A DNA stretch of 64,000 bases from Nitrospiria bacterium (GTDB taxonomy: Bacteria > Nitrospirota > UBA9217), in contig CAKKRC010000045.1 in assembly GCA_919902495.1 (NCBI GenBank), forward strand, positions 67,162 to 131,161, given 5' to 3'. The notes beneath the pieces were generated by a model. It made no database searches and was not told the origin of the DNA. It was given only the letters and a program-made list of their open reading frames with translations. Below are positions 1-64,000 of the stretch, piece after piece (position 1 is the first letter of the stretch; each line of letters opens with the position of its first letter). The position numbers and the translations under genes were made by a program.

Positions 1-277
1 GGATGTGGTGCTGGCGCTTGAGGGCGCGGGTTTCCCATCGCTCACCAAGATGCCGGTGTTCGGCCGGGGCAAACAGAAGGGCCTCACGGTGGGACCGGTG
101 CATTACGACGAGCTGCCGAAGACGCTCATCATGACCGTTGTGGACGACAAGGACATCGACAAGGTCGTGAAGGTCATCCAGGACAAGGCGAGGACCGGCT
201 TTATCGGCGACGGCAAGATCTTCGTCAGTCCGGTCGAAAGCGCGTACACTGTCCGGACCGGGGAAGCGGCGCTGTAA
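1..277 (+). CDS. nifI1: Nitrogenase PII-like regulator NifI1, 5' end missing
   Basis: The gene runs in from before the window; 91 C-terminal residues are visible. They carry PII-family features: the FGRGKQKG stretch leading into the T-loop, and the RTGFIGDGKIFVSP segment before the final RTGE motif. NifI1 and NifI2 form a complex that binds and inhibits dinitrogenase when 2-oxoglutarate is low, the post-translational switch of methanogens and many anaerobic bacteria. The T-loop is short and unlike the GlnK encoded at 8599, and the partner nifI2 follows 200 bp downstream, so NifI1 is preferred over GlnB. The start codon and upstream neighbour (usually nifH) are not visible. Confidence 0.9.
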   Translation, partial: DVVLALEGAGFPSLTKMPVFGRGKQKGLTVGPVHYDELPKTLIMTVVDDKDIDKVVKVIQDKARTGFIGDGKIFVSPVESAYTVRTGEAAL

Positions 278-281
278 CTGC

Positions 282-460
282 ATTGCGGATTTCGGATTGC
301 GGATCGCGGAATGAGAACTGCTGACGATGGCACTCATAAAACAAATACATTACATATTGTTCGTCATTCCCGCGAAGGCGGGGATCCAGGGTCTTTCATC
401 AGCGTCACTGGATTATCCCGCATCAAGTGCGAGACAGGCTCAGTCAAGCCCGGAATGACG
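282..460. repeat. Intergenic word repeat and inverted-repeat element between nifI1 and nifI2
   Basis: The nifI1-nifI2 spacer starts with tandem copies of the word GCGGATT (282-312), the same word seen at 11475, 12537 and 13911. It is followed by an element with inverted ends, CGTCATTCC at 362 and GGAATGACG at 452-460, enclosing GGGGATCCAG-type text. The same type of element occurs at 8945-9030 after glnK. No protein is evident here. Confidence 0.75.
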
Positions 461-479
461 GCAGGAAGGGATACGACTC

Positions 480-896
480 ATGAAAGAGATCACGATGATC
501 ATCAGGCGGGACAAACTGCCTGAGACAAAGAAGGCGCTCGACGATCTCGGGTACCCGTCAATGAGCATTCAGAGCGTTGAGGGCCGGGGAAGGCAGCGGG
601 GCGCTCTGTGCGCGGAAATGGACGCGGAACTGCCCGAGAGCTACTGTATCACGGCAAAGCTTAAGCCCACGCCGTCCACGTATGCGCTGGAGCATTCGCT
701 GCCGAAGGTGGCCCTGTATGTGCCGAAGAGAATGCTGACGGTCGTCGTGCCCGACGATGTGGTCACTACGATCGTCAAGTCGGTCATTGCGGTAAATCGG
801 ACCGGCAAGGCCGGTGACGGCAAGATCTTCGTTTCACCCATCGAGGGCGCGTTTCGAGTACGGACCGGCGAAACAAACGGCGAAGCAATAACGTAA
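480..896 (+). CDS. nifI2: Nitrogenase PII-like regulator NifI2
   Basis: A 138-residue PII-family protein, longer than GlnB/GlnK (112) because of an extended T-loop region (about residues 40-80, with LPKVALYVPKRML after it), which is characteristic of NifI2. The C-terminal GKAGDGKIFVSP and RVRTGE motifs are present. NifI2 senses 2-oxoglutarate and ATP and acts with NifI1 to switch nitrogenase off after ammonium addition. The start ATG at 480 follows GGAAGGGA. The next gene is a nif-type ferredoxin rather than nifD, so the usual nifH-I1-I2-D-K order is not kept at this point. Confidence 0.93.
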   Translation: MKEITMIIRRDKLPETKKALDDLGYPSMSIQSVEGRGRQRGALCAEMDAELPESYCITAKLKPTPSTYALEHSLPKVALYVPKRMLTVVVPDDVVTTIVKSVIAVNRTGKAGDGKIFVSPIEGAFRVRTGETNGEAIT

Positions 897-900
897 AAGA

Positions 901-995
901 CAGGGTCAAGGGTCAGGGGCCAAGCAGCAGGGGTTATGTACAAAGAGAAAGAATTCAATCTTCCATGACCCTTGGCCCATGCCCCATGACCCTGG
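901..995. repeat. GGGTCA-word inverted repeat between nifI2 and fdxB
   Basis: Left arm at 901-922 is made of GGGTCAAGGGTCAGGGG-like words. The right arm (964-995) holds the complementary CCTTGGCCCATGCCCC and ATGACCCTGG words. A transcript could fold into a long imperfect hairpin ending about 20 nt before the fdxB start. Confidence 0.7.
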
Positions 996-1014
996 ATCAC
1001 CAAGGAGGTTCATC

Positions 1015-1293
1015 ATGTCCACCATCACCGGAGCGACCCGCGGCGGGAAGCCGTGGACGCCGAAATTCGTAGATGCGATCGATGTGGAGAAGTGCATCGG
1101 CTGCGGACGGTGCTTCAAGGTCTGCGGATACCAGGTGCTCGAACTTATCGAAAAACCCTTCGCCGGAGATGATGAGTTCGGAGACGATATGGGCAACAAG
1201 GTCATGTCCGTTGCCCATCCTGAGAATTGCATCGGTTGCGAGGCCTGCGCGCGCACGTGCACCAAGAAATGCCATGTCCATGTGGCTGTGTAA
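1015..1293 (+). CDS. fdxB: Nif-associated 2[4Fe-4S] ferredoxin (FdxB / ferredoxin III)
   Basis: A 92-residue ferredoxin with two cluster motifs: CIGCGRCFKVC (near residues 28-38) and CIGCEACARTC near the C-terminus, separated by an acidic loop (DDEFGDDMG). This spacing matches the nif-specific ferredoxin III family rather than the compact 2[4Fe-4S] ferredoxins. Its likely role is low-potential electron delivery for nitrogenase or for radical-SAM cofactor assembly by NifB. The start at 1015 is set by AAGGAGG ten bases upstream. The stop at 1291-1293 is two bases before the next gene, so the two are probably cotranscribed. Confidence 0.88.
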   Translation: MSTITGATRGGKPWTPKFVDAIDVEKCIGCGRCFKVCGYQVLELIEKPFAGDDEFGDDMGNKVMSVAHPENCIGCEACARTCTKKCHVHVAV

Positions 1294-1295
1294 CT

Positions 1296-1748
1296 ATGGA
1301 CGTCACGATTCGGACAGCCCGGCCCGAAGATATCCCCCGTATGACGGACCTGCTTGCGGAGCTCTTCAGCATCGAGTCGGACTTTGTACCTGACGTGGAA
1401 AAGCAGGTTCACGGTCTCAGTGCGCTGATCGCAAAACCACCAGGAAACGCGCTGGTACTCGTAGCCGTGATTAACGGGATGGTCGTCGCTATGGCAACGG
1501 TCCAGACGCTCATTTCCACGGCGGAAGGTGGTCGGGTTGGTCTTGTAGAGGACGTGATCGTCGATCGGAAGTTTCGTTCCGGGGGTATAGGTTCTCTACT
1601 GATTGATGGGATCGTTGCCTGGAGCAGGAGATCCGGCATTAAGAGGCTCCAGCTCCTTGCTGACAGCGACAATCACCCGGCGCTGGATTTTTATGCATCC
1701 CGGAATTGGTGTTGTACCCGTCTTATCTGCCTGCGGCAGCGACCGTGA
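1296..1748 (+). CDS. GNAT family N-acetyltransferase
   Basis: A 150-residue protein with the GNAT fold: N-terminal IRTARPEDIPRM, the acetyl-CoA pyrophosphate-binding loop RKFRSGGIGSLL (about residues 90-101), and the late ALDFYASRNW motif. The family transfers acetyl groups from acetyl-CoA to amines; the substrate cannot be read from sequence. It lies two bases after fdxB and before the sigma-54 promoter of nifB, so it is probably the last gene of the upstream nif transcript. Similar acetyltransferases occur beside nif genes in other anaerobes, but a role in fixation is inference. Confidence 0.8.
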   Translation: MDVTIRTARPEDIPRMTDLLAELFSIESDFVPDVEKQVHGLSALIAKPPGNALVLVAVINGMVVAMATVQTLISTAEGGRVGLVEDVIVDRKFRSGGIGSLLIDGIVAWSRRSGIKRLQLLADSDNHPALDFYASRNWCCTRLICLRQRP

Positions 1749-1903
1749 TCGGTCTGCCTGTAACTGTACGCGTGATGCTCGTAGAACATGCCGGTGAAAT
1801 TCCGGATACAGCCTCCTGACCATTAATTAAGCAACTGTCTTTTCTCAAGACGTTCCCTCCTTTCCGAAATTCCCTAACCTGTTGTTTCGACGCGAGTTCG
1901 CTT

Positions 1904-1920
1904 TGGCAATGGTTTTGCTA
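1904..1920 (+). promoter_or_regulatory. Sigma-54 promoter of nifB
   Basis: TGGCAATGGTTTTGCTA matches the -24 GG / -12 GC sigma-54 pattern with correct spacing. It lies 36 bp before the nifB start. Three similar promoters (5999, 7038, 10088) share the TTTGCTA ending. No clear NifA or NtrC enhancer palindrome was found just upstream. Confidence 0.85.
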
Positions 1921-1955
1921 TTCCTTGTGGTAATACATCAGACCAGGAGGCTGCC

Positions 1956-2846
1956 ATGAATGCGAACAGACAAGCGCAGAAAGACATCTTGAAGACCCAT
2001 CCCTGCTTTTCCGTTGAAGCCCATACTAAATTTGGCAGGATGCATCTGCCTGTGGCGCCTGCGTGCAATATCCAGTGCAAGTACTGTGTCAGGAAATATG
2101 ACTGCGCGAATGAATCAAGACCGGGCATCACGAGCAGGGTCCTGACGCCGTCGGAGGCCGTGGAGCGGGTCGAGGCCTTCGTGGAACGGAACGACCGGAT
2201 CAGCGTCATCGGCATTGCCGGTCCCGGCGACCCGCTCGCGAACGAGGCAACCTTCGAGACCCTGAGCGCCCTGCGCTGGGGCTTCCCGCATCTCACGCTG
2301 TGCCTCTCGACGAACGGTCTTCTCCTGCCGGAACGGTTGCCGGACCTGGTCAGGGTGGGGGTTAAAAGCCTGACGGTCACGATCAACGCGGTGCGACCTG
2401 AAACGGCGGAGCGCATCTATTCCTGGGTCCTGTACCGCGGGATGCGGTTGACGGGTCAGGCTGCGGCCAGGACCCTGCTGGCGAACCAGTGGGTCGGGAT
2501 CTCAAACGCCATCGAGATGGGCTTGCTGGTAAAGGTGAATTCTGTGTATCTCCCCGGCGTTAATGATGAGGACCTCGCCCTGGTGGCGAAGCGTGCCGGA
2601 GAACTGGGTGCGGATATCATGAACGTGCTTCCACTCATTCCCCAGGGAGAGTTCTCGGGTCTCACCAGACCGTCCTACGAGGCGCTGCACGCAAAGCGCG
2701 ATGAACTGAGGCCATTCATCAGCCAGATGTCTCACTGTCGGCAGTGTCGGGCAGACGCCTGCGGCACGCTGGGAGAGGACAAGGACATGGAATACGAGAC
2801 GCTGATGTCCCGCATCGGCGAGGAATATGCCGAATCGGTGGCATAG
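1956..2846 (+). CDS. nifB: NifB, radical-SAM FeMo-cofactor precursor synthase
   Basis: A 296-residue radical-SAM enzyme that fuses two [4Fe-4S] clusters and inserts carbide to make NifB-co (the L-cluster precursor of FeMo-co). Visible features: HPCFSVEAHTKFGRMHLPVA at the N-terminus, the SAM cluster motif CNIQCKYC (Cys37/41/44), Cys50, the IAGPGDPLAN SAM-binding stretch, and a C-terminal CRQC plus Cys pattern (Cys261/264/269) that binds a substrate cluster. It lacks the C-terminal NifX-like domain of proteobacterial NifB, as in methanogens and many anaerobes. It has its own sigma-54 promoter (1904) and the Shine-Dalgarno sequence CAGGAGG. Confidence 0.97.
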   Translation: MNANRQAQKDILKTHPCFSVEAHTKFGRMHLPVAPACNIQCKYCVRKYDCANESRPGITSRVLTPSEAVERVEAFVERNDRISVIGIAGPGDPLANEATFETLSALRWGFPHLTLCLSTNGLLLPERLPDLVRVGVKSLTVTINAVRPETAERIYSWVLYRGMRLTGQAAARTLLANQWVGISNAIEMGLLVKVNSVYLPGVNDEDLALVAKRAGELGADIMNVLPLIPQGEFSGLTRPSYEALHAKRDELRPFISQMSHCRQCRADACGTLGEDKDMEYETLMSRIGEEYAESVA

Positions 2847-2870
2847 AGACCAGGAACCGGGAGGAATACG

Positions 2871-3041
2871 ATGGTAACGACCATACTTCTGTTCAGCATC
2901 GCGGTCTTTGCCGCGTCGTTCTTAATTGTAAAGAGCTATGAACGAATGGAGCGCTTCGAGGTGGCGTTCTACATTGTTCTGATCGCCTGGTGTTCGCTGC
3001 TGGTCGGTATGGTCGCATCTTCGAAGATATTGGTGTCGTGA
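2871..3041 (+). CDS. Small two-helix membrane protein in the nif cluster
   Basis: A 56-residue reading frame between nifB and the nifB-like gene, with a good ribosome site (GGGAGGA, 6 bp before ATG at 2871) and tight spacing to both neighbours (24 and 26 bp). Translation gives two hydrophobic segments (about residues 3-19 and 32-50, the second with FYIVLIAWCSLLVGMV) separated by a short charged loop (KSYERMERFE). It resembles no family I can name. Strong initiation signals and operon position support a real gene; function is unknown. Confidence 0.72.
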   Translation: MVTTILLFSIAVFAASFLIVKSYERMERFEVAFYIVLIAWCSLLVGMVASSKILVS

Positions 3042-3067
3042 TCCAGGGATCATGAAGGGTGGCTTCC

Positions 3068-3745
3068 ATGGACGATCATAGCCGGAAGGGCGCGGAACTT
3101 CCCTGTTTTTCCCTGCAGGCTGCGGGCGGACCTTCGATCCTCTGGCTTCCCGTGGCCCCTGCCTGCAACATGCGGTGTGCCGGATGCCCACGGCGCAGCG
3201 ACAGCGTAAGCGATCAGGCGGTGAAGGGTGTTTCCCTGACGCCGGATGACGCGGTCGGAAAAGTGGCCGCTGCCGTTGTGGGGGGCGCGACGCCTGCGGG
3301 CGTTGTGGTCTGGGGGCCCGGTGAAGCGCTGGCAAATGCCCCGACGTTCGTCGTGCTGAAAAAGCTCTCATGGCTCTATCCGGACGTTTCCGTCACGGTT
3401 GCCACGAACGGTCTGCTGCTCTCCGACCGGCTCGAAGAGCTGGTCCGGTCCGGCGCAGGGAACATCGTTCTTTCCGTGAACGCCGCTTCCGTGGGAACGG
3501 CTGAACGCCTGCACCAGTGGGCCATCTATCGCGGCCGGAAATACACCGGCGAGGACGCAGCGCGGCTGGTCCTGCGGCAGCAGTGGAACGGGCTGGAGAA
3601 CGCCGTTGAAGCGGGGCTTCCCGTGACGGTAGCTGTTGCGGAGATCGCCGGCGTGAACGAGCACGAGGTGGCGGAGATCAAGCAGCGCGCGGAAGACGTC
3701 GGAGCGGCACGGGTCGTGGTCCATCCGTTTCCGTATGAAGCATAG
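3068..3745 (+). CDS. NifB-like radical-SAM protein lacking substrate-cluster ligands
   Basis: A 225-residue paralogue of NifB. The radical-SAM motif CNMRCAGC (Cys33/37/40) and the conserved WLPVAPACN and ATNGLLLSDR stretches align with NifB, as does the N-terminal PCFS. The EAHTKFGR histidine region is replaced by QAAGG, the Cys after the SAM motif is Ser46, and the whole C-terminal CxxC tail is absent. It therefore should bind SAM but probably not both NifB substrate clusters. ATG at 3068 is preferred over GTG at 3059 because AAGGGTGG lies at proper distance. Function is unknown; an accessory role in cofactor assembly is inference. Confidence 0.8.
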   Translation: MDDHSRKGAELPCFSLQAAGGPSILWLPVAPACNMRCAGCPRRSDSVSDQAVKGVSLTPDDAVGKVAAAVVGGATPAGVVVWGPGEALANAPTFVVLKKLSWLYPDVSVTVATNGLLLSDRLEELVRSGAGNIVLSVNAASVGTAERLHQWAIYRGRKYTGEDAARLVLRQQWNGLENAVEAGLPVTVAVAEIAGVNEHEVAEIKQRAEDVGAARVVVHPFPYEA

Positions 3746-3786
3746 CCCCTCATAATGAACAGAAGAGCGGACGAAAGCGAGCAGGT

Positions 3787-4536
3787 ATGCATGAGGCGAT
3801 CACCGACATAGAACGGGAACGATACAAGCGACAGCTCATGCTCGGCGGTTTTACCGCTGACCATCAGAAACGCCTGAAAAATTCCACGGCGCTGGTCGCC
3901 GGGGTCGGCGGGCTGGGCGGCACGGCGGCACTGTATCTCGCGGTCGCCGGTATCGGCAGGCTGGTCCTGGCCCACTACGGGAATCTGACCTTGTCCAACA
4001 TGAACCGGCAGGTTCTGATGCGAGATGACGGCATCGGAACGAGCAGGGTACATTTGGCGAAGAAGACCCTGCAGCGGACCAATCCAGATGTGGAGATCGA
4101 GGTCCACGACGTACGGATCACGCAGGAGAGCGTGGACCGGCTGCTCCGGGGCGCGCAGATCGCCCTGTCAGCCCGCCCGAACTATCCGGAGCGCAGAGCC
4201 CTGAATCAGGCCTGTGTTGACAACAGGGTACCTATGGTCGAAGCGGCGATGAACGGCATGGAAGGCTATTTGTTCAATGTCATACCGAGTACCTCCTCCT
4301 GTATCAACTGCGTCTATCCCGAGGGCGACCCCTCGTGGGAGGAAATGGGGTTCCCGGTCCTGGGCGCGGTTTCCGGCATGCTCGGCTGCATGATGGCGCT
4401 CGAGGCGATCAAGCTGCTCACCGGGTACGGCAAATCGCTGTCGTCGGAGATGCTCATATTCAATACGATCGACATGGACTTCAGGAAAGTAAAGGTCCCT
4501 CGGAATGACCAGTGCGAGGTCTGCCGGACCGGATGA
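3787..4536 (+). CDS. hesA: HesA/MoeB/ThiF-family adenylyltransferase (nif-associated HesA)
   Basis: A 249-residue E1-like protein. It has the nucleotide-binding glycine loop GVGGLGGTA (about residues 38-46), the NMNRQ stretch near the adenylation site, and two zinc cysteine pairs (CINC near 172 and CEVC near the C-terminus). Members activate the C-terminus of ubiquitin-like sulfur carriers by adenylation; HesA proteins are recurrent partners of nif genes and are thought to aid molybdenum or cofactor delivery. It follows the NifB-like gene by 41 bp in the same direction. No sulfur-carrier gene is seen nearby, so its target is unknown. Confidence 0.83.
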   Translation: MHEAITDIERERYKRQLMLGGFTADHQKRLKNSTALVAGVGGLGGTAALYLAVAGIGRLVLAHYGNLTLSNMNRQVLMRDDGIGTSRVHLAKKTLQRTNPDVEIEVHDVRITQESVDRLLRGAQIALSARPNYPERRALNQACVDNRVPMVEAAMNGMEGYLFNVIPSTSSCINCVYPEGDPSWEEMGFPVLGAVSGMLGCMMALEAIKLLTGYGKSLSSEMLIFNTIDMDFRKVKVPRNDQCEVCRTG

Positions 4537-4572
4537 GATGTGAGGTGATGATCAAGAGCATTGAATTCTTTT

Positions 4573-4657
4573 CGCCACAGAGGCCGCCGAGGACACGGAG
4601 GAAAGCTGAAAACCTTGTAGTATGGCATTTCTCTGTGTGCTCTATGTACTCTGTGGC
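4573..4657. repeat. CACAGAGG-word inverted repeat between hesA and nifV
   Basis: Left arm GCCACAGAGG followed by GAGGACACGGAGG words (4574-4602). Right arm CTCTGTGTGCTCTATG then CTCTGTGGC (4631-4657). The first and last ten bases are complementary, giving a hairpin about 60 bp before nifV. Confidence 0.75.
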
Positions 4658-4716
4658 AAAATGACGTTGATGCGTATGTGTCTTCCTTTGTGCTCATCGC
4701 GAACGAGGTATTTTTA

Positions 4717-5868
4717 ATGGAACTGCTCGATACAACACTGCGCGAAGGAGAACAATGCTACGGTGTCTTCTTCCCGATCGAGACGAAGAAGCGACTGGCA
4801 CGCCTGCTCGATGCACTCGGCGTCGACTTCATTGAGGTCGGGCATCCGGCAGTCGCGCCTTCGATACGGAAGGCCGTTGCCGAGCTTGCTTCGCTTGATC
4901 TGCGTTCGCGGCTGATCGGGCACGCCCGGCTGGACCGGGACGAGATCCGGCTGGTCCGGGACCTCAGCTTGCCGTGGGTCGGGTTGTTCGCGGGCATGAA
5001 CAAGGCGAGCCTCGTGCGGTACGGCCTGACCCGTGAGGCGGCATACCGGCGTATCTTCGATTCCGTCCGGTATGCAAAGGATCTCGGCCTCCAGGTTCGG
5101 TTCACCTGTGAGGACGCTTCCCGGAGCGCTCCGGATGAACTCGCCGAGATGTACAGTCGTCTGCGGGAGATGGGAGCCGACCGGCTGAGCTATGCAGATA
5201 CGGTGGGCACGGACACGCCGGAACGGATCGAACGGCTCCATCAAACGATCCATGCGGAAATCCCTTTTTCCAGGCTGCATTTCCATTTTCACAATGATCT
5301 GGGCAATGCCCTGGCAAACGCCGCAAAAGCGCAGGAGCTTGGCGCGCAATGTATTGATGCGAGCATCATGGGCATCGGGGAACGGTCGGGGCTCCTCTCT
5401 ATCGAGGATGCAGTGGTCCGATTGAGGCTTCGGGGGGAGGGGGGGCCGACGGCGGAGGAAATGGCGCTTCTGGTGCAGGCAAAGGACCTGGTTGCTGCCT
5501 CCATCAATATGCGGCATTTTACCCGCAGGCGGTTCGCGCATAAGTCCGGTATCCATATTCACGGCGTCTTGTGCGACCCTGCACAGTATGAGCCTGCGGC
5601 CCCTGAGAGTACCGGGCAACAGAGGACGATCGTGTTGAGCAAGCTGATAGGACGCGCCGGATTGCGGCGGATGCTCTCCTGGGGAGGGATCGAGGCCACT
5701 GATGCGGTCCTGGAACAGCTTCTCGAGAGGGTGAAGTCCGATGAGTTTCTTGAACTGACAGATACTCATGAAATCATCCATTACCTCGAAGGACACCGTC
5801 AGTTACTTTCCTACACTGCACAATCGAACCGCGATCGATTACAGCATCAACAGCCCGTCTTCGTTTGA
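4717..5868 (+). CDS. nifV: Homocitrate synthase NifV
   Basis: A 383-residue DRE-TIM metallolyase. It has the opening DTTLREGEQ (residues 5-13), the metal-binding HFHNDLGNALAN stretch, and the GIGERSG loop typical of homocitrate and isopropylmalate synthases. It condenses acetyl-CoA with 2-oxoglutarate to homocitrate, the organic ligand of FeMo-co. Context (nifB and hesA just upstream, no leucine genes) favours NifV over a biosynthetic isopropylmalate or citramalate synthase. ATG at 4717 has CGAGGTA upstream and begins exactly at the conserved domain; an earlier GTG at 4678 in frame is less likely. Confidence 0.9.
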   Translation: MELLDTTLREGEQCYGVFFPIETKKRLARLLDALGVDFIEVGHPAVAPSIRKAVAELASLDLRSRLIGHARLDRDEIRLVRDLSLPWVGLFAGMNKASLVRYGLTREAAYRRIFDSVRYAKDLGLQVRFTCEDASRSAPDELAEMYSRLREMGADRLSYADTVGTDTPERIERLHQTIHAEIPFSRLHFHFHNDLGNALANAAKAQELGAQCIDASIMGIGERSGLLSIEDAVVRLRLRGEGGPTAEEMALLVQAKDLVAASINMRHFTRRRFAHKSGIHIHGVLCDPAQYEPAAPESTGQQRTIVLSKLIGRAGLRRMLSWGGIEATDAVLEQLLERVKSDEFLELTDTHEIIHYLEGHRQLLSYTAQSNRDRLQHQQPVFV

Positions 5869-5998
5869 TCAATTATTCAGCACATGCACATTAAAGCACC
5901 GGTACGAGGATTTATTTTCTCCTGCGCCGTTATCGTAACTGGCTGGGAATACCATGAGAAATCAATGGAATAAATGGCCTTGCTCGCCGCATTTCACC

Positions 5999-6015
5999 TG
6001 GCACGTGCTTTGCTA
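5999..6015 (+). promoter_or_regulatory. Sigma-54 promoter of the outer-membrane protein gene
   Basis: TGGCACGTGCTTTGCTA is a near-consensus -24/-12 element. The predicted start near 6026 leaves a leader of about 115 nt before the gene at 6141. The leader has a small AACCCG-AA-CGGGTT hairpin near 6110 and no further feature that I can name. Confidence 0.88.
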
Positions 6016-6140
6016 TAAGGACATACAAGGAAGTTGTTGAAGGGTATCATGCAGAAAGGCTCCGGAGGTCTTTCATCATTTGCAGCACCGCCTGCTCGTC
6101 AGGACGGACCAACCCGAACGGGTTCAAGGAGGATAGTGAC

Positions 6141-6896
6141 ATGAAGAAGATAGCAATGGTTCTCGGTTTGGTGCTGCTTGCCGGCACCGCGGCGTTCGCG
6201 ACGCCATCGACGCAGATCTGGATACCGTCAACGGACATCCAGCCGTTCAAGAAGCTGCATTTCGGCTTCGATCAGTACATCAAGGCGCGCGGGACGGACA
6301 GCACGACGCGCGAGCCGAATGTGATAAACAACGGCCTGACACTCGGCGTCCTGCCGTTCGAGAAGATCCAGATGGAAATAGGCATCGACCAGCGGTCCTA
6401 CGGCATAGAGCCCTATGATTCCGCGCCGATCTACTTGAATGCCAAGATCGGCACACCCGAAGATTCGCTGTTCAAGAACTCTCCGGCCATTGCCATCGGC
6501 GGATTCGACTTCGGCACCAGGAAGTATACGACCGACGCAGGATGGGGCACGGATTACAACATCGTTTACGGTCTTTTGGCCAAGACGCTGGGCAAGGCCG
6601 GCCGGTTCTCGGCAGGATATTATCAGGGCAACGACAAGATGCTTCTGGACAAGAACGGCAAGAAGGACGAAAAGGGCGTGCTGGCATCGTGGGACCGGAC
6701 GATCTCCGAGGTCTCTGACAAGCTCTGGGTGGCTGTTGATTACATGGGCGGCGAGAACAGCTACGGAGCTTTGAGCTATGCCTTTGCCTGGAAGTTCGCT
6801 CCGAACGTGGGCGTGATCTTCGGCATGGACGACTGGAACAACAGTAATATCAAACCGACCTATACCATCCAGGTGGACATCGATCTGGACCTGTGA
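6141..6896 (+). CDS. Predicted outer-membrane beta-barrel protein, nitrogen-regulated
   Basis: A 251-residue secreted protein with signal peptide MKKIAMVLGLVLLAGTAAFA (cut after AFA). The rest alternates polar and aromatic residues in beta-strand style (WVAVDYMGG, GALSYAFAWKF) and ends in IQVDIDLDL, compatible with a barrel terminal strand, although the last residue is not the usual Phe. No named family is recognised. Its own sigma-54 promoter and position just before amtB suggest a role in uptake of a nitrogen source across the outer membrane; this is inference. Ribosome site CAAGGAGG precedes ATG 6141, and an inverted repeat follows the stop. Confidence 0.75.
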   Translation: MKKIAMVLGLVLLAGTAAFATPSTQIWIPSTDIQPFKKLHFGFDQYIKARGTDSTTREPNVINNGLTLGVLPFEKIQMEIGIDQRSYGIEPYDSAPIYLNAKIGTPEDSLFKNSPAIAIGGFDFGTRKYTTDAGWGTDYNIVYGLLAKTLGKAGRFSAGYYQGNDKMLLDKNGKKDEKGVLASWDRTISEVSDKLWVAVDYMGGENSYGALSYAFAWKFAPNVGVIFGMDDWNNSNIKPTYTIQVDIDLDL

Positions 6897-6904
6897 TCTC
6901 TGAA

Positions 6905-6935
6905 AGGCCTGTCGTGTCTATGACACGGCAGGCCT
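6905..6935 (+). terminator. Inverted repeat after the barrel gene
   Basis: AGGCCTGTCGTGTC and GACACGGCAGGCCT flank a three-base loop, giving a 14-bp stem with one G-T pair, 8 bp after the stop. There is no T-run, so it may be a processing or weak termination site. Confidence 0.6.
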
Positions 6936-7037
6936 GATTGCTCCCTGATGCATCAGGTGCTTAGAAAACAGGCATGTTCCGTCCTGGAGGGGCACGCAGG
7001 ATCAACGGGTTACGAGGATAAGTTCGGACCATATGGC

Positions 7038-7054
7038 TGGCATATGCTTTGCTA
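7038..7054 (+). promoter_or_regulatory. Sigma-54 promoter of amtB-glnK
   Basis: TGGCATATGCTTTGCTA has GG and GC at correct spacing and is identical to the 5999 promoter in its last ten bases. It lies 60 bp before the amtB start. Confidence 0.85.
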
Positions 7055-7113
7055 TTAGTCAGATAGAAACATGATTGACGTCTTGTATAATACTGGGTAA
7101 GGAGGATATTAAT

Positions 7114-8469
7114 ATGAAAAGGCTATCATTGACCATAGTAGTGCTGCTGCTGGCGCTGTTCGCCGCAGTTGCAGGTTTCACATCCGGCAGCGCCCTGGCC
7201 GAGGAAGCCGCGGCTCCGGTCGCTGCGGCAGCACCGGCGGCAGCTCCCGCGCCGCTCAAGATAGACACGGGCGACACGGCGTGGATGATCGTCGCCACGG
7301 CGTTCGTCATGCTCATGTCCATCCCGGGCCTGGCGCTCTTCTACGGCGGCCTGGCGAAGACCAAGGATGCCCTGAACACCATGGCGATGACCTTCGTCAC
7401 GTTCTGCATCGCCAGTCTGCTCTGGGTCCTGTACGGATATTCGTTCACTTTCTACGGCAGCGGCAGCATCATCGGCGACGCGTCGAAGGCCTTCCTGAAA
7501 GGGATCGGGCCGGACAGCATCTCGGACCTGGCCAAGACCATCCCCGAGTACATCTTCATCATGTACCAGCTCACGTTCGCGGCGATCACCGTTGCGCTGG
7601 CGAGCGGCGCCTATATCGAACGCATGAAGTTCTCTGCCTGGATACTCTTCTCCGTGCTCTGGATGAGCCTGGTGTACCTCCCGGTCGCCCACTGGGTCTG
7701 GGGCGGAGGGTTCCTGGCCAAGATGGGGGCCCTTGATTTCGCCGGCGGAACGGTCGTCCATGTCAACGCGGGTATCGCTGCGCTCGTTGGCGCCCTCATC
7801 CTCGGCAAGCGGAAGGCCAAGGCCATCATTCCGGGCAACCTGACGCTCGTCGTGACCGGCGCGGGGCTCCTGTGGTTCGGCTGGTTCGGATTCAACGCGG
7901 GCTCCGCCCTTGGGGCGAACGGACTGGCGGGCGCTGCCTTCATCAACACCAACACGGCGGCGGCGGTCGCGGCGCTCGCCTGGATGGTGGTAGAGTGGAT
8001 GCACTCCGGCAAGCCGACGGTCCTGGGCCTCGCCTCGGGCGCGGTGGGCGGGCTGGTCGCCATCACCCCGGCGGCGGGCTTCGTGAACATCACCGGCGCC
8101 ATCATCATCGGCATCGCCGCGGGTGTGGTTCCCTTCTATGCCGTGGCAAAGTTGAAGCCCCTGCTCGGCTATGACGACACGCTCGACGCTTTCGGCATCC
8201 ACGGCATCGGCGGGACGCTCGGGGCAATTCTCACCGGCGTGTTCGCCGACCCGGCGATCAACTCGGCGGGGAAGGGGCTCCTGTACGGGAACCCCGGCCA
8301 GCTCTGGATCCAGATCGTCGCGGTCCTGGCAACGCTGGCCTACAGCGCGGTCGCCACGCTGGTCATCTTCATGATCATCAAGTTCACGGTCGGACTCCGG
8401 GTAGACGCGGAAGAAGAGACCGTCGGGCTCGACGAGACGTCGCACGGCGAGCGGGCGTACAATCTCTAA
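7114..8469 (+). CDS. amtB: Ammonium transporter AmtB (first copy)
   Basis: A 451-residue Amt family channel. An N-terminal signal sequence (to about residue 29, ending SALA) is followed by an Ala/Pro linker and the family start DTGDTAWMIVATAFV. Pore histidines are in HWVWGGGF and HGIGGTLG, with the FGWFGFNAGSAL and GLRVDAEEE motifs of the family. It conducts ammonium across the inner membrane and is normally blocked by its cognate GlnK, encoded 130 bp downstream. The start at 7114 is fixed by AAGGAGG. Sigma-54 transcription implies induction under nitrogen limitation. Confidence 0.97.
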   Translation: MKRLSLTIVVLLLALFAAVAGFTSGSALAEEAAAPVAAAAPAAAPAPLKIDTGDTAWMIVATAFVMLMSIPGLALFYGGLAKTKDALNTMAMTFVTFCIASLLWVLYGYSFTFYGSGSIIGDASKAFLKGIGPDSISDLAKTIPEYIFIMYQLTFAAITVALASGAYIERMKFSAWILFSVLWMSLVYLPVAHWVWGGGFLAKMGALDFAGGTVVHVNAGIAALVGALILGKRKAKAIIPGNLTLVVTGAGLLWFGWFGFNAGSALGANGLAGAAFINTNTAAAVAALAWMVVEWMHSGKPTVLGLASGAVGGLVAITPAAGFVNITGAIIIGIAAGVVPFYAVAKLKPLLGYDDTLDAFGIHGIGGTLGAILTGVFADPAINSAGKGLLYGNPGQLWIQIVAVLATLAYSAVATLVIFMIIKFTVGLRVDAEEETVGLDETSHGERAYNL

Positions 8470-8472
8470 GAA

Positions 8473-8937
<465 letters not shown>

Positions 8938-8944
8938 ATATTAT

Positions 8945-9030
8945 CGTCATTCCCGCATCGATGCTGAGCGGGAATCCAGACTTTATCTTGCATTACTCTG
9001 GATCCCCGATAGGACCACTCGGGGATGACG
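8945..9030. repeat. CGTCATTCC inverted-repeat element after glnK
   Basis: Inverted ends CGTCATTCCC (8945) and GGGGATGACG (9021-9030) enclose GGGAATCCAG and CTGGATCCCC, which also pair. It has the same architecture as the element at 362-460. It lies 8 bp after glnK. Confidence 0.7.
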
Positions 9031-9113
9031 GTCTGGGGTATGAACAGCAGAAATAAGATCATTGATACTGATATATGTTTTCCCCCATACCTCCCTGATG
9101 TGGCGGGAACCAC

Positions 9114-9147
9114 AAGGCCCGGCAGTTGTGAACTGCCGGGCCTTTAT
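9114..9147. terminator. Bidirectional rho-independent terminator
   Basis: AAGGCCCGGCAGTT and AACTGCCGGGCCTT form a perfect 14-bp stem with loop GTG, followed by TATT. It lies between the convergent glnK (+) and lipoprotein gene (-) and probably serves both. Confidence 0.85.
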
Positions 9148-9151
9148 TCGT

Positions 9152-9841
9152 TCATTGAGGTGAGCCTACCGAATGGCTCGGTGTCTCTTTCTTAGGCTCT
9201 GGTTCTGCCTTCTTTTCCGCTTTCCTTTCTTCTACCGGCGCTTCTGCGGGGCAGGAGAGCTGTTTTCTGAGGATGCCGATGTACTCCTCGTAGTCGGCCA
9301 CTTCCTCGGCGTGGAACTCTTTCATGTCGGGATTCGTCTTCTTGAAGGCATTGTAGCTTGCCATGCCCTTGGTCAGGGAATCGCAGGCCTCCTGGGTGCG
9401 GTTCAGGTGAGCGTAGGTCTTGGCGAGGCTGATGTGGACCGTCGAGAGGGTATCATACTTTTTGTTCTCCTCGAAGATCTCCTGCGCCTTGACGAGGTAC
9501 TCGACGGCCTTCTGGTAACGGTTGGTGAATTTCACCGATTCGTCGAGGAACCCGACGGTGTTGTAGTGCTTGTGGAACTTGGAAACGGCGTTCGAGCGGA
9601 GGAAGAGGCCGTACTGGCGGTAGGTCTCGGCGAGGCCGAGGCGGTCCATCTTCTTCCGGTACACCTCCAGCGCCTGCTGGAGGAACTCTTCGGCGGCAAG
9701 GGGATCGTCCTTGCTGCTGAACTCCTCGGATGCCCATTGGAGCATAACCGCCGGGTCCTTGGTGCTCCGGGCAGCGCAGGAAAGGAGAAGCCCGGCGAGG
9801 ATGATCGCCAGGCCCGGTAGAAGTAGTATTGATCTTTTCAA
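9152..9841 (-). CDS. Predicted TPR-containing lipoprotein
   Basis: A 229-residue protein with a lipoprotein signal (hydrophobic core LLLPGLAIILAGLL, lipobox LLSC, Cys22). The mature part is helical with TPR-like pairs (AAEEFLQQALEVYRKKM, KAVEYLVKAQEIFEE, STVHISLAKTYAHL), followed by a Lys/Glu/Pro-rich tail. The start codon is TTG at 9841, supported by GAGGAGG ten bases upstream. It is an envelope-anchored scaffold by inference; no specific function is recognised. It is transcribed against amtB-glnK and divergently from the second amtB. Confidence 0.7.
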   Translation of the reverse strand: MKRSILLLPGLAIILAGLLLSCAARSTKDPAVMLQWASEEFSSKDDPLAAEEFLQQALEVYRKKMDRLGLAETYRQYGLFLRSNAVSKFHKHYNTVGFLDESVKFTNRYQKAVEYLVKAQEIFEENKKYDTLSTVHISLAKTYAHLNRTQEACDSLTKGMASYNAFKKTNPDMKEFHAEEVADYEEYIGILRKQLSCPAEAPVEERKAEKKAEPEPKKETPSHSVGSPQ

Positions 9842-10157
9842 GGTTTTGATTCCTCCTCGGAAACGGACCTATAGAAGCCGACCGGGATCAGCGGCAACGT
9901 CAACGTTTTACCGCAAGTGCCGCAGGAATGCAAGAGGATTTCACGGCAACGTGGATGCCCATTCCCTGCACAGATGCCCAAACATTCACCATCTCGCGAT
10001 ATGCGCCAGTGCTTTTTCCCGCTCCGGGTACAATGCCAGGAACAGCCAAATCAAACGGTTACGGGACGTTGCGATACGCGACCCCCGTGGCACGTGTTTT
10101 GCTATATTTTTTAGCAGCGTGGTCAATACCTGTGCAATGGAACGGGAGGAAGATAGG
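9842..10157 (+). other. Divergent intergenic region with amtB2 control sequences
   Basis: 316 bp without genes between the lipoprotein gene (-) and the second amtB (+). It holds the ribosome site of the former at its left edge and the sigma-54 promoter of the latter at 10088-10104. I searched for NtrC-type (GCAC-N7-GTGC) and NifA-type (TGT-N10-ACA) enhancer sites and found none that are convincing. Confidence 0.6.
10088..10104 (+). promoter_or_regulatory. Sigma-54 promoter of the second amtB
   Basis: TGGCACGTGTTTTGCTA differs from the 5999 promoter at one position only. It lies 54 bp before the start codon. Confidence 0.88.
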
Positions 10158-11474
10158 ATGACAAGAACGATATGGTCTCGCGGGGCGGCAGTATTTGCCG
10201 CGGCTATGCTGACGCCGTCCCTGGCATCGGCGGCGGAGCAGGCGGCGGTAAAGATAGACTCGGGCGACACGGCGTGGATCCTGATGTCAACGGCGCTGGT
10301 GATGCTGATGACGCCGGGTCTCGCCCTGTTCTACGGCGGCATGGTCCGTCGGAAGAACGTGCTGGGAACCATCATGCACAGCTTCATCGCCATCGCGCTG
10401 GTGAGCGTTCAGTGGATATTGTTCGGCTACTCACTGGCCTTCGGTCCCGACATCAACGGCTGGATCGGAAGCCTCGCGTGGGCCGGACTCTCAGGTGTCG
10501 GTTCGGCGCCGAACGCGGACTATGCCGCCACGGTGCCGCACCTTGCGTTCATGATCTACCAGATGATGTTCGCCGTCATCACGCCCGCGCTCATCAGCGG
10601 GGCGTTCGCCGAACGAATTAAATTTTCGTCATTTCTCGTGTTCACACTGCTCTGGACAACGGTGGTGTACGATCCCGTTGCGCACTGGGTCTGGGGCGCG
10701 GGCGGATGGATGAAGCAGATGGGCGTGCTCGACTTTGCGGGCGGGATCGTCGTGCATGCCACGTCGGGATTTTCGGCATTGGCAGCCGCGCTCTATATCG
10801 GCCACCGCAAGGGTTTCCTCCGCGAGTCCATGCCGCCCCATGACCTGCCGATGACGGTGCTCGGCGCAGGCATCCTGTGGTTCGGGTGGTTCGGGTTCAA
10901 CGCGGGAAGCGCGCTGTCATCGGGCGGCCTTGCAACCCTGGCCTTCGTCACCACCCATACCGCGGCGGTCGCGGCCACCCTTACCTGGACCGCGGTGGAG
11001 TGGTATCACCGCGGGAAGCCTACGATGTTCGGCGCGGCAACAGGCGCCATTGCCGGCCTGGCAACGATCACTCCCGCGGCCGGGTTTGTGAGCCCTATGG
11101 CCGCCCTTGCCATCGGTATGTGCGCGGGCCTGCTGTGCTACACGGCCCTGAACGCCAAGGTCAAGTTCCGCTATGACGACTCGCTGGACGCCTTCGGTGT
11201 TCACGGGGTGGGGGGGACCCTGGGCACGGTCATGGCCGGGGTATTTGCTTCGACGGCGATCAATTCCGGCGGGGCGAACGGCCTGTTGTCCGGGAACCCG
11301 CGGCAGCTTGCCGTTCAGGCTGGGGCGGTCCTGCTGATAGCTGTCTACTCGTTCGTGGTGAGCATGGTCCTCTTTAAACTGCTCGATGCGACGATGGGAC
11401 TCAGGGTCACGAACGACGAGGAGACCGAGGGACTGGACCTCACCCAGCACGGCGAGGCGGGGTATACGCACTGA
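10158..11474 (+). CDS. amtB: Ammonium transporter AmtB (second copy)
   Basis: A 438-residue Amt channel paralogous to the product at 7114. It has signal peptide MTRTIWSRGAAVFAAAMLTP up to about ASA, family start DSGDTAWILMSTALVML, pore histidines in HWVWGAGG and HGVGGTLG, and ending GLRVTNDEETEGLDL. Unlike the first copy it has no adjacent glnK. ATG 10158 is chosen because GGGAGGA lies eight bases upstream; a second in-frame ATG (10137) lacks a ribosome site. Its sigma-54 promoter shows it belongs to the same nitrogen-limitation regulon. Confidence 0.95.
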   Translation: MTRTIWSRGAAVFAAAMLTPSLASAAEQAAVKIDSGDTAWILMSTALVMLMTPGLALFYGGMVRRKNVLGTIMHSFIAIALVSVQWILFGYSLAFGPDINGWIGSLAWAGLSGVGSAPNADYAATVPHLAFMIYQMMFAVITPALISGAFAERIKFSSFLVFTLLWTTVVYDPVAHWVWGAGGWMKQMGVLDFAGGIVVHATSGFSALAAALYIGHRKGFLRESMPPHDLPMTVLGAGILWFGWFGFNAGSALSSGGLATLAFVTTHTAAVAATLTWTAVEWYHRGKPTMFGAATGAIAGLATITPAAGFVSPMAALAIGMCAGLLCYTALNAKVKFRYDDSLDAFGVHGVGGTLGTVMAGVFASTAINSGGANGLLSGNPRQLAVQAGAVLLIAVYSFVVSMVLFKLLDATMGLRVTNDEETEGLDLTQHGEAGYTH

Positions 11475-11672
11475 ATAATTGCGGATTTCGGATTGCGGAT
11501 TAAGAAACAAGTGCGGAGTGCGGAGTAACACCTGACACGGTGACGCGGGGACGGGGGGACGGGGAGAAGGTGAGAAGGGAGAAGTTGGGAAGTTGGGATA
11601 ATCAAAGAAGGAAGGATGGATGGAAAGAGGCGCTGCGTACCTTCCTAACTTCCCACCTTCGCATCTTCGGGT
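11475..11672. repeat. Two word-repeat tracts between amtB2 and the EamA gene
   Basis: 11475-11503 has the GCGGATT word (as at 282, 12537 and 13911), followed by GTGCGGAGTGCGGAG. From 11545 runs a GGGGACGG / GAGAAGGTGAGAAGGG / AAGTTGGG tract. Its complement, TAACTTCCCACCTTCG, lies at 11646-11661, inside the 3' end of the EamA gene on the minus strand. Confidence 0.75.
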
Positions 11673-12535
11673 CTTACGCGTTGTACGACGGCGACTCCCC
11701 CGATGATGGCGATGCCGCCGGCGATCTGGACCAGCGTGATGTGTTCGCCCAGGAAAAGAACGGCGAACACAACGGCGACAAAGGGCACCAGATAGTGATA
11801 GGCGATGGTGCGCGTGACCCCGATCCTTCTCACCCCCTGGTACCAGAGGCTGAAGGCGATGCCTGCCGAGACAATGGCGGAAAAACCGAAGGCCGCCCAT
11901 GACTGGGGGGAAATGGCGGTCCACGACTGTTTGAGGAGTTCGTGAAGGCCGACGGGAAGCAGGAGGATACTTCCGGCAGCCATGCAGTAGGCAGTGACCG
12001 TGATAGCGGAATATTTTTCCAGAAGCGGTCGCGCCTGCAGGGTATAGAGCGCCCACAGCACCGAGGCGCACAGCGTCAAAATGTCACCGGTGAGGCCTGC
12101 TGCGGTGAAGCTGAAGCCGCCGTGGCGGCCGCTGATGACAAGGTACACGCCGGTCGAGGCGAGGAGCAGACCGAGGACGATGGCCGGCGTGAGGCGCTCC
12201 TTTCCCGTTCTTGCCTGGAGCAGCACAGCGAACAGGGGGGACAGCGAGATGAACAGCGCCGAGTGGGAAGCCGTGGTGTACTTGATCCCGTACATGAAGA
12301 AGATATTATAGAGGGTGATACCGATAAAGCCGAGCTTCACGATCGCAAAACGGTCCCGCCGCTCGATCGCGAAGGGCTCTCGCGTCACGAACATGACAGC
12401 GGCCAGGAACAGCGAGGCAACAAGGAAACGCACGATGGTGAAGCTGAGCGGAAGAAAGTCGGTGAGCGCGAATTTCACAAAGGCGAAATTGACGCCCCAG
12501 ACGAGGGTAACGAATAGCAGGCGAAGGTCAAACAT
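11645..12535 (-). CDS. EamA/DMT family transporter
   Basis: A 296-residue inner-membrane protein with ten predicted helices in two EamA repeats. The first begins LFVTLVWGVNFAFVKFAL and the second about residue 150, at LTGDILTLCASVLWALY. The family exports or exchanges small metabolites; the substrate cannot be predicted. The C-terminal residues EDAKVGS and the stop codon are encoded by a repeat tract whose complement lies just downstream, so the end of the protein seems to have been written by the repeat. Its ATG directly abuts another repeat (12537) and has no clear ribosome site. Confidence 0.85.
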   Translation of the reverse strand: MFDLRLLFVTLVWGVNFAFVKFALTDFLPLSFTIVRFLVASLFLAAVMFVTREPFAIERRDRFAIVKLGFIGITLYNIFFMYGIKYTTASHSALFISLSPLFAVLLQARTGKERLTPAIVLGLLLASTGVYLVISGRHGGFSFTAAGLTGDILTLCASVLWALYTLQARPLLEKYSAITVTAYCMAAGSILLLPVGLHELLKQSWTAISPQSWAAFGFSAIVSAGIAFSLWYQGVRRIGVTRTIAYHYLVPFVAVVFAVLFLGEHITLVQIAGGIAIIGGVAVVQRVRPEDAKVGS

Positions 12536-12536
12536 A

Positions 12537-12741
12537 ATAATTGCGGATTTCGGATTGCGGATTGCGGATTGAAATCTGATACAAATTCATAAATCTCGTA
12601 GTAAAGTAAAGATTGCTTCGTCGCTTCGCTTCTCGCAATGACAAAAAATGATCTCAAATTGCCGATTGAATTTTAATCGTTTTGAGGACTGGACGGTTTT
12701 TTGGGTCTTAATCCGCAATTCGCAATCCGCAATCCGCAATT
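12537..12741. repeat. GCGGATT-word inverted pair with a nested second element
   Basis: The left arm (12540-12571) is four tandem GCGGATT-type units. The right arm (12711-12740) is the complement (AATCCGCAATCCGC). Inside the loop, 12611-12642 carries a different repeat type, GATTGCTTCGTCGCTTCGCT followed by TCTCGCAATGAC, suggesting insertion of one element into another. There is no protein in this 266-bp gap between the EamA and ntrB genes. Confidence 0.75.
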
Positions 12742-12766
12742 GACCCGGACTATATCATAAATTACC

Positions 12767-12795
12767 TTGAATACTCAAATATATTGTGCTATCAA
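12767..12795 (+). promoter_or_regulatory. Candidate sigma-70-type promoter of ntrB
   Basis: TTGAAT (12767) and TATCAA (12790) are separated by 17 bp. The expected start falls at about 12802, which is the ATG itself, and no Shine-Dalgarno sequence precedes that ATG. A leaderless transcript is therefore possible. Confidence 0.45.
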
Positions 12796-12801
12796 TAGGT
12801 T

Positions 12802-13908
12802 ATGCATGGTCTGAGCCCAAAGTTCAGCGACATTACTGTCGACATCCTTTCGGGGATCGTCGATGGCGTGGCGGTGACCGATGAGAGCGGGAGCGTCATC
12901 ATCTGGAACCGTGCCATCGAGGAAATGACCGGCATCGCCGCTACGGACGCGATCAGCCACAAAGCAGCGACCGTGTTTGCCGATAATCCCGCGATAGTGT
13001 CCCAGATCGAAAAGACCCTGGCGACGGGAAGGTCCTATTCGGACTATGAGACCGCGCTTTCGGCCCGGCATCGGCAGCCTCTGCCGGTCGGTGTGGTGAG
13101 CAGCGTGCTTCCCGACGCGGAAGGCAGGCCCCAGGGCGTGATCCTTTCGGTGCGGGACCAGAGCAGCGTTCAGGACCTGAAGGAACGCATACGAAGGGCG
13201 GACCGGCTGGCCGCCATCGGTCAGATCGCCGCCGGCATCGCCCATGAGATCAAGAACCCCCTTGTCGGGATACGCGGCGCGGCCCAGCTTTTGAAATCCG
13301 AGCTCAGGACATCATCCAATGCCGGCGGGAGTCTCACCGAGTATCTTGATGTGATCCTGAAGGAGGCGGACCGGTTGAACGGCGTGCTCGAAGGGATCCT
13401 GGACTTTACCCGGGTAAAGCCCCGGGAGTCGGGCACCTTCAATATCCACAGCATCCTGGACCGGGCGCTCCTGCTGTACGAAGAACCTGCCCGGCAGCAT
13501 GCCGTCGTGCTTGCGCGGGAATATGACCCGAGCCTGCCTGAGGTGATCGGGAACCGGGACCAACTCATTCAAGTGTTCCTGAACATCATCAAGAACGCCA
13601 TCGAGGTCATGCCGTCAGGCGGCAAACTCACCGTGGTGACGCGCATGTCCGATATGTTCACGAGCGTCCAGGCCGATGGCAGGAAACACCGCCTCATGGT
13701 CGTGAAAGTGAGCGACACCGGGCTGGGCATCAAGCAGGAGCACCTGCAGGACATCTTCGCACCCTTCTTCACGACCAAGGACCGGGGAGTGGGGCTGGGG
13801 CTGGCGCTCTCGTACCAGATCGTGCAGGAGCATCTCGGGACCATCCGGGTGGACAGCCGCGAGGGAGAGGGGACGACCTTCAGCGTGTATCTGCCGCTGG
13901 GAGCATAA
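12802..13908 (+). CDS. ntrB: Nitrogen sensor histidine kinase NtrB
   Basis: A 368-residue soluble kinase with no membrane segment. A PAS domain (about residues 12-120; ILSGIVDGVAVTDESG) is followed by a HisKA dimerisation domain with phosphorylated His148 in GIAHEIKNPLVGIRGAAQLL, then a HATPase domain (N box NIIKNAIEVM, G boxes DTGLGI and GVGLGLALSYQIV). In the Ntr system it phosphorylates or dephosphorylates NtrC under PII control. ntrC follows by 73 bp, confirming the pair. The PAS-HisKA arrangement and the conserved NPL-GIRGAAQLL H-box point to NtrB over other kinases. Confidence 0.93.
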   Translation: MHGLSPKFSDITVDILSGIVDGVAVTDESGSVIIWNRAIEEMTGIAATDAISHKAATVFADNPAIVSQIEKTLATGRSYSDYETALSARHRQPLPVGVVSSVLPDAEGRPQGVILSVRDQSSVQDLKERIRRADRLAAIGQIAAGIAHEIKNPLVGIRGAAQLLKSELRTSSNAGGSLTEYLDVILKEADRLNGVLEGILDFTRVKPRESGTFNIHSILDRALLLYEEPARQHAVVLAREYDPSLPEVIGNRDQLIQVFLNIIKNAIEVMPSGGKLTVVTRMSDMFTSVQADGRKHRLMVVKVSDTGLGIKQEHLQDIFAPFFTTKDRGVGLGLALSYQIVQEHLGTIRVDSREGEGTTFSVYLPLGA

Positions 13909-13910
13909 AA

Positions 13911-13937
13911 CAAATTGCGGATTGCGGATTGCGGAAT
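13911..13937. repeat. GCGGATT-word tract between ntrB and ntrC
   Basis: Three tandem copies of ATTGCGG(ATT) begin three bases after the ntrB stop. It uses the same word as the tracts at 282, 11475 and 12537, all in or beside the nitrogen-control region. Confidence 0.75.
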
Positions 13938-13981
13938 AATGAAACCAGCGCAGAAGTGAAAGCACAAGGCGACGAAAGATC

Positions 13982-15430
13982 ATGAGCGAACGAATTCTCA
14001 TAGTCGATGACGAAGAAAGCGTCCGGTGGGTGCTGAAGAAGGCCCTGGAGAAGGAGGGCCTCGAAACGGTACTCGCGAAGGACGCCGCCGAGGCATTTTC
14101 GTGCCTGCAGGAAGGCGGCATTGCCGTGGTCCTCATGGATATCCGCATGCCGGGCATGAGCGGACTCGACGCCCTGGAGAAGATCCGGAAGGAAGGACGG
14201 AACATCTCGGTCATTATCATGACCGCCCAGAGCACGATGCAGAACGCTATCGAGGCCATGCGTCGCGGCGCCTACGACTACATTACCAAGCCCTTCGACC
14301 TCGACGAGGTGAGCATTCTGGTAAAAAAGGCGCTGGACATCCGGCACCTGAGCGAAGAGGTGGACACGCTCCGGGTGGAAGTTCGGGAAAAATACGAAGG
14401 CGGGCTCGTAGGCGCCACGTCCGCCATGCAGGAGATCTACAAGACCATCGGCCGTGTGGCCGAGAGCGACGCCACCGTGCTGATCCACGGCGAGAGCGGG
14501 ACGGGCAAGGAATTGGTCGCCCGCGCCATCCATTTTCACAGCAAGCGGTCGGGACGGCCCTTTATTGCCGTGAACTCCGCGGCGATCCCCTCCGAGCTCC
14601 TGGAGAGCGAGCTCTTCGGCCATGAGAAGGGGTCCTTCACCGGCGCAGTGGCCCGGAAGCTCGGGAAGTTCGAGGCTGCGGCAGGCGGCACGCTCTTCCT
14701 CGACGAGATCGGCGACATGAGCCTTTCGCTGCAGGGGAAACTTCTCCGCGTCCTGCAAGAAAGGGAGTTCGAACGCGTCGGCGGGACCGAGCCCATCAGG
14801 ACCGATGTCCGGGTGATCGCCGCGACCCACCACGATCTCGAAAAGATGGTGCGCGAGAACAAGTTCCGGGAGGACCTGTTCTACCGACTGAACGTCATCC
14901 AGATCAATATCCCCCCGCTCAGAAAGCGCAAGGACGATATCATCCCGCTGGCAGAACATTTCCTCGGGAAATACCGGGACGGGCGCGGGGTAAGCGCCAA
15001 GACGTTCACACCGGAGACGCTCAAGGCCCTGCGCGCCTATGACTGGCCGGGGAACGTGCGCGAACTGGAGAATGCGGTCCAGCGCGCGGTCACGCTTGCC
15101 CAGGGCGACAAGATATTCCCCGATGCCCTGCCGCCGCAAATCTTCAAACCGGGGCAGGGGGTCACCATATCGTTCGAGAATTTTCTGGAAGAAAAGCTCG
15201 CGGACCTCGTGGACCGGCTTGGCGGACTCGACCATGGCGATATCTATTCCCTGGTGATCCAGCGCGTGGAAAAACCGCTTATCACCCTGGTGCTCAGGAA
15301 GACCGAGGGCAACCAGGTGCGCGCGGCGAGCCTCCTCGGCATCAACCGGAACACGCTCAGAAAGAAGATCAGGGAACTGGGGATCAAGGGGCCGTTCAGC
15401 GGGGAGGATGAGAAGAATGATGAGGAGTAG
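13982..15430 (+). CDS. ntrC: Sigma-54-dependent nitrogen regulator NtrC
   Basis: A 482-residue response regulator: receiver domain (phosphoacceptor Asp53, KPF switch Lys103), AAA+ domain (Walker A GESGTGKE, residues 170-177; sigma-54 contact loop GSFTGA, 217-222; GTLFLDEIGDM Walker B), and a C-terminal Fis-type helix-turn-helix (QVRAASLLGINRNTLRKKI). It activates sigma-54 promoters under nitrogen limitation; four such promoters lie upstream in this window. The GAFTGA loop has Ser in place of the first Ala, a tolerated variant. It is cotranscribed with ntrB. Confidence 0.95.
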   Translation: MSERILIVDDEESVRWVLKKALEKEGLETVLAKDAAEAFSCLQEGGIAVVLMDIRMPGMSGLDALEKIRKEGRNISVIIMTAQSTMQNAIEAMRRGAYDYITKPFDLDEVSILVKKALDIRHLSEEVDTLRVEVREKYEGGLVGATSAMQEIYKTIGRVAESDATVLIHGESGTGKELVARAIHFHSKRSGRPFIAVNSAAIPSELLESELFGHEKGSFTGAVARKLGKFEAAAGGTLFLDEIGDMSLSLQGKLLRVLQEREFERVGGTEPIRTDVRVIAATHHDLEKMVRENKFREDLFYRLNVIQINIPPLRKRKDDIIPLAEHFLGKYRDGRGVSAKTFTPETLKALRAYDWPGNVRELENAVQRAVTLAQGDKIFPDALPPQIFKPGQGVTISFENFLEEKLADLVDRLGGLDHGDIYSLVIQRVEKPLITLVLRKTEGNQVRAASLLGINRNTLRKKIRELGIKGPFSGEDEKNDEE

Positions 15431-15490
15431 GGACAGCAGGTGGAAAGAAGAACAAAGTTTTGCGGTTATACGATACCTGGGAAAATCTGC

Positions 15491-15519
15491 TTGAACGGCA
15501 AATTGCCGTATGCTATAGT
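15491..15519 (+). promoter_or_regulatory. Promoter and palindromic operator of the DUF433/DUF5615 pair
   Basis: TTGAAC (15491) and TATAGT (15514) with a 17-bp spacer form a strong sigma-70-type promoter. The spacer carries a perfect 15-bp palindrome, ACGGCAA-A-TTGCCGT (15495-15509), exactly where a repressor would block polymerase. This fits autoregulation by the antitoxin-like protein encoded 20 bp downstream. Confidence 0.75.
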
Positions 15520-15537
15520 GCATGCAGGTGAACGAGC

Positions 15538-15774
15538 ATGGCGACGATACAGATACAGCACTCCTATATAGAAAAGAACCCGGCTGTCTATGAAGGCAAA
15601 GCCGTCATCAAGGGGACCCGCGTCCCGGTTGCTTCGATCGTGAACCACTACCGCTCCGGCATGAGCATCGAGGAACTCCTCGAAGGCTACCCGTCCATCA
15701 CTCCCGCCCAGTTGTTCGACGCTTTGAGCTATTACTTCGATAACAAGGAAGAGATAGACAAAGAGCTCGCCTGA
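15538..15774 (+). CDS. DUF433 family protein, putative antitoxin
   Basis: A 78-residue protein of the DUF433 (VapB45-like) family, shown by AVIKGTRVPVASIVNHYRSG and the following EELLEGYPSITPAQLFDALS, a winged-helix DNA-binding fold. Proteins of this kind are commonly paired with DUF5615 PIN-like proteins as toxin-antitoxin modules. Its stop overlaps the next ATG by one base (TGATG), implying translational coupling. It has its own promoter containing a palindrome, so it is likely the autorepressor. Confidence 0.88.
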   Translation: MATIQIQHSYIEKNPAVYEGKAVIKGTRVPVASIVNHYRSGMSIEELLEGYPSITPAQLFDALSYYFDNKEEIDKELA

Positions 15775-16109
15775 TGCACAAACTGTATCTCGACGAGGAT
15801 GTCCATAAGAAAGTAGCGACGGCGCTCCGGTTGAAGGGCTATGATGTCGTCAGTGCGCATGAGGTCCAGAATCAGAGCCTCGCCGATGCGCGCCAGCTGG
15901 AATATGCCGTGTCGGAACAGCGCGTGATATTCACGTTCAATGCCGGTGACTTTGACCGGTTGCATAAAGAATATCTGAAGGCGGGCCGGGAACATCACGG
16001 CATCATACTCTCCAGGCAGCAACCTATCGGTGAGACCATCAGGCGTCTGACCACATTTCTCTTTTCCCATTCCGGGAAAGACTTGAAGAATAGCATCTAC
16101 TGGCTCTAG
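15774..16109 (+). CDS. DUF5615 PIN-like protein, putative toxin
   Basis: A 111-residue DUF5615 protein. It has an N-terminal LYLDEDVHKKVATALRLKGY with the acidic pair of PIN-like nucleases, a central TFNAGDFDRLH with the conserved TxDxDF-like acid, and GIILSRQQPIGETIRRLT near the end. The family is predicted to be an RNase toxin neutralised by the DUF433 partner, although experimental proof is limited. It is translationally coupled to the preceding gene and sits at the edge of the restriction-modification block. Confidence 0.86.
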   Translation: MHKLYLDEDVHKKVATALRLKGYDVVSAHEVQNQSLADARQLEYAVSEQRVIFTFNAGDFDRLHKEYLKAGREHHGIILSRQQPIGETIRRLTTFLFSHSGKDLKNSIYWL

Positions 16110-16311
16110 CCCCTAGTCACCCCGTCTCCACGTCTTCGCGTCCCGAGATCGCTCCGTCAGACGGAAAACCTACCCAACTTTCTCCTTGTCTTAGATGGCC
16201 GTCTGTGCCAAAATCAGCACCATCGCGCACACTCGCACACCTGTCAACCGGTTCATCGCTTGAATCCAGGAGCGAGTGCATTCCCCATTCCGAAGAAAAA
16301 AGGTAAGGCTA

Positions 16312-18705
16312 ATGGCAATTAAGAAGTCCGAACTCTACAGCTCCCTCTGGAAAAGTTGCGACGAACTCCGGGGCGGCATGGATGCCTCGCAATACAAGGA
16401 CTACGTGCTGGTCCTTTTGTTCGTCAAATACGTCTCCGATAAATATGCCGGTCAGCCCGGCGCGCTGATTGAAGTGCCCAAGGGCGGCAGCTTCGAGGAC
16501 ATGATCGCCCTGAAGGGGAACAAGGAGATCGGCGACAAGATCAACAAGATCATCGGCAAGCTTGCTCAGGCGAACGACCTCAAGGGCGTGATCGATGTGG
16601 CCGATTTCAACGACGCCGACAAGCTGGGCAAGGGCAAGGAGATGCAGGACCGGCTCTCGAACCTGGTAAGCATCTTCGATAATCCGGGCCTGGATTTCAG
16701 CGGCAACCGTGCGGAGGGTGACGATATTCTGGGCGACGCCTACGAATACCTCATGCGCCACTTCGCCACCGAGTCAGGAAAGAGCAAGGGGCAGTTCTAC
16801 ACCCCGGCGGAAGTCTCAATAATCATGGCCAAGGTCATCGGCATCAATCAAGCCAAAAGCCAGACGAAAACTCTCAGTGACCCAACCTGCGGTTCCGGCT
16901 CGTTGCTGCTGAAAGCGGCGGCGGAATCGAAATACGGTGTCACCATCTACGGGCAGGAAATGGACAACGCCACTGCGGCCCTGGCCAAGATGAACATGAT
17001 CCTGCATGACAATCCCACCGCCGAGATATGGAAGGACAACACCCTCTCCGCTCCACACTATAAGGAGAAGAACGGCAGTCTCAAGACCTTTGACTTTGCC
17101 GTGGCCAATCCGCCCTTTTCCACCAAGGCATGGAGCAATGGATTTGATCCGGCCAATGACCTTTACGAACGCTTTGTGGACGGCATTCCCCCGGCAAAGA
17201 ACGGCGACTATGCTTTTCTGCTGCACATCCTTCGTTCGCTCAAGAGCACCGGCAAAGGCGCGGTGATCCTTCCGCACGGTGTGCTGTTTCGCAGCAACTC
17301 CGAAGGCGACATCCGCCGGAACATCATCCGCAAAGGCTACATCAAGGGCATCATCGGCCTGCCCGCCAATCTGTTCTACGGCACCGGCATTCCGGCCTGC
17401 ATTGTCGTGCTGGACAAGGAGAATGCCGCGGCCCGCACCGGCATCTTCCTGATCGACGCAAGCAAAGGCTTTGTGAAAGACGGCAACAAAAACCGCCTCC
17501 GTCATCAGGACATCCACAAGATCGTGGATGTGTTCAACAAGCAGCTCGAACAGCCCAAATATTCGCGCATGGTCGGCGTTTCCGAGATAGAAAAAAACGA
17601 TTACAATCTTAACATCCCGCGCTATATCGACAACAGCGAGGGCGATGACCTGCAAGACATTGCCGCGCATCTGAAGGGCGGCATACCGAATGCCGACATA
17701 GAGGCGTTAGCCGATTACTGGAAGGTCTTTCCCACTCTCCAGCAGGATCTATTCAAGAAGGGAACGCGGGCAGGCTACAGTCAAATGAAAGTTGAGACGG
17801 CCCGGATTAAGCCCACGATATTCGGCCACCCCGAGTTCAGCGCTTACAGGCGGGCAGTTGAGCGCTTGTTCGCCAAATGGCAGGCCGGCAGCACACCGCT
17901 CATGAAAGGCATCAAGAAGGGCGGTCATCCCAAGGCGTTGATCGAAGCATTGTCCGAGGCTTTGCTGGGGATTTTTTCGGGCGGATCAGCCGGATCGGTC
18001 GGATTGATAAACCCTTATGATGTTTACCAGCACCTGATGAGCTATTGGTCCGACGCAATGCAGGACGATGTGTACATGCTGGTAAGCGATGGCTGGAAGG
18101 CGCAGACCGACGGCAAGCCCAACACCGACCTGATCCCGCAGCACTTGATCGTCAACCGCTACTTTGCTGCTGAGATGAAAGCGATAGAGAAGCTGGAAGC
18201 CGAGCGCGAGGATATAAGCCGCCGGATGGAAGAGATGGACGAGGAACAGGGTGTCGAGGATGGCCTGTTGTTTGAAGCCAAGACCGAGAAGGGCAAACTC
18301 ACCAAGGTCAGCGTCAATGCCCGTTTGAAAGAGCTCAAGCTTAACAAGGATGACGCCGACGAACGCAAGGCGCTGGAAGCCTATGCGGCATTGATCGAGA
18401 AAGAATCCATTGCCTGCAAGAAGGTGAAAGAAGCTCAAAAGATCCTGGACGCCAAGGTGGCCGCCCAATATGCCAAGCTCAGCGAGAACGAGATCAAGAC
18501 TTTGGTGGTGGATGACAAATGGCTGGCCACGATCTCCGCGGATGTGCAGACCGAACTTGATCGTGTTTCACAGGCGCTGACCGGGCGCATCAAGCAACTG
18601 GCGGAGCGATATGCCACGCCGCTGCTCAGGATCACCGAAGAAGTGGAATGTCTGAGCAGCAAGGTGGATGGGCATCTGAAGAAGATGGGATTTGCATGGA
18701 GCTGA
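16312..18705 (+). CDS. hsdM: Type I restriction-modification methyltransferase subunit HsdM
   Basis: A 797-residue N6-adenine methylase subunit. An N-terminal helical HsdM domain is followed by the SAM-binding motif DPTCGSG (residues 190-196) and the catalytic NPPF (266-269). A long C-terminal region (about 480-797) is helical and charged, making it larger than the 500-residue E. coli type but typical of a second HsdM class. Residues 557-566 (GGSAGSVGLI, just before NPYDVYQHLM) are encoded by a GGATCGGTCGGAT-type word repeat that appears to be an in-frame insertion. Start 16312 is preceded by AGGTAAGG. It overlaps hsdS by 10 bp. Confidence 0.96.
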   Translation: MAIKKSELYSSLWKSCDELRGGMDASQYKDYVLVLLFVKYVSDKYAGQPGALIEVPKGGSFEDMIALKGNKEIGDKINKIIGKLAQANDLKGVIDVADFNDADKLGKGKEMQDRLSNLVSIFDNPGLDFSGNRAEGDDILGDAYEYLMRHFATESGKSKGQFYTPAEVSIIMAKVIGINQAKSQTKTLSDPTCGSGSLLLKAAAESKYGVTIYGQEMDNATAALAKMNMILHDNPTAEIWKDNTLSAPHYKEKNGSLKTFDFAVANPPFSTKAWSNGFDPANDLYERFVDGIPPAKNGDYAFLLHILRSLKSTGKGAVILPHGVLFRSNSEGDIRRNIIRKGYIKGIIGLPANLFYGTGIPACIVVLDKENAAARTGIFLIDASKGFVKDGNKNRLRHQDIHKIVDVFNKQLEQPKYSRMVGVSEIEKNDYNLNIPRYIDNSEGDDLQDIAAHLKGGIPNADIEALADYWKVFPTLQQDLFKKGTRAGYSQMKVETARIKPTIFGHPEFSAYRRAVERLFAKWQAGSTPLMKGIKKGGHPKALIEALSEALLGIFSGGSAGSVGLINPYDVYQHLMSYWSDAMQDDVYMLVSDGWKAQTDGKPNTDLIPQHLIVNRYFAAEMKAIEKLEAEREDISRRMEEMDEEQGVEDGLLFEAKTEKGKLTKVSVNARLKELKLNKDDADERKALEAYAALIEKESIACKKVKEAQKILDAKVAAQYAKLSENEIKTLVVDDKWLATISADVQTELDRVSQALTGRIKQLAERYATPLLRITEEVECLSSKVDGHLKKMGFAWS
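17981..18010 (+). repeat. In-frame word repeat inside hsdM
   Basis: GCGGATCAGCCGGATCGG followed by TCGGATTGATAA repeats the six- to eight-base word CGGATC/GGTCGGAT. The same word is found three times in the gene at 19943. It encodes GGSAGSVGLI in HsdM, directly before the conserved NPYDVYQ segment. Confidence 0.7.
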
Positions 18706-19946
18706 AGGTGGGGTATAAAAAGACCGAGGTGGGGGTGATTCCGGAGGATTGGGATATCTACAGGCTTAAAGATTGCCTGACTTCCACACCTGACTACGGC
18801 ATCAATGCCCCGGCTGTTCCTTTTTCAGACAAACTGCCTGTTTACATTCGCATCACGGACATAACTGAAGACGGTCGTTTCTCGCCCGAAAACCCCGTTT
18901 CTGTAAAGCGCGACGATGCCGATAAATATTACTTGGATAAGGGTGATCTCGTTTTCGCTCGCACAGGAGCAAGCGTCGGGAAGTCATACTTGTATGATCC
19001 CACAGACGCGAAGCTTGTTTTTGCGGGGTTCTTGATTAGAGTAAAGCCAGATCCCTCAAAGCTCGTTCCTTCGTATTTGGCTGCGTATGTGACGACCGGT
19101 TCATACTGGAACTGGGTTCGCCTAATGTCCATGAGGAGCGGGCAGCCCGGTATCAATGGTAATGAATATGGTCAATTGTCGATTCCATTACCTTCGACAA
19201 TCGCAGAACAACACGCCATCGCCGCTGCTCTCTCGGATGTGGGTGCACTGCTTGCCAAGATCGGCCAGCTCATCACTAAGAAGCGCGACATCAAACAAGC
19301 TGCCATGCAGCAGCTCCTTACCGGAAAGAAACGCTTACCGGGGTTTAGCGGGGTGTGGGAGGTGAAGCGGTTGGGGGAGTTGGGCAGCTTCTTGAAAGGC
19401 AGCGGAGTTACTAAGGATCAAACTTTGAGCGGCAATCTGGCTTGTGTTCGATACGGCGAGATTTACACGCGTCACAATGACTACATAAAGGCGTTCCACT
19501 CATGGATTTCCCGCGACGTTGCAGCGACAGCAACACGCATCAAGTATGGAGACATCTTATTCGCTGGTTCAGGAGAAACTAAGGAAGAAATTGGAAAGTG
19601 CGTTGCCTTCGTGCATGACATTGAAGCCTACGCGGGCGGTGACATCGTTATTCTCCGACCTGAGAAGGCCGACCCACTATTTCTCGGTTACTACTTGAAC
19701 ACTGCACCCATCAATCGACAGAAAGCGAGCAGGGGCCAGGGAGATGCCGTTGTCCATATTGGCGCTTCTGCTTTGGCGGCAGTTGAAGGAAGGTTCCCAC
19801 CCAACCGTGAACAAACCGCTATCGCCGCCGTCCTCTCCGACATGGACGCCGAGATCGCCGCGCTGGAGGCCCGCCGTGACAAGACCCGTGACCTCAAGCA
19901 GGGGATGATGCAGGAATTGCTGACCGGGAGGATAAGGCTGGTATGA
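18696..19946 (+). CDS. hsdS: Type I restriction-modification specificity subunit HsdS
   Basis: A 416-residue protein with two target-recognition domains, each followed by a conserved helical repeat: KKRDIKQAAMQQLLTGKKRL (near residue 205) and ARRDKTRDLKQGMMQELLTG at the C-terminus. The first domain starts GVIPEDWDIYRLKD and the second GVWEVKRLGELGSFLKGSG. It dictates the bipartite DNA site methylated or cut by the HsdM/HsdR complex. ATG 18696 lies inside the end of hsdM. It overlaps the next gene by 4 bp (ATGA). Confidence 0.95.
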   Translation: MELKVGYKKTEVGVIPEDWDIYRLKDCLTSTPDYGINAPAVPFSDKLPVYIRITDITEDGRFSPENPVSVKRDDADKYYLDKGDLVFARTGASVGKSYLYDPTDAKLVFAGFLIRVKPDPSKLVPSYLAAYVTTGSYWNWVRLMSMRSGQPGINGNEYGQLSIPLPSTIAEQHAIAAALSDVGALLAKIGQLITKKRDIKQAAMQQLLTGKKRLPGFSGVWEVKRLGELGSFLKGSGVTKDQTLSGNLACVRYGEIYTRHNDYIKAFHSWISRDVAATATRIKYGDILFAGSGETKEEIGKCVAFVHDIEAYAGGDIVILRPEKADPLFLGYYLNTAPINRQKASRGQGDAVVHIGASALAAVEGRFPPNREQTAIAAVLSDMDAEIAALEARRDKTRDLKQGMMQELLTGRIRLV

Positions 19947-20800
19947 GCGAGCAGGACAAAAAAGAAAGTCCGAAAACCGGCGAGGGCGGGCATCGGTCGG
20001 ATAAGCCGGATCGGGTTGATGGGACGGATCGGACAGAGAATCTTGCCCGCCCAAAACGCCTTCGTCCGAGCGGCGGCTACCGGAAGCTGCGGTCGTTTCA
20101 GACGACGACGGTGATCTACGATGCCACTGTTTCGTTCTGCGATCGGTTCATGGACAAGCGCTCGCGCACTGTTGACCAGATGGTCCAGGCAGCTCGAAGC
20201 GGGCGGCAGAACATCGCGGAGGGTAGCCGGGCAACGGCAACCTCTTCGCAAACCGAACTGCGGCTGGTGAATGTTGCCCGGGCCAGCCTTGATGAGCTTC
20301 TGCTCGACTACGAGGACTTTCTGCGGCAGCGCAGTTTGCGACAATGGCACAAGGACGACCCGCAAGCGCGGGAAGTGCGGGGGGTGGGGAACCGACAAGA
20401 TCCGACCGATCCGTCAAAGCGGACCGATCAGACGGATGGTGGTGCCTATGCCCGATGGCTTGAGAGCAAGGACCCGGCAATTGTCGCTAATGCCGTTATC
20501 TGCCTGATCCACCAGGCTAACTATTTGCTTGATCAGCAGATTGCCGGGCTGGAGCGGCAGTTCGTTGAGGGTGGCGGCTACTCCGAGCAACTGGCGGCTG
20601 CGAGGATCGAGAAGCGGAGAAAAGATCTGTCTGATCCGTCCGATCAGGCGGATAAAGCGGCTCCAGCTTGTCCTGTCTGCAAAGGACTCATGGTGCAGCG
20701 GACCGCGAAGAAGGGCAGCAACGCGGGATCTCAATTCTGGGGCTGTGCAGGTTACCCGAAGTGCAAGGGGACACTGAAATTGGACGGAGAAACAGCATGA
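19943..20800 (+). CDS. Four-helix-bundle protein with C-terminal topoisomerase-type zinc finger
   Basis: A 285-residue protein in the middle of the hsd operon, overlapping both neighbours by 4 bp. It has the S23/IVS four-helix-bundle signature SRTVDQMVQAARSGRQNIAE (about residues 73-92), a second helical part (LICLIHQANYLLDQQIAGLE), and a C4 zinc finger of the topoisomerase I tail type (CPVCKGLMV, then CAGYPKCKG). Such bundle-suffix proteins accompany type I restriction systems, but their role is not known to me. Three hydrophilic linkers (about residues 16-32, 152-166 and 228-240) are encoded by GGATCGGTCGGAT-type word repeats. Confidence 0.85.
   Translation: MSEQDKKESPKTGEGGHRSDKPDRVDGTDRTENLARPKRLRPSGGYRKLRSFQTTTVIYDATVSFCDRFMDKRSRTVDQMVQAARSGRQNIAEGSRATATSSQTELRLVNVARASLDELLLDYEDFLRQRSLRQWHKDDPQAREVRGVGNRQDPTDPSKRTDQTDGGAYARWLESKDPAIVANAVICLIHQANYLLDQQIAGLERQFVEGGGYSEQLAAARIEKRRKDLSDPSDQADKAAPACPVCKGLMVQRTAKKGSNAGSQFWGCAGYPKCKGTLKLDGETA
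19991..20660 (+). repeat. Three in-frame word-repeat tracts in the four-helix-bundle gene
   Basis: Tracts at 19991-20036, 20397-20440 and 20624-20660 consist of permuted units such as GGATCGGTCGGAT and its complement ATCCGACCGATCCG. They encode D/S/T/P-rich linkers (DPTDPSKRTDQTDGG, SDPSDQADK) between folded parts. The word also occurs in hsdM at 17981. Confidence 0.75.
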
Positions 20801-23800
20801 CCACTGTCGGGCTGAGAGAACGCGCTACCCAGAACCGCGTGGTAAAGCTGTTCCGCGACTCGCTGGGCTACGCTTATCTTGGCGACTGGAGCGAGCGCCT
20901 TGGAAACAGCAATATCGAGGAGGACGATCTTCGATCCTTCCTGATAAAGCAGAAGTATAGCGGAACACTCATCAACAAAGCTCTGTATGAGCTGCACAAA
21001 GCCGCGGGCGACCAGATCAAAAGCCTCTACGATATCAACAAAGAAGTATACGGCCTTCTCCGTTACGGTGTGAAAGTCAGAGAGGACGTTGGCGAGAACA
21101 CTCAAGACGTCTTTCTTATCGATTGGAAAAATCCCCTCAACAACCACTTTGCCATAGCCGAAGAAGTGACGATCAAAGGGACGAACACCAAGCGTCCCGA
21201 CGTGGTGCTGTATGTGAACGGAATAGCCTTGGGCGTCCTGGAACTGAAACGCTCCATCGTCTCGGTGAGCGAAGGCATCCGCCAAAATCTTGATAATCAG
21301 AAAAAGTCCTTCATCCATTCCTTTTTCGCCACCATGCAGCTCGTCATGGCAGGGAACGACACTGAAGGTTTGCGCTATGGCGTCATCGGCACACCGGAAA
21401 AACATTACCTGAACTGGAAGGAAGACAGCGCCATCGAGAACCTGCTCGACAGGGGCCTCTCACAGCTCTGCGAAAAAAGCCGATTTCTGGAGATTATCCA
21501 CGATTTCATCGTATTCGACGCGGGGTCGAAGAAGCCTTGCCGTCACAGCCAGTACTTCGGTGTGCGGGCAGCGCAGGACCATGTAAAACGCCGTGAGGGC
21601 GGCATTATCTGGCATACCCAGGGCAGCGGCAAGAGCCTGACCATGGTCTGGCTGGCCAAGTGGATACGTGAGAATCGAACGGACGCTCGTGTGCTGATCA
21701 TCACCGACCGCACGGAGCTGGACGAACAGATCGAGAAGGTGTTCAAGGGTGTTAACGAAGACATTTACCGCACCAGGAGCGGCGCGGACCTGATTGACAA
21801 GCTCAACTCAACAACGCCCTGGCTGCTCTGTTCGCTGATCCACAAGTTCGGCAACAAGGATGACGGTGAGGAAATCGGGGACATCGCGGGCTTCATCGAG
21901 GAGATAAAGAAACTGCCCCCGGGCTTCAAGGCCAAGGGCGATCTGGTGGTGTTTGTGGACGAGTGCCATCGCACCCAGTCGGGAGATCTGCACAAGGCGA
22001 TGAAAACCATCCTGCCGAATGCTCTCTTTATAGGATTCACCGGAACGCCGCTCCTGAAGACCGACAAGCAGAAGAGTATCGAGATCTTCGGCGGCTACAT
22101 CCATACCTATAAGTTCGATGAAGCAGTGAAAGACAAGGTGGTGCTGGACCTGCGCTATGAAGCGCGGGACATCGACCAGAGCATTACCTCTCAGGCCAAT
22201 ATCGACAAGTGGTTCGAGGCTAAGACCAAGGGTTTGACGGCTATTGCTTTAACCCAGCTCAAGAAGAAGTGGGGCACCATGCAGAAGGTGTTCTCCAGCA
22301 AATCACGGCTGGACAAGATCGTCGCGGACATCATGATGGACATGGCGACCAAAGACCGGCTGCAAAGCGGCCACGGCAATGCCATGCTTGTCGCCGGCAG
22401 CATCTATCAGGCATGCAAGCTCTATGAGTTGTTCGATAAGACCGAGCTATCAGGCAAATGCGCCATCGTCACCTCTTATGTTCCATCAATTGCCGACACC
22501 AAGGGCGAAGAAACCGGCGAAGGCAGGACCGAGAAATTACGGAAGTATGATATTTACAAGAAGATGCTGGCTGACTGGTTCAATGAAGACCCTGATGAAG
22601 CAGTCAAAAAAGCCGAGGAGTTTGAGAAGGTCGTAAAAAAGAAGTTCGTCGAAGAACCGGGACAGATGAAATTACTCATTGTGGTGGATATGCTGCTGAC
22701 CGGCTTCGACGCGCCTCCTGCCACTTACCTCTATATTGACAAACACATGCAGGACCACGGCTTGTTCCAGGCGATCTGCCGGGTCAATCGAATCCATGGA
22801 GATGACAAGGAATATGGCTACATTGTCGACTATAAAGACCTGTTTAAGTCCCTTGAAGGCGCTGTCTCTGAATACACCTCCGGCGCACTGAGCGGCTACG
22901 ACAAAGCTGATATTACGGGGCTTTTGAATGACCGGCTTGAGAAGGCCCATGAAAGGCTCGAAGAATCCCGCGAAGCTGTTAAAGCGCTGTGTGAGCCGGT
23001 GGATCTGCCAAGGGGCACGCAGGAATATATACGGTATTTCTGTGCAAAAGAAAGCGGAAATGCGGCCCAGCTCAAGGAAAACGAATCGAAGCGGGTCGCG
23101 CTCTATAAGCTTGCTGTATCGCTGATCCGGGCCTATGCCGACATTGCCAATGAGATGGATAAAGCGGGTTATGACCCTGATGAAATCGAGAAGATCAAAC
23201 AGGAAGTGGAACACTACGAAAAGGTGCGGAATGAGATCAAGTTGGCCAGCGGCGACTATATTGACCTGAAATTGTACGAACCTGCGATGCGACACCTGAT
23301 CGACACCTATATACATGCGGAGGATAGCGAGAAAGTTTCCGCATTCGATGATATGAGTCTTATTGAGTTGATCGTTGAGCGAGGCGCTGATGCAGTGAAA
23401 TCATTGCCCAAAGACATTGCCGTCAATGAAGAAGCGGTGGCAGAGACGGTTGAGAATAATATGCGGAAGCTGATCATCGACGAGTCGCCTCTTAACCCGA
23501 AATACTACGAAAAGATGTCGGTGTTGCTGGACGCATTGATCAAGGAACGCAAGAAAGAAGCGCTAAACTACAAACAATATCTTGCCAAGATTGTTGAACT
23601 GGCCAAGCAGGTGCAGAATCCCGGCGGTGGGACAGACTATCCAAAATCATTGAACACCCTGGCCAAACGAGCGTTGTTCGATAACCTGGGAAAAAACGAG
23701 AAACTGGCGCTTGCCCTGGACGAAGAGATCCGCCTCACTAAGAAGGATGACTGGCGGGGGAGTATGATCAAAGAACGGGAAGTGAAATATATTGTAACGA

Positions 23801-23868
23801 AGCATATTTTGGACAAAGCGACACAGGAAATGATCTTTGAGCTCATCAAGAATCAAAAAGAGTATTGA
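20797..23868 (+). CDS. hsdR: Type I restriction endonuclease subunit HsdR
   Basis: A 1023-residue motor and nuclease subunit. The N-terminal PD-(D/E)xK nuclease is visible as RPDVVLYV near residue 133 and LELKR near 147-150. The SF2 translocase follows, with Walker A TQGSGKS (about 272-278), DECH box (388-391) and motif III FTGTPL. A helical C-terminal region, for assembly with the methylase, completes it. It translocates DNA and cleaves unmodified invading DNA. The start at 20797 overlaps the stop of the preceding gene (ATGA), confirming one operon. The reading frame is intact. Confidence 0.96.
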   Translation: MTTVGLRERATQNRVVKLFRDSLGYAYLGDWSERLGNSNIEEDDLRSFLIKQKYSGTLINKALYELHKAAGDQIKSLYDINKEVYGLLRYGVKVREDVGENTQDVFLIDWKNPLNNHFAIAEEVTIKGTNTKRPDVVLYVNGIALGVLELKRSIVSVSEGIRQNLDNQKKSFIHSFFATMQLVMAGNDTEGLRYGVIGTPEKHYLNWKEDSAIENLLDRGLSQLCEKSRFLEIIHDFIVFDAGSKKPCRHSQYFGVRAAQDHVKRREGGIIWHTQGSGKSLTMVWLAKWIRENRTDARVLIITDRTELDEQIEKVFKGVNEDIYRTRSGADLIDKLNSTTPWLLCSLIHKFGNKDDGEEIGDIAGFIEEIKKLPPGFKAKGDLVVFVDECHRTQSGDLHKAMKTILPNALFIGFTGTPLLKTDKQKSIEIFGGYIHTYKFDEAVKDKVVLDLRYEARDIDQSITSQANIDKWFEAKTKGLTAIALTQLKKKWGTMQKVFSSKSRLDKIVADIMMDMATKDRLQSGHGNAMLVAGSIYQACKLYELFDKTELSGKCAIVTSYVPSIADTKGEETGEGRTEKLRKYDIYKKMLADWFNEDPDEAVKKAEEFEKVVKKKFVEEPGQMKLLIVVDMLLTGFDAPPATYLYIDKHMQDHGLFQAICRVNRIHGDDKEYGYIVDYKDLFKSLEGAVSEYTSGALSGYDKADITGLLNDRLEKAHERLEESREAVKALCEPVDLPRGTQEYIRYFCAKESGNAAQLKENESKRVALYKLAVSLIRAYADIANEMDKAGYDPDEIEKIKQEVEHYEKVRNEIKLASGDYIDLKLYEPAMRHLIDTYIHAEDSEKVSAFDDMSLIELIVERGADAVKSLPKDIAVNEEAVAETVENNMRKLIIDESPLNPKYYEKMSVLLDALIKERKKEALNYKQYLAKIVELAKQVQNPGGGTDYPKSLNTLAKRALFDNLGKNEKLALALDEEIRLTKKDDWRGSMIKEREVKYIVTKHILDKATQEMIFELIKNQKEY

Positions 23869-23869
23869 T

Positions 23870-24586
23870 ATGCATCGTATTGTGGTGAGCAGTATCGCGG
23901 TTGACGTGGTGCGGAAGAACATCAAGAACCTGCATCTCGCCGTCTATCCGCCTAACGGGAGGGTGCGCGTTGCAGTTCCCTTCCGCATGAACGACGACGC
24001 CGTGAGGCTGGCGATCATCTCCAAGCTGGCATGGATCAAACGCCATCAGACAAAATTCGCGGGCCAGGAGCGGCAATCAGCGCGTGAATTTGTTACAGGT
24101 GAAAGCCACTACTTCCAGGGGAGACGCTATAGGCTCAATGTGGTTGATCACAGCGGCGCACCAAAGGTAATCATTAACAGCAATACAGCAATAGACCTCC
24201 TCGTACGTGAAGGGAGCGACAAGTTAAAGCGACAAAGGGTGCTGACGGAGTGGTATCGCAGGAAGCTTAAAGAGCAAATCCCAGAGCTCATTGATAAATG
24301 GCAGCCCGTATTGAATGTTTCTGTTGACGATTGGGGCGTGAAACAGATGAAAACCAAGTGGGGCACCTGCAATATAAAGGTTCACCGTATCTGGCTGAAT
24401 CTTGAACTTGTAAAAAAACCAGTTCACTGCCTGGAGTATATCATCGTTCATGAGATGCTGCACTTGCTCGAACGTAATCATAATGACCGGTTCAAATTAT
24501 TGATGGACAAGTTCATGCCGCAGTGGAGATCATATCGTGAAGAGCTGAATCGAGCACCGCTGGCTCATGATGCGTGGGGCTATTAA
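23870..24586 (+). CDS. YgjP/SprT-like zinc metallopeptidase (DUF45)
   Basis: A 238-residue protein of the YgjP-like metallopeptidase family. It has the zinc motif HEMLHLLERNH (His194/198 and Glu195), the preceding KTKWGTC signature (residues 161-167), and a basic N-terminal half. The start is one base after the hsdR stop. Genes of this family very often follow hsdR in type I loci, suggesting a linked but undefined role. The alternative in-frame start at 23837 would lie inside hsdR and is less likely. Confidence 0.9.
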   Translation: MHRIVVSSIAVDVVRKNIKNLHLAVYPPNGRVRVAVPFRMNDDAVRLAIISKLAWIKRHQTKFAGQERQSAREFVTGESHYFQGRRYRLNVVDHSGAPKVIINSNTAIDLLVREGSDKLKRQRVLTEWYRRKLKEQIPELIDKWQPVLNVSVDDWGVKQMKTKWGTCNIKVHRIWLNLELVKKPVHCLEYIIVHEMLHLLERNHNDRFKLLMDKFMPQWRSYREELNRAPLAHDAWGY

Positions 24587-24755
24587 GCATAGGGAACGTT
24601 GGGGGGTAGACTTCGAAATTGACATTGAGGCAACCTTCAGCAAGCTGCAGGGATTTTTCTATCCGTAAGGTAGTTATCGTTATCGATCGTCAGCGATGCA
24701 TTCGATCCGGTCTTATCTCCATTCGTCCTGAGAACTCCAGCATCAATTCCCATCC

Positions 24756-25364
24756 TTAGAGCGCCGTCCAGTCCTTCTGGCCGGTACCATCGGTGAGGCC
24801 GTTGCAGATGCCTGTACCTGCAACACCGTTCAGGTCATTGGCTTTGTCGACAGCTGCGGGCAGGGAGGCGTTGCTCATCGCCTGTCCAAGCTGTCCGTTG
24901 GTCCAATACAGCGTCGTCACATCTGAATCCGTGCCGTTGCACCGATCGCCCGCTGTGTTCTTGCTTGCCATCACGAAGCTGACGCCGTCGGCCGAGGTGC
25001 TGATCACGAGCTGGACATTCTGGGAAATGCCCGTTGTGAACGTCGTGGCATCGTCCGGCGCTTCCGCGGAGATCCCGAATTGAGCAATGGTAACAGGAGC
25101 GGAGGCGCTGGTCAGCGGAAGACCGATGCCCGGAGAACCGTCGGCTTTGCTGGAGGAGTACACGCGACAATCGGAGTAGAAGGCCTCCTCGGCGCTTCGT
25201 GCGTTCCGGAGGTCGGACAGGGCCGACGAGTTGTAACCGCGGGTCCGGTAGCTGTTGAACTGCGGGATCGCGATCGCAGCCAGAATCGTGACGATGGCCA
25301 CTACGATGAGCAGCTCGATCAGCGTAAAACCTCTTGTGTCCTTCAGCTGTCTGTGATCTCCCAT
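24756..25364 (-). CDS. Type IV pilin-like protein with class III signal
   Basis: A 202-residue prepilin. A 12-residue basic leader ends in Gly12, followed by Phe13 and FTLIELLIVVAIVTILAAIA with the conserved Glu5 of mature pilin. The C-terminal domain is Ser/Thr/Gly-rich with four cysteines in two pairs (SDCRV, DRCNG, GICNG). It is assembled after cleavage by PilD; it could be the major pilin or a pseudopilin. No other pilus gene is in view. The start (25364) is chosen to give a normal leader; AGGAGA lies about 16 bases upstream, a loose fit. Confidence 0.88.
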   Translation of the reverse strand: MGDHRQLKDTRGFTLIELLIVVAIVTILAAIAIPQFNSYRTRGYNSSALSDLRNARSAEEAFYSDCRVYSSSKADGSPGIGLPLTSASAPVTIAQFGISAEAPDDATTFTTGISQNVQLVISTSADGVSFVMASKNTAGDRCNGTDSDVTTLYWTNGQLGQAMSNASLPAAVDKANDLNGVAGTGICNGLTDGTGQKDWTAL

Positions 25365-25523
25365 AGTAGTGTTTGGTCGGTCTCCTGCGTAAGGTCGAGA
25401 ATGTTGGTTCGGCCGAACTGAGCGCTCATCTGTAAGCACCGTCGATACAGAGAATAGCTTTTCTGCAGGACAATGTCCATGTAATAATGCTGATATCCGG
25501 TCTCCCGGATACTGGGAAAGCAC

Positions 25524-26147
25524 CTAAGGTTCTATCGCGTTCAGCGCGGTATATATATAGAGGGTAAAGTCGTCCTGCACCCGATCATGGCGGAGAGCGA
25601 AGTAGGGGGAAAGGTTCTCCAGGGTGAACTTCACCATATCCTCGGGCGATGTGTAATGAAGCTCCGGGTCCTTGATCGGCGTGTGGGATGACAGGGCGTT
25701 CAGGGCCAGTCCTTTATTGCAGTGTTTAAAAAGCGTGATCAATGCCTCTTTCATGTCATCCGCCACGCCCGGTACTCGCAGGTTGAACACGCCGCAGATG
25801 ACGATATAATCGAAGAATCCCTCCACATGGTCCTCGGGGCCGTCCAGCACGTTGAACGTGCAGTCCGGATATTTCTTCCTTGCAAGCTCGATGAAGTTCT
25901 CGTTGATATCGACGCCCGTGTACCGCACGTTGAATCCCCGCCGCTTCAGGAACCGGTAAAAGTCACCGGTGCCGCAGCCGTAATCGAGGATGCTCGCGCT
26001 GTTCAGGTTGGGCGCGATCTCGGCCAGCGAGTGGTACCGCTTCAGCTGGCCCTGCGGGGTCCATCTGAGCGCCTCGGGCCGGTCGCCGAACTGTTTCAGG
26101 TGAAAGTTGTAAAACGAGATCAGGTGTTCTTTTGAGTAGGGGTCCAT
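25524..26147 (-). CDS. Class I SAM-dependent methyltransferase
   Basis: A 207-residue protein with a Rossmann methyltransferase core: motif I ILDYGCGTGDFYRFL (about residues 53-67), the acidic GVDINENFI at strand beta 2, and motif IV-like FDYIVICGVFNLR. The substrate is unknown; the N-terminal LISFYNFHLKQFGDRPEALRW resembles a group of uncharacterised methyltransferases. It is transcribed in the same direction as the downstream pilin gene, 159 bp away, so the two may share a transcript. The upstream region has no clear ribosome site. Confidence 0.8.
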   Translation of the reverse strand: MDPYSKEHLISFYNFHLKQFGDRPEALRWTPQGQLKRYHSLAEIAPNLNSASILDYGCGTGDFYRFLKRRGFNVRYTGVDINENFIELARKKYPDCTFNVLDGPEDHVEGFFDYIVICGVFNLRVPGVADDMKEALITLFKHCNKGLALNALSSHTPIKDPELHYTSPEDMVKFTLENLSPYFALRHDRVQDDFTLYIYTALNAIEP

Positions 26148-26795
26148 AGTATGTATGATTCATCTCCCGGTGAGGATTTGTGATACGTTCTATTTTTTCT
26201 GCACCCCGGTTCAGAGGTCCTCGTCCCGACATATCGGGATGCGAGGCCCTCTTCACGGGATGCAGGCGCTTTTTGGAAAGACAAAGATTTTATCCCCTGA
26301 CGGAAGTCTTTGACGTACCCCTGCGCCGGGTAGTCTGGTGCGAAGACTGTGCGTTTAAGCTCCCAAGTGCAAACGGCAGTGGAGCTTCCATCCTCAAGGT
26401 GGTGCATTTATTCTAATCGCTCGCTAACCCCGCAGCAAGCTGCGGGGAATGCGCTCGCTCCTGGATTTGCATGGCCCGACCAGCCCTGTAGCAACCACCG
26501 AATTGAAAGCAGCGCGTCCGTAGGGGAAGCGCTGCCGGAGCAGGTCGAAAGGACCAGGAACGTGAACCTCATTCTGCATGCTTAGCACAGCGAGCCACCG
26601 GGCTGCCCAAAAAAAACAAGCATGTTGAACATCATGAGGATTGTTTTCCCGGCAGTGATTTTTCCTAGTGTACGTCATCGGCCGCTGTTACCGCAAGACA
26701 TAATTTGACAAAAAGGTTTTCAAAAGGCAGCAGGACGAACAGCAGGATAACAATTAAGACTATTAGCATCCTTATAACTTTTTGTAACGTTTTGC
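26148..26795. other. Long region without recognisable genes, with two hairpins
   Basis: About 650 bp between the divergent methyltransferase (-) and nuo operon (+) has no convincing protein or RNA gene. It holds two strong inverted repeats: CCTCGTCCCGA/TCGGGATGCGAGG at 26219-26243 and CCCCGCAGC-AA-GCTGCGGGG at 26428-26447, the latter flanked on both sides by CGCTCGCT. The TCCCGAC-TCGGGATGC element recurs at 62671. I checked for tRNA, 4.5S, 6S, tmRNA and RNase P signatures and saw none. Confidence 0.5.
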
Positions 26796-26824
26796 TTGAC
26801 AAACTAATAGGGTTATCTTATCAT
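26796..26824 (+). promoter_or_regulatory. Promoter of the nuo operon
   Basis: TTGACA (26796-26801), a 17-bp spacer and TATCAT (26819-26824) form a good sigma-70-type promoter in an AT-rich stretch. The start near 26831 gives a leader of about 65 nt before nuoA. Confidence 0.75.
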
Positions 26825-26896
26825 GACCGCGTTTTGAAGGATCACGTTTTAGAAGACCTGTTAATTAAAAATTTAATAAGCAGCGGGGGAGTGGCC

Positions 26897-27271
26897 ATGA
26901 CTCCTGGATCCTACCTTCCGGGACATTTTCTTCCAGTCGCAATCTTTCTCTTCGTCGGCATCGCTGTCGGCGTCGGCATGCTGGTCTTCAGCAGGCTGGT
27001 CAGCCCCCGGCGGCCCTACCGGGAAAAGCTGATGACCTATGAGTCCGGCGTCACCCCTTTTTCGGACGCTCACCAGAAATTCTCCATCCGTTATTATATC
27101 ACCGCCATGCTGTTCCTCATATTCGATATCGAAGCTGTGTTCCTCTATCCCTGGGCCGTTGCCTATAACCGTATCGGCCTCTATGGGCTCGTGGAGATGG
27201 TGATCTTTATCATCATTCTCCTCGTTGGTTATATATACGCCTGGAAGAAGGGGGCGCTGGAATGGGAATAA
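26897..27271 (+). CDS. nuoA: NADH dehydrogenase subunit A
   Basis: A 124-residue membrane subunit of Complex I with three helices. Conserved features are the loop [33 protein letters not shown] between helices 1 and 2 and the following FLYPWA. It lies at the junction of the membrane and peripheral arms near the quinone site. ATG 26897 (after GGGGGAG) fits the family length; the open frame extends further upstream but without homology. It overlaps nuoB by 10 bp. Confidence 0.95.
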
Positions 27272-27741
27272 TCAACAACGTTTTCGAAGAGGGATACGTC
27301 ACGACCAAGGTCGACGAACTCCTGAACTACATGCGGTCGTGCTCTGTCTGGCCCATGACCTTCGGCCTCGCCTGCTGCGCCATCGAGATGATCCAGTACT
27401 ATTCCGCCCCGCAGCATGATTTCGACCGGTTCGGCACGGTACCCCGGCCTTCGCCGCGCCAGGCCGACCTGCTCCTGGTCGCCGGGACGCTGACAAAGAA
27501 GATGGCGCCGATCGTGCGCCGTGTCTATGATCAGATGCCTGAGCCCCGGTATGTCATTGCCATGGGCAGCTGCGCCAGCTCCGGCGGCATTTTCAATACG
27601 TATAGCGTCGTTCAGGGCGTGGATAATATCGTCCCGGTGGATGTGTATATCCCGGGATGCCCGCCGCGGCCGGAAGCGCTGATGTTCGGCATCATGAAGC
27701 TCCAGGAAAAGATCCGGAAGGAACACTATATCCGGAAATAA
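27262..27741 (+). CDS. nuoB: NADH dehydrogenase subunit B (cluster N2)
   Basis: A 159-residue iron-sulfur subunit that carries the terminal cluster N2. The ligand set is visible as the tandem CC in LACCAIEM, Cys in MGSCASSGG, and CPPRPE. It hands electrons to quinone at the interface with NuoD and NuoH. It starts inside nuoA. It is followed by a word-repeat spacer containing the 23-bp insertion. Confidence 0.97.
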
Positions 27742-27751
27742 AACAACCTGT

Positions 27752-27843
27752 TGCCACGAAGGTACGACCAAAAGTAGGCGCTTCTAAGCGAGGCGCGAAG
27801 GGAACTTATCCCTTAGCTTTTCTTGGAGACTTCGAGTCTGTGT
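27752..27843. repeat. GCCACGAAGG-word spacer with 23-bp insertion (copy 1)
   Basis: The nuoB-nuoC spacer carries GCCACGAAGGTACGA, then the insertion (27768-27790, containing AGTAGGCGCTTCTAAGCG), then AGGCGCGAAGG. Removing the insertion restores a regular GAAGG-N4 word array. The right part (TTGGAGACTTCGAGTCTGTG) is a degraded complement. Confidence 0.8.
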
Positions 27844-27897
27844 GGCGGCTCCTGTTCATCCTTTCATTTCATCATTTCAAATATTAAAGAGGCAGGA

Positions 27898-28368
27898 ATG
27901 GACGCGGATCAGATAGCGAAAATGATCGAAGAGAAGTTCTCCGGCCAGGTCCTGGGTACCGTGACCCATGCCGGACAGGTCGGCGTCATGCTCAAGAGTG
28001 AAATGATCCGGGACGTCTGCCGGTTCCTGCACGATGAACCGTCGATACGCATGGACCACCTGGCGGACCTGACCGCCGTGGACTATTCCACTTATCCCGG
28101 AGACACGGGACCGCGGTTCGAGGTGGTGTACAACATGATCTCCACGGTGTACGGCCATCGCATCCGGCTGAAGGTCCGGGTGTCCGATGATGATCCGAGG
28201 ATCGATACGGTGACGTCCATCTGGCAGACCGCGAACTGGCATGAGCGCGAGACCTATGATCTCATGGGGATCGTCTTTAACGGCCATCCCGACCTCCGTC
28301 GCATCCTTCTTCCCGAGGACTGGGTCGGGCATCCGCTCCGCAAGGAATATCCGCTGAAGGGATACTAA
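27898..28368 (+). CDS. nuoC: NADH dehydrogenase subunit C
   Basis: A 156-residue peripheral-arm subunit. Diagnostic motifs are the [20 protein letters not shown] segment and the following RRILLPEDW with HPLRKEYPL at the C-terminus. It packs against NuoD and stabilises the quinone module. It is separate from nuoD, unlike the fused E. coli NuoCD. The start at 27898 is preceded by GAGGCAGG. Confidence 0.96.
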
Positions 28369-28371
28369 ACC

Positions 28372-28448
28372 AGGTACCAGGGACCGGCAGCCGGTAGCCA
28401 GGAACGTTAAAATTCCACCCTGGCAGCTGGACCCTGGACCCTGCACCC
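28372..28448. repeat. CCAGG-word inverted repeat between nuoC and nuoD
   Basis: The left arm, CCAGGTACCAGGGACCGGCA at 28370-28389, and the right arm, GCAGCTGGACCCTGGACCCT at 28425-28444, are built from permuted CCAGGGACC words. They pair around a short loop, ending about 20 nt before nuoD. Confidence 0.7.
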
Positions 28449-28467
28449 TTGCACTTACGGTGAACCT

Positions 28468-29667
28468 ATGTCATCGACCGACGCGACCGAAAAAGAAATA
28501 GTCCAGAAAGAAATGACCCTCAATATGGGTCCCCAGCATCCGGCCACCCACGGCGTGCTGCGCCTCGTCGTCGATCTGCAAGGCGAGACGGTCGTGGGAT
28601 GCGATCCGCGGCCGGGCTATCTCCACCGCGGCATCGAAAAATGGATGGAGAGCCGGACCTACCACCAGATCATCCCCATCACCGACCGTCTTGAGTACAT
28701 CACCTGCATGAACAACAATCTCGGCTGGGTCGTTGCGGTCGAGAAGCTGGCCGGGATAATCGTTCCTGAGCGGGCGCAGTTCATCCGGACGCTCATGGCG
28801 GAGCTGACAAGGCTTTCCGGGCACCTCGTGTGGCTCGGCACCCATGCGCTCGACATCGGGGCCATGACGGTCTGCATGTACACGCTTCGGGAGCGGGAAC
28901 TGCTCCTCGATCTCGCCGAGATCGTCACGGGCGCGCGCCAGACCGTGAGCTACGTCAGGATCGGCGGTGTGCGGAACGATGTCCCGAGGGATTTCCTCGA
29001 CAAATGCCGTGAGTTCACCGCGTTGTTCCCGAAGAAGCTCGAGGATTATGATACCCTTATCCGGCAGAACCGCATCTGGCTCAAGCGGACCAAGGGGATC
29101 GGCAAGTTCTCCGCCGAGGATGCCGTGAACTACGGCCTGACCGGCGCCACGCTGCGCGGTTCCGGCGTGAACTACGACCTGCGCAAGGTCGAACCGTACG
29201 CGGCCTACGACAAGGTGGAGTTCGACGTGCCGCTCGGCAGAGAGGGCGATGTCTACGACCGGTATATCGTGCGGATCAATGAGATGCGCCAGAGCGTCCG
29301 GATCATTAATCAATGCCTGGATATGCTGCCGGCGGGACCCATCATGACCGACGACCCCCGCTATGCGGTGCCTGATAAGGCAACGGTCATGACGAACATG
29401 GAGGCGCTCGCGCACCAGTTCGTGCTGATGAGCAAGTGGGTGAACATGCCCAAGGGCGAGGTCTATGTCGCGACCGAGGCTCCCAAGGGAGAACTGGGCT
29501 TCTTTATCGTGAGCGACGGCAGCGGACGGCCGTACCGCGTGAAGATCCGCGCCCCATCGTTCGTGCATGTCGGCGCGCTTCCCAAAATGGTGACCGGCCA
29601 CATGGTGGCCGACGTGATCGCCTGCATCGGCACCATCGACATCGTGCTCGGCGAATGTGACCGGTAA
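28468..29667 (+). CDS. nuoD: NADH dehydrogenase subunit D (quinone-site subunit)
   Basis: A 399-residue subunit related to NiFe-hydrogenase large subunits but without their metal ligands. It opens with the [14 protein letters not shown] motif, whose His contributes to the quinone cavity. [11 protein letters not shown] follows, and [13 protein letters not shown] is the C-terminal sequence. It builds the quinone-binding chamber with NuoB and NuoH. The gene after it is not nuoE but a cNMP-binding protein. Confidence 0.97.
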
Positions 29668-29690
29668 CGGGGGAGGAGAAAGGAAAAGCC

Positions 29691-30170
29691 ATGGTCAAGG
29701 TCAAAGATATCGAGGATCTATCGCTGTTCAAAGGTCTGACCGGTGATGAACTGAAGGCCATCGCCGAGATCGTGACATCCGACACCTTCCCGGCCGGCAA
29801 GCCGGTCTTTGAGGAGGGCGAGGTCACGTGCCCCTGCATCTACATCATTCAAAAGGGCAAAGTGGACGTCCAGAAGAGGAACAAGGACGGCGACCTCCTG
29901 ACCCTTTCGGTGCAGCGGGAGGGGAGCTTTTTCGGCGAGCTGTCGTTCATTGACAACAAGCCCCACTCCGCGACGCTTACCACGGCGGCGGAGGAATCCG
30001 TGGTTCTCAAGATAGACCGTAACGATTTTGAAAAGTTCGTGCAGCGGTTTCCCAATGCAGGTTACAAGCTTCTTATGAACATCGTTCTGGACATTTCCCA
30101 GCTGGTCCGCCGGATGAACACCCAGTACGTGGACATGGCCGGATACGTGTTCGGCAGGACGAAGAGGTAG
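29691..30170 (+). CDS. Cyclic-nucleotide-binding domain protein inserted in the nuo operon
   Basis: A 159-residue single-domain protein of the cAMP-receptor fold. It has a beta-roll with FPAGKPVFEEGE, IIQKGKVDVQ and a phosphate-binding-cassette-like FFGELSFIDNKPHSATL (FGEL then S-A in place of R-S/T-A), ending in a long helix. There is no DNA-binding helix-turn-helix, so it is not a transcription factor. It lies 23 bp after nuoD with a good ribosome site (GGGAGGAGAAAGG) and 8 bp before nuoE. A sensing or assembly role for Complex I is inference; the ligand is unknown. Confidence 0.85.
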   Translation: MVKVKDIEDLSLFKGLTGDELKAIAEIVTSDTFPAGKPVFEEGEVTCPCIYIIQKGKVDVQKRNKDGDLLTLSVQREGSFFGELSFIDNKPHSATLTTAAEESVVLKIDRNDFEKFVQRFPNAGYKLLMNIVLDISQLVRRMNTQYVDMAGYVFGRTKR

Positions 30171-30178
30171 GCGAGGGT

Positions 30179-30697
30179 ATGAGCGACCAACACGAGGAAG
30201 GGCACTTCTGCAGGACAGCCGGCGAAAAGATCATGTTCAGCGACGCGATCATCCAGTCGATCAAGAAGGCGCAGCAGCGCTATCCCGACCAGCAGAGCGC
30301 GGTGCTCCCGGCGCTCCATATCATCCAGAAGGAATACGGCAACCTGAGCTACGAGGCCATGCGGTTCGTCTCGCAGCAGCTCAGGGTCCCGGAATCCGAC
30401 GTTTTCGGCACGGCGACCTTCTATTCGCTGTACCGCTGGAAGAATCCCGGCAGGCACCAGATCCAGATCTGCCATAATCTGTCCTGTTCGCTTTTGGGCG
30501 CGGAGACGATGATCGCGCATCTTGAGAAGAAGCTCGGCGTTTGCGAGGGGCAGGTCACCAAGGACGGCAGGTTCTCGTTCATCAGGATGGAGTGCATCGG
30601 GCGGTGCGATGGCGCGCCTGCCATGCTCGTGGGCGACGATTATCACGGCGAACTGACGCCGGAAAAGATCGATGAAATTCTAAAGAAGTATGAATAG
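30179..30697 (+). CDS. nuoE: NADH dehydrogenase subunit E (cluster N1a)
   Basis: A 172-residue thioredoxin-like [2Fe-2S] subunit. Ligand motifs are CHNLSC (about residues 98-103) and CIGRCDGAP (139 onward). It sits next to NuoF in the NADH-input module. The first 18 residues (HEEGHFCRTAGEKI) precede the usual family start (MFSDAI), so the true start could be 30233. Eight bp separate it from the cNMP-binding gene. Confidence 0.95.
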   Translation: MSDQHEEGHFCRTAGEKIMFSDAIIQSIKKAQQRYPDQQSAVLPALHIIQKEYGNLSYEAMRFVSQQLRVPESDVFGTATFYSLYRWKNPGRHQIQICHNLSCSLLGAETMIAHLEKKLGVCEGQVTKDGRFSFIRMECIGRCDGAPAMLVGDDYHGELTPEKIDEILKKYE

Positions 30698-30727
30698 CGA
30701 TTTGTCCTCCTGGAAAGGCTAAAGACT

Positions 30728-30823
30728 TTTTACCGCAGAGGGCGCAGAGGACGCCGAGAATTACCGCTTCATTGATTGCTGTTCTCCCTCTGCGATCTCC
30801 GCGATCTCTGCGGTAAAGCGACA
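30728..30823. repeat. GCAGAGG-word inverted repeat between nuoE and nuoF
   Basis: The left arm TACCGCAGAGGGCGCAGAGG (30731-30750) and right arm CCCTCTGCGATCTCC...CTCTGCGGTA (30786-30816) use the word GCAGAGG/CTCTGCG. They are complementary over the outer 11 bases, with the gene starting about 20 nt later. Confidence 0.75.
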
Positions 30824-30837
30824 AGGAAGTTCTCTCT

Positions 30838-32097
30838 ATGGAAAAAATGCTCCTGAAACGGGTCGATATTCCGAACTCCGCGGACATCGACGTGGCCATG
30901 AAGAACGGAGCCTATTCCACGCTGGCAACGGCATTCGGAATGCGTCCGCTGGACGTGGTGAGCGAGGTAAAGCGGGCCAATCTGCGCGGCCGCGGCGGCG
31001 CCGGCTTCCCCACGGGACTGAAGTGGGAGCTCTGCTCCCGCGTCCCGGGCTCCCTGAAGTATCTCCTCTGCAATGCCGACGAGGGTGAGCCGGGCACGTT
31101 CAAGGACCGCTTTATCCTGCTGCAGGACCCGCATCTCCTGATCGAGGGCATGGTCATCTCCGGCTTTGCCATCGGCGCGGAGAGGGGCTACATCTATCTC
31201 CGGTATGAATATCCCACGGCCCTCGTGGTCCTCGAGAAGGCCATTGAACAAGCCTATGCCAAGGGGTATCTCGGCAAGAACATCCTCGGCAAAGGCGTTA
31301 ACTTCGACCTCTCGGTGCACCGCGGCGCCGGGGCCTACATCTGCGGCGAAGAGACGGCGCTCATCGAGTCCCTTGAAGGGAAGCGCGGCCAGCCCCGCAT
31401 CCGCCCGCCGTTCCCTGCAAGCCAGGGAGCGTGGCGGAAACCCACGGTGATCAACAACGTGGAGACCCTTTCCAACATTCCGTACCTCCTTGCCATGGGC
31501 GCCGACGCCTACGCCAAGATCGGCGAGGAAACATCGCCGGGACCGAAGCTCTACGGCGTGAGCGGGATGGTGAACAAGCCGGGTGTCTACGAACTGCCCA
31601 TGGGCACCACCCTCCGGGAGATCATCTACACCCATTGCGGCGGCATTCGCGGCGGCAAGAAGCTCAAGGCGATCATCCCCGGCGGCGCTTCCACCCCCAT
31701 CCTGACCGAACAGCATCTGGACGTGAAAATGGACTTCAACTCGCTCGTGTCGGCGGGCTCCATGCTCGGCTCGGGCGCGGTGATGGTCATGGACGAGACG
31801 GTCAACCTGGTGAACGTGGCCTATGTCCTCGTCCGGTTCTTCGCCCACGAGTCCTGCGGCAAGTGCACGCCCTGCCGTGAGGGGACCTCGTGGCTCTATC
31901 AGGTGTACCAACGGCTGATGCACGGAGAGGGCAGGCTTGAGGATATCGACCTGCTCCTGTACATCTGCGATACCGTCAAGGGCAAGTGCTTCTGCCCGCT
32001 GGGCGAAGGCGCGATCCAGCCGGTGCTGTCGAGCATCAAGCATTTCCGCGGCGATTACGAACAGTGGATCAAGGAAGGCCGGCGCGGACAGGCGTAA
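30838..32097 (+). CDS. nuoF: NADH dehydrogenase subunit F (NADH/FMN site, N3)
   Basis: A 419-residue flavoprotein. It has the NADH-binding glycine-rich RGRGGAGFPTGLKW, the FMN-binding region with CNADEGEPGTFKDR and GAGAYICGEETALIESLEG, and the N3 [4Fe-4S] ligands in ESCGKCTPCREG plus a later Cys (CFCPLGEG). It accepts hydride from NADH and passes electrons to the NuoG cluster chain. No N-terminal thioredoxin-like or ferredoxin extension is present, so it is the plain respiratory form. Confidence 0.97.
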   Translation: MEKMLLKRVDIPNSADIDVAMKNGAYSTLATAFGMRPLDVVSEVKRANLRGRGGAGFPTGLKWELCSRVPGSLKYLLCNADEGEPGTFKDRFILLQDPHLLIEGMVISGFAIGAERGYIYLRYEYPTALVVLEKAIEQAYAKGYLGKNILGKGVNFDLSVHRGAGAYICGEETALIESLEGKRGQPRIRPPFPASQGAWRKPTVINNVETLSNIPYLLAMGADAYAKIGEETSPGPKLYGVSGMVNKPGVYELPMGTTLREIIYTHCGGIRGGKKLKAIIPGGASTPILTEQHLDVKMDFNSLVSAGSMLGSGAVMVMDETVNLVNVAYVLVRFFAHESCGKCTPCREGTSWLYQVYQRLMHGEGRLEDIDLLLYICDTVKGKCFCPLGEGAIQPVLSSIKHFRGDYEQWIKEGRRGQA

Positions 32098-32110
32098 TAA
32101 ACGGCTTATG

Positions 32111-32231
32111 CAACCACAGATTTCCAAAAGTAGGCGCTTCTAAGCGACACAGATGTACACAGATGAAAGCGAACAAAAACGGCAATGACAGGAATATTTT
32201 TATTCAGGTTGTATCTGTGTTCATCTGTGGT
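32111..32231. repeat. ACACAGATG-word inverted repeat with 23-bp insertion (copy 2)
   Basis: The left arm AACCACAGATTT (32112-32123) is interrupted by the 23-bp insertion (32124-32146) and resumes as ACACAGATGTACACAGATGA. The right arm TGTGTTCATCTGTGGTTACC (32215-32234) is the complement and has no insertion. Without the insertion the left arm is continuous with its word pattern. Confidence 0.85.
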
Positions 32232-32271
32232 TACCTGTTTTAGATTATTTAAGAGGTAAGGTACGATCCCT

Positions 32272-34452
32272 ATGGAAAACACCGTAACAGTAACCATCGA
32301 CGGCATAACGGTCAAGGTCAAGCCCACGGCCACCATACTCGAGGCGGCAAAGGCCGCGGGCGTGCGGATCCCCGTTCTGTGCGCCGATGACAAGCTCCAT
32401 CCCTACGGGTCCTGCAGGATCTGCATTGTGGAGGTGGAGAAGTCTCCCCGGAAGTTCACGCCGTCCTGCACCACGCCGGTGAACGACAACATGTCGGTCA
32501 AGACCATGACGCCGGACCTCGCCGAGGCCCGCAAGCGCATCCTCGAACTCCTGCTGAACAACCATCCTCTGGATTGCCCGATCTGCGACAAGGCGGGCAG
32601 CTGCCAGCTCCAGGACCTGGTCCACGAGTACGGGCTGGGGCCGAGCAAATTCTCGGAAAAGAAGCGCACGGTCGCACCGAGCTATCATTCCAGCGTCGTC
32701 GACCGTGAGGTGAGCCGGTGCGTTCTCTGCGGCAAGTGCGTACGGGTATGCCGCGAGCAGAATGCCGTGGGCGAGCTCGCCTTCACGCGCCGCGGCGATA
32801 AATCCAAGGTCAGCACCGACTTCGACCAGCCGCTGGACTGCGAGTTCTGCGGTGAATGCATCGAAATATGCCCGGTGGGAGCGCTTACCTCCAAGCAGTT
32901 CAAGTTCAAGGGACGGACATGGAACCTGGAGCGGAGCACCTCGGTCTGCAACTATTGCGGCTGCGGCTGCCGGACCTCGTTCGAGACCCGCCTGGGAAGG
33001 ATCGTGCGGGTGAAGTCGGCGGAGAAAAACTATCTCTGCAGCAAGGGCCGGTTCGGCTGGGACGCCGTCCATCATCATGACCGCCTCACAACCCCTCTGG
33101 TGCGGGTATCGGGAGAGCTCGTTCCCGCCACGTGGGACGAGGCCCTGGCAATGGTCGTTACGAACCTTAACGTCATCAAGAACAAGAAGGGCGCAGGCAG
33201 CATCGGCGGCCTCGGCTCGGTCCGGACGACGAATGAGGAGAGCTACCTCTTCCAGAAGTTCATGCGGAGCGTGGTGGGGACCAACAACGTTGACCTGCTT
33301 GCGCGGCTCAAGGTCCCCAAGGGACTGAACACCGAGTTCTTCTCGGGAGAGCTTTCGAAGATCAGCGAACATGATGCGGTGCTTGTACTGGACGGCGAAG
33401 TGGGCGAGTTTAACCCGCTCATGGGCATCGAGATCGTCCGGGCCGTGAACCGGAAATACAAGAAACTGGTCCTGGTGAACAGCGGCTTCAACAAGTTCAA
33501 CCGTCTGGCCTCAACGGTGCTGGAATACCTAACTCCCGAGGCGGCGCTTGCCGACCTTGTTCCGGCGCTGAAAGCGGGCGGGGGAAGCGACCGCGTCCGG
33601 GAGGCGGCGGCCATCCTGAAGGATGCGTCCAGCGTCGCCGTGATCATACCGGCCAGGACCACGGCCGGCGAGTTCTACCAGATCAAGGAGCTCCTGTCAT
33701 ATCTGAAAGGCGTAACTACCTATCCCATCGTCCGCCGGAGCAATTTCCAGGGTGCGCTGGACATGGGGGTCATTCCCGGGTACTACCCGGGCTATGAAAA
33801 GGCCGGCACGGACGCAACGAACCGTCTTGCAGGCGTGTGGAACGCGATCCTTTCCGAGACCCCGGGCTTGAACGCGCTGGAGATGCTGGCCGGGATCAAG
33901 ACCGGTAAGGTTTCGGCGCTTTATATCATGGGTGACGATCCCGTGGGAAGCGACAAAGGTCTGAAGGACATCCTGAACAAGCTCGAGTTCCTTGTGGTAC
34001 AGGACATCTTCCTGACCGAGACCGCGAAGCTTGCCGATGTCGTCCTGCCCGCCTGCAGCTGGGCCGAGAAGTCCGGGACCGTTACCAGCCTTGAGCGGCG
34101 GCTCCAGCAGCTGAGCCGCGCCGAGGAGCCCCTTGGCGAGTCAAAGCCGGACTGGGACATTATCCAGACCCTGGCAAAGAAAATGGGCGGCTCGATGCAC
34201 TACGGAACACCGGCTGACATTTTGAAAGAGATCCGGTCGACAGTACCGCTGTATGCCGACCTTACCGTGGGCGGCATCTGGCCGAGGGAACGGTCACCGC
34301 TGGCGGGCGCGGATGATGATCTGTCCCTGTGGTCGGATACGGTCATGAAGAACGAGGTGATCACTTCGGACCGCCTGCTGTTCTCATCGGGGACGATGAT
34401 CGGCCGGTCCGGGGAGATCAGTACGCTTTGCCGGACCAAGGCTGAGGTATAG
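32272..34452 (+). CDS. nuoG: NADH dehydrogenase subunit G
   Basis: A 726-residue iron-sulfur subunit. An N-terminal [2Fe-2S] ferredoxin domain (PYGSCRICIVE) is followed by the His-Cys N5 motif, a 2[4Fe-4S] part (CVLCGKCVRVC and CEFCGECIEICPVGAL), and a molybdopterin-oxidoreductase-like domain starting with CNYCGCGC (an N7-type cluster motif, absent in mitochondria). The latter has no catalytic cofactor role in Complex I. The protein is shorter than the 908-residue E. coli subunit. It ends 9 bp before nuoH. Confidence 0.95.
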   Translation: MENTVTVTIDGITVKVKPTATILEAAKAAGVRIPVLCADDKLHPYGSCRICIVEVEKSPRKFTPSCTTPVNDNMSVKTMTPDLAEARKRILELLLNNHPLDCPICDKAGSCQLQDLVHEYGLGPSKFSEKKRTVAPSYHSSVVDREVSRCVLCGKCVRVCREQNAVGELAFTRRGDKSKVSTDFDQPLDCEFCGECIEICPVGALTSKQFKFKGRTWNLERSTSVCNYCGCGCRTSFETRLGRIVRVKSAEKNYLCSKGRFGWDAVHHHDRLTTPLVRVSGELVPATWDEALAMVVTNLNVIKNKKGAGSIGGLGSVRTTNEESYLFQKFMRSVVGTNNVDLLARLKVPKGLNTEFFSGELSKISEHDAVLVLDGEVGEFNPLMGIEIVRAVNRKYKKLVLVNSGFNKFNRLASTVLEYLTPEAALADLVPALKAGGGSDRVREAAAILKDASSVAVIIPARTTAGEFYQIKELLSYLKGVTTYPIVRRSNFQGALDMGVIPGYYPGYEKAGTDATNRLAGVWNAILSETPGLNALEMLAGIKTGKVSALYIMGDDPVGSDKGLKDILNKLEFLVVQDIFLTETAKLADVVLPACSWAEKSGTVTSLERRLQQLSRAEEPLGESKPDWDIIQTLAKKMGGSMHYGTPADILKEIRSTVPLYADLTVGGIWPRERSPLAGADDDLSLWSDTVMKNEVITSDRLLFSSGTMIGRSGEISTLCRTKAEV

Positions 34453-34461
34453 GAGCGGACC

Positions 34462-35547
34462 ATGCCTGATATGCAACAGATCCTTAATTTCGTCATCACC
34501 ATCGGGATCCCCGTGGTGGTCCTGCTGAGCTTTATCCTTGCGAACGCCATGTATCTGCAGCTCATGGAGCGCAAGGTGCTGGCACACATGCAGTCCCGCC
34601 TGGGCCCCATGCGCACCGGGTGGCATGGCCTCCTGCAGCCGGTCGCCGATGCCGTCAAGTTCATGTTCAAAGAGGACATCATCCCGGCGAAGGCGGACAA
34701 GTGGGTGTTCAGTCTGGCGCCGCTCATCTTCCTGGTCATGGCGTTCGGCGGGTTCGTCGCGATACCCTTCGGCCCCCCGACGGATTTTTTCGGCATACTG
34801 TCGCATAAGGTTCCTCTCTGGGTGTCGAACCTCAATATCGGCGTGCTCTACATCGTTGCCCTGGCGGGCATCGGCACCTACGGCGTTATCATGGCCGGAT
34901 GGGCGTCCAACAACAAGTATTCGCTCATGGGCGGATTCCGTTCGGCCGCCCAGATGATCAGCTATGAGATCCCCATGGGCTTTGCCATCGTGACGGTGGC
35001 GCTGATGGCGGGATCATTGAACCTCTCCGAGATCGTGCAGGCGCAGTCCCAGAAATGGTTCATTATCGTTCTGCCGGTAGGTCCCGTCGCCTTCTTCCTG
35101 TATCTGGTTGCCGGCGTCGCCGAGACGAACCGCGCGCCCTTCGATCTTCCCGAAGCGGAAAGCGAACTGGTCGCGGGATATTTTACCGAATACAGCGGCA
35201 TCCGGTTCGGCATATTTTACATGGCCGAATACATGAATATGATGATCGTCTCCCTGCTCGCAAGCATCATGTTCTTCGGCGGATGGATGCCGGTCCAGAT
35301 ATTCCCGCAGTGGCTCGGCGGCATCGGCATCATTGCCTGGATCAACAGGGTGCTCGCCGCTATTCCGCCGACGTTGTGGCTCCTCGGTAAACTGTACTTT
35401 TTCATATTCTTTTATATGTGGATCCGGGCGACGCTTCCCCGGTACCGCTATGACCAGCTCATGACGATCGCCTGGAAGATCCTGCTGCCCCTGTCCCTGG
35501 GGACCCTGCTGGTAGCGGCGTTCATGAAGCAGGCAGGCTGGATGTAG
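34462..35547 (+). CDS. nuoH: NADH dehydrogenase subunit H
   Basis: A 361-residue membrane subunit with about eight helices. Conserved features are ERKVLAHMQSRLGPMRTGWHGLLQP near the N-terminus and AETNRAPFDLPEAESELVAGY, which lines the quinone channel, plus RATLPRYRYDQLM near the end. It links quinone reduction to the proton-pumping arm. Confidence 0.97.
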   Translation: MPDMQQILNFVITIGIPVVVLLSFILANAMYLQLMERKVLAHMQSRLGPMRTGWHGLLQPVADAVKFMFKEDIIPAKADKWVFSLAPLIFLVMAFGGFVAIPFGPPTDFFGILSHKVPLWVSNLNIGVLYIVALAGIGTYGVIMAGWASNNKYSLMGGFRSAAQMISYEIPMGFAIVTVALMAGSLNLSEIVQAQSQKWFIIVLPVGPVAFFLYLVAGVAETNRAPFDLPEAESELVAGYFTEYSGIRFGIFYMAEYMNMMIVSLLASIMFFGGWMPVQIFPQWLGGIGIIAWINRVLAAIPPTLWLLGKLYFFIFFYMWIRATLPRYRYDQLMTIAWKILLPLSLGTLLVAAFMKQAGWM

Positions 35548-35561
35548 GAAGGGTTCTCGCG

Positions 35562-36041
35562 ATGAACAAACTGAAAAAAGTACTGAGAATGATCTTTATG
35601 CTCGAGATCGTCGAGGGCATGGCGCTCACCCTCAAGACCATGCTGACACCGGCGGTGACCCGGCAGTATCCAACGTTCAAACGCAAGTCTTTTGCCGGCT
35701 CCCGGGGCCTCCATTACATGGACCGCGACGATTCGGGACTGAAAGAACGGTGTATCGGATGCGGCCTGTGCGAAGCGGTGTGTCCGGCAAAGGCCATAAC
35801 CGTGGTGACGACGAAGGGCCCCAACTACGAAAAGGTGGTCTCCGCGTATGAACTTGACCTTCTACGATGCGTGTTCTGCGGTTTCTGCGTCGACGCGTGC
35901 CCGGTGAATGCCATCAAGATGTCGCCGAATTTCGAGCTGGCGTGCTACTCCCGGAGGGACGTCTTCTTTACGAAGGACCGGCTGATCGCAGAGGGCGACA
36001 AATACCTCGGCAAAAAAGGGGGAGCGGGAAATGATCAATAA
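35562..36041 (+). CDS. nuoI: NADH dehydrogenase subunit I (N6a/N6b)
   Basis: A 159-residue 2[4Fe-4S] subunit with motifs CIGCGLCEAVCPAKAI and CVFCGFCVDACPVNAI in tandem. It passes electrons from NuoG to NuoB. It overlaps nuoJ by 11 bp. The first third is an amphipathic helix typical of the family. Confidence 0.96.
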   Translation: MNKLKKVLRMIFMLEIVEGMALTLKTMLTPAVTRQYPTFKRKSFAGSRGLHYMDRDDSGLKERCIGCGLCEAVCPAKAITVVTTKGPNYEKVVSAYELDLLRCVFCGFCVDACPVNAIKMSPNFELACYSRRDVFFTKDRLIAEGDKYLGKKGGAGNDQ

Positions 36042-36540
36042 GCTCATCTTTGCCTATTTTGCCGCGGTCATCATCGTTTCCGCCGTCCTCGTGATAACCC
36101 GCAGGAACCCTGTTCACAGCGTGATGTTCATGCTGCTCCTGTTCTTCCATATCGCCGGGGTATTCGTACTGCTGAACGCCGAGTTCCTTGCGGCGGTCCA
36201 GCTCATCGTCTATGCCGGAGCCATCCTGATCCTCTTCCTGTTTGTGGTCATTCTCCTGAGCGTTGAACGGGAGGCCCAGGCAGCGCGGGCGAACCGTTTC
36301 TGGCCATGGCTGGCAGGATTCGGCGTCATCATCGCCGGAGAGATCGCATTGCTGGTTTTGCGCGGTTCGTTCCCCGGCGAAGGCAGGCTGGCCGTAAAGG
36401 TGGCCGGTGCCGGGGTCAAGGAACTCGGGGTTGAGCTCTACACGAAGTACCTCGTTCCATTCGAGATCGCATCGGTCATTCTTCTCGTGGGACTGGTAGG
36501 CGCGGTCATGCTGGCGAAGAAAAAGACAGACAACAGATGA
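36031..36540 (+). CDS. nuoJ: NADH dehydrogenase subunit J
   Basis: A 169-residue membrane subunit with five helices. The conserved YAGAILILFLFVVILL segment (about residues 57-72) contains the pi-bulge helix of this subunit. The C-terminal residues KKKTDNR and the stop codon are written by an ACAGAC-type word repeat whose tandem copies continue downstream, so the 3' end has been shaped by the repeat. Confidence 0.94.
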   Translation: MINKLIFAYFAAVIIVSAVLVITRRNPVHSVMFMLLLFFHIAGVFVLLNAEFLAAVQLIVYAGAILILFLFVVILLSVEREAQAARANRFWPWLAGFGVIIAGEIALLVLRGSFPGEGRLAVKVAGAGVKELGVELYTKYLVPFEIASVILLVGLVGAVMLAKKKTDNR

Positions 36541-36621
36541 CAGAGGACAAAGGACAGACAACAGACTAAGGCTTTTTTTCTTCAGTCTGTGATCTGTTAG
36601 TCTGACGTCTGTCGTCTGATA
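36526..36621. repeat. ACAGAC-word inverted repeat across the nuoJ stop
   Basis: Left arm from 36523 has AGACAGACAACAGATGACAG and following GGACAGACAACAGACTAAGG words. The right arm CTTCAGTCTGTGATCTGTTA, followed by GTCTGACGTCTGTCGTCTG (36580-36618), is its complement. It covers the last codons of nuoJ and ends 15 nt before nuoK. Confidence 0.8.
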
Positions 36622-36635
36622 TTTCCGGAGGTCCC

Positions 36636-36938
36636 ATGGTTCCTTTGTCCTGGTATGTCCTGCTGAGCGCAGCGCTGTTCACCATCGGCGTCGTCGGTGT
36701 TTTGAGCAGGCGCAACGTCTTCATCATTCTCATGTCCATCGAGCTCATGCTGAACGCGGCCAATATCAACCTGATAGCGTTCTCGCACTATCTGCAGAAC
36801 CTGACCGGTCAGATATTCGTGATCTTCGTCATCACCGTAGCGGCGGCCGAGGCCGCCGTGGCCCTGGCGCTGATCATTCTGCTGGCGCGGAACCGCGGGA
36901 CCGTCTATGTGGATGAGTTCAATTTATTGAAGGGGTAA
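36636..36938 (+). CDS. nuoK: NADH dehydrogenase subunit K
   Basis: A 100-residue three-helix subunit. Membrane glutamates of the proton path are visible in [15 protein letters not shown] and in [15 protein letters not shown]. It has normal length for the family. The ribosome site TCCGGAGG precedes the ATG by about eight bases. Confidence 0.96.
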
Positions 36939-36941
36939 GAA

Positions 36942-37018
36942 CAGTAATAGAGTAATCAAGTAATTGATGGATTGAGCGCAGGCGCAACGAATTTCCTGAA
37001 TCACTAAATCTCTATTGT
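36942..37018. repeat. AGTAATCA-word inverted repeat between nuoK and nuoL
   Basis: The left side ACAGTAATAGAGTAATCAAG and right side CCTGAATCACTAAATCTCTA are AT-rich words that are partly complementary. It has the same architecture as the GC-rich spacers, and a related AT-type spacer lies at 56690. Confidence 0.55.
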
Positions 37019-37037
37019 CTCGATACCTGGGGTCATT

Positions 37038-38957
37038 ATGCTCAAATACATACTCATACCGCTCCTGCCATTTGCCGGCTTCCTGGTCGCGGGTTTGTTC
37101 GGGAAGTACCTCAAGGAGCGCGCCGCCACCGTTGCCGTTGCCGGCGTCTTCGGTGCTTTCGTCTTCGCGGTTTGGGCGTTCATCGATGTTCTGGGCGGCA
37201 CACTTATCGACGAGAACCTGTATTCCTGGATCACCATCGGGAGCCTCAATATCAACGTGGGATTTCAGATCGACCAGCTGACCGCGGTGATGCTCATGGT
37301 GGTCACGACGCTCAGCACCCTCATCCACATCTACTCCATCGGGTATATGCACGGGGACAAGGGCTTCGCACGGTTCTTCGCCTACTTGGAGCTGTTCACG
37401 TTCTTCATGCTGGTCCTGGTCATGGCCAACAACTTCCTGCTCATGTTCGTGGGCTGGGAAGGCGTGGGCCTGTGCTCCTATCTGCTCATCGGTTTCTGGT
37501 ACGAGAAAAAATCAGCGTCCGACGCGGGCATCAAGGCCTTTGTGGTGAACCGGGTCGGTGATTTCGGGTTCGTCCTGGGCATGATGCTCATCTTCGTGAT
37601 CTTTGGTACCCTGGATTTCACCGATGTCTTCAAGGCGGTGGCCACACCGGCCGCAGCCCAGACCATCAACCTGCTCGGCATCGAGATGAGCGTCATCACG
37701 CTCATCTGCCTGCTGCTGTTTGTCGGCGCCACCGGGAAATCCGCCCAGCTCCCTCTCTATGTATGGCTGCCGGACGCCATGGAAGGCCCGACACCGGTCA
37801 GTGCGCTGATCCACGCGGCGACCATGGTCACCGCAGGGGTGTTCATGGTGGCCCGGTGCGCTCCGCTCTTCGTCCTGTCCCACACGGCCATGAACGTTGT
37901 TGCCATCGTCGGAGGCGTTACCGCCATCTTTGCCGCCACCATCGGCCTGGTCCAGAACGACATCAAGCGCGTCATCGCGTACTCCACCATCAGCCAGCTC
38001 GGCTACATGTTCCTGGGACTCGGGGTGGGGGCCTTCGCCGCGGGCATCTTCCATCTTACGACCCATGCATTCTTCAAGGGGCTCCTGTTCCTCGCCTCGG
38101 GCAGCGTGATCCACGCACTGTCAGGCGAACAGGACATGCGCAAGATGGGGTCCCTCAAGTCCAAGATCAAGACCACCTACTGGGTGTTCATTTTCGGAAC
38201 ACTTGCTCTTACCGGCATCTTTCCTTTTGCGGGCTTTTTCAGCAAGGACGAGATCCTTTGGAGCGTTTACGGTTCGAATCGCGCCCTGTGGGTCGTCGGT
38301 GTCATAGGCGCGCTCATGACGGCATTCTATTCGTTCCGGCTCATCTATCTCACGTTCTTCGGCAAGTCTCGCATGGACCATGAAGTGGAACACCATGTCC
38401 ATGAATCGCCAAAGATCATGACGGTCCCGCTCATGATCCTGGCATTCTTCTCGATCACCATCGGCTGGATCGGCATTCCCGGCGCCATCATTCATCACGC
38501 GAACCTGTTCGCTGATTTCCTTGCTCCTGTGTTTCCCGCTGCTCATCATGGCGGAGCGGAGAGCAGGGGACTTGAGCTTGGCCTGATGGTCTTTTCCGTC
38601 GTTGTCGCACTTGCCGGATGGCGGCTGGCATACGTTCTTTATGTTAAAAAGACCTCAATTCCCGACGCGATCGCAGAGAAGTTCAAGGGTCTCTATAACC
38701 TGCTCCTGAACAAGTACAAGGTCGACGAGGTCTATAACGCGATCTTTGTCGACGGATTGGTGCACAAGCTCGCCAAGTTCCTCCACACCACGGGGGACGT
38801 GAAGATCATCGACGGGTTCATCAACTGGTCGGCCGCTGCCATCGGCAGGACGAGCGAGCAGGGGAGAAAGCTCCAGACAGGATTTGTTCAGGAATATGCC
38901 TTTACCATGGGTTTGGGGTTCGTGGTGCTCATGGGATTGTATTACGTGCTGAAGTGA
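37038..38957 (+). CDS. nuoL: NADH dehydrogenase subunit L
   Basis: A 639-residue antiporter-like proton-pumping subunit with about 16 helices. The core shows GWEGVGLCSYLLIGFWY (with the essential Glu), the Lys-containing GATGKSAQLPLYVWLPDAMEG, HAATMVTAGVFM and the discontinuous-helix FSKDEILW. The C-terminal part forms the long lateral helix. It is encoded in standard order before nuoM and nuoN. Confidence 0.97.
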   Translation: MLKYILIPLLPFAGFLVAGLFGKYLKERAATVAVAGVFGAFVFAVWAFIDVLGGTLIDENLYSWITIGSLNINVGFQIDQLTAVMLMVVTTLSTLIHIYSIGYMHGDKGFARFFAYLELFTFFMLVLVMANNFLLMFVGWEGVGLCSYLLIGFWYEKKSASDAGIKAFVVNRVGDFGFVLGMMLIFVIFGTLDFTDVFKAVATPAAAQTINLLGIEMSVITLICLLLFVGATGKSAQLPLYVWLPDAMEGPTPVSALIHAATMVTAGVFMVARCAPLFVLSHTAMNVVAIVGGVTAIFAATIGLVQNDIKRVIAYSTISQLGYMFLGLGVGAFAAGIFHLTTHAFFKGLLFLASGSVIHALSGEQDMRKMGSLKSKIKTTYWVFIFGTLALTGIFPFAGFFSKDEILWSVYGSNRALWVVGVIGALMTAFYSFRLIYLTFFGKSRMDHEVEHHVHESPKIMTVPLMILAFFSITIGWIGIPGAIIHHANLFADFLAPVFPAAHHGGAESRGLELGLMVFSVVVALAGWRLAYVLYVKKTSIPDAIAEKFKGLYNLLLNKYKVDEVYNAIFVDGLVHKLAKFLHTTGDVKIIDGFINWSAAAIGRTSEQGRKLQTGFVQEYAFTMGLGFVVLMGLYYVLK

Positions 38958-38968
38958 TCATTCAATAA

Positions 38969-39048
38969 ATTCAACGTTCAAGGTTCAAGGTAACAAACAA
39001 GCTCGGAATTCGGGTCATCTTGAACGTTGAACATTTAACGTTGAATAT
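38969..39048. repeat. TTCAACGTTCAAGG-word inverted repeat between nuoL and nuoM
   Basis: The left arm TTCAACGTTCAAGGTTCAAG (38970-38989) and right arm CTTGAACGTTGAACATTTAA, continuing to CGTTGAA (39019-39045), are highly complementary. The loop is about 30 nt. The nuoM ribosome site follows directly. Confidence 0.85.
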
Positions 39049-39065
39049 CCATTAAGGAGCTCTCC

Positions 39066-40604
39066 ATGCTCGAACTCATACCGAACCAGCTCGGATTTCC
39101 CCTGCTGAGCCTCCTGATCTTCGTTCCGGTCATCGGCGCGGTCCTTCTCCTGGCCGTGCGGGACGCCCGGGCGGCACGGTGGATCGCGCTCGTGTTCTCT
39201 GTCGTGGAACTTGGGCTCTGCGTCCCGCTCCTTGCGAATTTTGACGGCTCGCTGGCACACATGCAGTTCGGCGAGTCGATGCCCTGGATCAGCGCCTGGA
39301 ACATCCACTACAAGCTCGGCGTGGACGGCATCAGCGTGCTGTTCGTGGGCCTGACAGCGCTCCTTACGGTCATCTCCATCATGGTCTCCTGGACGGCGAT
39401 AACGGACCGTGTGCGCGAGTTCATGGTCGCCCTGCTCTTTCTCGAGGCGGGGATGATAGGCGTGTTCGCCGCGCTTGACCTCTTTCTCTTCTATATCTTC
39501 TGGGAGGCCATGCTCATCCCCATGTACCTGCTCATCGGGGTCTGGGGCGGTCCGAACCGGCTGTACGCGGCGGTCAAGTTCTTTCTGTACACCCTCGTCG
39601 GCAGCGTACTGATGCTCGTCGCCATCCTGGCCGTGTACTTCACGGCGGGCGGGACCTTTGATGTCCTTTCGCTCATGAACCACAAGTTCGGTCTTACCTT
39701 CCAGATGTGGGCCTTCGCGGCATTCTTCGCTGCCTTTGCCGTGAAGGTGCCCATGTTCCCGTTCCACACGTGGCTGCCTGACGCACACGTCGAAGCTCCG
39801 ACGGCGGGTTCCATCATCCTGGCAGGCATCCTGATCAAGATGGGTGCGTACGGCTTCCTGCGGTTCTCGCTTCCGTTCTTCCCTGACGCGACGATGGCAT
39901 ATACGCCCGCCATCATGGTCCTGTCCGTGATCGCGGTCATTTACGGCGCTTACATGGCCTTTGCGCAGACCGATTTCAAGAAACTCATCGCCTATTCCAG
40001 CGTCAGTCACATGGGCTTTATCACCCTGGGGATCTTCTCGATGAACAGCCAGGGCCTCGAGGGCGGCATCCTCCAGATGATCAACCACGGCGTGTCCACC
40101 GGCGCGCTGTTCCTCGCCGTGGGCGTGATCTATGAGCGGACCCACACGCGGGTGATCGCCGATTACGGCGGCCTCGCATCCAAGGTACCGGTGTACGCCG
40201 CGTTCCTGATGATCATTACGCTGTCGTCCATCGGCCTGCCGGGAACGAACGGGTTCATCGGCGAGTTCGCCATCCTTCTGGGCGCCTTCCAGTTCAAGGC
40301 GGTCTACGCGGTGATCGCGTCCCTTGGCATCATCCTGGGCGCCGGGTACATGCTCTGGCTCTACCAGCGGGTCATATTCGGGACCGTAACGAACCCTCAC
40401 AACGAGCACCTGAAGGACATGAACCTTCGTGAGATCGCTGCTGCGCTGCCGCTGGTCATCCTCGTGTTCTACATCGGGCTCTACCCGAATGCTGCATTCC
40501 GGGTCATACACGCTTCTGCGGACAATCTCATCAAGCATGTCCATGCCAAGGCGCAGGTGCTTCCAGCCGCCGCGCAGGCGGCGAGCACCCTGGTTGGGAA
40601 TTAG
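39066..40604 (+). CDS. nuoM: NADH dehydrogenase subunit M
   Basis: A 512-residue proton-pumping subunit. It shows FYIFWEAMLIPMYLLIGVWG (with the conserved Glu), VKVPMFPFHTWLPDAHVEAP (Lys in the proton path) and the GFIGEFAILLGAF broken helix. It has about 14 membrane segments. It is preceded by AAGGAG at a proper distance. Confidence 0.97.
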   Translation: MLELIPNQLGFPLLSLLIFVPVIGAVLLLAVRDARAARWIALVFSVVELGLCVPLLANFDGSLAHMQFGESMPWISAWNIHYKLGVDGISVLFVGLTALLTVISIMVSWTAITDRVREFMVALLFLEAGMIGVFAALDLFLFYIFWEAMLIPMYLLIGVWGGPNRLYAAVKFFLYTLVGSVLMLVAILAVYFTAGGTFDVLSLMNHKFGLTFQMWAFAAFFAAFAVKVPMFPFHTWLPDAHVEAPTAGSIILAGILIKMGAYGFLRFSLPFFPDATMAYTPAIMVLSVIAVIYGAYMAFAQTDFKKLIAYSSVSHMGFITLGIFSMNSQGLEGGILQMINHGVSTGALFLAVGVIYERTHTRVIADYGGLASKVPVYAAFLMIITLSSIGLPGTNGFIGEFAILLGAFQFKAVYAVIASLGIILGAGYMLWLYQRVIFGTVTNPHNEHLKDMNLREIAAALPLVILVFYIGLYPNAAFRVIHASADNLIKHVHAKAQVLPAAAQAASTLVGN

Positions 40605-40617
40605 TCAGTTATTTTTT

Positions 40618-40738
40618 AGTAACGTCGTATGGTTACGAAGCCCGTATCGTCAAACGTCTTTCGGGTAACGGTAATGCAAAAAGACCGAATGACGTAACCG
40701 CTGGACGAAACGGGCGTCGTCACCGTTACCGTAACCTG
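40618..40738. repeat. GTAACGG-word inverted repeat between nuoM and nuoN
   Basis: The inner arms CGGGTAACGGTAATG (40662) and CCGTTACCGTAACC (40722) are complementary. The outer parts TTAGTAACGTCGTATGG and CGTATCGTCAAACGTC repeat the same GTAACG / CGTC words. It spans most of the 173-bp gap. Confidence 0.65.
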
Positions 40739-40777
40739 TTGGTTCCGGCTTGTCCGGGTTAAGTAAGGAGAAGCTCC

Positions 40778-42232
40778 ATGGCAACTTCGCTACAATCGTT
40801 CATCAGTCAGCTGCTGCCGCTCTATCCAGAGCTGGTGATCATTACCATCGCTCTCACCATCCTGTTGCTGGATTTCTTTGTGGACCGGCAGCATAAGGCG
40901 ATGCTGGGGTGGTACAGCCTGATCGGGATCGTCATTGCCGCTTCCATGACCATCAAGCTTGCCGGGCTGGCCGGTTCGTTCTTTGGCGGCACCTTTCTTC
41001 TTGATCCGTTCGCCGCCTATTTTAAGCTGGCATTCTACACCGCATGCGGTCTGGGCATCCTGATCTCCATGAAATATCTCGATATCGAGGACATTCACCG
41101 CGGAGAATACTATGCCCTGATGCTCTTCGCCACAAGCGGCATGATGCTCATGGCTTCGGCAGGGGACCTCATTACGTTGTACCTGGGCCTTGAGCTTATG
41201 GCCCTTTCGATCTACATCCTCGCGGGCTTCATGCGCAGTGACAGCCGCTCCAACGAGGCGGGCATAAAATACCTGCTTTTGGGCGCTTTTTCCTCGGGCA
41301 TCATGCTCTACGGCATGTCGCTCCTGTACGGCATCTCGGGAACGACGAACCTGAACGGGATCCTTGCGTTCCTGCGAGGTGCCGACCTGGCCAATCCGGT
41401 GCTCTTCCTGGCCATGGTCATGCTGATCGTAAGCTTCGGATTCAAGGTCGCCGCGGTGCCGTTCCACATGTGGGTGCCGGACGTGTACGAGGGCGCGCCG
41501 ACGTCGGTCACGGCGTTCATGTCGGCAGGCCCCAAGGTCGCCGGATTTGCCGTGCTCCTGCGCATTTTTGCCCACACCCTACTGCCGATGCAGGACCATA
41601 CTGCGGTCATCCTGGCCGGCATGGCGGTGCTTACCATGGCCGTAGGGAACATCATGGCCATTGCACAGACCAATATCAAAAGAATGCTGGCGTACTCGTC
41701 CATCGCCCACGCAGGGTATGCCCTGGTCGGTCTGGCAGCTGGCGGACGGGACGGCGCTGCCAGCGTCATGCTCTACGTACTTATCTATGCGGTCATGAAC
41801 ATGGGCGCCTTCGGCGTCGTTATCATGCTCAGGAAAGCAGGCGTACGGGGTGAGGAGATCACGGATTTCTCGGGTCTCGGAAAGACCAATAAGGCGGCTG
41901 CGTTCCTCATGCTCATCTTCATGTTCTCCTTGACGGGGATCCCTCCCATGGCCGGCTTTATCGGAAAGTTCTACATATTCAAGTCGGCCGTGCAGGCAGG
42001 CATGGTCTGGCTGGCAGTTGTCGGCGTTCTGTTCTCGTCGATCAGCGCCTACTTTTATCTTCGCGTCATCATGGTGATGTACATGTACGAGCCGAAAGAG
42101 GAATTCAGCCTCGTACAGTCTCCGGCGCTGGCGCTGGCCCTGGCCATTTCGGTCACGGCGGTCATCGTCATCGGTGTGTATCCCTCAGGTGTCCTCGAAT
42201 TTGCCCGGGCATCCATCATCGGAATACTCTGA
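40778..42232 (+). CDS. nuoN: NADH dehydrogenase subunit N
   Basis: A 484-residue antiporter-like subunit. It carries YLGLELMALSIYILAGF (conserved Glu), FKVAAVPFHMWVPDVYEGAP (Lys in the proton path) and GFIGKFYIF. It is the last nuo gene; a T-rich terminator follows 13 bp after the stop. All 14 subunits are present, so the complex should be a full NADH:quinone oxidoreductase. Confidence 0.97.
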   Translation: MATSLQSFISQLLPLYPELVIITIALTILLLDFFVDRQHKAMLGWYSLIGIVIAASMTIKLAGLAGSFFGGTFLLDPFAAYFKLAFYTACGLGILISMKYLDIEDIHRGEYYALMLFATSGMMLMASAGDLITLYLGLELMALSIYILAGFMRSDSRSNEAGIKYLLLGAFSSGIMLYGMSLLYGISGTTNLNGILAFLRGADLANPVLFLAMVMLIVSFGFKVAAVPFHMWVPDVYEGAPTSVTAFMSAGPKVAGFAVLLRIFAHTLLPMQDHTAVILAGMAVLTMAVGNIMAIAQTNIKRMLAYSSIAHAGYALVGLAAGGRDGAASVMLYVLIYAVMNMGAFGVVIMLRKAGVRGEEITDFSGLGKTNKAAAFLMLIFMFSLTGIPPMAGFIGKFYIFKSAVQAGMVWLAVVGVLFSSISAYFYLRVIMVMYMYEPKEEFSLVQSPALALALAISVTAVIVIGVYPSGVLEFARASIIGIL

Positions 42233-42244
42233 TATTGGGTCACG

Positions 42245-42279
42245 GGTCAAGGAGAGAAAACATCCTTGGCCTTTTTTTT
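42245..42279 (+). terminator. Rho-independent terminator of the nuo operon
   Basis: GGTCAAGGA and TCCTTGGCC pair over nine bases (one G-T) around a nine-base loop and are followed by eight T residues. It lies 13 bp after nuoN. Confidence 0.85.
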
Positions 42280-42389
42280 ACTCCCTTATCGTGCAACTGG
42301 TCTTCCTCCGCACTGCTTACTCAGCACTCCGCATTTGATATATGATCTCCCTCATACCGCTTCCACTACCCTGATGCTATACTTCACCC

Positions 42390-43091
42390 ATGAAACCTGA
42401 AGGCAAAGGATATTTTCTTAAGGAATACGGCTCCTGGAGCGTCCTGACGGTCGCATTTCTGATCGGACTGGGCGTGAGCAGGGCGTTGCCCTGGCAGGCG
42501 ATCCTTCTCTACCTGGCACTGGGTCTGCTGATAAATTCAAAACAGGCCTATACAAAGTGGGTCCGAAAGATGGATGATCGAACGCCGCTCGGCATATTTC
42601 TTGGCCAGGTCGCTTTCGCAGCGGTGATCCTGGTCGCTTTGATCGGGGGCGGTATTCCCCAGCTATTGCCGCTGCTCGTATTGCCCGCAGCGTATCTGCT
42701 GATGAACCGGCTCGCCGGTGAGCATTTTGTTGTTACAGAACTGCTCGGTTTCGCGCTGTTGAGCCTTGCGGCGGTGCTGGCGAAGTTCCTCGTCGTGCAG
42801 GGTGTCGATGTCCGGCTCTTCGTCGCCACGGCCCTGTACTTTACCGCCGGTGTGTTCAAGGTGAAGGCGGTCCTGTTCAAGAAGCCGCGGGACCGCGTGC
42901 TGACGGTCCTGTACGTCCTGTTCGCTCTGTACGCCTATGGCCGCTTCCACATCGCAGCGATCGTGCTTCTGCCGTTGGTAGAGAACATCATCATGGCAGT
43001 CACCCTCTACAAGGTCAGGCTCCAGACCACCGGCTGGATCGAGGTGGCAAAGAGCCTTGCATTCCTTGGGTTGATGATGTATTACTTCTAA
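42390..43091 (+). CDS. Predicted integral membrane protein, YwiC-like
   Basis: A 233-residue protein with six to seven hydrophobic segments. The start KEYGSWSVLTVAFLIGLGVS and the first loop KQAYTKWVRK resemble the YwiC-like family, found near nitrate-respiration genes in Bacillus; no biochemical function is known for it. It lies after the nuo terminator and before a small DUF2892 protein. It could also be a polyprenyltransferase-like relative, but no Asp-rich motif is present. Confidence 0.6.
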   Translation: MKPEGKGYFLKEYGSWSVLTVAFLIGLGVSRALPWQAILLYLALGLLINSKQAYTKWVRKMDDRTPLGIFLGQVAFAAVILVALIGGGIPQLLPLLVLPAAYLLMNRLAGEHFVVTELLGFALLSLAAVLAKFLVVQGVDVRLFVATALYFTAGVFKVKAVLFKKPRDRVLTVLYVLFALYAYGRFHIAAIVLLPLVENIIMAVTLYKVRLQTTGWIEVAKSLAFLGLMMYYF

Positions 43092-43185
43092 GGGAATCCT
43101 CCGCGTTCCTCATCGGTCGTTATAGCATACCATCAGACGGGCGAAGGCCAAAAGCCGTCATCGCCGGTTCCCAAAGGAGTACCGC

Positions 43186-43377
43186 ATGCAGAAAAACATC
43201 AACGCAGGAGAGCGGATGGCCCGAGTCGTGTTCGGGGTTGCTGCGCTATTTACGGTGTTCGTTGATCCGCTATCGCCCTGGGTCTATCTCGGCATTCTTC
43301 TGTGGGCCACCGGAATTGCCGGATGGTGCCCGCTCTATGCCCTCTTCGGCGTATCGCCCGGAAGCTCCTGTAAGTAG
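43186..43377 (+). CDS. DUF2892 (YgaP-like) small membrane protein
   Basis: A 63-residue protein with the family pattern: NINAGERMARVVFGV, a helix, SPWVYLGILLWATGIAGWCPLYALFG, and a C-terminal Cys. Two helices form a hairpin. The family is often linked to rhodanese or sulfur-transfer proteins. It is 63% or so identical by eye to the product at 44227, with a Crp/Fnr gene between them. Ribosome site AAAGGAG precedes ATG. Confidence 0.85.
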   Translation: MQKNINAGERMARVVFGVAALFTVFVDPLSPWVYLGILLWATGIAGWCPLYALFGVSPGSSCK

Positions 43378-43418
43378 ACCGTAGAGACCGCACCCGTTTG
43401 CGTTGTATTCAATCGACC

Positions 43419-44063
43419 ATGACAAAAACAGATTTCATCAAGGTCTTCCCGGATTTTCGCAGCAGCTCAGATGCTGTTATCAATGAGATCCTTGCCGCCG
43501 GCAGGCACCAGGTAATTCCTGCCGGCAATCAGATATACACGGAAGGGGACGACTGCAGTGCCATCGCCTTTGTCCTGTCCGGTGATATTCGCGTCTACAA
43601 GATCGGCCAGACGGGAAGAGAGATCACGCTCTACGAGATCGGCCCGGGAGAGACCTGCATCCTGAACGCGTCGTGCATTCTGTCGGGTCAGACCTATCCT
43701 GCCAACGCGGTGACCCTGTCGGATGCCGGTCTGTTCCTGGTTCCTTCCGCGGAGTTCCGGAGGCTTGTCTCGCAGCATGAGAAGGTGCGGGACTTCATAT
43801 TCACGCTGCTCAGCCGCCGGTTGACGGGAGTGATGGAGCTGGTGGAGGAGGTGGCCTTTGGACACATGGACGAGCGGCTCCTGGACTATCTTGTGGAAAA
43901 GTCCGCCGACAACAGGCTTGAGACCACGCACCAGAAGATCGCGAACGATCTGGGCACCTCGCGCGAGGTCGTCAGCAGGCTGCTGAAGGACCTCGAACGC
44001 AAGGGAAGGGTCCAGCTCTCCCGGAACGCCATAACGCTCCTTGATCAGCTCCATACGACCTGA
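43419..44063 (+). CDS. Crp/Fnr family transcriptional regulator
   Basis: A 214-residue regulator with a cyclic-nucleotide-binding-like beta-roll (IPAGNQIYTEGDDCSAIAFVLSG, about residues 34-56), a dimerisation helix, and a Crp-type helix-turn-helix (HQKIANDLGTSREVVSRLLKDLERKG, about 171-196). N-terminal Fnr cysteines for an iron-sulfur cluster are not arranged as in Fnr; Cys48, Cys81 and Cys86 are the only ones nearby. The signal may be redox or a small ligand. The DUF2892 genes on both sides, and a palindrome at 44124, suggest local targets. Confidence 0.88.
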   Translation: MTKTDFIKVFPDFRSSSDAVINEILAAGRHQVIPAGNQIYTEGDDCSAIAFVLSGDIRVYKIGQTGREITLYEIGPGETCILNASCILSGQTYPANAVTLSDAGLFLVPSAEFRRLVSQHEKVRDFIFTLLSRRLTGVMELVEEVAFGHMDERLLDYLVEKSADNRLETTHQKIANDLGTSREVVSRLLKDLERKGRVQLSRNAITLLDQLHTT

Positions 44064-44123
44064 AGATGACAGGGAAGATGGGGAAAAGGGTTTATATTAT
44101 TCGGCTTCATTCGTTGTGCATTG

Positions 44124-44136
44124 GTGACTTTGTCAC
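44124..44136. promoter_or_regulatory. Candidate operator for the Crp/Fnr regulator
   Basis: GTGAC-TTT-GTCAC is a perfect palindrome of the Crp-superfamily half-site type (GTGA). It is in the gap between the regulator gene and the second DUF2892 gene, about 90 bp before the latter. Confidence 0.4.
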
Positions 44137-44226
44137 AGACGGTTCTCCTGATCGGTGGTAAGGTTGTCGTAACAGCGGGGCAATGATACCTGCCACCCTG
44201 ACATCTTTCACGAGGAGGAGATTATC

Positions 44227-44418
44227 ATGAAGAAGAATGTTGGTTCTGCAGAAAGAGCGATCCGGGTGGTCCTGGGGCTGGTGGTGCTTTCACTGGCGTT
44301 CATAGGGCCCAAGTCCCCGTGGGCTTATCTCGGCATCATCCCGCTGGCGACCGGTCTCATCGGCTGGTGCCCGCCCTATGCATTGTTCGGCATCTCGACC
44401 TGTAAGTCGTGCAAGTAG
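44227..44418 (+). CDS. DUF2892 (YgaP-like) small membrane protein, second copy
   Basis: A 63-residue paralogue of the product at 43186. It has MKKNVGSAERAIRVVLGLVV, then SPWAYLGIIPLATGLIGWCPPYALFG, and ends STCKSCK with two cysteines. Two transmembrane helices form a hairpin. The ribosome site GAGGAGG is strong. It is followed by a strong terminator, so it forms a unit of its own or with the upstream regulator. Confidence 0.87.
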   Translation: MKKNVGSAERAIRVVLGLVVLSLAFIGPKSPWAYLGIIPLATGLIGWCPPYALFGISTCKSCK

Positions 44419-44454
44419 CACCAGGCGTCTGCCGGTCCGGTCGGTAAAACAGAA

Positions 44455-44491
44455 AGAGCGCACCGTCTGAACGACGGTGCGCTCTTTTTTT
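44455..44491 (+). terminator. Rho-independent terminator
   Basis: AGAGCGCACCGTC and GACGGTGCGCTCT form a perfect 13-bp stem with a five-base loop, followed by T6. It can serve the DUF2892 gene and, on the other strand, the FecR gene. Confidence 0.92.
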
Positions 44492-44531
44492 ATGCTGGCG
44501 AAGGGGCAGGGTGCTCTCAACTGCGTACCGG

Positions 44532-45209
44532 TCAGTTCAGGTCGCCGATCTTCTTTCCCTTTTTGTGACAATTGAGGCAAGCCGCATACCGGGCAGGTTT
44601 TTTCTTCCAGATCTCTTCAAGGTGAGGCTTTCCTTTTTCCGGCTTTTCCATCTTCCCCGCTGTATTGACCGCTGCATACATTCCGCCGGTAACATTCTTC
44701 GACGTGCCATCTCTGAGGGAAACTTCGACCGCTCCTTTACAGGTACACACATCCATTCCCTGCGCGTCCTGGATCACCGAGAACTTGGTGCCCCGGACGC
44801 CGGCGACCGCATTGGAGGTTGCCACGCTCATGGTCCTGCCAGGCGATAACTTTGCCGAGATCCAGAGATATCCGCGTTTGAGAAGGGTCTTGAAGCCGCT
44901 CGCGGGGTCGCCGAGATAGTATTCCGTCCCGGGCCCGATCAGAACTGCGCCGATCTCATTGAGCGCCAGGACAGCCGTGCCATCGGCGCCGGTGCGGACC
45001 CGGTCATTTGCGGAGATCGCCGTGCCAACCACCAGGGGTTTCCACACGTTATTGCTCTGTCGCTCCAATGTTCCGCTCCTGATCTCCTTGACCGTGCCGA
45101 TCGGAGAGGGCGCTGTGCTGCTGTAGCAATGTTCCGGGACTATAACCATGGTAAAGAGTAAAATCAAACAAACGGTAATGATCTGCGCTGAAACGGTCGG
45201 TCTCGTCAC
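44532..45209 (-). CDS. Secreted FecR-domain protein with a CxxCH haem motif
   Basis: A 225-residue protein. A signal peptide (core IITVCLILLFTMVIV) precedes a FecR-like beta domain with DRVRTGADGTAVLALNEIGAV, LLKRGYLWISAKLSPG and TSNAVAGVRGTKFSV. The C-terminus carries CLNCH (Cys211-His215), a single c-type haem-binding motif or metal site. GTG at 45209 is chosen because TAAGGAGGAGAG lies just upstream. FecR domains of this kind are envelope proteins of undefined role, distinct from the TonB-linked FecR regulators. The combination with a haem motif is unusual. Confidence 0.75.
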   Translation of the reverse strand: MTRPTVSAQIITVCLILLFTMVIVPEHCYSSTAPSPIGTVKEIRSGTLERQSNNVWKPLVVGTAISANDRVRTGADGTAVLALNEIGAVLIGPGTEYYLGDPASGFKTLLKRGYLWISAKLSPGRTMSVATSNAVAGVRGTKFSVIQDAQGMDVCTCKGAVEVSLRDGTSKNVTGGMYAAVNTAGKMEKPEKGKPHLEEIWKKKPARYAACLNCHKKGKKIGDLN

Positions 45210-45378
45210 GTTCTCTCCTCCTAACATGCGTAATATACACAGAATGGAACGATGTCTCAAAACACTGCCGAATTATAACATAAAAAGTAGAAAAAGGACG
45301 TGCCGTTAAGAAGTGGTCCGGGCGGGAGTTCTTCCGTGGATAGGGCCGCGGCTATTAATGCATAATAATACTTTCGGC

Positions 45379-45407
45379 TTGACAGGTGTCGGGCTAAGGT
45401 GTATTTT
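45379..45407 (+). promoter_or_regulatory. Promoter of the mvhD-metVF operon
   Basis: TTGACA (45379-45384) and TATTTT (45402-45407), spacer 17 bp. The predicted start near 45414 is directly before a hairpin and a terminator (next entry), so the leader is a candidate attenuator. The remainder of the 312-bp gap 45210-45521 holds nothing recognisable. Confidence 0.7.
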
Positions 45408-45414
45408 ATCTATA

Positions 45415-45465
45415 CTTTCAATGCGTTGAAAGTCTCCAAAGCCCCTCACGGAGGGGCTTTTTTTA
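45415..45465 (+). promoter_or_regulatory. Leader with hairpin and rho-independent terminator before mvhD
   Basis: ACTTTCAA-TGCG-TTGAAAGT (45414-45433) forms a small stem. Then AGCCCCTC-ACG-GAGGGGCT (45440-45458) is followed by seven T residues, a textbook terminator. It lies between the promoter and the first gene of the operon, on the same strand, with no upstream same-strand gene to terminate. The likely role is transcription attenuation or termination of a short RNA of about 50 nt. Confidence 0.65.
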
Positions 45466-45521
45466 CTCTGCTAAATTATTTCTTTATCTCCATGGGCAAG
45501 AGCTTGGGAAAGAGGGCGGGT

Positions 45522-45956
45522 ATGAAAGATGCGAATCGGTCGGTGACTATGCCGCGGATCGTGGTTGTTTATTGCCGCAACGCGGTATCGTCCGCCGCTG
45601 AGCTGCTTGAAGGGCCTTATACCGTAAAAGGATTAAATGCTTTTTTTGCCGCCCTGCCTTGTTCCAGCAAGATAGAACCGTCTTATCTCCTGAAAATCCT
45701 TGCCGACGGTGCGGACGGAGTGCTCGTGGTGGCATGCCCGGAGGGCCATTGCAGGTTTATGGTAGGTAATGTTCGAGCGGAAAAGAGGGTCAACTATGTG
45801 CGGTCGCTCCTGGATAAGGCCAAGATGGGTGCCGAGCGCCTGACGCTGGAGCGGGGAGAAAATCTTACGGAAAAAGATCTTCTGAGTCTGGCTCAGCGCC
45901 GTGTTGAACCGTTGAAAATACTGGGACCCAATCCCATGAAGGGGGATGGAAAATGA
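45522..45956 (+). CDS. mvhD: MvhD-like hydrogenase/heterodisulfide-reductase iron-sulfur subunit
   Basis: A 144-residue protein of the MvhD/FlpD family, a [2Fe-2S] electron carrier between hydrogenase or flavoproteins and HdrA. Family landmarks are IVVVYCRNA, LPCSSKIEPSYLLKILADGADGVLVVAC and PEGHCRFMVGN. The usual CxxC of CNWC-type is reduced to one Cys (CRNA), so the cluster ligand set is incomplete or altered. It overlaps metV by 4 bp. No hdrA, hdrB or hdrC gene is near, so its partner is probably MetV/MetF or the flavoprotein at 47748. Confidence 0.8.
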   Translation: MKDANRSVTMPRIVVVYCRNAVSSAAELLEGPYTVKGLNAFFAALPCSSKIEPSYLLKILADGADGVLVVACPEGHCRFMVGNVRAEKRVNYVRSLLDKAKMGAERLTLERGENLTEKDLLSLAQRRVEPLKILGPNPMKGDGK

Positions 45957-46624
45957 TAATCGCGGAATGGAAACCCCTGCCCGAACTGGTTGAGATACTA
46001 AAAGGGCATACCAATGTGCTGGTGGTGGGATGCGCCACCTGCGTGGCCGAGTGCGCGGCAGGCGGGGAGCGTGAAGTGGAGACCCTTGCGCCGCTGCTGC
46101 AGATGGCGCTCAAACAAGAAGGGCGCACGATCAACGTCCGTACCAGCACGCTGGAACGGCAGTGTGAATGGGAGTTTGTGGAAGAGCTGGCCAAAGTCGC
46201 GCCTCAGGTGGACGCGATCGTAAGTCTTGCCTGCGGCATCGGCATTCAGGCCGTGGCAGAGCGGTTCCCCGAACTGGCCGTATATCCCGGAGTGAACACG
46301 ACGGCATTGGCCATCCGGCAGGAGCCGGGGACATGGCTCGCGCGGTGCGCCGCTTGCGGCGATTGCGTTCTTGGCGAAACATTCGGCTTCTGTCCGGTTG
46401 CCCGCTGCGCAAAGAGCCTATCCAACGGACCCTGCGGCGGTACCAGAAAGAACGGCAAGTGCGAGATCGATGAGAACATCGACTGCGTATGGTACCAGAT
46501 CTACGAGCGGGCAAAGGCCCGCGGTAAAGTCGAGCAGCTCCTTAAAGTACGGAAGCCCAAGAACTGGTCGAACTCAGGCCATGGAGGTCCAAAACGGGTG
46601 GTGCGGGAGGATTTGCGGCCATGA
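45953..46624 (+). CDS. metV: Methylenetetrahydrofolate reductase C-terminal subunit MetV
   Basis: A 223-residue protein of the MTHFR_C (MetV) family. The N-terminal half has VLVVGCATCVAEC and SLACGIGIQAVAERFP. The C-terminal zinc or iron-sulfur region has CAACGDCVLGETFGFCPVARCAKSLSNGPCGG. In acetogens MetV is the iron-sulfur partner of MetF in the methyl branch of the Wood-Ljungdahl pathway. It overlaps mvhD-like and metF by 4 bp, so the three are translated together. Confidence 0.92.
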   Translation: MIIAEWKPLPELVEILKGHTNVLVVGCATCVAECAAGGEREVETLAPLLQMALKQEGRTINVRTSTLERQCEWEFVEELAKVAPQVDAIVSLACGIGIQAVAERFPELAVYPGVNTTALAIRQEPGTWLARCAACGDCVLGETFGFCPVARCAKSLSNGPCGGTRKNGKCEIDENIDCVWYQIYERAKARGKVEQLLKVRKPKNWSNSGHGGPKRVVREDLRP

Positions 46625-47559
46625 TGAAAGCGGGAACCAGACTGGAAAAAACACTTCGCGCCGGACAATTCGCCCTTACCGTTGAAGTTGGTCCACCGCG
46701 CGGCCCCAATCCCGAGGATGTCCTCCGCAAAGCGCAGCAGCTCAAAGGGGTCGCCGACGGCTATAACGTCACCGACAACCAGACCGCGGTGGTGCGCATG
46801 TCAAGCATTGCCGGCGCACGGCTTCTTCTCGATGCCGGATGCGAGCCGATCATGCAGATGACCTGCCGCGACCGCAACCGCATTGCCCTGCAGTCAGACC
46901 TGCTTGGCGCCTGGGCGCTGGGAATGCGCAACTGCCTCTGCCTTTCAGGCGATCACCAGAAAGCGGGCGCCTCGGGGAAGCTCAAAGGTCATCCCGGCTC
47001 AAAAAACGTCTTTGACGTTGACTCGATCCAGTTGATATCGATCCTCAAGGGGATGCGTGACGAAGGCGTTCTTGAAAGTGGCGATCCTATTTCGCAGCCC
47101 ACGCCATTCTTTATCGGCGCGGTCTGGACCCCGCTTGCCCCTCCCGAAGAATTCCGGGTATTGCGGCTTGCCAAGAAGATCGAGGCGGGGGCGGATTTTA
47201 TCCAGACCCAGGCCGTTTTCGACATAAAGCGGTTCGCGACAGCTGTTAAAGCCGCAGCTGACAGGGGGCTCACCGACAGGGCCGCCATTCTGGTCGGCAT
47301 CATCGTTCCCAAATCCGCCAGGATGCTTGAATATATGAATGCCAATGTGCCTGGCGTGGAAGTGCCTGAAGCGCTTATCAAGCGGATGGCCGCGGCAAAG
47401 GACCAGCGCCAGGAAGGGTACCAGATCACCGTTGAGCTGATCCAGGCCGCCCGGAACATCCCGGGTCTGAAAGGGGTGCACCTGCAGGCCATAGAATCAG
47501 AAGAGGTGCTTCCTGAGATCATACGTGCCGCTGGACTCCTGCCCCGACCGCAGGTGTAA
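46621..47559 (+). CDS. metF: Methylenetetrahydrofolate reductase MetF
   Basis: A 312-residue TIM-barrel flavoprotein that reduces 5,10-methylene-THF to 5-methyl-THF. The N-terminal LTVEVGPPRGP carries the catalytic Glu, and MTCRDRNRIALQSDLLGAWALGMRNCLCLSGD is the FAD-binding part. Residues FIQTQAVFDIKRF and GIIVPKSARML are family-typical. The length matches the acetogen-type MetF. Pairing with MetV and an MvhD-like carrier implies that the electron donor is not simply NAD(P)H. Confidence 0.94.
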   Translation: MMKAGTRLEKTLRAGQFALTVEVGPPRGPNPEDVLRKAQQLKGVADGYNVTDNQTAVVRMSSIAGARLLLDAGCEPIMQMTCRDRNRIALQSDLLGAWALGMRNCLCLSGDHQKAGASGKLKGHPGSKNVFDVDSIQLISILKGMRDEGVLESGDPISQPTPFFIGAVWTPLAPPEEFRVLRLAKKIEAGADFIQTQAVFDIKRFATAVKAAADRGLTDRAAILVGIIVPKSARMLEYMNANVPGVEVPEALIKRMAAAKDQRQEGYQITVELIQAARNIPGLKGVHLQAIESEEVLPEIIRAAGLLPRPQV

Positions 47560-47587
47560 CCTGAACCCGGACAAGCAGAACCAAATA

Positions 47588-47708
47588 ATGCCACAACCAA
47601 AAGTAGGCGCTTCTAAGCGAGACACGAAGGCACTAAGAAAACACCAGCAGCACTTGGTTTTGTTTATTTTTAAGATGTTCTTTGTGTCTTAGCGCTTTCG
47701 TGGCTGAG
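47588..47708. repeat. GCCACGAAGG-word inverted repeat with 23-bp insertion (copy 3)
   Basis: The left arm GCCACAA (47590-47596) is interrupted by the 23-bp insertion (47597-47619), then continues AGACACGAAGGCACTAAG. The right arm CTTTGTGTCTTAGCGCTTTC then GTGGC is the uninterrupted complement (47682-47706). It is located 40 bp before the gene at 47748. Confidence 0.85.
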
Positions 47709-47747
47709 TTTTGTTTTCATTTTGTCGTTAACGGATGGTAAGAAAAC

Positions 47748-50714
47748 ATGTCGAAGAAATATCACATTAAGATCGATCCGGCGCCGGCCCGCTTTCCGGG
47801 GGTATCCAAGTATTCCGTGTTGGAAACCGAAGGATGTCTGGGTTGCCTGAACTGCGTTAAGAAGACTTCATGCGTCTACTCCGCCTATGATAAGCGGTCG
47901 TTCGATGCCAAGGCGATCGTGGACAAGACCGATACCCTGTGCGTGGGCTGCATGCAATGCGTCCAGGATTGCAAGAAGAACATTCTCAGTCGCGGTAAAA
48001 ATCCGCGATTCGAAAAAATGGGCAATGCATACTGGACGCCCTCGATCATAGCGGGCATCTGGAAGCAGGCTGAGAACGGCAAGATCCCCGTGTCCGGCGC
48101 CGGATATCGCGGTCCCTTCAGCGGTCCGGGGTTCGATCAGATGTGGACAGACATGTCGGAGATCGTCCGGCCCACTCGCGACGGCATCCATGGCCGGGAA
48201 TATATCAGTACGCTCATCGAGCTCGGCCGGAGACCGTCACGGCTCGTTTTCGACGCCAAGGGCGGCATGGTGACAGAACCACCCACCTTTATCGAATTGC
48301 CACTTCCCATTGTATTGGAAGCCCCTGATCTCGCCCATGTGTCATCCCAAACGATCGAGACCCTTGCGCGCGCGAGCCATCGGGCCGGGACACTGCTGAT
48401 CGTCGATGTCAAAACAGCCAAGAGCATACCGCCCCGTCTCAAAAAAGGATTGATGGTCATCTTCGATCCCGCGGTCGACAAAAAGACCGTACTCAAAGGC
48501 GTTCCCGCGGTCCAGATGGCCTATTCAGCGACCGTGCTGAACGACGTTAACAAACTCAAAAAAGCCCTGCCCGACCTGGTGATTTCAATACGCGTTCCTC
48601 TTGACGAGAATGCGGTGAAACGCGTTGTCAAACTTGCGACGAGCGGCGCCGAGGTGGTCCATCTGTATGCAGATGGAAACGGCAGGGGACTTAAAAAACG
48701 AAAAGCAGACTTTGTTACCACGCTCATGAAGGAAGTGCACTTCAAACTGGTGGATGAAGGTGTGCGCGAAGAACTAACGCTTCTTGTTTCCGGCGGCATT
48801 GCGATGGCCGAACATGCCGCCAAGGCGATACTCTGCGGGGCAGACGGAGTGGGAGTGGACAGCGCGCTGGCGGTAGCGCTGGAGTGCCGTCTCTGCAAGG
48901 CGTGCAAGTCCGAGGTCGCCTGTCCGGTGGAACTGGGGACGGCCCCGGTCGAATGGGCCGAGAAACGGATCGTGAACCTCATCGGTTCGTGGCACTCCCA
49001 GCTCATCGAATTGATGGGCGCCATGGGGCTCCGCGAGGCGCGCCGGTTGCGGGGAGAGCTCGGCCGGGCAATGTTCTTTGAAGACCTTGAGAAGGAAAAC
49101 TTCGGGCCGATATTCGGAGAACGGGTTAAGGGAAATCAGGCCGCGCCATTATTGCCGAACGACATACCCGTCCCTGTTCACGGCAACGGTCACCTGAAAA
49201 CATCGGGCGGCATTGACGTGCTCGTGAAACTCGATCCTTCCCGCTACCGCAACCAATTCGGAAAATTCAAGGTGGTGCGGACCTCCGCTTGCATTGCGTG
49301 CGGCAAGTGCGCCGAGGTGTGCGCCTATGGCGTGCATGTCAAGGCGGGCAGCCGCATGCTTGCTCCAAAGTCGCATTTGTGCCGGGGACGGGAACACTGC
49401 CGCGGCAACGAACGATATTGCGCCGATAACTGCCCGGTGAACGCCATACGGGTGGGTAAAGATCCGCTGTACGAGACGATCGGCGATCCTCGCTGGACCG
49501 CCGACCTGATGATGTCAACATGGCATCAGGCAGAGACCGGCCGTCCGCCGGAAAACGGCCTGGAGTACCGGGTGGGCGAGTCCGGCGGCGGGTTCGATCG
49601 CATCGACTTCAAATTTCCCGAACAGCTTCCGGACCCCTCGCTCAATCCGCAGGATGTGGACCTTTCTATTCCGCTGAATCGCAGAAAGGACGGACGGCCC
49701 GAGGTGAGGATCGGGTTCCCGGTCTATGGCGGTGGGATGAGCTTTGGGTCCGTAAGCCTCACGACCATCCTTTCCCGTGCGGCCGCCTACACCGCGATGA
49801 ACTCATTCACCTGCACCGGCGAAGGCGGTTATCCCGACGATCTCAAGAAATATGACGACCACGTGATCACGCAGATCGCCACCGGGCTCTTTGGCGTGCG
49901 CGAGGAGACCATACAACGGGTGCGCATTGTTGAATTCAAGTATGCCCAGGGCGCCAAACCGGGCCTCGGCGGTCATCTGCTGGGCGACAAGGTCACGCCC
50001 GCCGTGGCGAAGATGCGGGAAGCAGTGGTCGGCTCTGCTCTCTTTTCTCCTTTTCCGTTCCATTCGGTCTACTCGGTCGAGGACCATAAGAAACACGTCG
50101 ACTGGATCAACACCATCAATCCCAAGGCGCTGGTGTCCGTTAAAGTTTCAACACCCTCGGACGTGGACATGGTGGCCGTGGGCAGTTTTTGCGCCGGCGC
50201 GAATATCATCCATCTTGACGGAAGCTACGGAGGCACCGGCGCAGCGCCTGATATAGCCAAAAAGAACATTGCCATGCCGATCGAGTATGCCATACCCAAG
50301 GTGCACCGTTTCCTGGTAGCCGAGGGGATCCGCCCCGAGATGACGCTCATTGTGTCGGGCGGTCTGCGCACAGCCTGGGATGTAGCCAAGGCGATCGCCC
50401 TGGGCGCCGACGGCGTGGTGGTGGGTACGGCGGAAATGGTCGCGCTGGAATGCATCCGGTGCGCGAACTGCGAGAGCGGACGGGGCTGCCCGCGCGGCAT
50501 AGCCACCACCGATCCCAAGTTGAGCGCGATGTACGGCGAGGCCTGGGCCTCCCAGCGGATCATGAACCTTTTCCATTCCTGGTCCCTCCAGCTCCAGGAC
50601 ATTCTCCACCGTTTCGGCATGAAGAGCGTTCGCGAACTGGTGGGCCGGTCGGACTTGTTGCGTCACCGCGATTACGAAAAACGCGAGGAATACCGTAGAG
50701 TGGAGTCAGGATAA
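47748..50714 (+). CDS. Double glutamate-synthase-like flavoprotein with two ferredoxin modules
   Basis: A 988-residue protein built from two similar halves. Half one: a ferredoxin-like segment (Cys30/33/36/42 and Cys65/68/71/75) and a degenerate glutamate-synthase barrel (about 140-440; LLVSGGIAMAEHAAKAI, then CRLCKACKSEVACPVELGTA). Half two: another ferredoxin segment (CIACGKCAEVC and CADNCPVNA, about 500-560) and a canonical FMN barrel (about 640-960; YGGGMSFGSVS, LIVSGGLRTAWDVAKAI, CANCESGRGCPRGIATTDP). Half two looks catalytic; half one has lost the first barrel strands. It overlaps the glutaminase gene by one base and follows metF. Confidence 0.85.
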   Translation: MSKKYHIKIDPAPARFPGVSKYSVLETEGCLGCLNCVKKTSCVYSAYDKRSFDAKAIVDKTDTLCVGCMQCVQDCKKNILSRGKNPRFEKMGNAYWTPSIIAGIWKQAENGKIPVSGAGYRGPFSGPGFDQMWTDMSEIVRPTRDGIHGREYISTLIELGRRPSRLVFDAKGGMVTEPPTFIELPLPIVLEAPDLAHVSSQTIETLARASHRAGTLLIVDVKTAKSIPPRLKKGLMVIFDPAVDKKTVLKGVPAVQMAYSATVLNDVNKLKKALPDLVISIRVPLDENAVKRVVKLATSGAEVVHLYADGNGRGLKKRKADFVTTLMKEVHFKLVDEGVREELTLLVSGGIAMAEHAAKAILCGADGVGVDSALAVALECRLCKACKSEVACPVELGTAPVEWAEKRIVNLIGSWHSQLIELMGAMGLREARRLRGELGRAMFFEDLEKENFGPIFGERVKGNQAAPLLPNDIPVPVHGNGHLKTSGGIDVLVKLDPSRYRNQFGKFKVVRTSACIACGKCAEVCAYGVHVKAGSRMLAPKSHLCRGREHCRGNERYCADNCPVNAIRVGKDPLYETIGDPRWTADLMMSTWHQAETGRPPENGLEYRVGESGGGFDRIDFKFPEQLPDPSLNPQDVDLSIPLNRRKDGRPEVRIGFPVYGGGMSFGSVSLTTILSRAAAYTAMNSFTCTGEGGYPDDLKKYDDHVITQIATGLFGVREETIQRVRIVEFKYAQGAKPGLGGHLLGDKVTPAVAKMREAVVGSALFSPFPFHSVYSVEDHKKHVDWINTINPKALVSVKVSTPSDVDMVAVGSFCAGANIIHLDGSYGGTGAAPDIAKKNIAMPIEYAIPKVHRFLVAEGIRPEMTLIVSGGLRTAWDVAKAIALGADGVVVGTAEMVALECIRCANCESGRGCPRGIATTDPKLSAMYGEAWASQRIMNLFHSWSLQLQDILHRFGMKSVRELVGRSDLLRHRDYEKREEYRRVESG

Positions 50715-53368
50715 TGAAACCTAAAGCAGCCAGCAAACGCAACCCGTGGAGCGGTACAGGCCGTGATCCGCGGTTCCCTGAAATAATAACCGCCTCCCGT
50801 GCCGACTTCACGACAGGCCCTCAGAACGCCCGTGAAAAATCAGCCGAAGAGGGCGGTTGCGGCGTGGTCGGCTTCGCAGCCACCGTGCCGGTGCGGGGAA
50901 GACATATCTTCGAGCCTTCCATGCAGATGCACAACCGGGGCAACGGCAAAGGCGGCGGCATCGCGGCAGCTTCCCTGCAACCCGAGGACCTGGGGGTGGA
51001 TGCCGCGACGCTGAAGAACGATTACATCCTTCAGATCGCGCTGATCGATCCGGCCGCCGAGCAGGAAGTGGAGAAATACGGCATAGCTCCCTGGCTCAAC
51101 GTCGAACACAAGACCCGTATACAACCCGTTGCAGACCACCGGGACGTCGGTCTGGAGGTGAAGCCGCCGGACATCGTGCGCTATTTTGTACGCGTCAAGG
51201 ACAACGTGCTCAGCCGGTTTGCCAAAGAGCACGGGTTGGGCAAATCGGACCGGCGCCTGGTCGAGGACGAGTTCATCTTCCGCAACAGTTTTAAGATCAA
51301 TCGCCGGTTCTACGCCTCATTGGGCGACAAACGCGCCTTTGTGCTTTCCCACGCGCGTGATCTTGTGATATTCAAGATCGTGGGGTACGCTGAACAGGTC
51401 GTTAAGTATTACGGGCTCACCGACATGCGCGCCAAGATCTGGATCGCCCATCAACGCTATCCCACCAAGGGCCGGGTCTGGCATCCCGCGGGTGCGCATC
51501 CATTCATCGGCATGAATGAGGCGCTGGTCCATAACGGAGACTTTGCCAACTACTTCGGCGTGACCGAATATCTGCGGCAGCGCAACCTCGTTCCCCAATT
51601 TCTCACCGACACGGAGGTCTCGGTCCTTCTCTTCGACCTGCTCACCCGCGTATACGGGTACCCGCTGGAATATGTGATCGAGGCGATGGCCCCCACTACC
51701 GAGATCGACTTCGACGCCCTCCCCGAGCGCAAGAAGAAGATCTATCGGGCCATTCAGGCCCAGCATATGCACGGATCACCAGACGGCCCGTGGTTCTTCA
51801 TCATCGCGCGCAGCGATCCGGACCAGTGCAAATACCAGCTTTTGGGGATCACCGACACCTCCATGCTGAGGCCGCAGGTGTTCGCCATCCAGGAGGGCGA
51901 CGTTTCAATCGGACTCATTGGTTCCGAGAAACAGGCGATCGACGCCACGCTGCAATCTCTTGCCGAGGAGGACCCGCGTTTCCGACATGTGGCCGATCGG
52001 TACTGGAATGCGCGCGGCGGCAGCTATACCGACGGCGGAGCCTTTGTTTTCACGGTAAACACAGCTGGCGACAGCACGACAATTTCCTGCGCCGACAAGT
52101 TCGGAAAGCCTATCAGCGCGCCTGCCGGACAGTGGAGGATCGATCTTAGCCGGACGGCAACAATAGCGGACCAATGGAAGGGCCGGATCACCGCCGGTCT
52201 TTCCACCGGAAGCGATCATGCGTTGTTCGGCGAGCTTACGGAAGCATTCCTTTCCTGGGACCTTGATCAGGTTCGTGTTGCGATAGATCTGATCTGTTCA
52301 GCCGCCGCGATTGATGACCAACAGTTCGAGACCGCTTTGCAGGTGCTTACGCTCCTGATGGACCGCCGGTACGATTGCGGTCCCAATAAAAGGAGCGCGA
52401 TCCTCCACCTTCTGCAAAACGGGATTAGCCGGCTCCTAGACTCGGTCCTGCCGATAACAAACAACGACCCGGGACGTTATCACCGGGTGGACTTTTTCAC
52501 GCGCGATCAACTCGGTGCGCCGCAGCGGACTGATGGGACCCTGGTGGTCTTCAGCCGGGATTTTCAGCCCGAGGGCAATGATTGTGATGCACTGCTGCTG
52601 GCCCGGGCATTCCGGCTTGGTTGGAAACGCTTCATCGTGTACGGGCTCAAGGGCCAGCGGTTCACCGGGTGCAGCTTCGGGCCCGCGACTGACGGCGTCC
52701 GCATCGACGTGTATGGAAGTTCCGGGGACTATCTCGCATCCGGGATCGACGGTATGGAGGTCCAGATCCACGGCAATGGCCAGGACCAACTTGGCCAGAT
52801 ACTCAAGCGCGGGACGCTCGTGGTGCACGGTGATGTGGGCCAGGCGTTCATGTACGGCGCCAAAGGCGGTGAGATCTACATCATGGGCAATGCAGCCGGC
52901 CGTCCGCTCATCAACGCGGCAGGCCGTCCGCGCGTGATCATCAACGGAACCTGTCTTGATTTTCTCGCGGAATCATTCATGGCCGGCGATCCGCACAACG
53001 GCGGAGGATTCGTTGTATTGAACGGCGTGGAATTTGACGATCGTGGCGCGGTCCGCGTTCAAAACGCGCCATATCCCGGATCAAACCTGTTTTCGCTCGC
53101 TTCCGGAGGAGCAATATTTGTACGCGATCCCCATCACACGATCGGCAAAGAAAAGCTGAATGGCGCTGAGTTCGCAGAGATGACCCAGCAGGATTGGCAC
53201 CTCATTCAGCCGTATCTCCTTACAAATGAACGCCACTTCGGCATTTCAATAGAACGGGACCTTCTGATGGTTGACGGCAAAGCCAGTTCGCCGCTCTCGG
53301 TGTATCGTAAAGTGCGTCCGGTGAAGGCTGCGGCGCTTGCCAAAAAGGTTGAGACATCCGATGAATAG
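50714..53368 (+). CDS. Glutamine amidotransferase (class II) fused to a GXGXG domain, glutamate-synthase type
   Basis: An 884-residue protein. The class II amidotransferase has its nucleophile at Cys49 in GGCGVVGF, so a 48-residue propeptide would need removal, as in E. coli GltB. HQRYPTKGRVWHPAGAHPF and ALVHNGDFANYF supply the Arg and Asn-Gly of the active site. The C-terminal GXGXG beta-helix (about 690-800) has GNGQDQLGQILKRGTLVVHG and GAKGGEIYIMGNAAGRP. Together with the 47748 product it rebuilds a GltB-like complex, but without an NADPH module. Confidence 0.88.
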   Translation: MKPKAASKRNPWSGTGRDPRFPEIITASRADFTTGPQNAREKSAEEGGCGVVGFAATVPVRGRHIFEPSMQMHNRGNGKGGGIAAASLQPEDLGVDAATLKNDYILQIALIDPAAEQEVEKYGIAPWLNVEHKTRIQPVADHRDVGLEVKPPDIVRYFVRVKDNVLSRFAKEHGLGKSDRRLVEDEFIFRNSFKINRRFYASLGDKRAFVLSHARDLVIFKIVGYAEQVVKYYGLTDMRAKIWIAHQRYPTKGRVWHPAGAHPFIGMNEALVHNGDFANYFGVTEYLRQRNLVPQFLTDTEVSVLLFDLLTRVYGYPLEYVIEAMAPTTEIDFDALPERKKKIYRAIQAQHMHGSPDGPWFFIIARSDPDQCKYQLLGITDTSMLRPQVFAIQEGDVSIGLIGSEKQAIDATLQSLAEEDPRFRHVADRYWNARGGSYTDGGAFVFTVNTAGDSTTISCADKFGKPISAPAGQWRIDLSRTATIADQWKGRITAGLSTGSDHALFGELTEAFLSWDLDQVRVAIDLICSAAAIDDQQFETALQVLTLLMDRRYDCGPNKRSAILHLLQNGISRLLDSVLPITNNDPGRYHRVDFFTRDQLGAPQRTDGTLVVFSRDFQPEGNDCDALLLARAFRLGWKRFIVYGLKGQRFTGCSFGPATDGVRIDVYGSSGDYLASGIDGMEVQIHGNGQDQLGQILKRGTLVVHGDVGQAFMYGAKGGEIYIMGNAAGRPLINAAGRPRVIINGTCLDFLAESFMAGDPHNGGGFVVLNGVEFDDRGAVRVQNAPYPGSNLFSLASGGAIFVRDPHHTIGKEKLNGAEFAEMTQQDWHLIQPYLLTNERHFGISIERDLLMVDGKASSPLSVYRKVRPVKAAALAKKVETSDE

Positions 53369-53944
53369 GCGTGCCTCCAAGGGCTCCAATCAAAATAAGA
53401 TTTTGATAAAATTCGCAACTCCGAAAACATTGCACTTAATCTTTCATTTCGCAAAGTGCGGCATGATCCTACCTTCGGTTCGTGAATGATGCGAAAAGTA
53501 CCGCGCGTTTCACCATGCTTTTTCCCCTCGCACCTCGATGTGCGTCACTTTCCTCGGATTCGCAGTGCCCGCGGTGTAAGCGCTGGCCCCATGCGGAAAC
53601 CCCTTCATCGAGCAATTTTCGCTTGACAGAAAAGCTTAACCCGGTGTATTGTACGCATTCGCACGGCAAGACATTGCCTTCAAAAAGCCCTTCGTTTTTA
53701 TGGGTTTTTGCCGCTATTTGAGGATGTAAACCACTGGCCGTTCGTTCTCCTGAAGAGGATATTTCTCGCCGGCAGTCCGGTCCTGATGAACAGAACCAAG
53801 CCATATCTAACATCCCTAATCCAAAATCCAGCTATAACAAAATGATAGACCGCCTGGGTATTGGTTGTTGCATATTGTATTGTGATTATACCTGCCCGGG
53901 AGTGTTCTTCAACATTGCTGGCTTGTAAGAAGAGGAGCAACAGT
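53369..53944 (+). other. Gap before the second glutamate synthase operon, with promoter and long leader
   Basis: A 576-bp region without genes. A promoter at 53623-53652 (TTGACA, spacer 18, TATTGT) would start transcription near 53659, leaving a leader of about 285 nt. The leader contains a T-rich hairpin CAAAAAGCCC/GGGTTTTTG (53681-53710). No riboswitch consensus was recognised. The rest of the leader is AT-rich without repeats. Confidence 0.6.
53623..53652 (+). promoter_or_regulatory. Promoter of the split glutamate synthase operon
   Basis: TTGACA at 53623-53628 and TATTGT at 53647-53652, spacer 18 bp. It is the best promoter match in the 576-bp gap. Confidence 0.65.
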
Positions 53945-55054
53945 ATGTGCCGTTTGAGCGCGATCACGTCGAATGCTTATTTCTCCCCCATGGAGAACAT
54001 CCTGGCATTGGAGACCATGAAGGAAGGACACGACGGGTCCGGTCTTGGCCTGATGCTGAAGGATCTGGGCGGCCCCTTTGAGGAGTTCAAGGGGTATCCC
54101 GTCCTGTCAGCCGTATGCTCGAACCAGGGCCTTCTGGACCTGGATGAATACATGAAGGCGAACGGGTTCAAAGAAAAGTTCACCTGGGCGCCGAACATCA
54201 AGAACGTACCGGGCGTCGAACGCCGGGAGAACTATCTTGCCAAGGTGTACGATTATCCCGAGAGCTACCGGGACAAACCGATGACTGAGAAGGAAGACCT
54301 GCTCATGAATACTCGGCTGGCCCTGCGAAAGATCGGCGAGACTGACGAGTCGATCTTCGTCTTTTCGTTCTATCCCGATGTTCTAACCTTGAAGGAAGTT
54401 GGCGATCCGCTCCATGTCGGCGAGTTCTTCGGATTGGACAAATCAGACATTTCGGCAAAGATCATTCTCGCCCAGGGCAGGCAGAACACGAACTATGCCA
54501 TCTATCTCTACTCGTGCCATCCCTTCTTCATTCAGGGCTACGGCACCATGACGAACGGTGAGAATACCGCTTTCGTTCCGATCCGTGAGTACCTTTCCGG
54601 CCGCGGCAATCCCGGGTACATAGGCTACAACTCGGATTCCGAGGTCTTCACGCATATCCTTCACTTCACCAACAGGACCCTCGGTTATCCCCTCCATTAT
54701 TATAAGGACGTCATCACGCCGCTCAAAGAGAGCGAGATCGAGATGCGGTCCGACGCGGCGGCGCTCCGGCTGATCAAAAAATCGCTTCGACCGCTCTGTA
54801 TCGACGGCCCCAACTGCGTCATCGGTTTCACCCCCGACGGCTTCGTCTTCATGGTGCAGGACGCGAAGAAGCTCCGTCCCGGCGCGGTCGGCGGAAAACC
54901 CGGAAAGTACGCGCTCATGTCCGAGGTGTGCGGCGTGGACCGGGCGGTCCCGGATAGGGACAGGACCACGGACATCTTCCCCATGAAGTACGACACGGTC
55001 ATCATCGCGCCCGGTGCGCTGGAGGTCAAGGTATGGAATCAGCTTCACGGCTAG
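53945..55054 (+). CDS. Glutamate synthase glutamine amidotransferase subunit (split type)
   Basis: A 369-residue class II amidotransferase with the nucleophile at Cys2 (MCRLSAITSN), so only the initiator Met must be removed. Other landmarks are GHDGSGLGLML, FEEFKGYPVLSA and TMTNGENTAFVPIREYL, which carries the Asn-Gly of the oxyanion hole. It releases ammonia from glutamine for the FMN subunit encoded next. This one-domain form is known from archaea and many anaerobes. It overlaps the next gene by 22 bp. ATG 53945 has AGAGGAG upstream. Confidence 0.9.
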   Translation: MCRLSAITSNAYFSPMENILALETMKEGHDGSGLGLMLKDLGGPFEEFKGYPVLSAVCSNQGLLDLDEYMKANGFKEKFTWAPNIKNVPGVERRENYLAKVYDYPESYRDKPMTEKEDLLMNTRLALRKIGETDESIFVFSFYPDVLTLKEVGDPLHVGEFFGLDKSDISAKIILAQGRQNTNYAIYLYSCHPFFIQGYGTMTNGENTAFVPIREYLSGRGNPGYIGYNSDSEVFTHILHFTNRTLGYPLHYYKDVITPLKESEIEMRSDAAALRLIKKSLRPLCIDGPNCVIGFTPDGFVFMVQDAKKLRPGAVGGKPGKYALMSEVCGVDRAVPDRDRTTDIFPMKYDTVIIAPGALEVKVWNQLHG

Positions 55055-56688
55055 ATCAGAACCATCAGCTCACGCTGAAGGAGTTCCCCTATATCATTCA
55101 GTGGCGCGAGGGCCGTTGCACCCGCTGCGGCCGCTGTACCGCCGTCTGCCCCATGAAGGCCATCGAGCCCGCGGTGACCATTCAGCGGCTCGTACGCTCC
55201 GAAGGAGACAACCCGACGCCCAAGGTCTCGCGAACCGTTTCCCACGTGGTCAAGCAGGTCACGGACATCGAACGCTACTGCATCGGCTGCGGGACCTGTA
55301 CGCTCGTTTGCCCCACGGACGCCATCTTCCCGGAGTACAACTTCCAGCATAAGTTCTACCATGTTAAGAACAAAGGCGGCATTCCTTACATGCGAGGCGG
55401 CCGGAGGAACGACCCTTCGGTCTCGACGCTTGATAAGCTCAAGTTCACGCGCATCTCCATGCTCACTGACCCGGCGCTCGACGCAGGCAGACACGAGTTC
55501 CGCATCAGGACGCTCCTCGGCAGGAATCTCCCGGCGGAGCACCTGCCCATCAAGGTGGACGGGGACCGGCTCACCATCGGCGCTGGTGAGTTCGTTCCGC
55601 CGGTCCGGGAGATCTACCCGATCCGCATCGGAAGCATGTCCATCGGCGCACTTTCTCCCCATATGTGGGAGGGGCTCGCCATGGGCATCACGTACCTGAA
55701 CGAGGTCGAAGGCCTGCCGGTGGTTATGTGCTCCGGTGAGGGCGGCATGCCGCCTTCGCTCTTGAAATCGCGCTACATGAAGTACTTCATCCTTCAGATC
55801 GCCTCGGGCTATTTCGGCTGGGACGAGATCATCCGGGCGCTGCCCGACATGGTCGAGGACCCCTGCGCCATCGAGATCAAGTACGGCCAGGGAGCCAAAC
55901 CCGGCGACGGCGGGCTGCTCCAGGCGTACAAGGTGCTCGGGCTCATAGCCAAGATCCGCGGCGTACCGCAGTTCGTTGACCTGTCTTCACCGCCCACTCA
56001 CCAGACGCAATACTCCATCGAGGAGTCCGTCGCCAAGATGATCCAGTCCATGTCCATGGCCTGGGGATTCCGCGTGCCCGTGTATCCCAAGATCTCGGGC
56101 AGCAAGACGGCGCGGGCAGTGCTCAATAACCTGGCGCGGAACCCCTACGCGGCCGCGCTCTGCATCGACGGCGAGGATGGCGGCACCGGAGCGGCTTACA
56201 ATGTGTCCATGGACAAGATGGGGCATCCCATCGCTACGAACATACGTGACTGCTACCTGGACCTCGTAAAGCAGGGCAAACAGAATGAACTGCCGCTTAT
56301 TGCGGCCGGAGGCGTGGGAAAGACCGGCAGTCTCGCTGCCAACGCTGCGGCGCTCATCATGCTGGGGGCATCGGCGGTGGACATCGGGAAGTACATCATG
56401 CAGACCGCGGCTGGCTGCTTCGGCGATGAACACAACCGGTGCAACGTCTGCAATCTCGGCAGGTGCCCGCGCGGAATCACCACGCAGGACCCGAAGCTCT
56501 ACCGCAGGCTCGATCCCGACAAGGTCGCCGAACGGGTGGTCGAGGTCTTCAAGTCGGCCGACGTGGAACTCAAAAAGATCTTCGCGCCGCTGGGCAGGAG
56601 CACCGAGCTCCCCATCGGCATGTCCGACGCGCTGGGCGTCGGCGACAAGGACATCGCGGACCGGCTGTCTATCAGTTACGTATGTTAA
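55033..56688 (+). CDS. gltB: Glutamate synthase FMN-binding subunit with 2[4Fe-4S] domain (split type)
   Basis: A 551-residue protein. The N-terminal ferredoxin domain has CTRCGRCTAVCPMKAI (about 29-44) and CIGCGTCTLVCPTDAI (about 83-98). The rest is the glutamate-synthase FMN barrel: IGSMSIGALSPHMWEGLAMG, KYGQGAKPGDGG, DGEDGGTGAAYNVSMD and the [3Fe-4S]-binding CNVCNLGRCPRGITTQDPKL. It joins ammonia to 2-oxoglutarate to give glutamate. The ferredoxin domain suggests that ferredoxin can feed it. It is the canonical counterpart of the second half of the 47748 protein. Confidence 0.92.
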   Translation: MESASRLDQNHQLTLKEFPYIIQWREGRCTRCGRCTAVCPMKAIEPAVTIQRLVRSEGDNPTPKVSRTVSHVVKQVTDIERYCIGCGTCTLVCPTDAIFPEYNFQHKFYHVKNKGGIPYMRGGRRNDPSVSTLDKLKFTRISMLTDPALDAGRHEFRIRTLLGRNLPAEHLPIKVDGDRLTIGAGEFVPPVREIYPIRIGSMSIGALSPHMWEGLAMGITYLNEVEGLPVVMCSGEGGMPPSLLKSRYMKYFILQIASGYFGWDEIIRALPDMVEDPCAIEIKYGQGAKPGDGGLLQAYKVLGLIAKIRGVPQFVDLSSPPTHQTQYSIEESVAKMIQSMSMAWGFRVPVYPKISGSKTARAVLNNLARNPYAAALCIDGEDGGTGAAYNVSMDKMGHPIATNIRDCYLDLVKQGKQNELPLIAAGGVGKTGSLAANAAALIMLGASAVDIGKYIMQTAAGCFGDEHNRCNVCNLGRCPRGITTQDPKLYRRLDPDKVAERVVEVFKSADVELKKIFAPLGRSTELPIGMSDALGVGDKDIADRLSISYVC

Positions 56689-56760
56689 TAGTGATTAGTA
56701 ACTAGTTATTGGGAAATTGAGTTGACGGCTTTCCTGATTCACATAATCACTAAATTTCGC
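56689..56760. repeat. AT-rich inverted repeat between glutamate synthase genes
   Basis: TAGTGATTAGTAACTAG at 56696-56706 region and ATTCACATAATCACTAAATT at 56738-56757 share the GTGATTA/TAATCAC word in inverted order. It resembles the nuoK-nuoL spacer. Confidence 0.55.
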
Positions 56761-56789
56761 AATCTCTTCATTACTGCGTTGAGGGAACG

Positions 56790-59114
56790 ATGATCATTCA
56801 GGGCAATATAGACGGAAAACGGGTCTCCTCCAAAGTTCTCGAAGAACAGCTCCAGAAGGCCATCAAGGACGGAGCAAGGGAGATCACGGTCAAGGCCGAC
56901 GGCCAGCATGGCATCGGCGGCAGGATATGGCCGCAATTCGGCGCGGTGAAGGTGACCATCGAGGGCACCGCCGGGCAGCGTGTCGGCAGCATGGGCATGC
57001 ACACGACCGAGATCGTCGTGAAGGGCTCTACTTCCGACGACACCGGGTGGCTTAATTGCGGCTCGGTCATCACGGTTCTCGGCGATGTGGCCAACGGTGC
57101 GCACAACGCGGCTGCCCAGGGCAAGTTGTATGTGCAGGGCGGCGGCGGCGCGCGCTGCGACACCATGACCAAGAAGAACCCGCGCTTTTCAGACCTCGAG
57201 TCCTGGTATTTCCGGGGAGTAGGGGACTCCTTCGCCGAGTTCAAGGCCGGAGGCATCGCCGTTGTCTGCGGCGTGGACCCGCGCGATCCGGAGAATGTCC
57301 TGGGATATCGACCCTGTGTGGGCATGGTCGGCGGTACGATCTATTTCCGCGGCCCCATCAAGGACTACAGCAAGGGAGCCGTGAAGCTCATGGACCTTAC
57401 TCCCCAGGACTGGGAGTGGCTCACCGCGAATATGAAGCCTTACCTTCAAGCCATTGACCGTATGTCCTTCTACGAAGAACTGACCAAGGACATAGCTGTC
57501 TGGAAGAAACTCATCGCCTCTACCCCTGCCGAACGGGCCAAGGTCAGGGGCAAGCTCAAGATGGGCCTGACCGAGTTCCGCCTGAACGTCTGGGAGAAGG
57601 AAGTTGGCACGGGGGGAATGTTCGGCGCCTATCTGACCCATGACCGGTCCGTATTGCCCTATGTCACCACCGGTGAGGAGCGTCGCTGGAAGCCGAGCTG
57701 GAAGAACGACCAGTACCTGCCGCCGTGCGCCTATGCCTGCCCGTCGCGCATCCCGTCGCACAAGCGCGCGACCCTCCTGCGGCAGGGGAGGACAGCCGAG
57801 GCCCTGTCGCTCGTGCTTAAGTACAGCCCGCTCCCGGCAACGGTCTGCGGCACTGTCTGCCCGAACCTCTGCATGACCGACTGCACCCGCGGAAGGATCG
57901 ACCAGCCGCTCAACATCAAGGAATACGGCGCCGTCGCGCTGGACATCAAGGCCCCGAAAAAAGCGAAGGCCACGGGTTTCAGTGTGGCCGTCATAGGCGG
58001 CGGTCCCGGCGGCCTTTCAGCGGCATGGCAGCTGGGCCTGAAGGGCCATTCCGTAGACCTCTACGAGGCCGGCAGCAAGATCGGCGGCAAGCTCGAGATG
58101 TGCATTCCTCGCGAACGCCTGCCGAAGAAGATCCTGGACAAGGAGCTTTCCCGTTTTGCCGAGATCGGTGTGCATGTCCACGTGAAATCTCCTGTGGACC
58201 GGAAAAAGTACGACAAGATCTATAAGGACCACGATGTGGTGGTCGTTGCCGTCGGCGCCCATGAAGGCCGTGTCATACCCTTCCCGGGACACGAGGACGT
58301 GGTAAAGGGCATCGACTACCTCAAGGAGATCAATTTCGGCAAGCCGAAGGACCTGAAAGGTCAGAAGGTCGTCGTGATCGGCGCGGGCAACGTGGGCATG
58401 GACATCGCCTGCCAGGCATTTGACCACGGAGCGGGAACCGTGACCGCTGTTGACGTGCAAAAGCCGGCCAGCTTCGGCAAGGAACAGGAGCTGGCGAAGC
58501 AGAAGGGTACCCAGATCCTGTTCCCGAAGGTAACCGAGCGGTATGACGCCAGGGCAAAAAAGCTCTATTTCAAGGACGGCACCAGCATCGATGCTGATCT
58601 GGTGATCATCTCGATCGGCGAGAAACCGGTACTTGACTTCCTGCCTGCAGAGGTCCACACCGACCGGGGCTACATAGTCGTGAACGAGCTCGGCCAGTCC
58701 TCGGATGTGAAGGTCTTTGCCATCGGCGATGCGACAAAGCCGGGCCTTGTGACCCATGCGATCGGCCAGGGCAAGGTAGCCGCGGATGCGATCAACGCAC
58801 AGCTGATGAACTTCGATTACATCCCCGAGGAACGGCGGGTGATCCCCTACGAGCGCATCAAGACCCAGTACTACGAGGTCTGCAGGATGGTGGGAAAGTT
58901 CTCGGCGAAGAAGGAGGCCGACCGCTGCATGAGTTGCGGGTCCTGCCGCGACTGCGGCATGTGCGTTGAGTCGTGCTACTACGGCGCTATCACGCGCAAG
59001 ACACTCCCCAACAAGTCATTCGAGTACGTTGTCGATGAGAACCGCTGCATCGGCTGCGGATTCTGCGCGGGCATCTGCCCCTGCGGGGTCTGGGAAATGG
59101 CCGAGAACGTTTAG
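56790..59114 (+). CDS. gltD: GXGXG domain fused to GltD-like NADPH oxidoreductase and ferredoxin
   Basis: A 774-residue protein. An N-terminal GXGXG glutamate-synthase domain (about 1-230; GGRIWPQFGAVKVTIEG, GDVANGAHNAAAQGKLYVQG) is followed by a GltD-type module. The latter has an N-terminal [4Fe-4S] region (CAYACPSRIPSHK, CGTVCPNLCMTDC), FAD motif VIGGGPGGLSAAWQLGLKG, and NAD(P) motif VIGAGNVGMDIACQ. Two ferredoxin clusters end the protein (CMSCGSCRDCGMCVESC, CIGCGFCAGICPCG). It supplies electrons to the FMN subunit at 55033. A terminator follows. Confidence 0.9.
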   Translation: MIIQGNIDGKRVSSKVLEEQLQKAIKDGAREITVKADGQHGIGGRIWPQFGAVKVTIEGTAGQRVGSMGMHTTEIVVKGSTSDDTGWLNCGSVITVLGDVANGAHNAAAQGKLYVQGGGGARCDTMTKKNPRFSDLESWYFRGVGDSFAEFKAGGIAVVCGVDPRDPENVLGYRPCVGMVGGTIYFRGPIKDYSKGAVKLMDLTPQDWEWLTANMKPYLQAIDRMSFYEELTKDIAVWKKLIASTPAERAKVRGKLKMGLTEFRLNVWEKEVGTGGMFGAYLTHDRSVLPYVTTGEERRWKPSWKNDQYLPPCAYACPSRIPSHKRATLLRQGRTAEALSLVLKYSPLPATVCGTVCPNLCMTDCTRGRIDQPLNIKEYGAVALDIKAPKKAKATGFSVAVIGGGPGGLSAAWQLGLKGHSVDLYEAGSKIGGKLEMCIPRERLPKKILDKELSRFAEIGVHVHVKSPVDRKKYDKIYKDHDVVVVAVGAHEGRVIPFPGHEDVVKGIDYLKEINFGKPKDLKGQKVVVIGAGNVGMDIACQAFDHGAGTVTAVDVQKPASFGKEQELAKQKGTQILFPKVTERYDARAKKLYFKDGTSIDADLVIISIGEKPVLDFLPAEVHTDRGYIVVNELGQSSDVKVFAIGDATKPGLVTHAIGQGKVAADAINAQLMNFDYIPEERRVIPYERIKTQYYEVCRMVGKFSAKKEADRCMSCGSCRDCGMCVESCYYGAITRKTLPNKSFEYVVDENRCIGCGFCAGICPCGVWEMAENV

Positions 59115-59207
59115 CAGGCCGCGTCCCCGCGTTATGCGGCAGGATCGTCTGGTGCGGGTTGATCTCGGGATGGCCGGGATCAGATACGGGACCGCTGGTA
59201 GCAATAC

Positions 59208-59240
59208 AAGCCCTTCATTATGCACTAATGAAGGGCTTTT
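59208..59240 (+). terminator. Rho-independent terminator of the glutamate synthase operon
   Basis: AAGCCCTTCATTA and TAATGAAGGGCTT form a perfect 13-bp stem around TGCAC, followed by TT. It lies about 95 bp after the stop at 59114. Confidence 0.85.
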
Positions 59241-59462
59241 CTGCTGCAGCATCTCAGAGCGTTGACTTCACCATGGAGGTCTGCTACTGTATTCACTAGG
59301 GAAGCAAGTAAATCACGGATGCAACGAGAAAAGACGGCAAACGGGAGAAATCCTCGGTTCGCCTTGTCAAGAACGCCGGTGTCGTATCTTAATGGCAGTT
59401 AGTAAATCATAACAGATCATGCCACAGAGAGAGAACAGGGATCTCACGGGGAACCGGAACAG
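59241..59462 (+). other. Gap before the GGDEF gene
   Basis: The 348-bp gap 59115-59462 contains the terminator at 59208 and otherwise no gene. A stretch near 59330 (GGCAAACGGGAGAAATCC) has a GAAA-capped stem that recalls one part of c-di-GMP riboswitches, but the second conserved strand is missing. Confidence 0.35.
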
Positions 59463-60842
59463 ATGATGGAACCATCTCAATGGAGTGGAATTGCCTGGCT
59501 CTTTGATTGGAAGCCTTTTTCCCGGCTGACGATAGCCGGAAAGATCCTCGTCGGCTACGCGGTCCTTGTCGTTCTTACCGTCACCGTGTTCAGCTCTGTC
59601 CTGATTAACCTCTCAAAGATCAACGCTTTGAGCAGGAGCATCGTTACGGTCAATATTCCCGGCGCTACGGCGGCAGGCAGGCTGATCGAAACGCTCCTTG
59701 CCCAGAACACGTACGAGAAACGATATCTGATCCTCCGGAGACAGGACCTCAGCCATCTGTACTGGGAACGGGCAAAGGAATTCAACGCGAACCTTGAGGA
59801 ACTGAAACGGACCGGCCAGACCAGCGATCTGCCGCTTGAGACCATCGAAAAGCTGCACGCACGATACGGCGATCTCTATCTCGAGATGACGGCTTATGTC
59901 CGGAAAGGAAAGATCACAGCGGCCGAGGAGCTGTCGAATGGCGACATGAGCGACGTTGTGGAGCGGTTATTCGAGCTTATCCGGTCGATCCCGCCGAGGC
60001 TCAGGGCCTCACGGGATGAGCAGATGCGAACGATCGATTCCTCCACGCGATCAACGTTACGGACGACGATCGTCCTCTGTACGCTCAGTACGGTCTTCAG
60101 TATCCTGGCAAGTTTGCTCGTGACCCTGTATATAGCTTCGTCGCTGCGCAAGCTCAAGACCGCGGCCGGACATGTTGCCGAAGGAGATTTCGATTATGCC
60201 TCACATTTGCACGCTGAGGACGAGATCGGCGATCTGGACCGTGCATTCGATACGATGCGGATGCGTCTGAAGAAGCTTGAGGAAATGTACCGGGATGCAA
60301 GTCCGCTGACACGGCTCCCGGGCGGCATCGCGATCGAACAGGATATTCAAAGAAGGCTGGACAGCAAGCAGCCGATAGCCCTATGCGTGATGGATATTGA
60401 CAATTTCAAGTCGGTCAATGACCGGTACGGATATACCGTTGGAAATGATGTGATCGTTGAGACGGCAAGGATCATCGACCTTGCGGCGAAAACATTCGGA
60501 ACGCCGTCGGACTTCGTAGGTCATATCGGGGGAGATGATTTTGTCGCGGTAACCAGCCCCGAGTGCATGAATAGACTGTGTGATGAGATCATCGCGCAGT
60601 TCGACCGGATGGCACCGCAGCATTACAGCGACCTGGACAGGCAGAACGCGTATATATCGGGAAAGTCCCGGCAGGGTGTTGAGATGAGGTTTCCTATCAT
60701 GACCATCAGCATCGCCGTGGTCACGAACCTGCAGCGGTCATTCAGCAGCCCCCTGGAGATGTCAGCGGTCGCTATAGAACTTAAAGAATATGCAAAATCG
60801 TTCCAGCGAAGCCTGTACGTGGTGGACAAGCGCAGATCGTAG
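59463..60842 (+). CDS. Membrane-bound HAMP-GGDEF protein
   Basis: A 459-residue signalling protein: first membrane helix (about 25-46, GKILVGYAVLVVLTVTVFSS), a four-helix-bundle periplasmic sensor, second helix (about 200-222), HAMP domain (KLKTAAGHVAEGDFD), and a GGDEF domain. The signature is HIGGDDFVAV (GGDDF rather than GGDEF), and the metal and substrate motif DIDNFKSVNDRYGY is present. A 30-residue stretch (SDLDRQNAYISGKSRQG) precedes the last strand, as in one GGDEF subgroup. It may make c-di-GMP or act as a degenerate receptor. The ribosome site is weak. Confidence 0.85.
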   Translation: MMEPSQWSGIAWLFDWKPFSRLTIAGKILVGYAVLVVLTVTVFSSVLINLSKINALSRSIVTVNIPGATAAGRLIETLLAQNTYEKRYLILRRQDLSHLYWERAKEFNANLEELKRTGQTSDLPLETIEKLHARYGDLYLEMTAYVRKGKITAAEELSNGDMSDVVERLFELIRSIPPRLRASRDEQMRTIDSSTRSTLRTTIVLCTLSTVFSILASLLVTLYIASSLRKLKTAAGHVAEGDFDYASHLHAEDEIGDLDRAFDTMRMRLKKLEEMYRDASPLTRLPGGIAIEQDIQRRLDSKQPIALCVMDIDNFKSVNDRYGYTVGNDVIVETARIIDLAAKTFGTPSDFVGHIGGDDFVAVTSPECMNRLCDEIIAQFDRMAPQHYSDLDRQNAYISGKSRQGVEMRFPIMTISIAVVTNLQRSFSSPLEMSAVAIELKEYAKSFQRSLYVVDKRRS

Positions 60843-60933
60843 CCGGGGAGACGGAAGGCTTTTGATCATTTCAACAGGCTGGTTGCGTTCATTGGTCTAC
60901 AGTTCAATGGCAGGGTAGTGTGCGGAGGGAAAC

Positions 60934-61278
60934 ATGGCTGAAGTGATGCATACTCTCAGAACCAAGGCTATTGTGATCTGCATCGCGTTACTGGTCCTGC
61001 TGGGGCTGTACAGCTATTTTGTGGCGGACACGATCATGACGAGGATCACCGATGCGCAGATGACGAAAGTGGACGACATGTTCATGATCGCGACCGAAGA
61101 GCGGCCGTTCGTGAACTACGACGCCAAGTACCGGTTCAAGTTCAATTCCGGCACGATCCAGAACGATGCGATTCGCTTGAAAGGAAAGGTCGTCCGGATA
61201 AAAAAATATGGATGGAGAGTGCCCGTCGTGTCCTGGTACGAGAACGTTGTAAAGATCGAGGAAGTGCAGCAGCGTTGA
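60934..61278 (+). CDS. Small membrane-anchored hypothetical protein
   Basis: A 114-residue protein with one N-terminal membrane helix (KAIVICIALLVLLGLYSYFV, about residues 11-30) and a soluble part of mixed charge ending WRVPVVSWYENVVKIEEV. No family is recognised. The ribosome site CGGAGGG at 8 bp supports the start. It follows the GGDEF gene by 91 bp in the same direction, which may indicate cotranscription. Confidence 0.65.
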   Translation: MAEVMHTLRTKAIVICIALLVLLGLYSYFVADTIMTRITDAQMTKVDDMFMIATEERPFVNYDAKYRFKFNSGTIQNDAIRLKGKVVRIKKYGWRVPVVSWYENVVKIEEVQQR

Positions 61279-61333
61279 CCGAACCGAAAACTCGCGGCAA
61301 GTGATATCCGCCGTCCTCACGCAGCGCGTATGC

Positions 61334-61867
61334 CTAATTTCCTCCCGATGATCCCGAAACATTCTGCAGGTTCAGTTTTCGTTCAATAAAAGGGGAAAGT
61401 TGTATATAGACAGTGACCTTTCCGTCCTTCAGGGAATAGTTCACCAGCAGGGGGTCGGTACCGAGAAAATCCAGGGTGAGATATCGGGGGAGAACCTCAT
61501 ATCCGATCGTACCGCCGCCGTCATCGGCGATCCTCTGCACCCGCGTCTCTTCGATCGTATGGATCCCGCAGCGAACGAAAGCGTATGCCTCGGAGAGGGC
61601 CAGCTCAGCCGGGAGTCGTTTCTTCACTTTATACGACGTATCAGATACGAACAGGCTGACAGGATATTTTGCGTCAGAAGAGATCAGAAAAGCTGCATGC
61701 TCGTAGTCGCTCGGATAGCGGCATCCGTAGAGAAGGAGGTCATAGGTCCCCCTGATCGTCTTTGGGTCCGCTGTATCGGCCTGAAGCTGCTTGCCAAGCG
61801 CGCAGCCTTGAAGCAATGACAGCGCTAGAAGAAGAGCGGCCGAAAGGGCATATCGGCATATCAACAT
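61334..61867 (-). CDS. Predicted lipoprotein of unknown function
   Basis: A 177-residue protein with a type II signal peptide (core YALSAALLLALSLL, lipobox LLQGC, Cys22). The mature part includes two further cysteines (LLLYGCRY, FVRCGIH) that could form a disulfide. No family is recognised. The start at 61867 gives a normal signal length and has GGGAAG at a proper distance; longer starts at 61894 and 61927 are in frame. It converges with the small membrane protein gene. Confidence 0.65.
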   Translation of the reverse strand: MLICRYALSAALLLALSLLQGCALGKQLQADTADPKTIRGTYDLLLYGCRYPSDYEHAAFLISSDAKYPVSLFVSDTSYKVKKRLPAELALSEAYAFVRCGIHTIEETRVQRIADDGGGTIGYEVLPRYLTLDFLGTDPLLVNYSLKDGKVTVYIQLSPFIERKLNLQNVSGSSGGN

Positions 61868-61968
61868 GTACGCATACTTCCCGTCATGGGTCATTCCTTG
61901 ATCAAGGATGCTATAAACAGGAGGCACGAACCCTCATTAGATACAACGTGTATCGCTTCAAGTCAAGG

Positions 61969-62346
61969 CTATCGTTCTGATTTTGTCTCTTTCAGCCAGG
62001 CTAACATGGCAGCGGTAAGCGTGGCCGACGCCTCGACATATTCCCCGTTCACATCCAGCATTTTCATAGCCGCGGTTTTATTGCCTGCGACGGCAAGTTG
62101 GGCGACCAGTGCCGCCTTTTCATGAAAATCGGCATGTAACTTACATACCTTTTTATAATGCTTGGAATCCTTCTGGTTATCCATTGTTGACGGCCGGTGA
62201 AGCCACTTGCCGAAATCGCAGGAATCGTCAGATCGTATTGTTGAGATCTCATCTGCTATTTTCCCCGTATCGACCGCGCTTTTCAGTTTCTTCTTCCAAA
62301 TCCCGTGGTCTCCGATGGCATTCTTGATATCATTCTCAAAACCCAT
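61969..62346 (-). CDS. Stand-alone CZB (chemoreceptor zinc-binding) domain protein
   Basis: A 125-residue protein that is essentially one CZB domain. The Zn ligands are His14 (IGDHGIWKKKLKSAV), Cys43 (CDFGKWLHRPS), His71 and His75 (HADFHEKAAL). CZB domains usually sit at the C-terminus of chemoreceptors or diguanylate cyclases and sense zinc or oxidants through the Zn-thiolate. Here it is free-standing. The start at 62346 has AAAGGA eight bases upstream. A GGDEF gene (59463) lies 1 kb away, so a link to c-di-GMP signalling is possible but unproven. Confidence 0.85.
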   Translation of the reverse strand: MGFENDIKNAIGDHGIWKKKLKSAVDTGKIADEISTIRSDDSCDFGKWLHRPSTMDNQKDSKHYKKVCKLHADFHEKAALVAQLAVAGNKTAAMKMLDVNGEYVEASATLTAAMLAWLKETKSER

Positions 62347-62397
62347 AGATTCGATCCTTTCAAACGAGCAAGGTATGCCTATTCCGTCAGGCATCCT

Positions 62398-62583
62398 CTA
62401 TGCGCGAGGCTGATTCTTGCTCTTGGCAGTCTTTCCCAATGATCTATAGCAGGTATCGCAGTAGATGCCTTTTTCATCGACGAGACTTTGCTGCCATAGA
62501 ACGTCACCCGCAGGTGTTTTCATACTGAGCCGTCTTCCGCAGATAGAGCAATGAGATAGTCTTTTATCGCTTTGGTCCGTCAT
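62398..62583 (-). CDS. Small zinc-ribbon protein
   Basis: A 61-residue protein with two CxxC pairs: HCSICGRRLSMK (about 12-23) and IYCDTCYRSLGK (about 41-52). It is a compact zinc ribbon, with a basic C-terminus (TAKSKNQPRA). No specific function is recognised. The start is placed at 62583 because the upstream sequence in frame is made of the long palindrome described next. It lies 51 bp upstream of the CZB gene, same strand. Confidence 0.6.
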   Translation of the reverse strand: MTDQSDKRLSHCSICGRRLSMKTPAGDVLWQQSLVDEKGIYCDTCYRSLGKTAKSKNQPRA

Positions 62584-62598
62584 GGGGTAAACCGCAAT

Positions 62599-62690
62599 CC
62601 CTGCGAATTGGAATCCCCCGGCGCCCGCCGGGGGAGGAATGCGGAATTCGCGGGAGGTCGCGTAATGAGTCCCGACCAGTCGGGATGCCG
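62599..62690. repeat. Long palindrome and hairpin between the zinc-ribbon gene and selB
   Basis: CCCCCGGCG-CC-CGCCGGGGG (62615-62634) is the core of a larger imperfect palindrome with arms CCTGCGAATTGGAAT and AATGCGGAATTCGCGGG. A second hairpin TCCCGAC-CA-GTCGGGA (62672-62687) is followed by TGC, matching the one at 26226. The position after selB (minus strand) would allow termination. Confidence 0.7.
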
Positions 62691-62737
62691 GTGGGGGCTC
62701 CACTCGGAAGAAATACAATGCGGATCGATCCTGACCA

Positions 62738-64000
62738 TCACCTCAACACTCTCTTATCACCGACCCGCTGGGTCAGCTTCTGTGAATCGAAGTATTCGAG
62801 AAGGGGAACAGCAAACTTGCGGGAGGTCCTGGCGATGTCCCGGAACTCGGCGACGACGATCTCCTTTTTCTCCTGCAGGTGCTTGACCATGTCCGCCTTG
62901 ATCGCTTCGAGGACCGACTTGTCCAGATACAGAGAATCGTTGATGCGCACCACGCGGCCTTCGTCGGCCAGGAGCTTGAGAAGGTCCTTGGCGTCCTTGT
63001 CCGTGATGCCGAAAAGAGCGGGAAGCTCTTCCCTGACAGGCGGCTGGCTCCCTCCTTTTTTTATGGCCTCGACGATCTTGTCCTTGAATATCCCCTGGTC
63101 CTTGCCAACGGCCGGCTTGAATCCCGGGAGCTTAAGCTTCGAGCCTTCGGTCTCTACCTGTTTCCTTCTGATCAAACCGTCGATCGCCATGCTCAAGGCC
63201 CGGGGATGAAGCCTTGCTTTAAGAAGGCCTTTCACTTCTTCCTTGTCGATGCCGGGCTTCAGCGAGTTCGCCTTGTGGAAATCGGCGATCAGGTCAAGGA
63301 CCTTTTGTTCGAGTATCGCCAGCTGGCTGCTGTGGACGTAGAGATTGTCAACGCGGACGATGGCCTTCTTCTGGGCGAGGGCGGAAAGGGCGTTCGTGAT
63401 CTCCTGTTTATCCGCGGCAATGGATCCGAGGATGGCCGATTCCTCCATTCCTGCCAGGGCCTTGCCCGCCACGATGACCGCCAGTTTATCTTCGAGGCCC
63501 CCTTTTTCGAGGACCGTGAGGTTCTTTACAGAGCCTGCCATCGTGCTCGTCTTGTGGCGCCGGGGATGGGGATCCAGGACCATACCGCCGCCGAGGGTCT
63601 CCATAGGGGAGTAAAAACGGATGATGAACCGGTCGCCATGCTGGATGAGGACCGGCTGTTCGAGCCGGAACTGTACATAACCCTCGTCGCCCGGATTCAG
63701 TTCGCTCGTTCCGATGAGCGCGGTCCGGCCGATGGACTCCTGGGTGTTGTTGTAGAACCGGATGCGAGTGCCTGTCTTGATACCGCGGGTGGCCTGCTCA
63801 AGCATTTTCAGGGACGCGTCCACGTTCCTTGTTGTCGTGAAGAACCCTTTGGTCACGATGGTGTCGCCGCGCGAGATATGGTCCTTTTCGATGCCCTGGA
63901 GGTTGACGGCCGTCCGCTGGCCGGCTACCGCGCGCTGGGCAGCCTGGTTGTGGGATTGGATGCCGCGCACCTTCGTGGTGGTTCCCTTTGGCAGGATGTC
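62738..64000 (-). CDS. selB: Selenocysteine-specific elongation factor SelB, 5' end outside window
   Basis: The C-terminal 420 residues of SelB, running off the window end. Visible parts are the EF-Tu-like domains II and III (GDTIVTKGFFTTTRNVDASL, VQFRLEQPVLIQHGDRFIIRFYSP) with the family-specific GGGMVLDPHPRRHK, and the winged-helix repeats (to the end, RTSRKFAVPLLEYFDSQKLTQRVGDKRVLR) that bind the SECIS hairpin of selenoprotein mRNA. Its presence implies selenocysteine insertion at UGA in this organism. The GTPase domain is not visible. Confidence 0.95.
   Translation of the reverse strand, partial: DILPKGTTTKVRGIQSHNQAAQRAVAGQRTAVNLQGIEKDHISRGDTIVTKGFFTTTRNVDASLKMLEQATRGIKTGTRIRFYNNTQESIGRTALIGTSELNPGDEGYVQFRLEQPVLIQHGDRFIIRFYSPMETLGGGMVLDPHPRRHKTSTMAGSVKNLTVLEKGGLEDKLAVIVAGKALAGMEESAILGSIAADKQEITNALSALAQKKAIVRVDNLYVHSSQLAILEQKVLDLIADFHKANSLKPGIDKEEVKGLLKARLHPRALSMAIDGLIRRKQVETEGSKLKLPGFKPAVGKDQGIFKDKIVEAIKKGGSQPPVREELPALFGITDKDAKDLLKLLADEGRVVRINDSLYLDKSVLEAIKADMVKHLQEKKEIVVAEFRDIARTSRKFAVPLLEYFDSQKLTQRVGDKRVLR

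Follow-up and report, generated by a model that had tools for sequence, protein, structure and literature searches.

A domain-rearranged glutamate synthase without GltD, possibly fed through MvhD, encoded beside metV and metF

In the window (the whole 64,000-nucleotide stretch of DNA that was analyzed), a cluster of five genes links mvhD, metV and metF, known for the electron-transfer proteins and folate reductase they encode in acetate metabolism, to two large proteins. With a probability of about 0.5, we propose that these two proteins form a genuine, domain-rearranged glutamate synthase (GOGAT), which lacks GltD and would be fed via MvhD, with MetVF as a swappable donor. To our knowledge, NAD(P)H or ferredoxin is the electron donor of the known glutamate synthases. 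In open-licence PMC papers we found no account of a glutamate synthase linked to MetVF or MvhD, which is weak evidence of absence.

Organization of the gene cluster

The features of the locus are listed below; DB designates the double-barrel subunit, and A and B its first and second barrels.

45379..45407, + strand: sigma-70-like promoter 5' of mvhD (TTGACA-17-TATTTT, 10/12, consensus match only)
45438..45460, + strand: terminator- or attenuator-like hairpin with a T tail, between the promoter and mvhD
45522..45956, + strand: mvhD-like gene, [2Fe-2S] adaptor of 144 aa (FlpD/MvhD Pfam match, 8e-21)
45953..46624, + strand: metV, 223 aa (DUF5981 Pfam match, 7e-33; cluster Cys conserved)
46621..47559, + strand: metF, 312 aa (MTHFR Pfam match, 9e-36; family-conserved residues all kept)
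47748..50714, + strand: DB, 988-aa double ferredoxin-barrel glutamate-synthase subunit (Glu_synthase Pfam match, 2e-105; Fer4 domains)
47835..47972, + strand: first ferredoxin domain of DB (from alignment)
48216..49097, + strand: first barrel of DB (A), predicted TIM fold, catalytic block missing
49290..49433, + strand: second ferredoxin domain of DB (C515-C562)
49686..50621, + strand: second barrel of DB (B), intact FMN/2-oxoglutarate synthase domain
50451..50489, + strand: four-Cys motif C902-x2-C-x2-C-x5-C914, at the position of the GOGAT [3Fe-4S] site
50714..53368, + strand: GATase-GXGXG subunit, 884 aa (GATase_6, 5e-5; GXGXG, 4e-12), with a 48-aa propeptide before Cys49
50858..50860, + strand: Cys49 codon, predicted N-terminal nucleophile (C49-G50-V51 invariant)
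52688..53161, + strand: GXGXG beta-helix domain (PF01493, 4e-12)

The co-directional order mvhD-metV-metF-DB-GATase-GXGXG, described in an earlier note on this DNA, was confirmed by the coordinates and the Pfam matches. The mvhD/metV and metV/metF pairs each overlap by 4 bp, and DB and the GATase-GXGXG gene by 1 bp. The metF and DB genes are separated by 188 bp, with a hairpin inside; a scan of the sequence of this gap, where the earlier note had allowed for a transcript break, found no promoter- or terminator-like site. No riboswitch above the Rfam threshold was found before mvhD.

Domain composition of the two large subunits

The sequences themselves show the domain make-up, the conserved catalytic residues and the fact that the first active site has been lost. 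Barrels A and B align over their full length (E 8e-60, 29% identity), and A is a tandem duplicate that has lost the catalytic block. Among the barrels of the homologues, the block was found in 0/80 sequences for A and in 81/81 for B. The first barrel is thus degenerate, as had been noticed earlier. The proposal that it acts as a docking or electron-transfer module fits these data, in that the first-barrel unit has lost catalysis and kept its two ferredoxin clusters: C30, C33, C36, C42, C65, C68, C71 and C75 of the first ferredoxin domain are invariant in 30 diverse rows. Cys residues of the A ferredoxin have been lost in relatives without an upstream redox module (4 loci). A long Foldseek alignment had prompted the idea that barrel A is the central domain of GltB. 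This idea was discarded, since profile comparison assigned A to the synthase domain and barrel B; of the GltB domains, it is the synthase domain that A resembles (98%, E 3e-13), not the central one (21%). The central domain, located between the glutaminase and synthase domains, was not found in the DB and GATase chains.

Barrel B carries the K-x-AQGAKPG block (E 8e-53 to 2vdc/1ea0), and its C-x2-C-x2-C-x5-C motif is present in all rows except two that are cut. In the other large subunit, C49-G50-V51 and the HNRG...HQRYPTKG...VHNGD motifs are invariant in 37 rows. By these motifs the subunit belongs to the class II glutaminases, with an N-terminal Cys following a propeptide whose cleavage is predicted only. 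The best Foldseek matches of both large subunits were glutamate synthases, and the hits of the GATase subunit included GOGAT, GlmS and PurF. The GOGAT signatures of the second barrel and of the glutaminase and GXGXG parts are intact.

Conservation of the cluster and of the upstream redox modules

The gene order is very unlikely to be due to chance: most of 80 related loci, which span several phyla, share it. Additionally, we examined an even sample of 198 genomes of the Desulfobacterota (the phylum of locus L085), in which 57 genomes carry the cluster, and read 52 loci. In each of the 51 loci whose upstream sequence is long enough, a redox module lies directly before DB; the remaining locus is cut off. 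The module is metF with MetV/MvhD in 29 loci, MvhD/MetV without MetF in 5, MvhD alone in 14 and an FAD oxidase in 3, that is, 48 loci with MvhD, MetV or MetF against 3 with an FAD oxidase. Linkage of the double barrel to metVF is conserved across distant lineages, which the earlier note had named as support for coupling, and with metF directly upstream in 29/52 loci the double barrel is not usually found away from metVF. One locus (L203) encodes a single 2528-aa fusion of FAD oxidase, Fe-S, A, B, GATase and GXGXG parts, beside glnA. Gene order and module exchange are thus seen in the sequences themselves, and they suggest that the slot upstream of A holds a swappable electron-input module. MetF seems dispensable, because of the loci that have MvhD only or MetV without MetF, and such MetF-less loci imply that MvhD can take electrons from another source.

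GltD is missing from the five-gene cluster and from most homologous clusters. HdrABC is likewise absent from the window cluster and from most homologous loci. The earlier statement that no hdr gene is present therefore holds for the window cluster and fails for the genome, where hdrC-hdrB-hdrA-mvhD-metV-metF lie together with acs genes on another contig (C18).

Relationships of MvhD, MetV and MetF

MvhD and MetV-MetF are encoded in one gene cluster with their cofactor residues kept. The partner of the GOGAT that stays constant is MvhD rather than MetVF. C18, C47, C72 and C77 of MvhD are invariant among 58 GOGAT-linked homologues, in which the second Cys of the CxxC motif is usually lost, unlike in Hdr-linked MvhD. 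In the MvhD tree the GOGAT-linked and Hdr-linked proteins fall on separate sides (support 80), and loci that carry both GOGAT and Hdr modules have two MvhD. A single origin of GOGAT-linked MetF was rejected by the one-clade tree test (AU p = 1.4e-5), and a third lineage is placed downstream. MetVF joined the GOGAT cluster at least twice. Another MetV copy, often with HdrA, is found in most cluster-bearing genomes.

Proposed electron transfer and alternative explanations

We infer a physical complex, and the path and direction of its electrons, from the arrangement described above. Electrons would enter the GOGAT through the adjacent [2Fe-2S] MvhD and pass to the ferredoxin domain of dead barrel A, the second ferredoxin, the Cys4 cluster and the FMN of B, where ammonia from glutamine and 2-oxoglutarate would yield glutamate. 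MetV-MetF would dock on MvhD as the donor, and MetF would oxidise methyl-THF to methylene-THF and pass the electrons on. The potential of methyl-THF is about -200 mV. GOGAT centres measured elsewhere lie at -240 to -280 mV (PMC8097209), and because these are slightly below methyl-THF, product pull would be needed for the transfer. In Sporomusa ovata, MvhD pulls down MetF and MetVF oxidises methyl-THF with artificial acceptors (PMC9430772). Against the model stand the loci with MvhD only (14/52) and those with MetV but no MetF (5/52), together with the 188-bp metF-DB gap and its hairpin in the window.

The earlier suggestion that the GOGAT module may serve as an electron carrier for methylene-THF reduction accounts poorly for the data. 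Electrons more likely enter the GOGAT, because the glutaminase and synthase signatures are intact, glnA, amtB and PII are frequent neighbours (glnD is also among the neighbours; glnA lies upstream in 12/34 extended loci), and the cluster provides the only GOGAT synthase domain found in 30/49 genomes, including the complete chromosome CP070768. Eight of those 30 genomes are also without a GDH-family match. We tentatively propose, at somewhat under even odds, a methyl-THF-driven complex in which electrons would run from MetF through MetV, MvhD and the dead barrel to glutamate. A broader formulation, in which this GOGAT family accepts plug-in substrate-oxidising input modules (MetVF, FAD oxidases), is plausible, also at a little short of an even chance.

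MvhD might instead be a GOGAT input that receives electrons from HdrA or ferredoxin in trans, with MetVF as a second client on the hub, so that low-potential electrons would serve both glutamate synthesis and methylene-THF reduction. MvhD-only loci are indeed common, and their genomes carry HdrA-MvhD-MetVF elsewhere; L183 and L186 (and similarly L199) even carry, in a single run, Hdr genes together with both MvhD-MetV-MetF and MvhD-A-B-GATase, and MetVF of clostridia and Sporomusa is reported to accept ferredoxin electrons (PMC8515935, PMC9430772). We nevertheless consider this arrangement unlikely, as most clusters have no adjacent hdr gene and the FAD-oxidase clusters and the natural fusion have a donor that oxidises a substrate at this very position. 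It is also rather improbable that MvhD-MetVF is an independent methylene-THF reductase working with HdrABC elsewhere and sharing only a promoter with the GOGAT. Nitrogen and one-carbon demand would rise together, some neighbours use glutamine (purF, carAB, nadE), and a survey assigned MetFV-MvhD sets that lack a local hdrABC to a bifurcating Met complex, with HdrABC supplied in trans (PMC6085437). However, MvhD still lies directly before A where MetVF is absent and differs from Hdr-linked MvhD in its CxxC motif and tree position, MetVF arrived at this position on more than one occasion, and most genomes have the additional MetV copy mentioned above. Bifurcation or confurcation, with exergonic glutamate synthesis coupled to a low-potential carrier via a flavin in DB or MetF, has been proposed for HdrA-type MetVF complexes (PMC6085437), and many Fe-S clusters are present here; yet no second flavoprotein domain was recognised beyond MetF and barrel B, and barrel A lost its catalytic block, which makes this mechanism very improbable.

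Origin of the cluster in the window genome

An ordinary split glutamate synthase adjoins the cluster at 53861-59114, as the earlier note had pointed out. The cluster reached the window genome by transfer; in the phylum of that genome, 1/198 genomes carries it. The redundancy, which had been considered insufficient on its own to explain the arrangement, is accounted for by horizontal acquisition of the cluster beside the resident gltS. Contamination of the contig was rejected: the flanking gltG1/B2/D3 are 92-95% identical to those of a genome of the same genus, and in a member of the family crp-gltG1-B2-D3 occur with the cluster absent.

Comparison with known systems

GltBD and Fd-GOGAT gave the best sequence and fold matches of the cluster proteins, with which they share the glutaminase, FMN synthase barrel and GXGXG modules and the K-x-AQGAKPG-x-GG block. 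In contrast to them, the window family has its modules distributed in a different order over two (or three) chains, with two added ferredoxin domains, has a duplicated dead barrel and a Cys4 instead of a Cys3 motif, lacks the central domain and GltD, and has MvhD with MetVF upstream. The MvhD-MetV-MetF order and the conserved cofactor residues are shared with the HdrABC-MvhD-MetVF complex, whereas in the window-family gene cluster a glutamate synthase stands in place of HdrABC and MvhD belongs to a separate group, usually with one Cys fewer. The archaeal-type split GOGAT next door also has a ferredoxin domain joined to the FMN barrel and separate chains for the other modules; unlike DB, it has a single barrel, a GltD-like flavoprotein fused to GXGXG and a three-Cys barrel motif. 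The putative F420-dependent glutamate synthases of ANME archaea (PMC9012536) are another case in which the gene neighbourhood points to an unusual electron-input subunit, there an FrhB-type F420 subunit, here MvhD-MetVF.

Implications

If the proposed reading is true, carbon and nitrogen assimilation would be joined by direct electron transfer, the methyl branch of the Wood-Ljungdahl pathway would be linked directly to nitrogen assimilation, and NADPH would be saved in energy-limited anaerobes. MetFV-MvhD sets without local hdrABC, previously regarded as bifurcating Met complexes, would have to be reread. Since 57/198 sampled genomes carry the cluster and it is apparently the sole GOGAT in many, the finding concerns the way in which many sulfate reducers and related organisms assimilate nitrogen: some anaerobes may power this process with electrons from folate methyl groups and not from NADPH.

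Cluster organization and upstream region

The five genes share the order and direction claimed in the earlier note, each identity being backed by Pfam, and the ordinary split glutamate synthase (GOGAT) that it placed next door was also found:

45522-45956, + strand, mvhD
45953-46624, + strand, metV
46621-47559, + strand, metF
47748-50714, + strand, 988-aa double ferredoxin-barrel protein (barrels A and B)
50714-53368, + strand, 884-aa glutaminase-GXGXG protein
53861-59114, downstream of the cluster, ordinary split GOGAT

Overlaps of 4 bp occur within mvhD-metV-metF, and the last two cluster genes overlap by 1 bp. The first gene of the split GOGAT (53861-55054, 397 aa) gave no above-threshold Pfam or NCBIfam match. 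Between crp and mvhD, the - strand encodes a FecR-domain protein (44532-45260) that bears a CxxCH motif close to its C-terminus.

A sigma-70-like site is followed by a GC-rich terminator-like hairpin with a T tail about 60 bp upstream of mvhD (45379-45521), judged from its sequence a possible attenuator; Rfam returned one weak, sub-threshold leader match only. The 188-bp gap between metF and the double-barrel gene (47560-47747) is longer than in most relatives, and no promoter- or terminator-like sites were seen in it. A hairpin within it (CACGAAGGCAC...GCGCTTTCGTGG) is long and imperfect, and its folding stability was not significant (z -1.15).

Protein features

Barrel B matched the glutamate-synthase FMN/synthase domain (2vdc and 1ea0, E 8e-53) and retained the K-x-AQGAKPG-x-GG block in 81/81 aligned homologues. 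Barrel A was identified as a tandem duplicate, since its full length aligned with B (E 8e-60) and its match in canonical GltB is the synthase rather than the central domain. The proposed degeneracy of A was borne out by the absence of the catalytic block in 80/80 aligned homologues; its TIM fold is kept in the structure prediction, and the eight Cys of its ferredoxin are invariant. At the barrel cluster site, the motif C-x2-C-x2-C-x5-C supplies four Cys, whereas canonical enzymes have three there.

In the 884-aa protein, the predicted glutaminase nucleophile (Cys49-Gly-Val) is invariant and preceded by a propeptide, and the closest fold to the predicted structure (pLDDT 80.7) is glutamate synthase. 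Conserved residues are retained in MetF, MetV and MvhD; however, the second Cys of the CxxC of Hdr-linked MvhD is usually gone from GOGAT-linked MvhD.

Distribution and genome context

A genome scan gave 312 loci with relatives. Among the best 80 of these, ranked by similarity and drawn from Desulfobacterota, Planctomycetota, Verrucomicrobiota, Fibrobacterota, Chloroflexota, Bipolaricaulota and Poribacteria, most have the mvhD-metV-metF-double-barrel-glutaminase arrangement, which recurs across several phyla. The double-barrel protein is encoded by two separate genes in many Desulfobacterota. Since the best 80 loci had been ranked by similarity, an even sample of Desulfobacterota was added, in which 57/198 genomes have barrel A; the frequency was lower in two other phyla (5/149 and 5/151). 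Across 52 loci of this sample (four further loci were left out), metF lies directly or nearly directly upstream in 29, mvhD alone in 14, metV without metF in five and an FAD-linked oxidase in three; one was cut off. The loci with metV but no metF (L085, L173, L174, L176 and L182) suggest, from gene content, that MetV can serve without MetF. The ordinary split GOGAT (GltB2/GltD3) adjoins the cluster in three Desulfobacula loci (L097, L099, L103), as in the window.

Pfam-confirmed neighbours include glnA (upstream in 12/34 extended loci), amtB, PII and glnD. No other strong glutamate-synthase domain was found in 30/49 cluster-bearing genomes, including the complete chromosome of L085; a GDH-family match is also missing from eight of these 30, several being drafts. 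The acetyl-CoA synthase domain is present in 43/50 genomes. Most cluster-bearing genomes have further MetV copies, many adjoining HdrA and MvhD; in the window's genome, contig C18 carries a second set, hdrC-hdrB-hdrA-mvhD-metV-metF, together with acs genes. The C18 mvhD (L113, 6549-7140) is read through an in-frame TGA (FVAG*LKGQCHY), where the window's MvhD has Cys; the VhuD of methanogens can have selenocysteine at this position.

Barrel A occurs in only 1/198 genomes of the window organism's phylum. A family member (L207) has crp-gltG1-gltB2-gltD3 without the cluster, and the genes flanking the cluster show 92-95% identity to a same-genus genome (L204); therefore, the cluster was gained next to a glutamate synthase that was already resident.

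Evolution of the upstream module

GOGAT-linked MetF fell into two clades separated by HdrA-linked MetF, and a single clade was rejected (p 1.35e-5); therefore, joining or replacement of MetVF took place on two or more occasions. In a third lineage (L058, L059, L111), metVF lies downstream. GOGAT-linked MvhD grouped together and apart from the Hdr-linked proteins, with a support of 80 that is not strong; where a locus has both modules, it has two MvhD, one of each type. Given this grouping, the one MvhD per module and the repeated joining of MetVF, MvhD looks, from these sequence comparisons, like a core subunit, and MetVF more like a partner that can be exchanged.

In five FAD-oxidase clusters (L200-L202, L106, L109), a substrate-oxidising flavoprotein with an Fe-S domain replaces MvhD-MetVF, and a single 2528-aa protein (L203), whose gene adjoins glnA, combines FAD oxidase, Fe-S domain, A, B, glutaminase and GXGXG. 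In four distant relatives, no upstream module was recognised, and some or all Cys of the A ferredoxin are gone. Such swaps and Cys loss are what would be expected if the first ferredoxin were a plug-in site of electron entry. Another MetVF partner, a fused NuoF-like and GltD-like flavoprotein of about 1040 aa, is encoded directly upstream of metV-metF in L118, L125 and L127.

Proposed electron path

The path that we consider likeliest, with about an even chance (roughly 0.5), is one in which MetVF would hand electrons to MvhD, from which they would pass to the A ferredoxin, the B ferredoxin, the Cys4 cluster and FMN. Glutamate formation would supply the final pull on electrons. Alternatively, electrons could flow the other way, or they could originate from HdrA or ferredoxin. 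The main path draws outside support from published data. In S. ovata, MetF was pulled down by MvhD, and MetVF oxidised methyl-THF with artificial acceptors (PMC9430772). The methylene/methyl-THF couple lies at about -200 mV (PMC9430772), and GOGAT potentials are about -240 mV for FMN and -280 mV for [3Fe-4S] (PMC8097209).

No description of MetVF/MvhD joined to glutamate synthase was found in the open-licence literature searched. GOGAT on one side and MvhD-MetVF on the other are of known kinds, and their joining is the apparently new element; if the coupling is demonstrated, a stronger claim of novelty would be possible.
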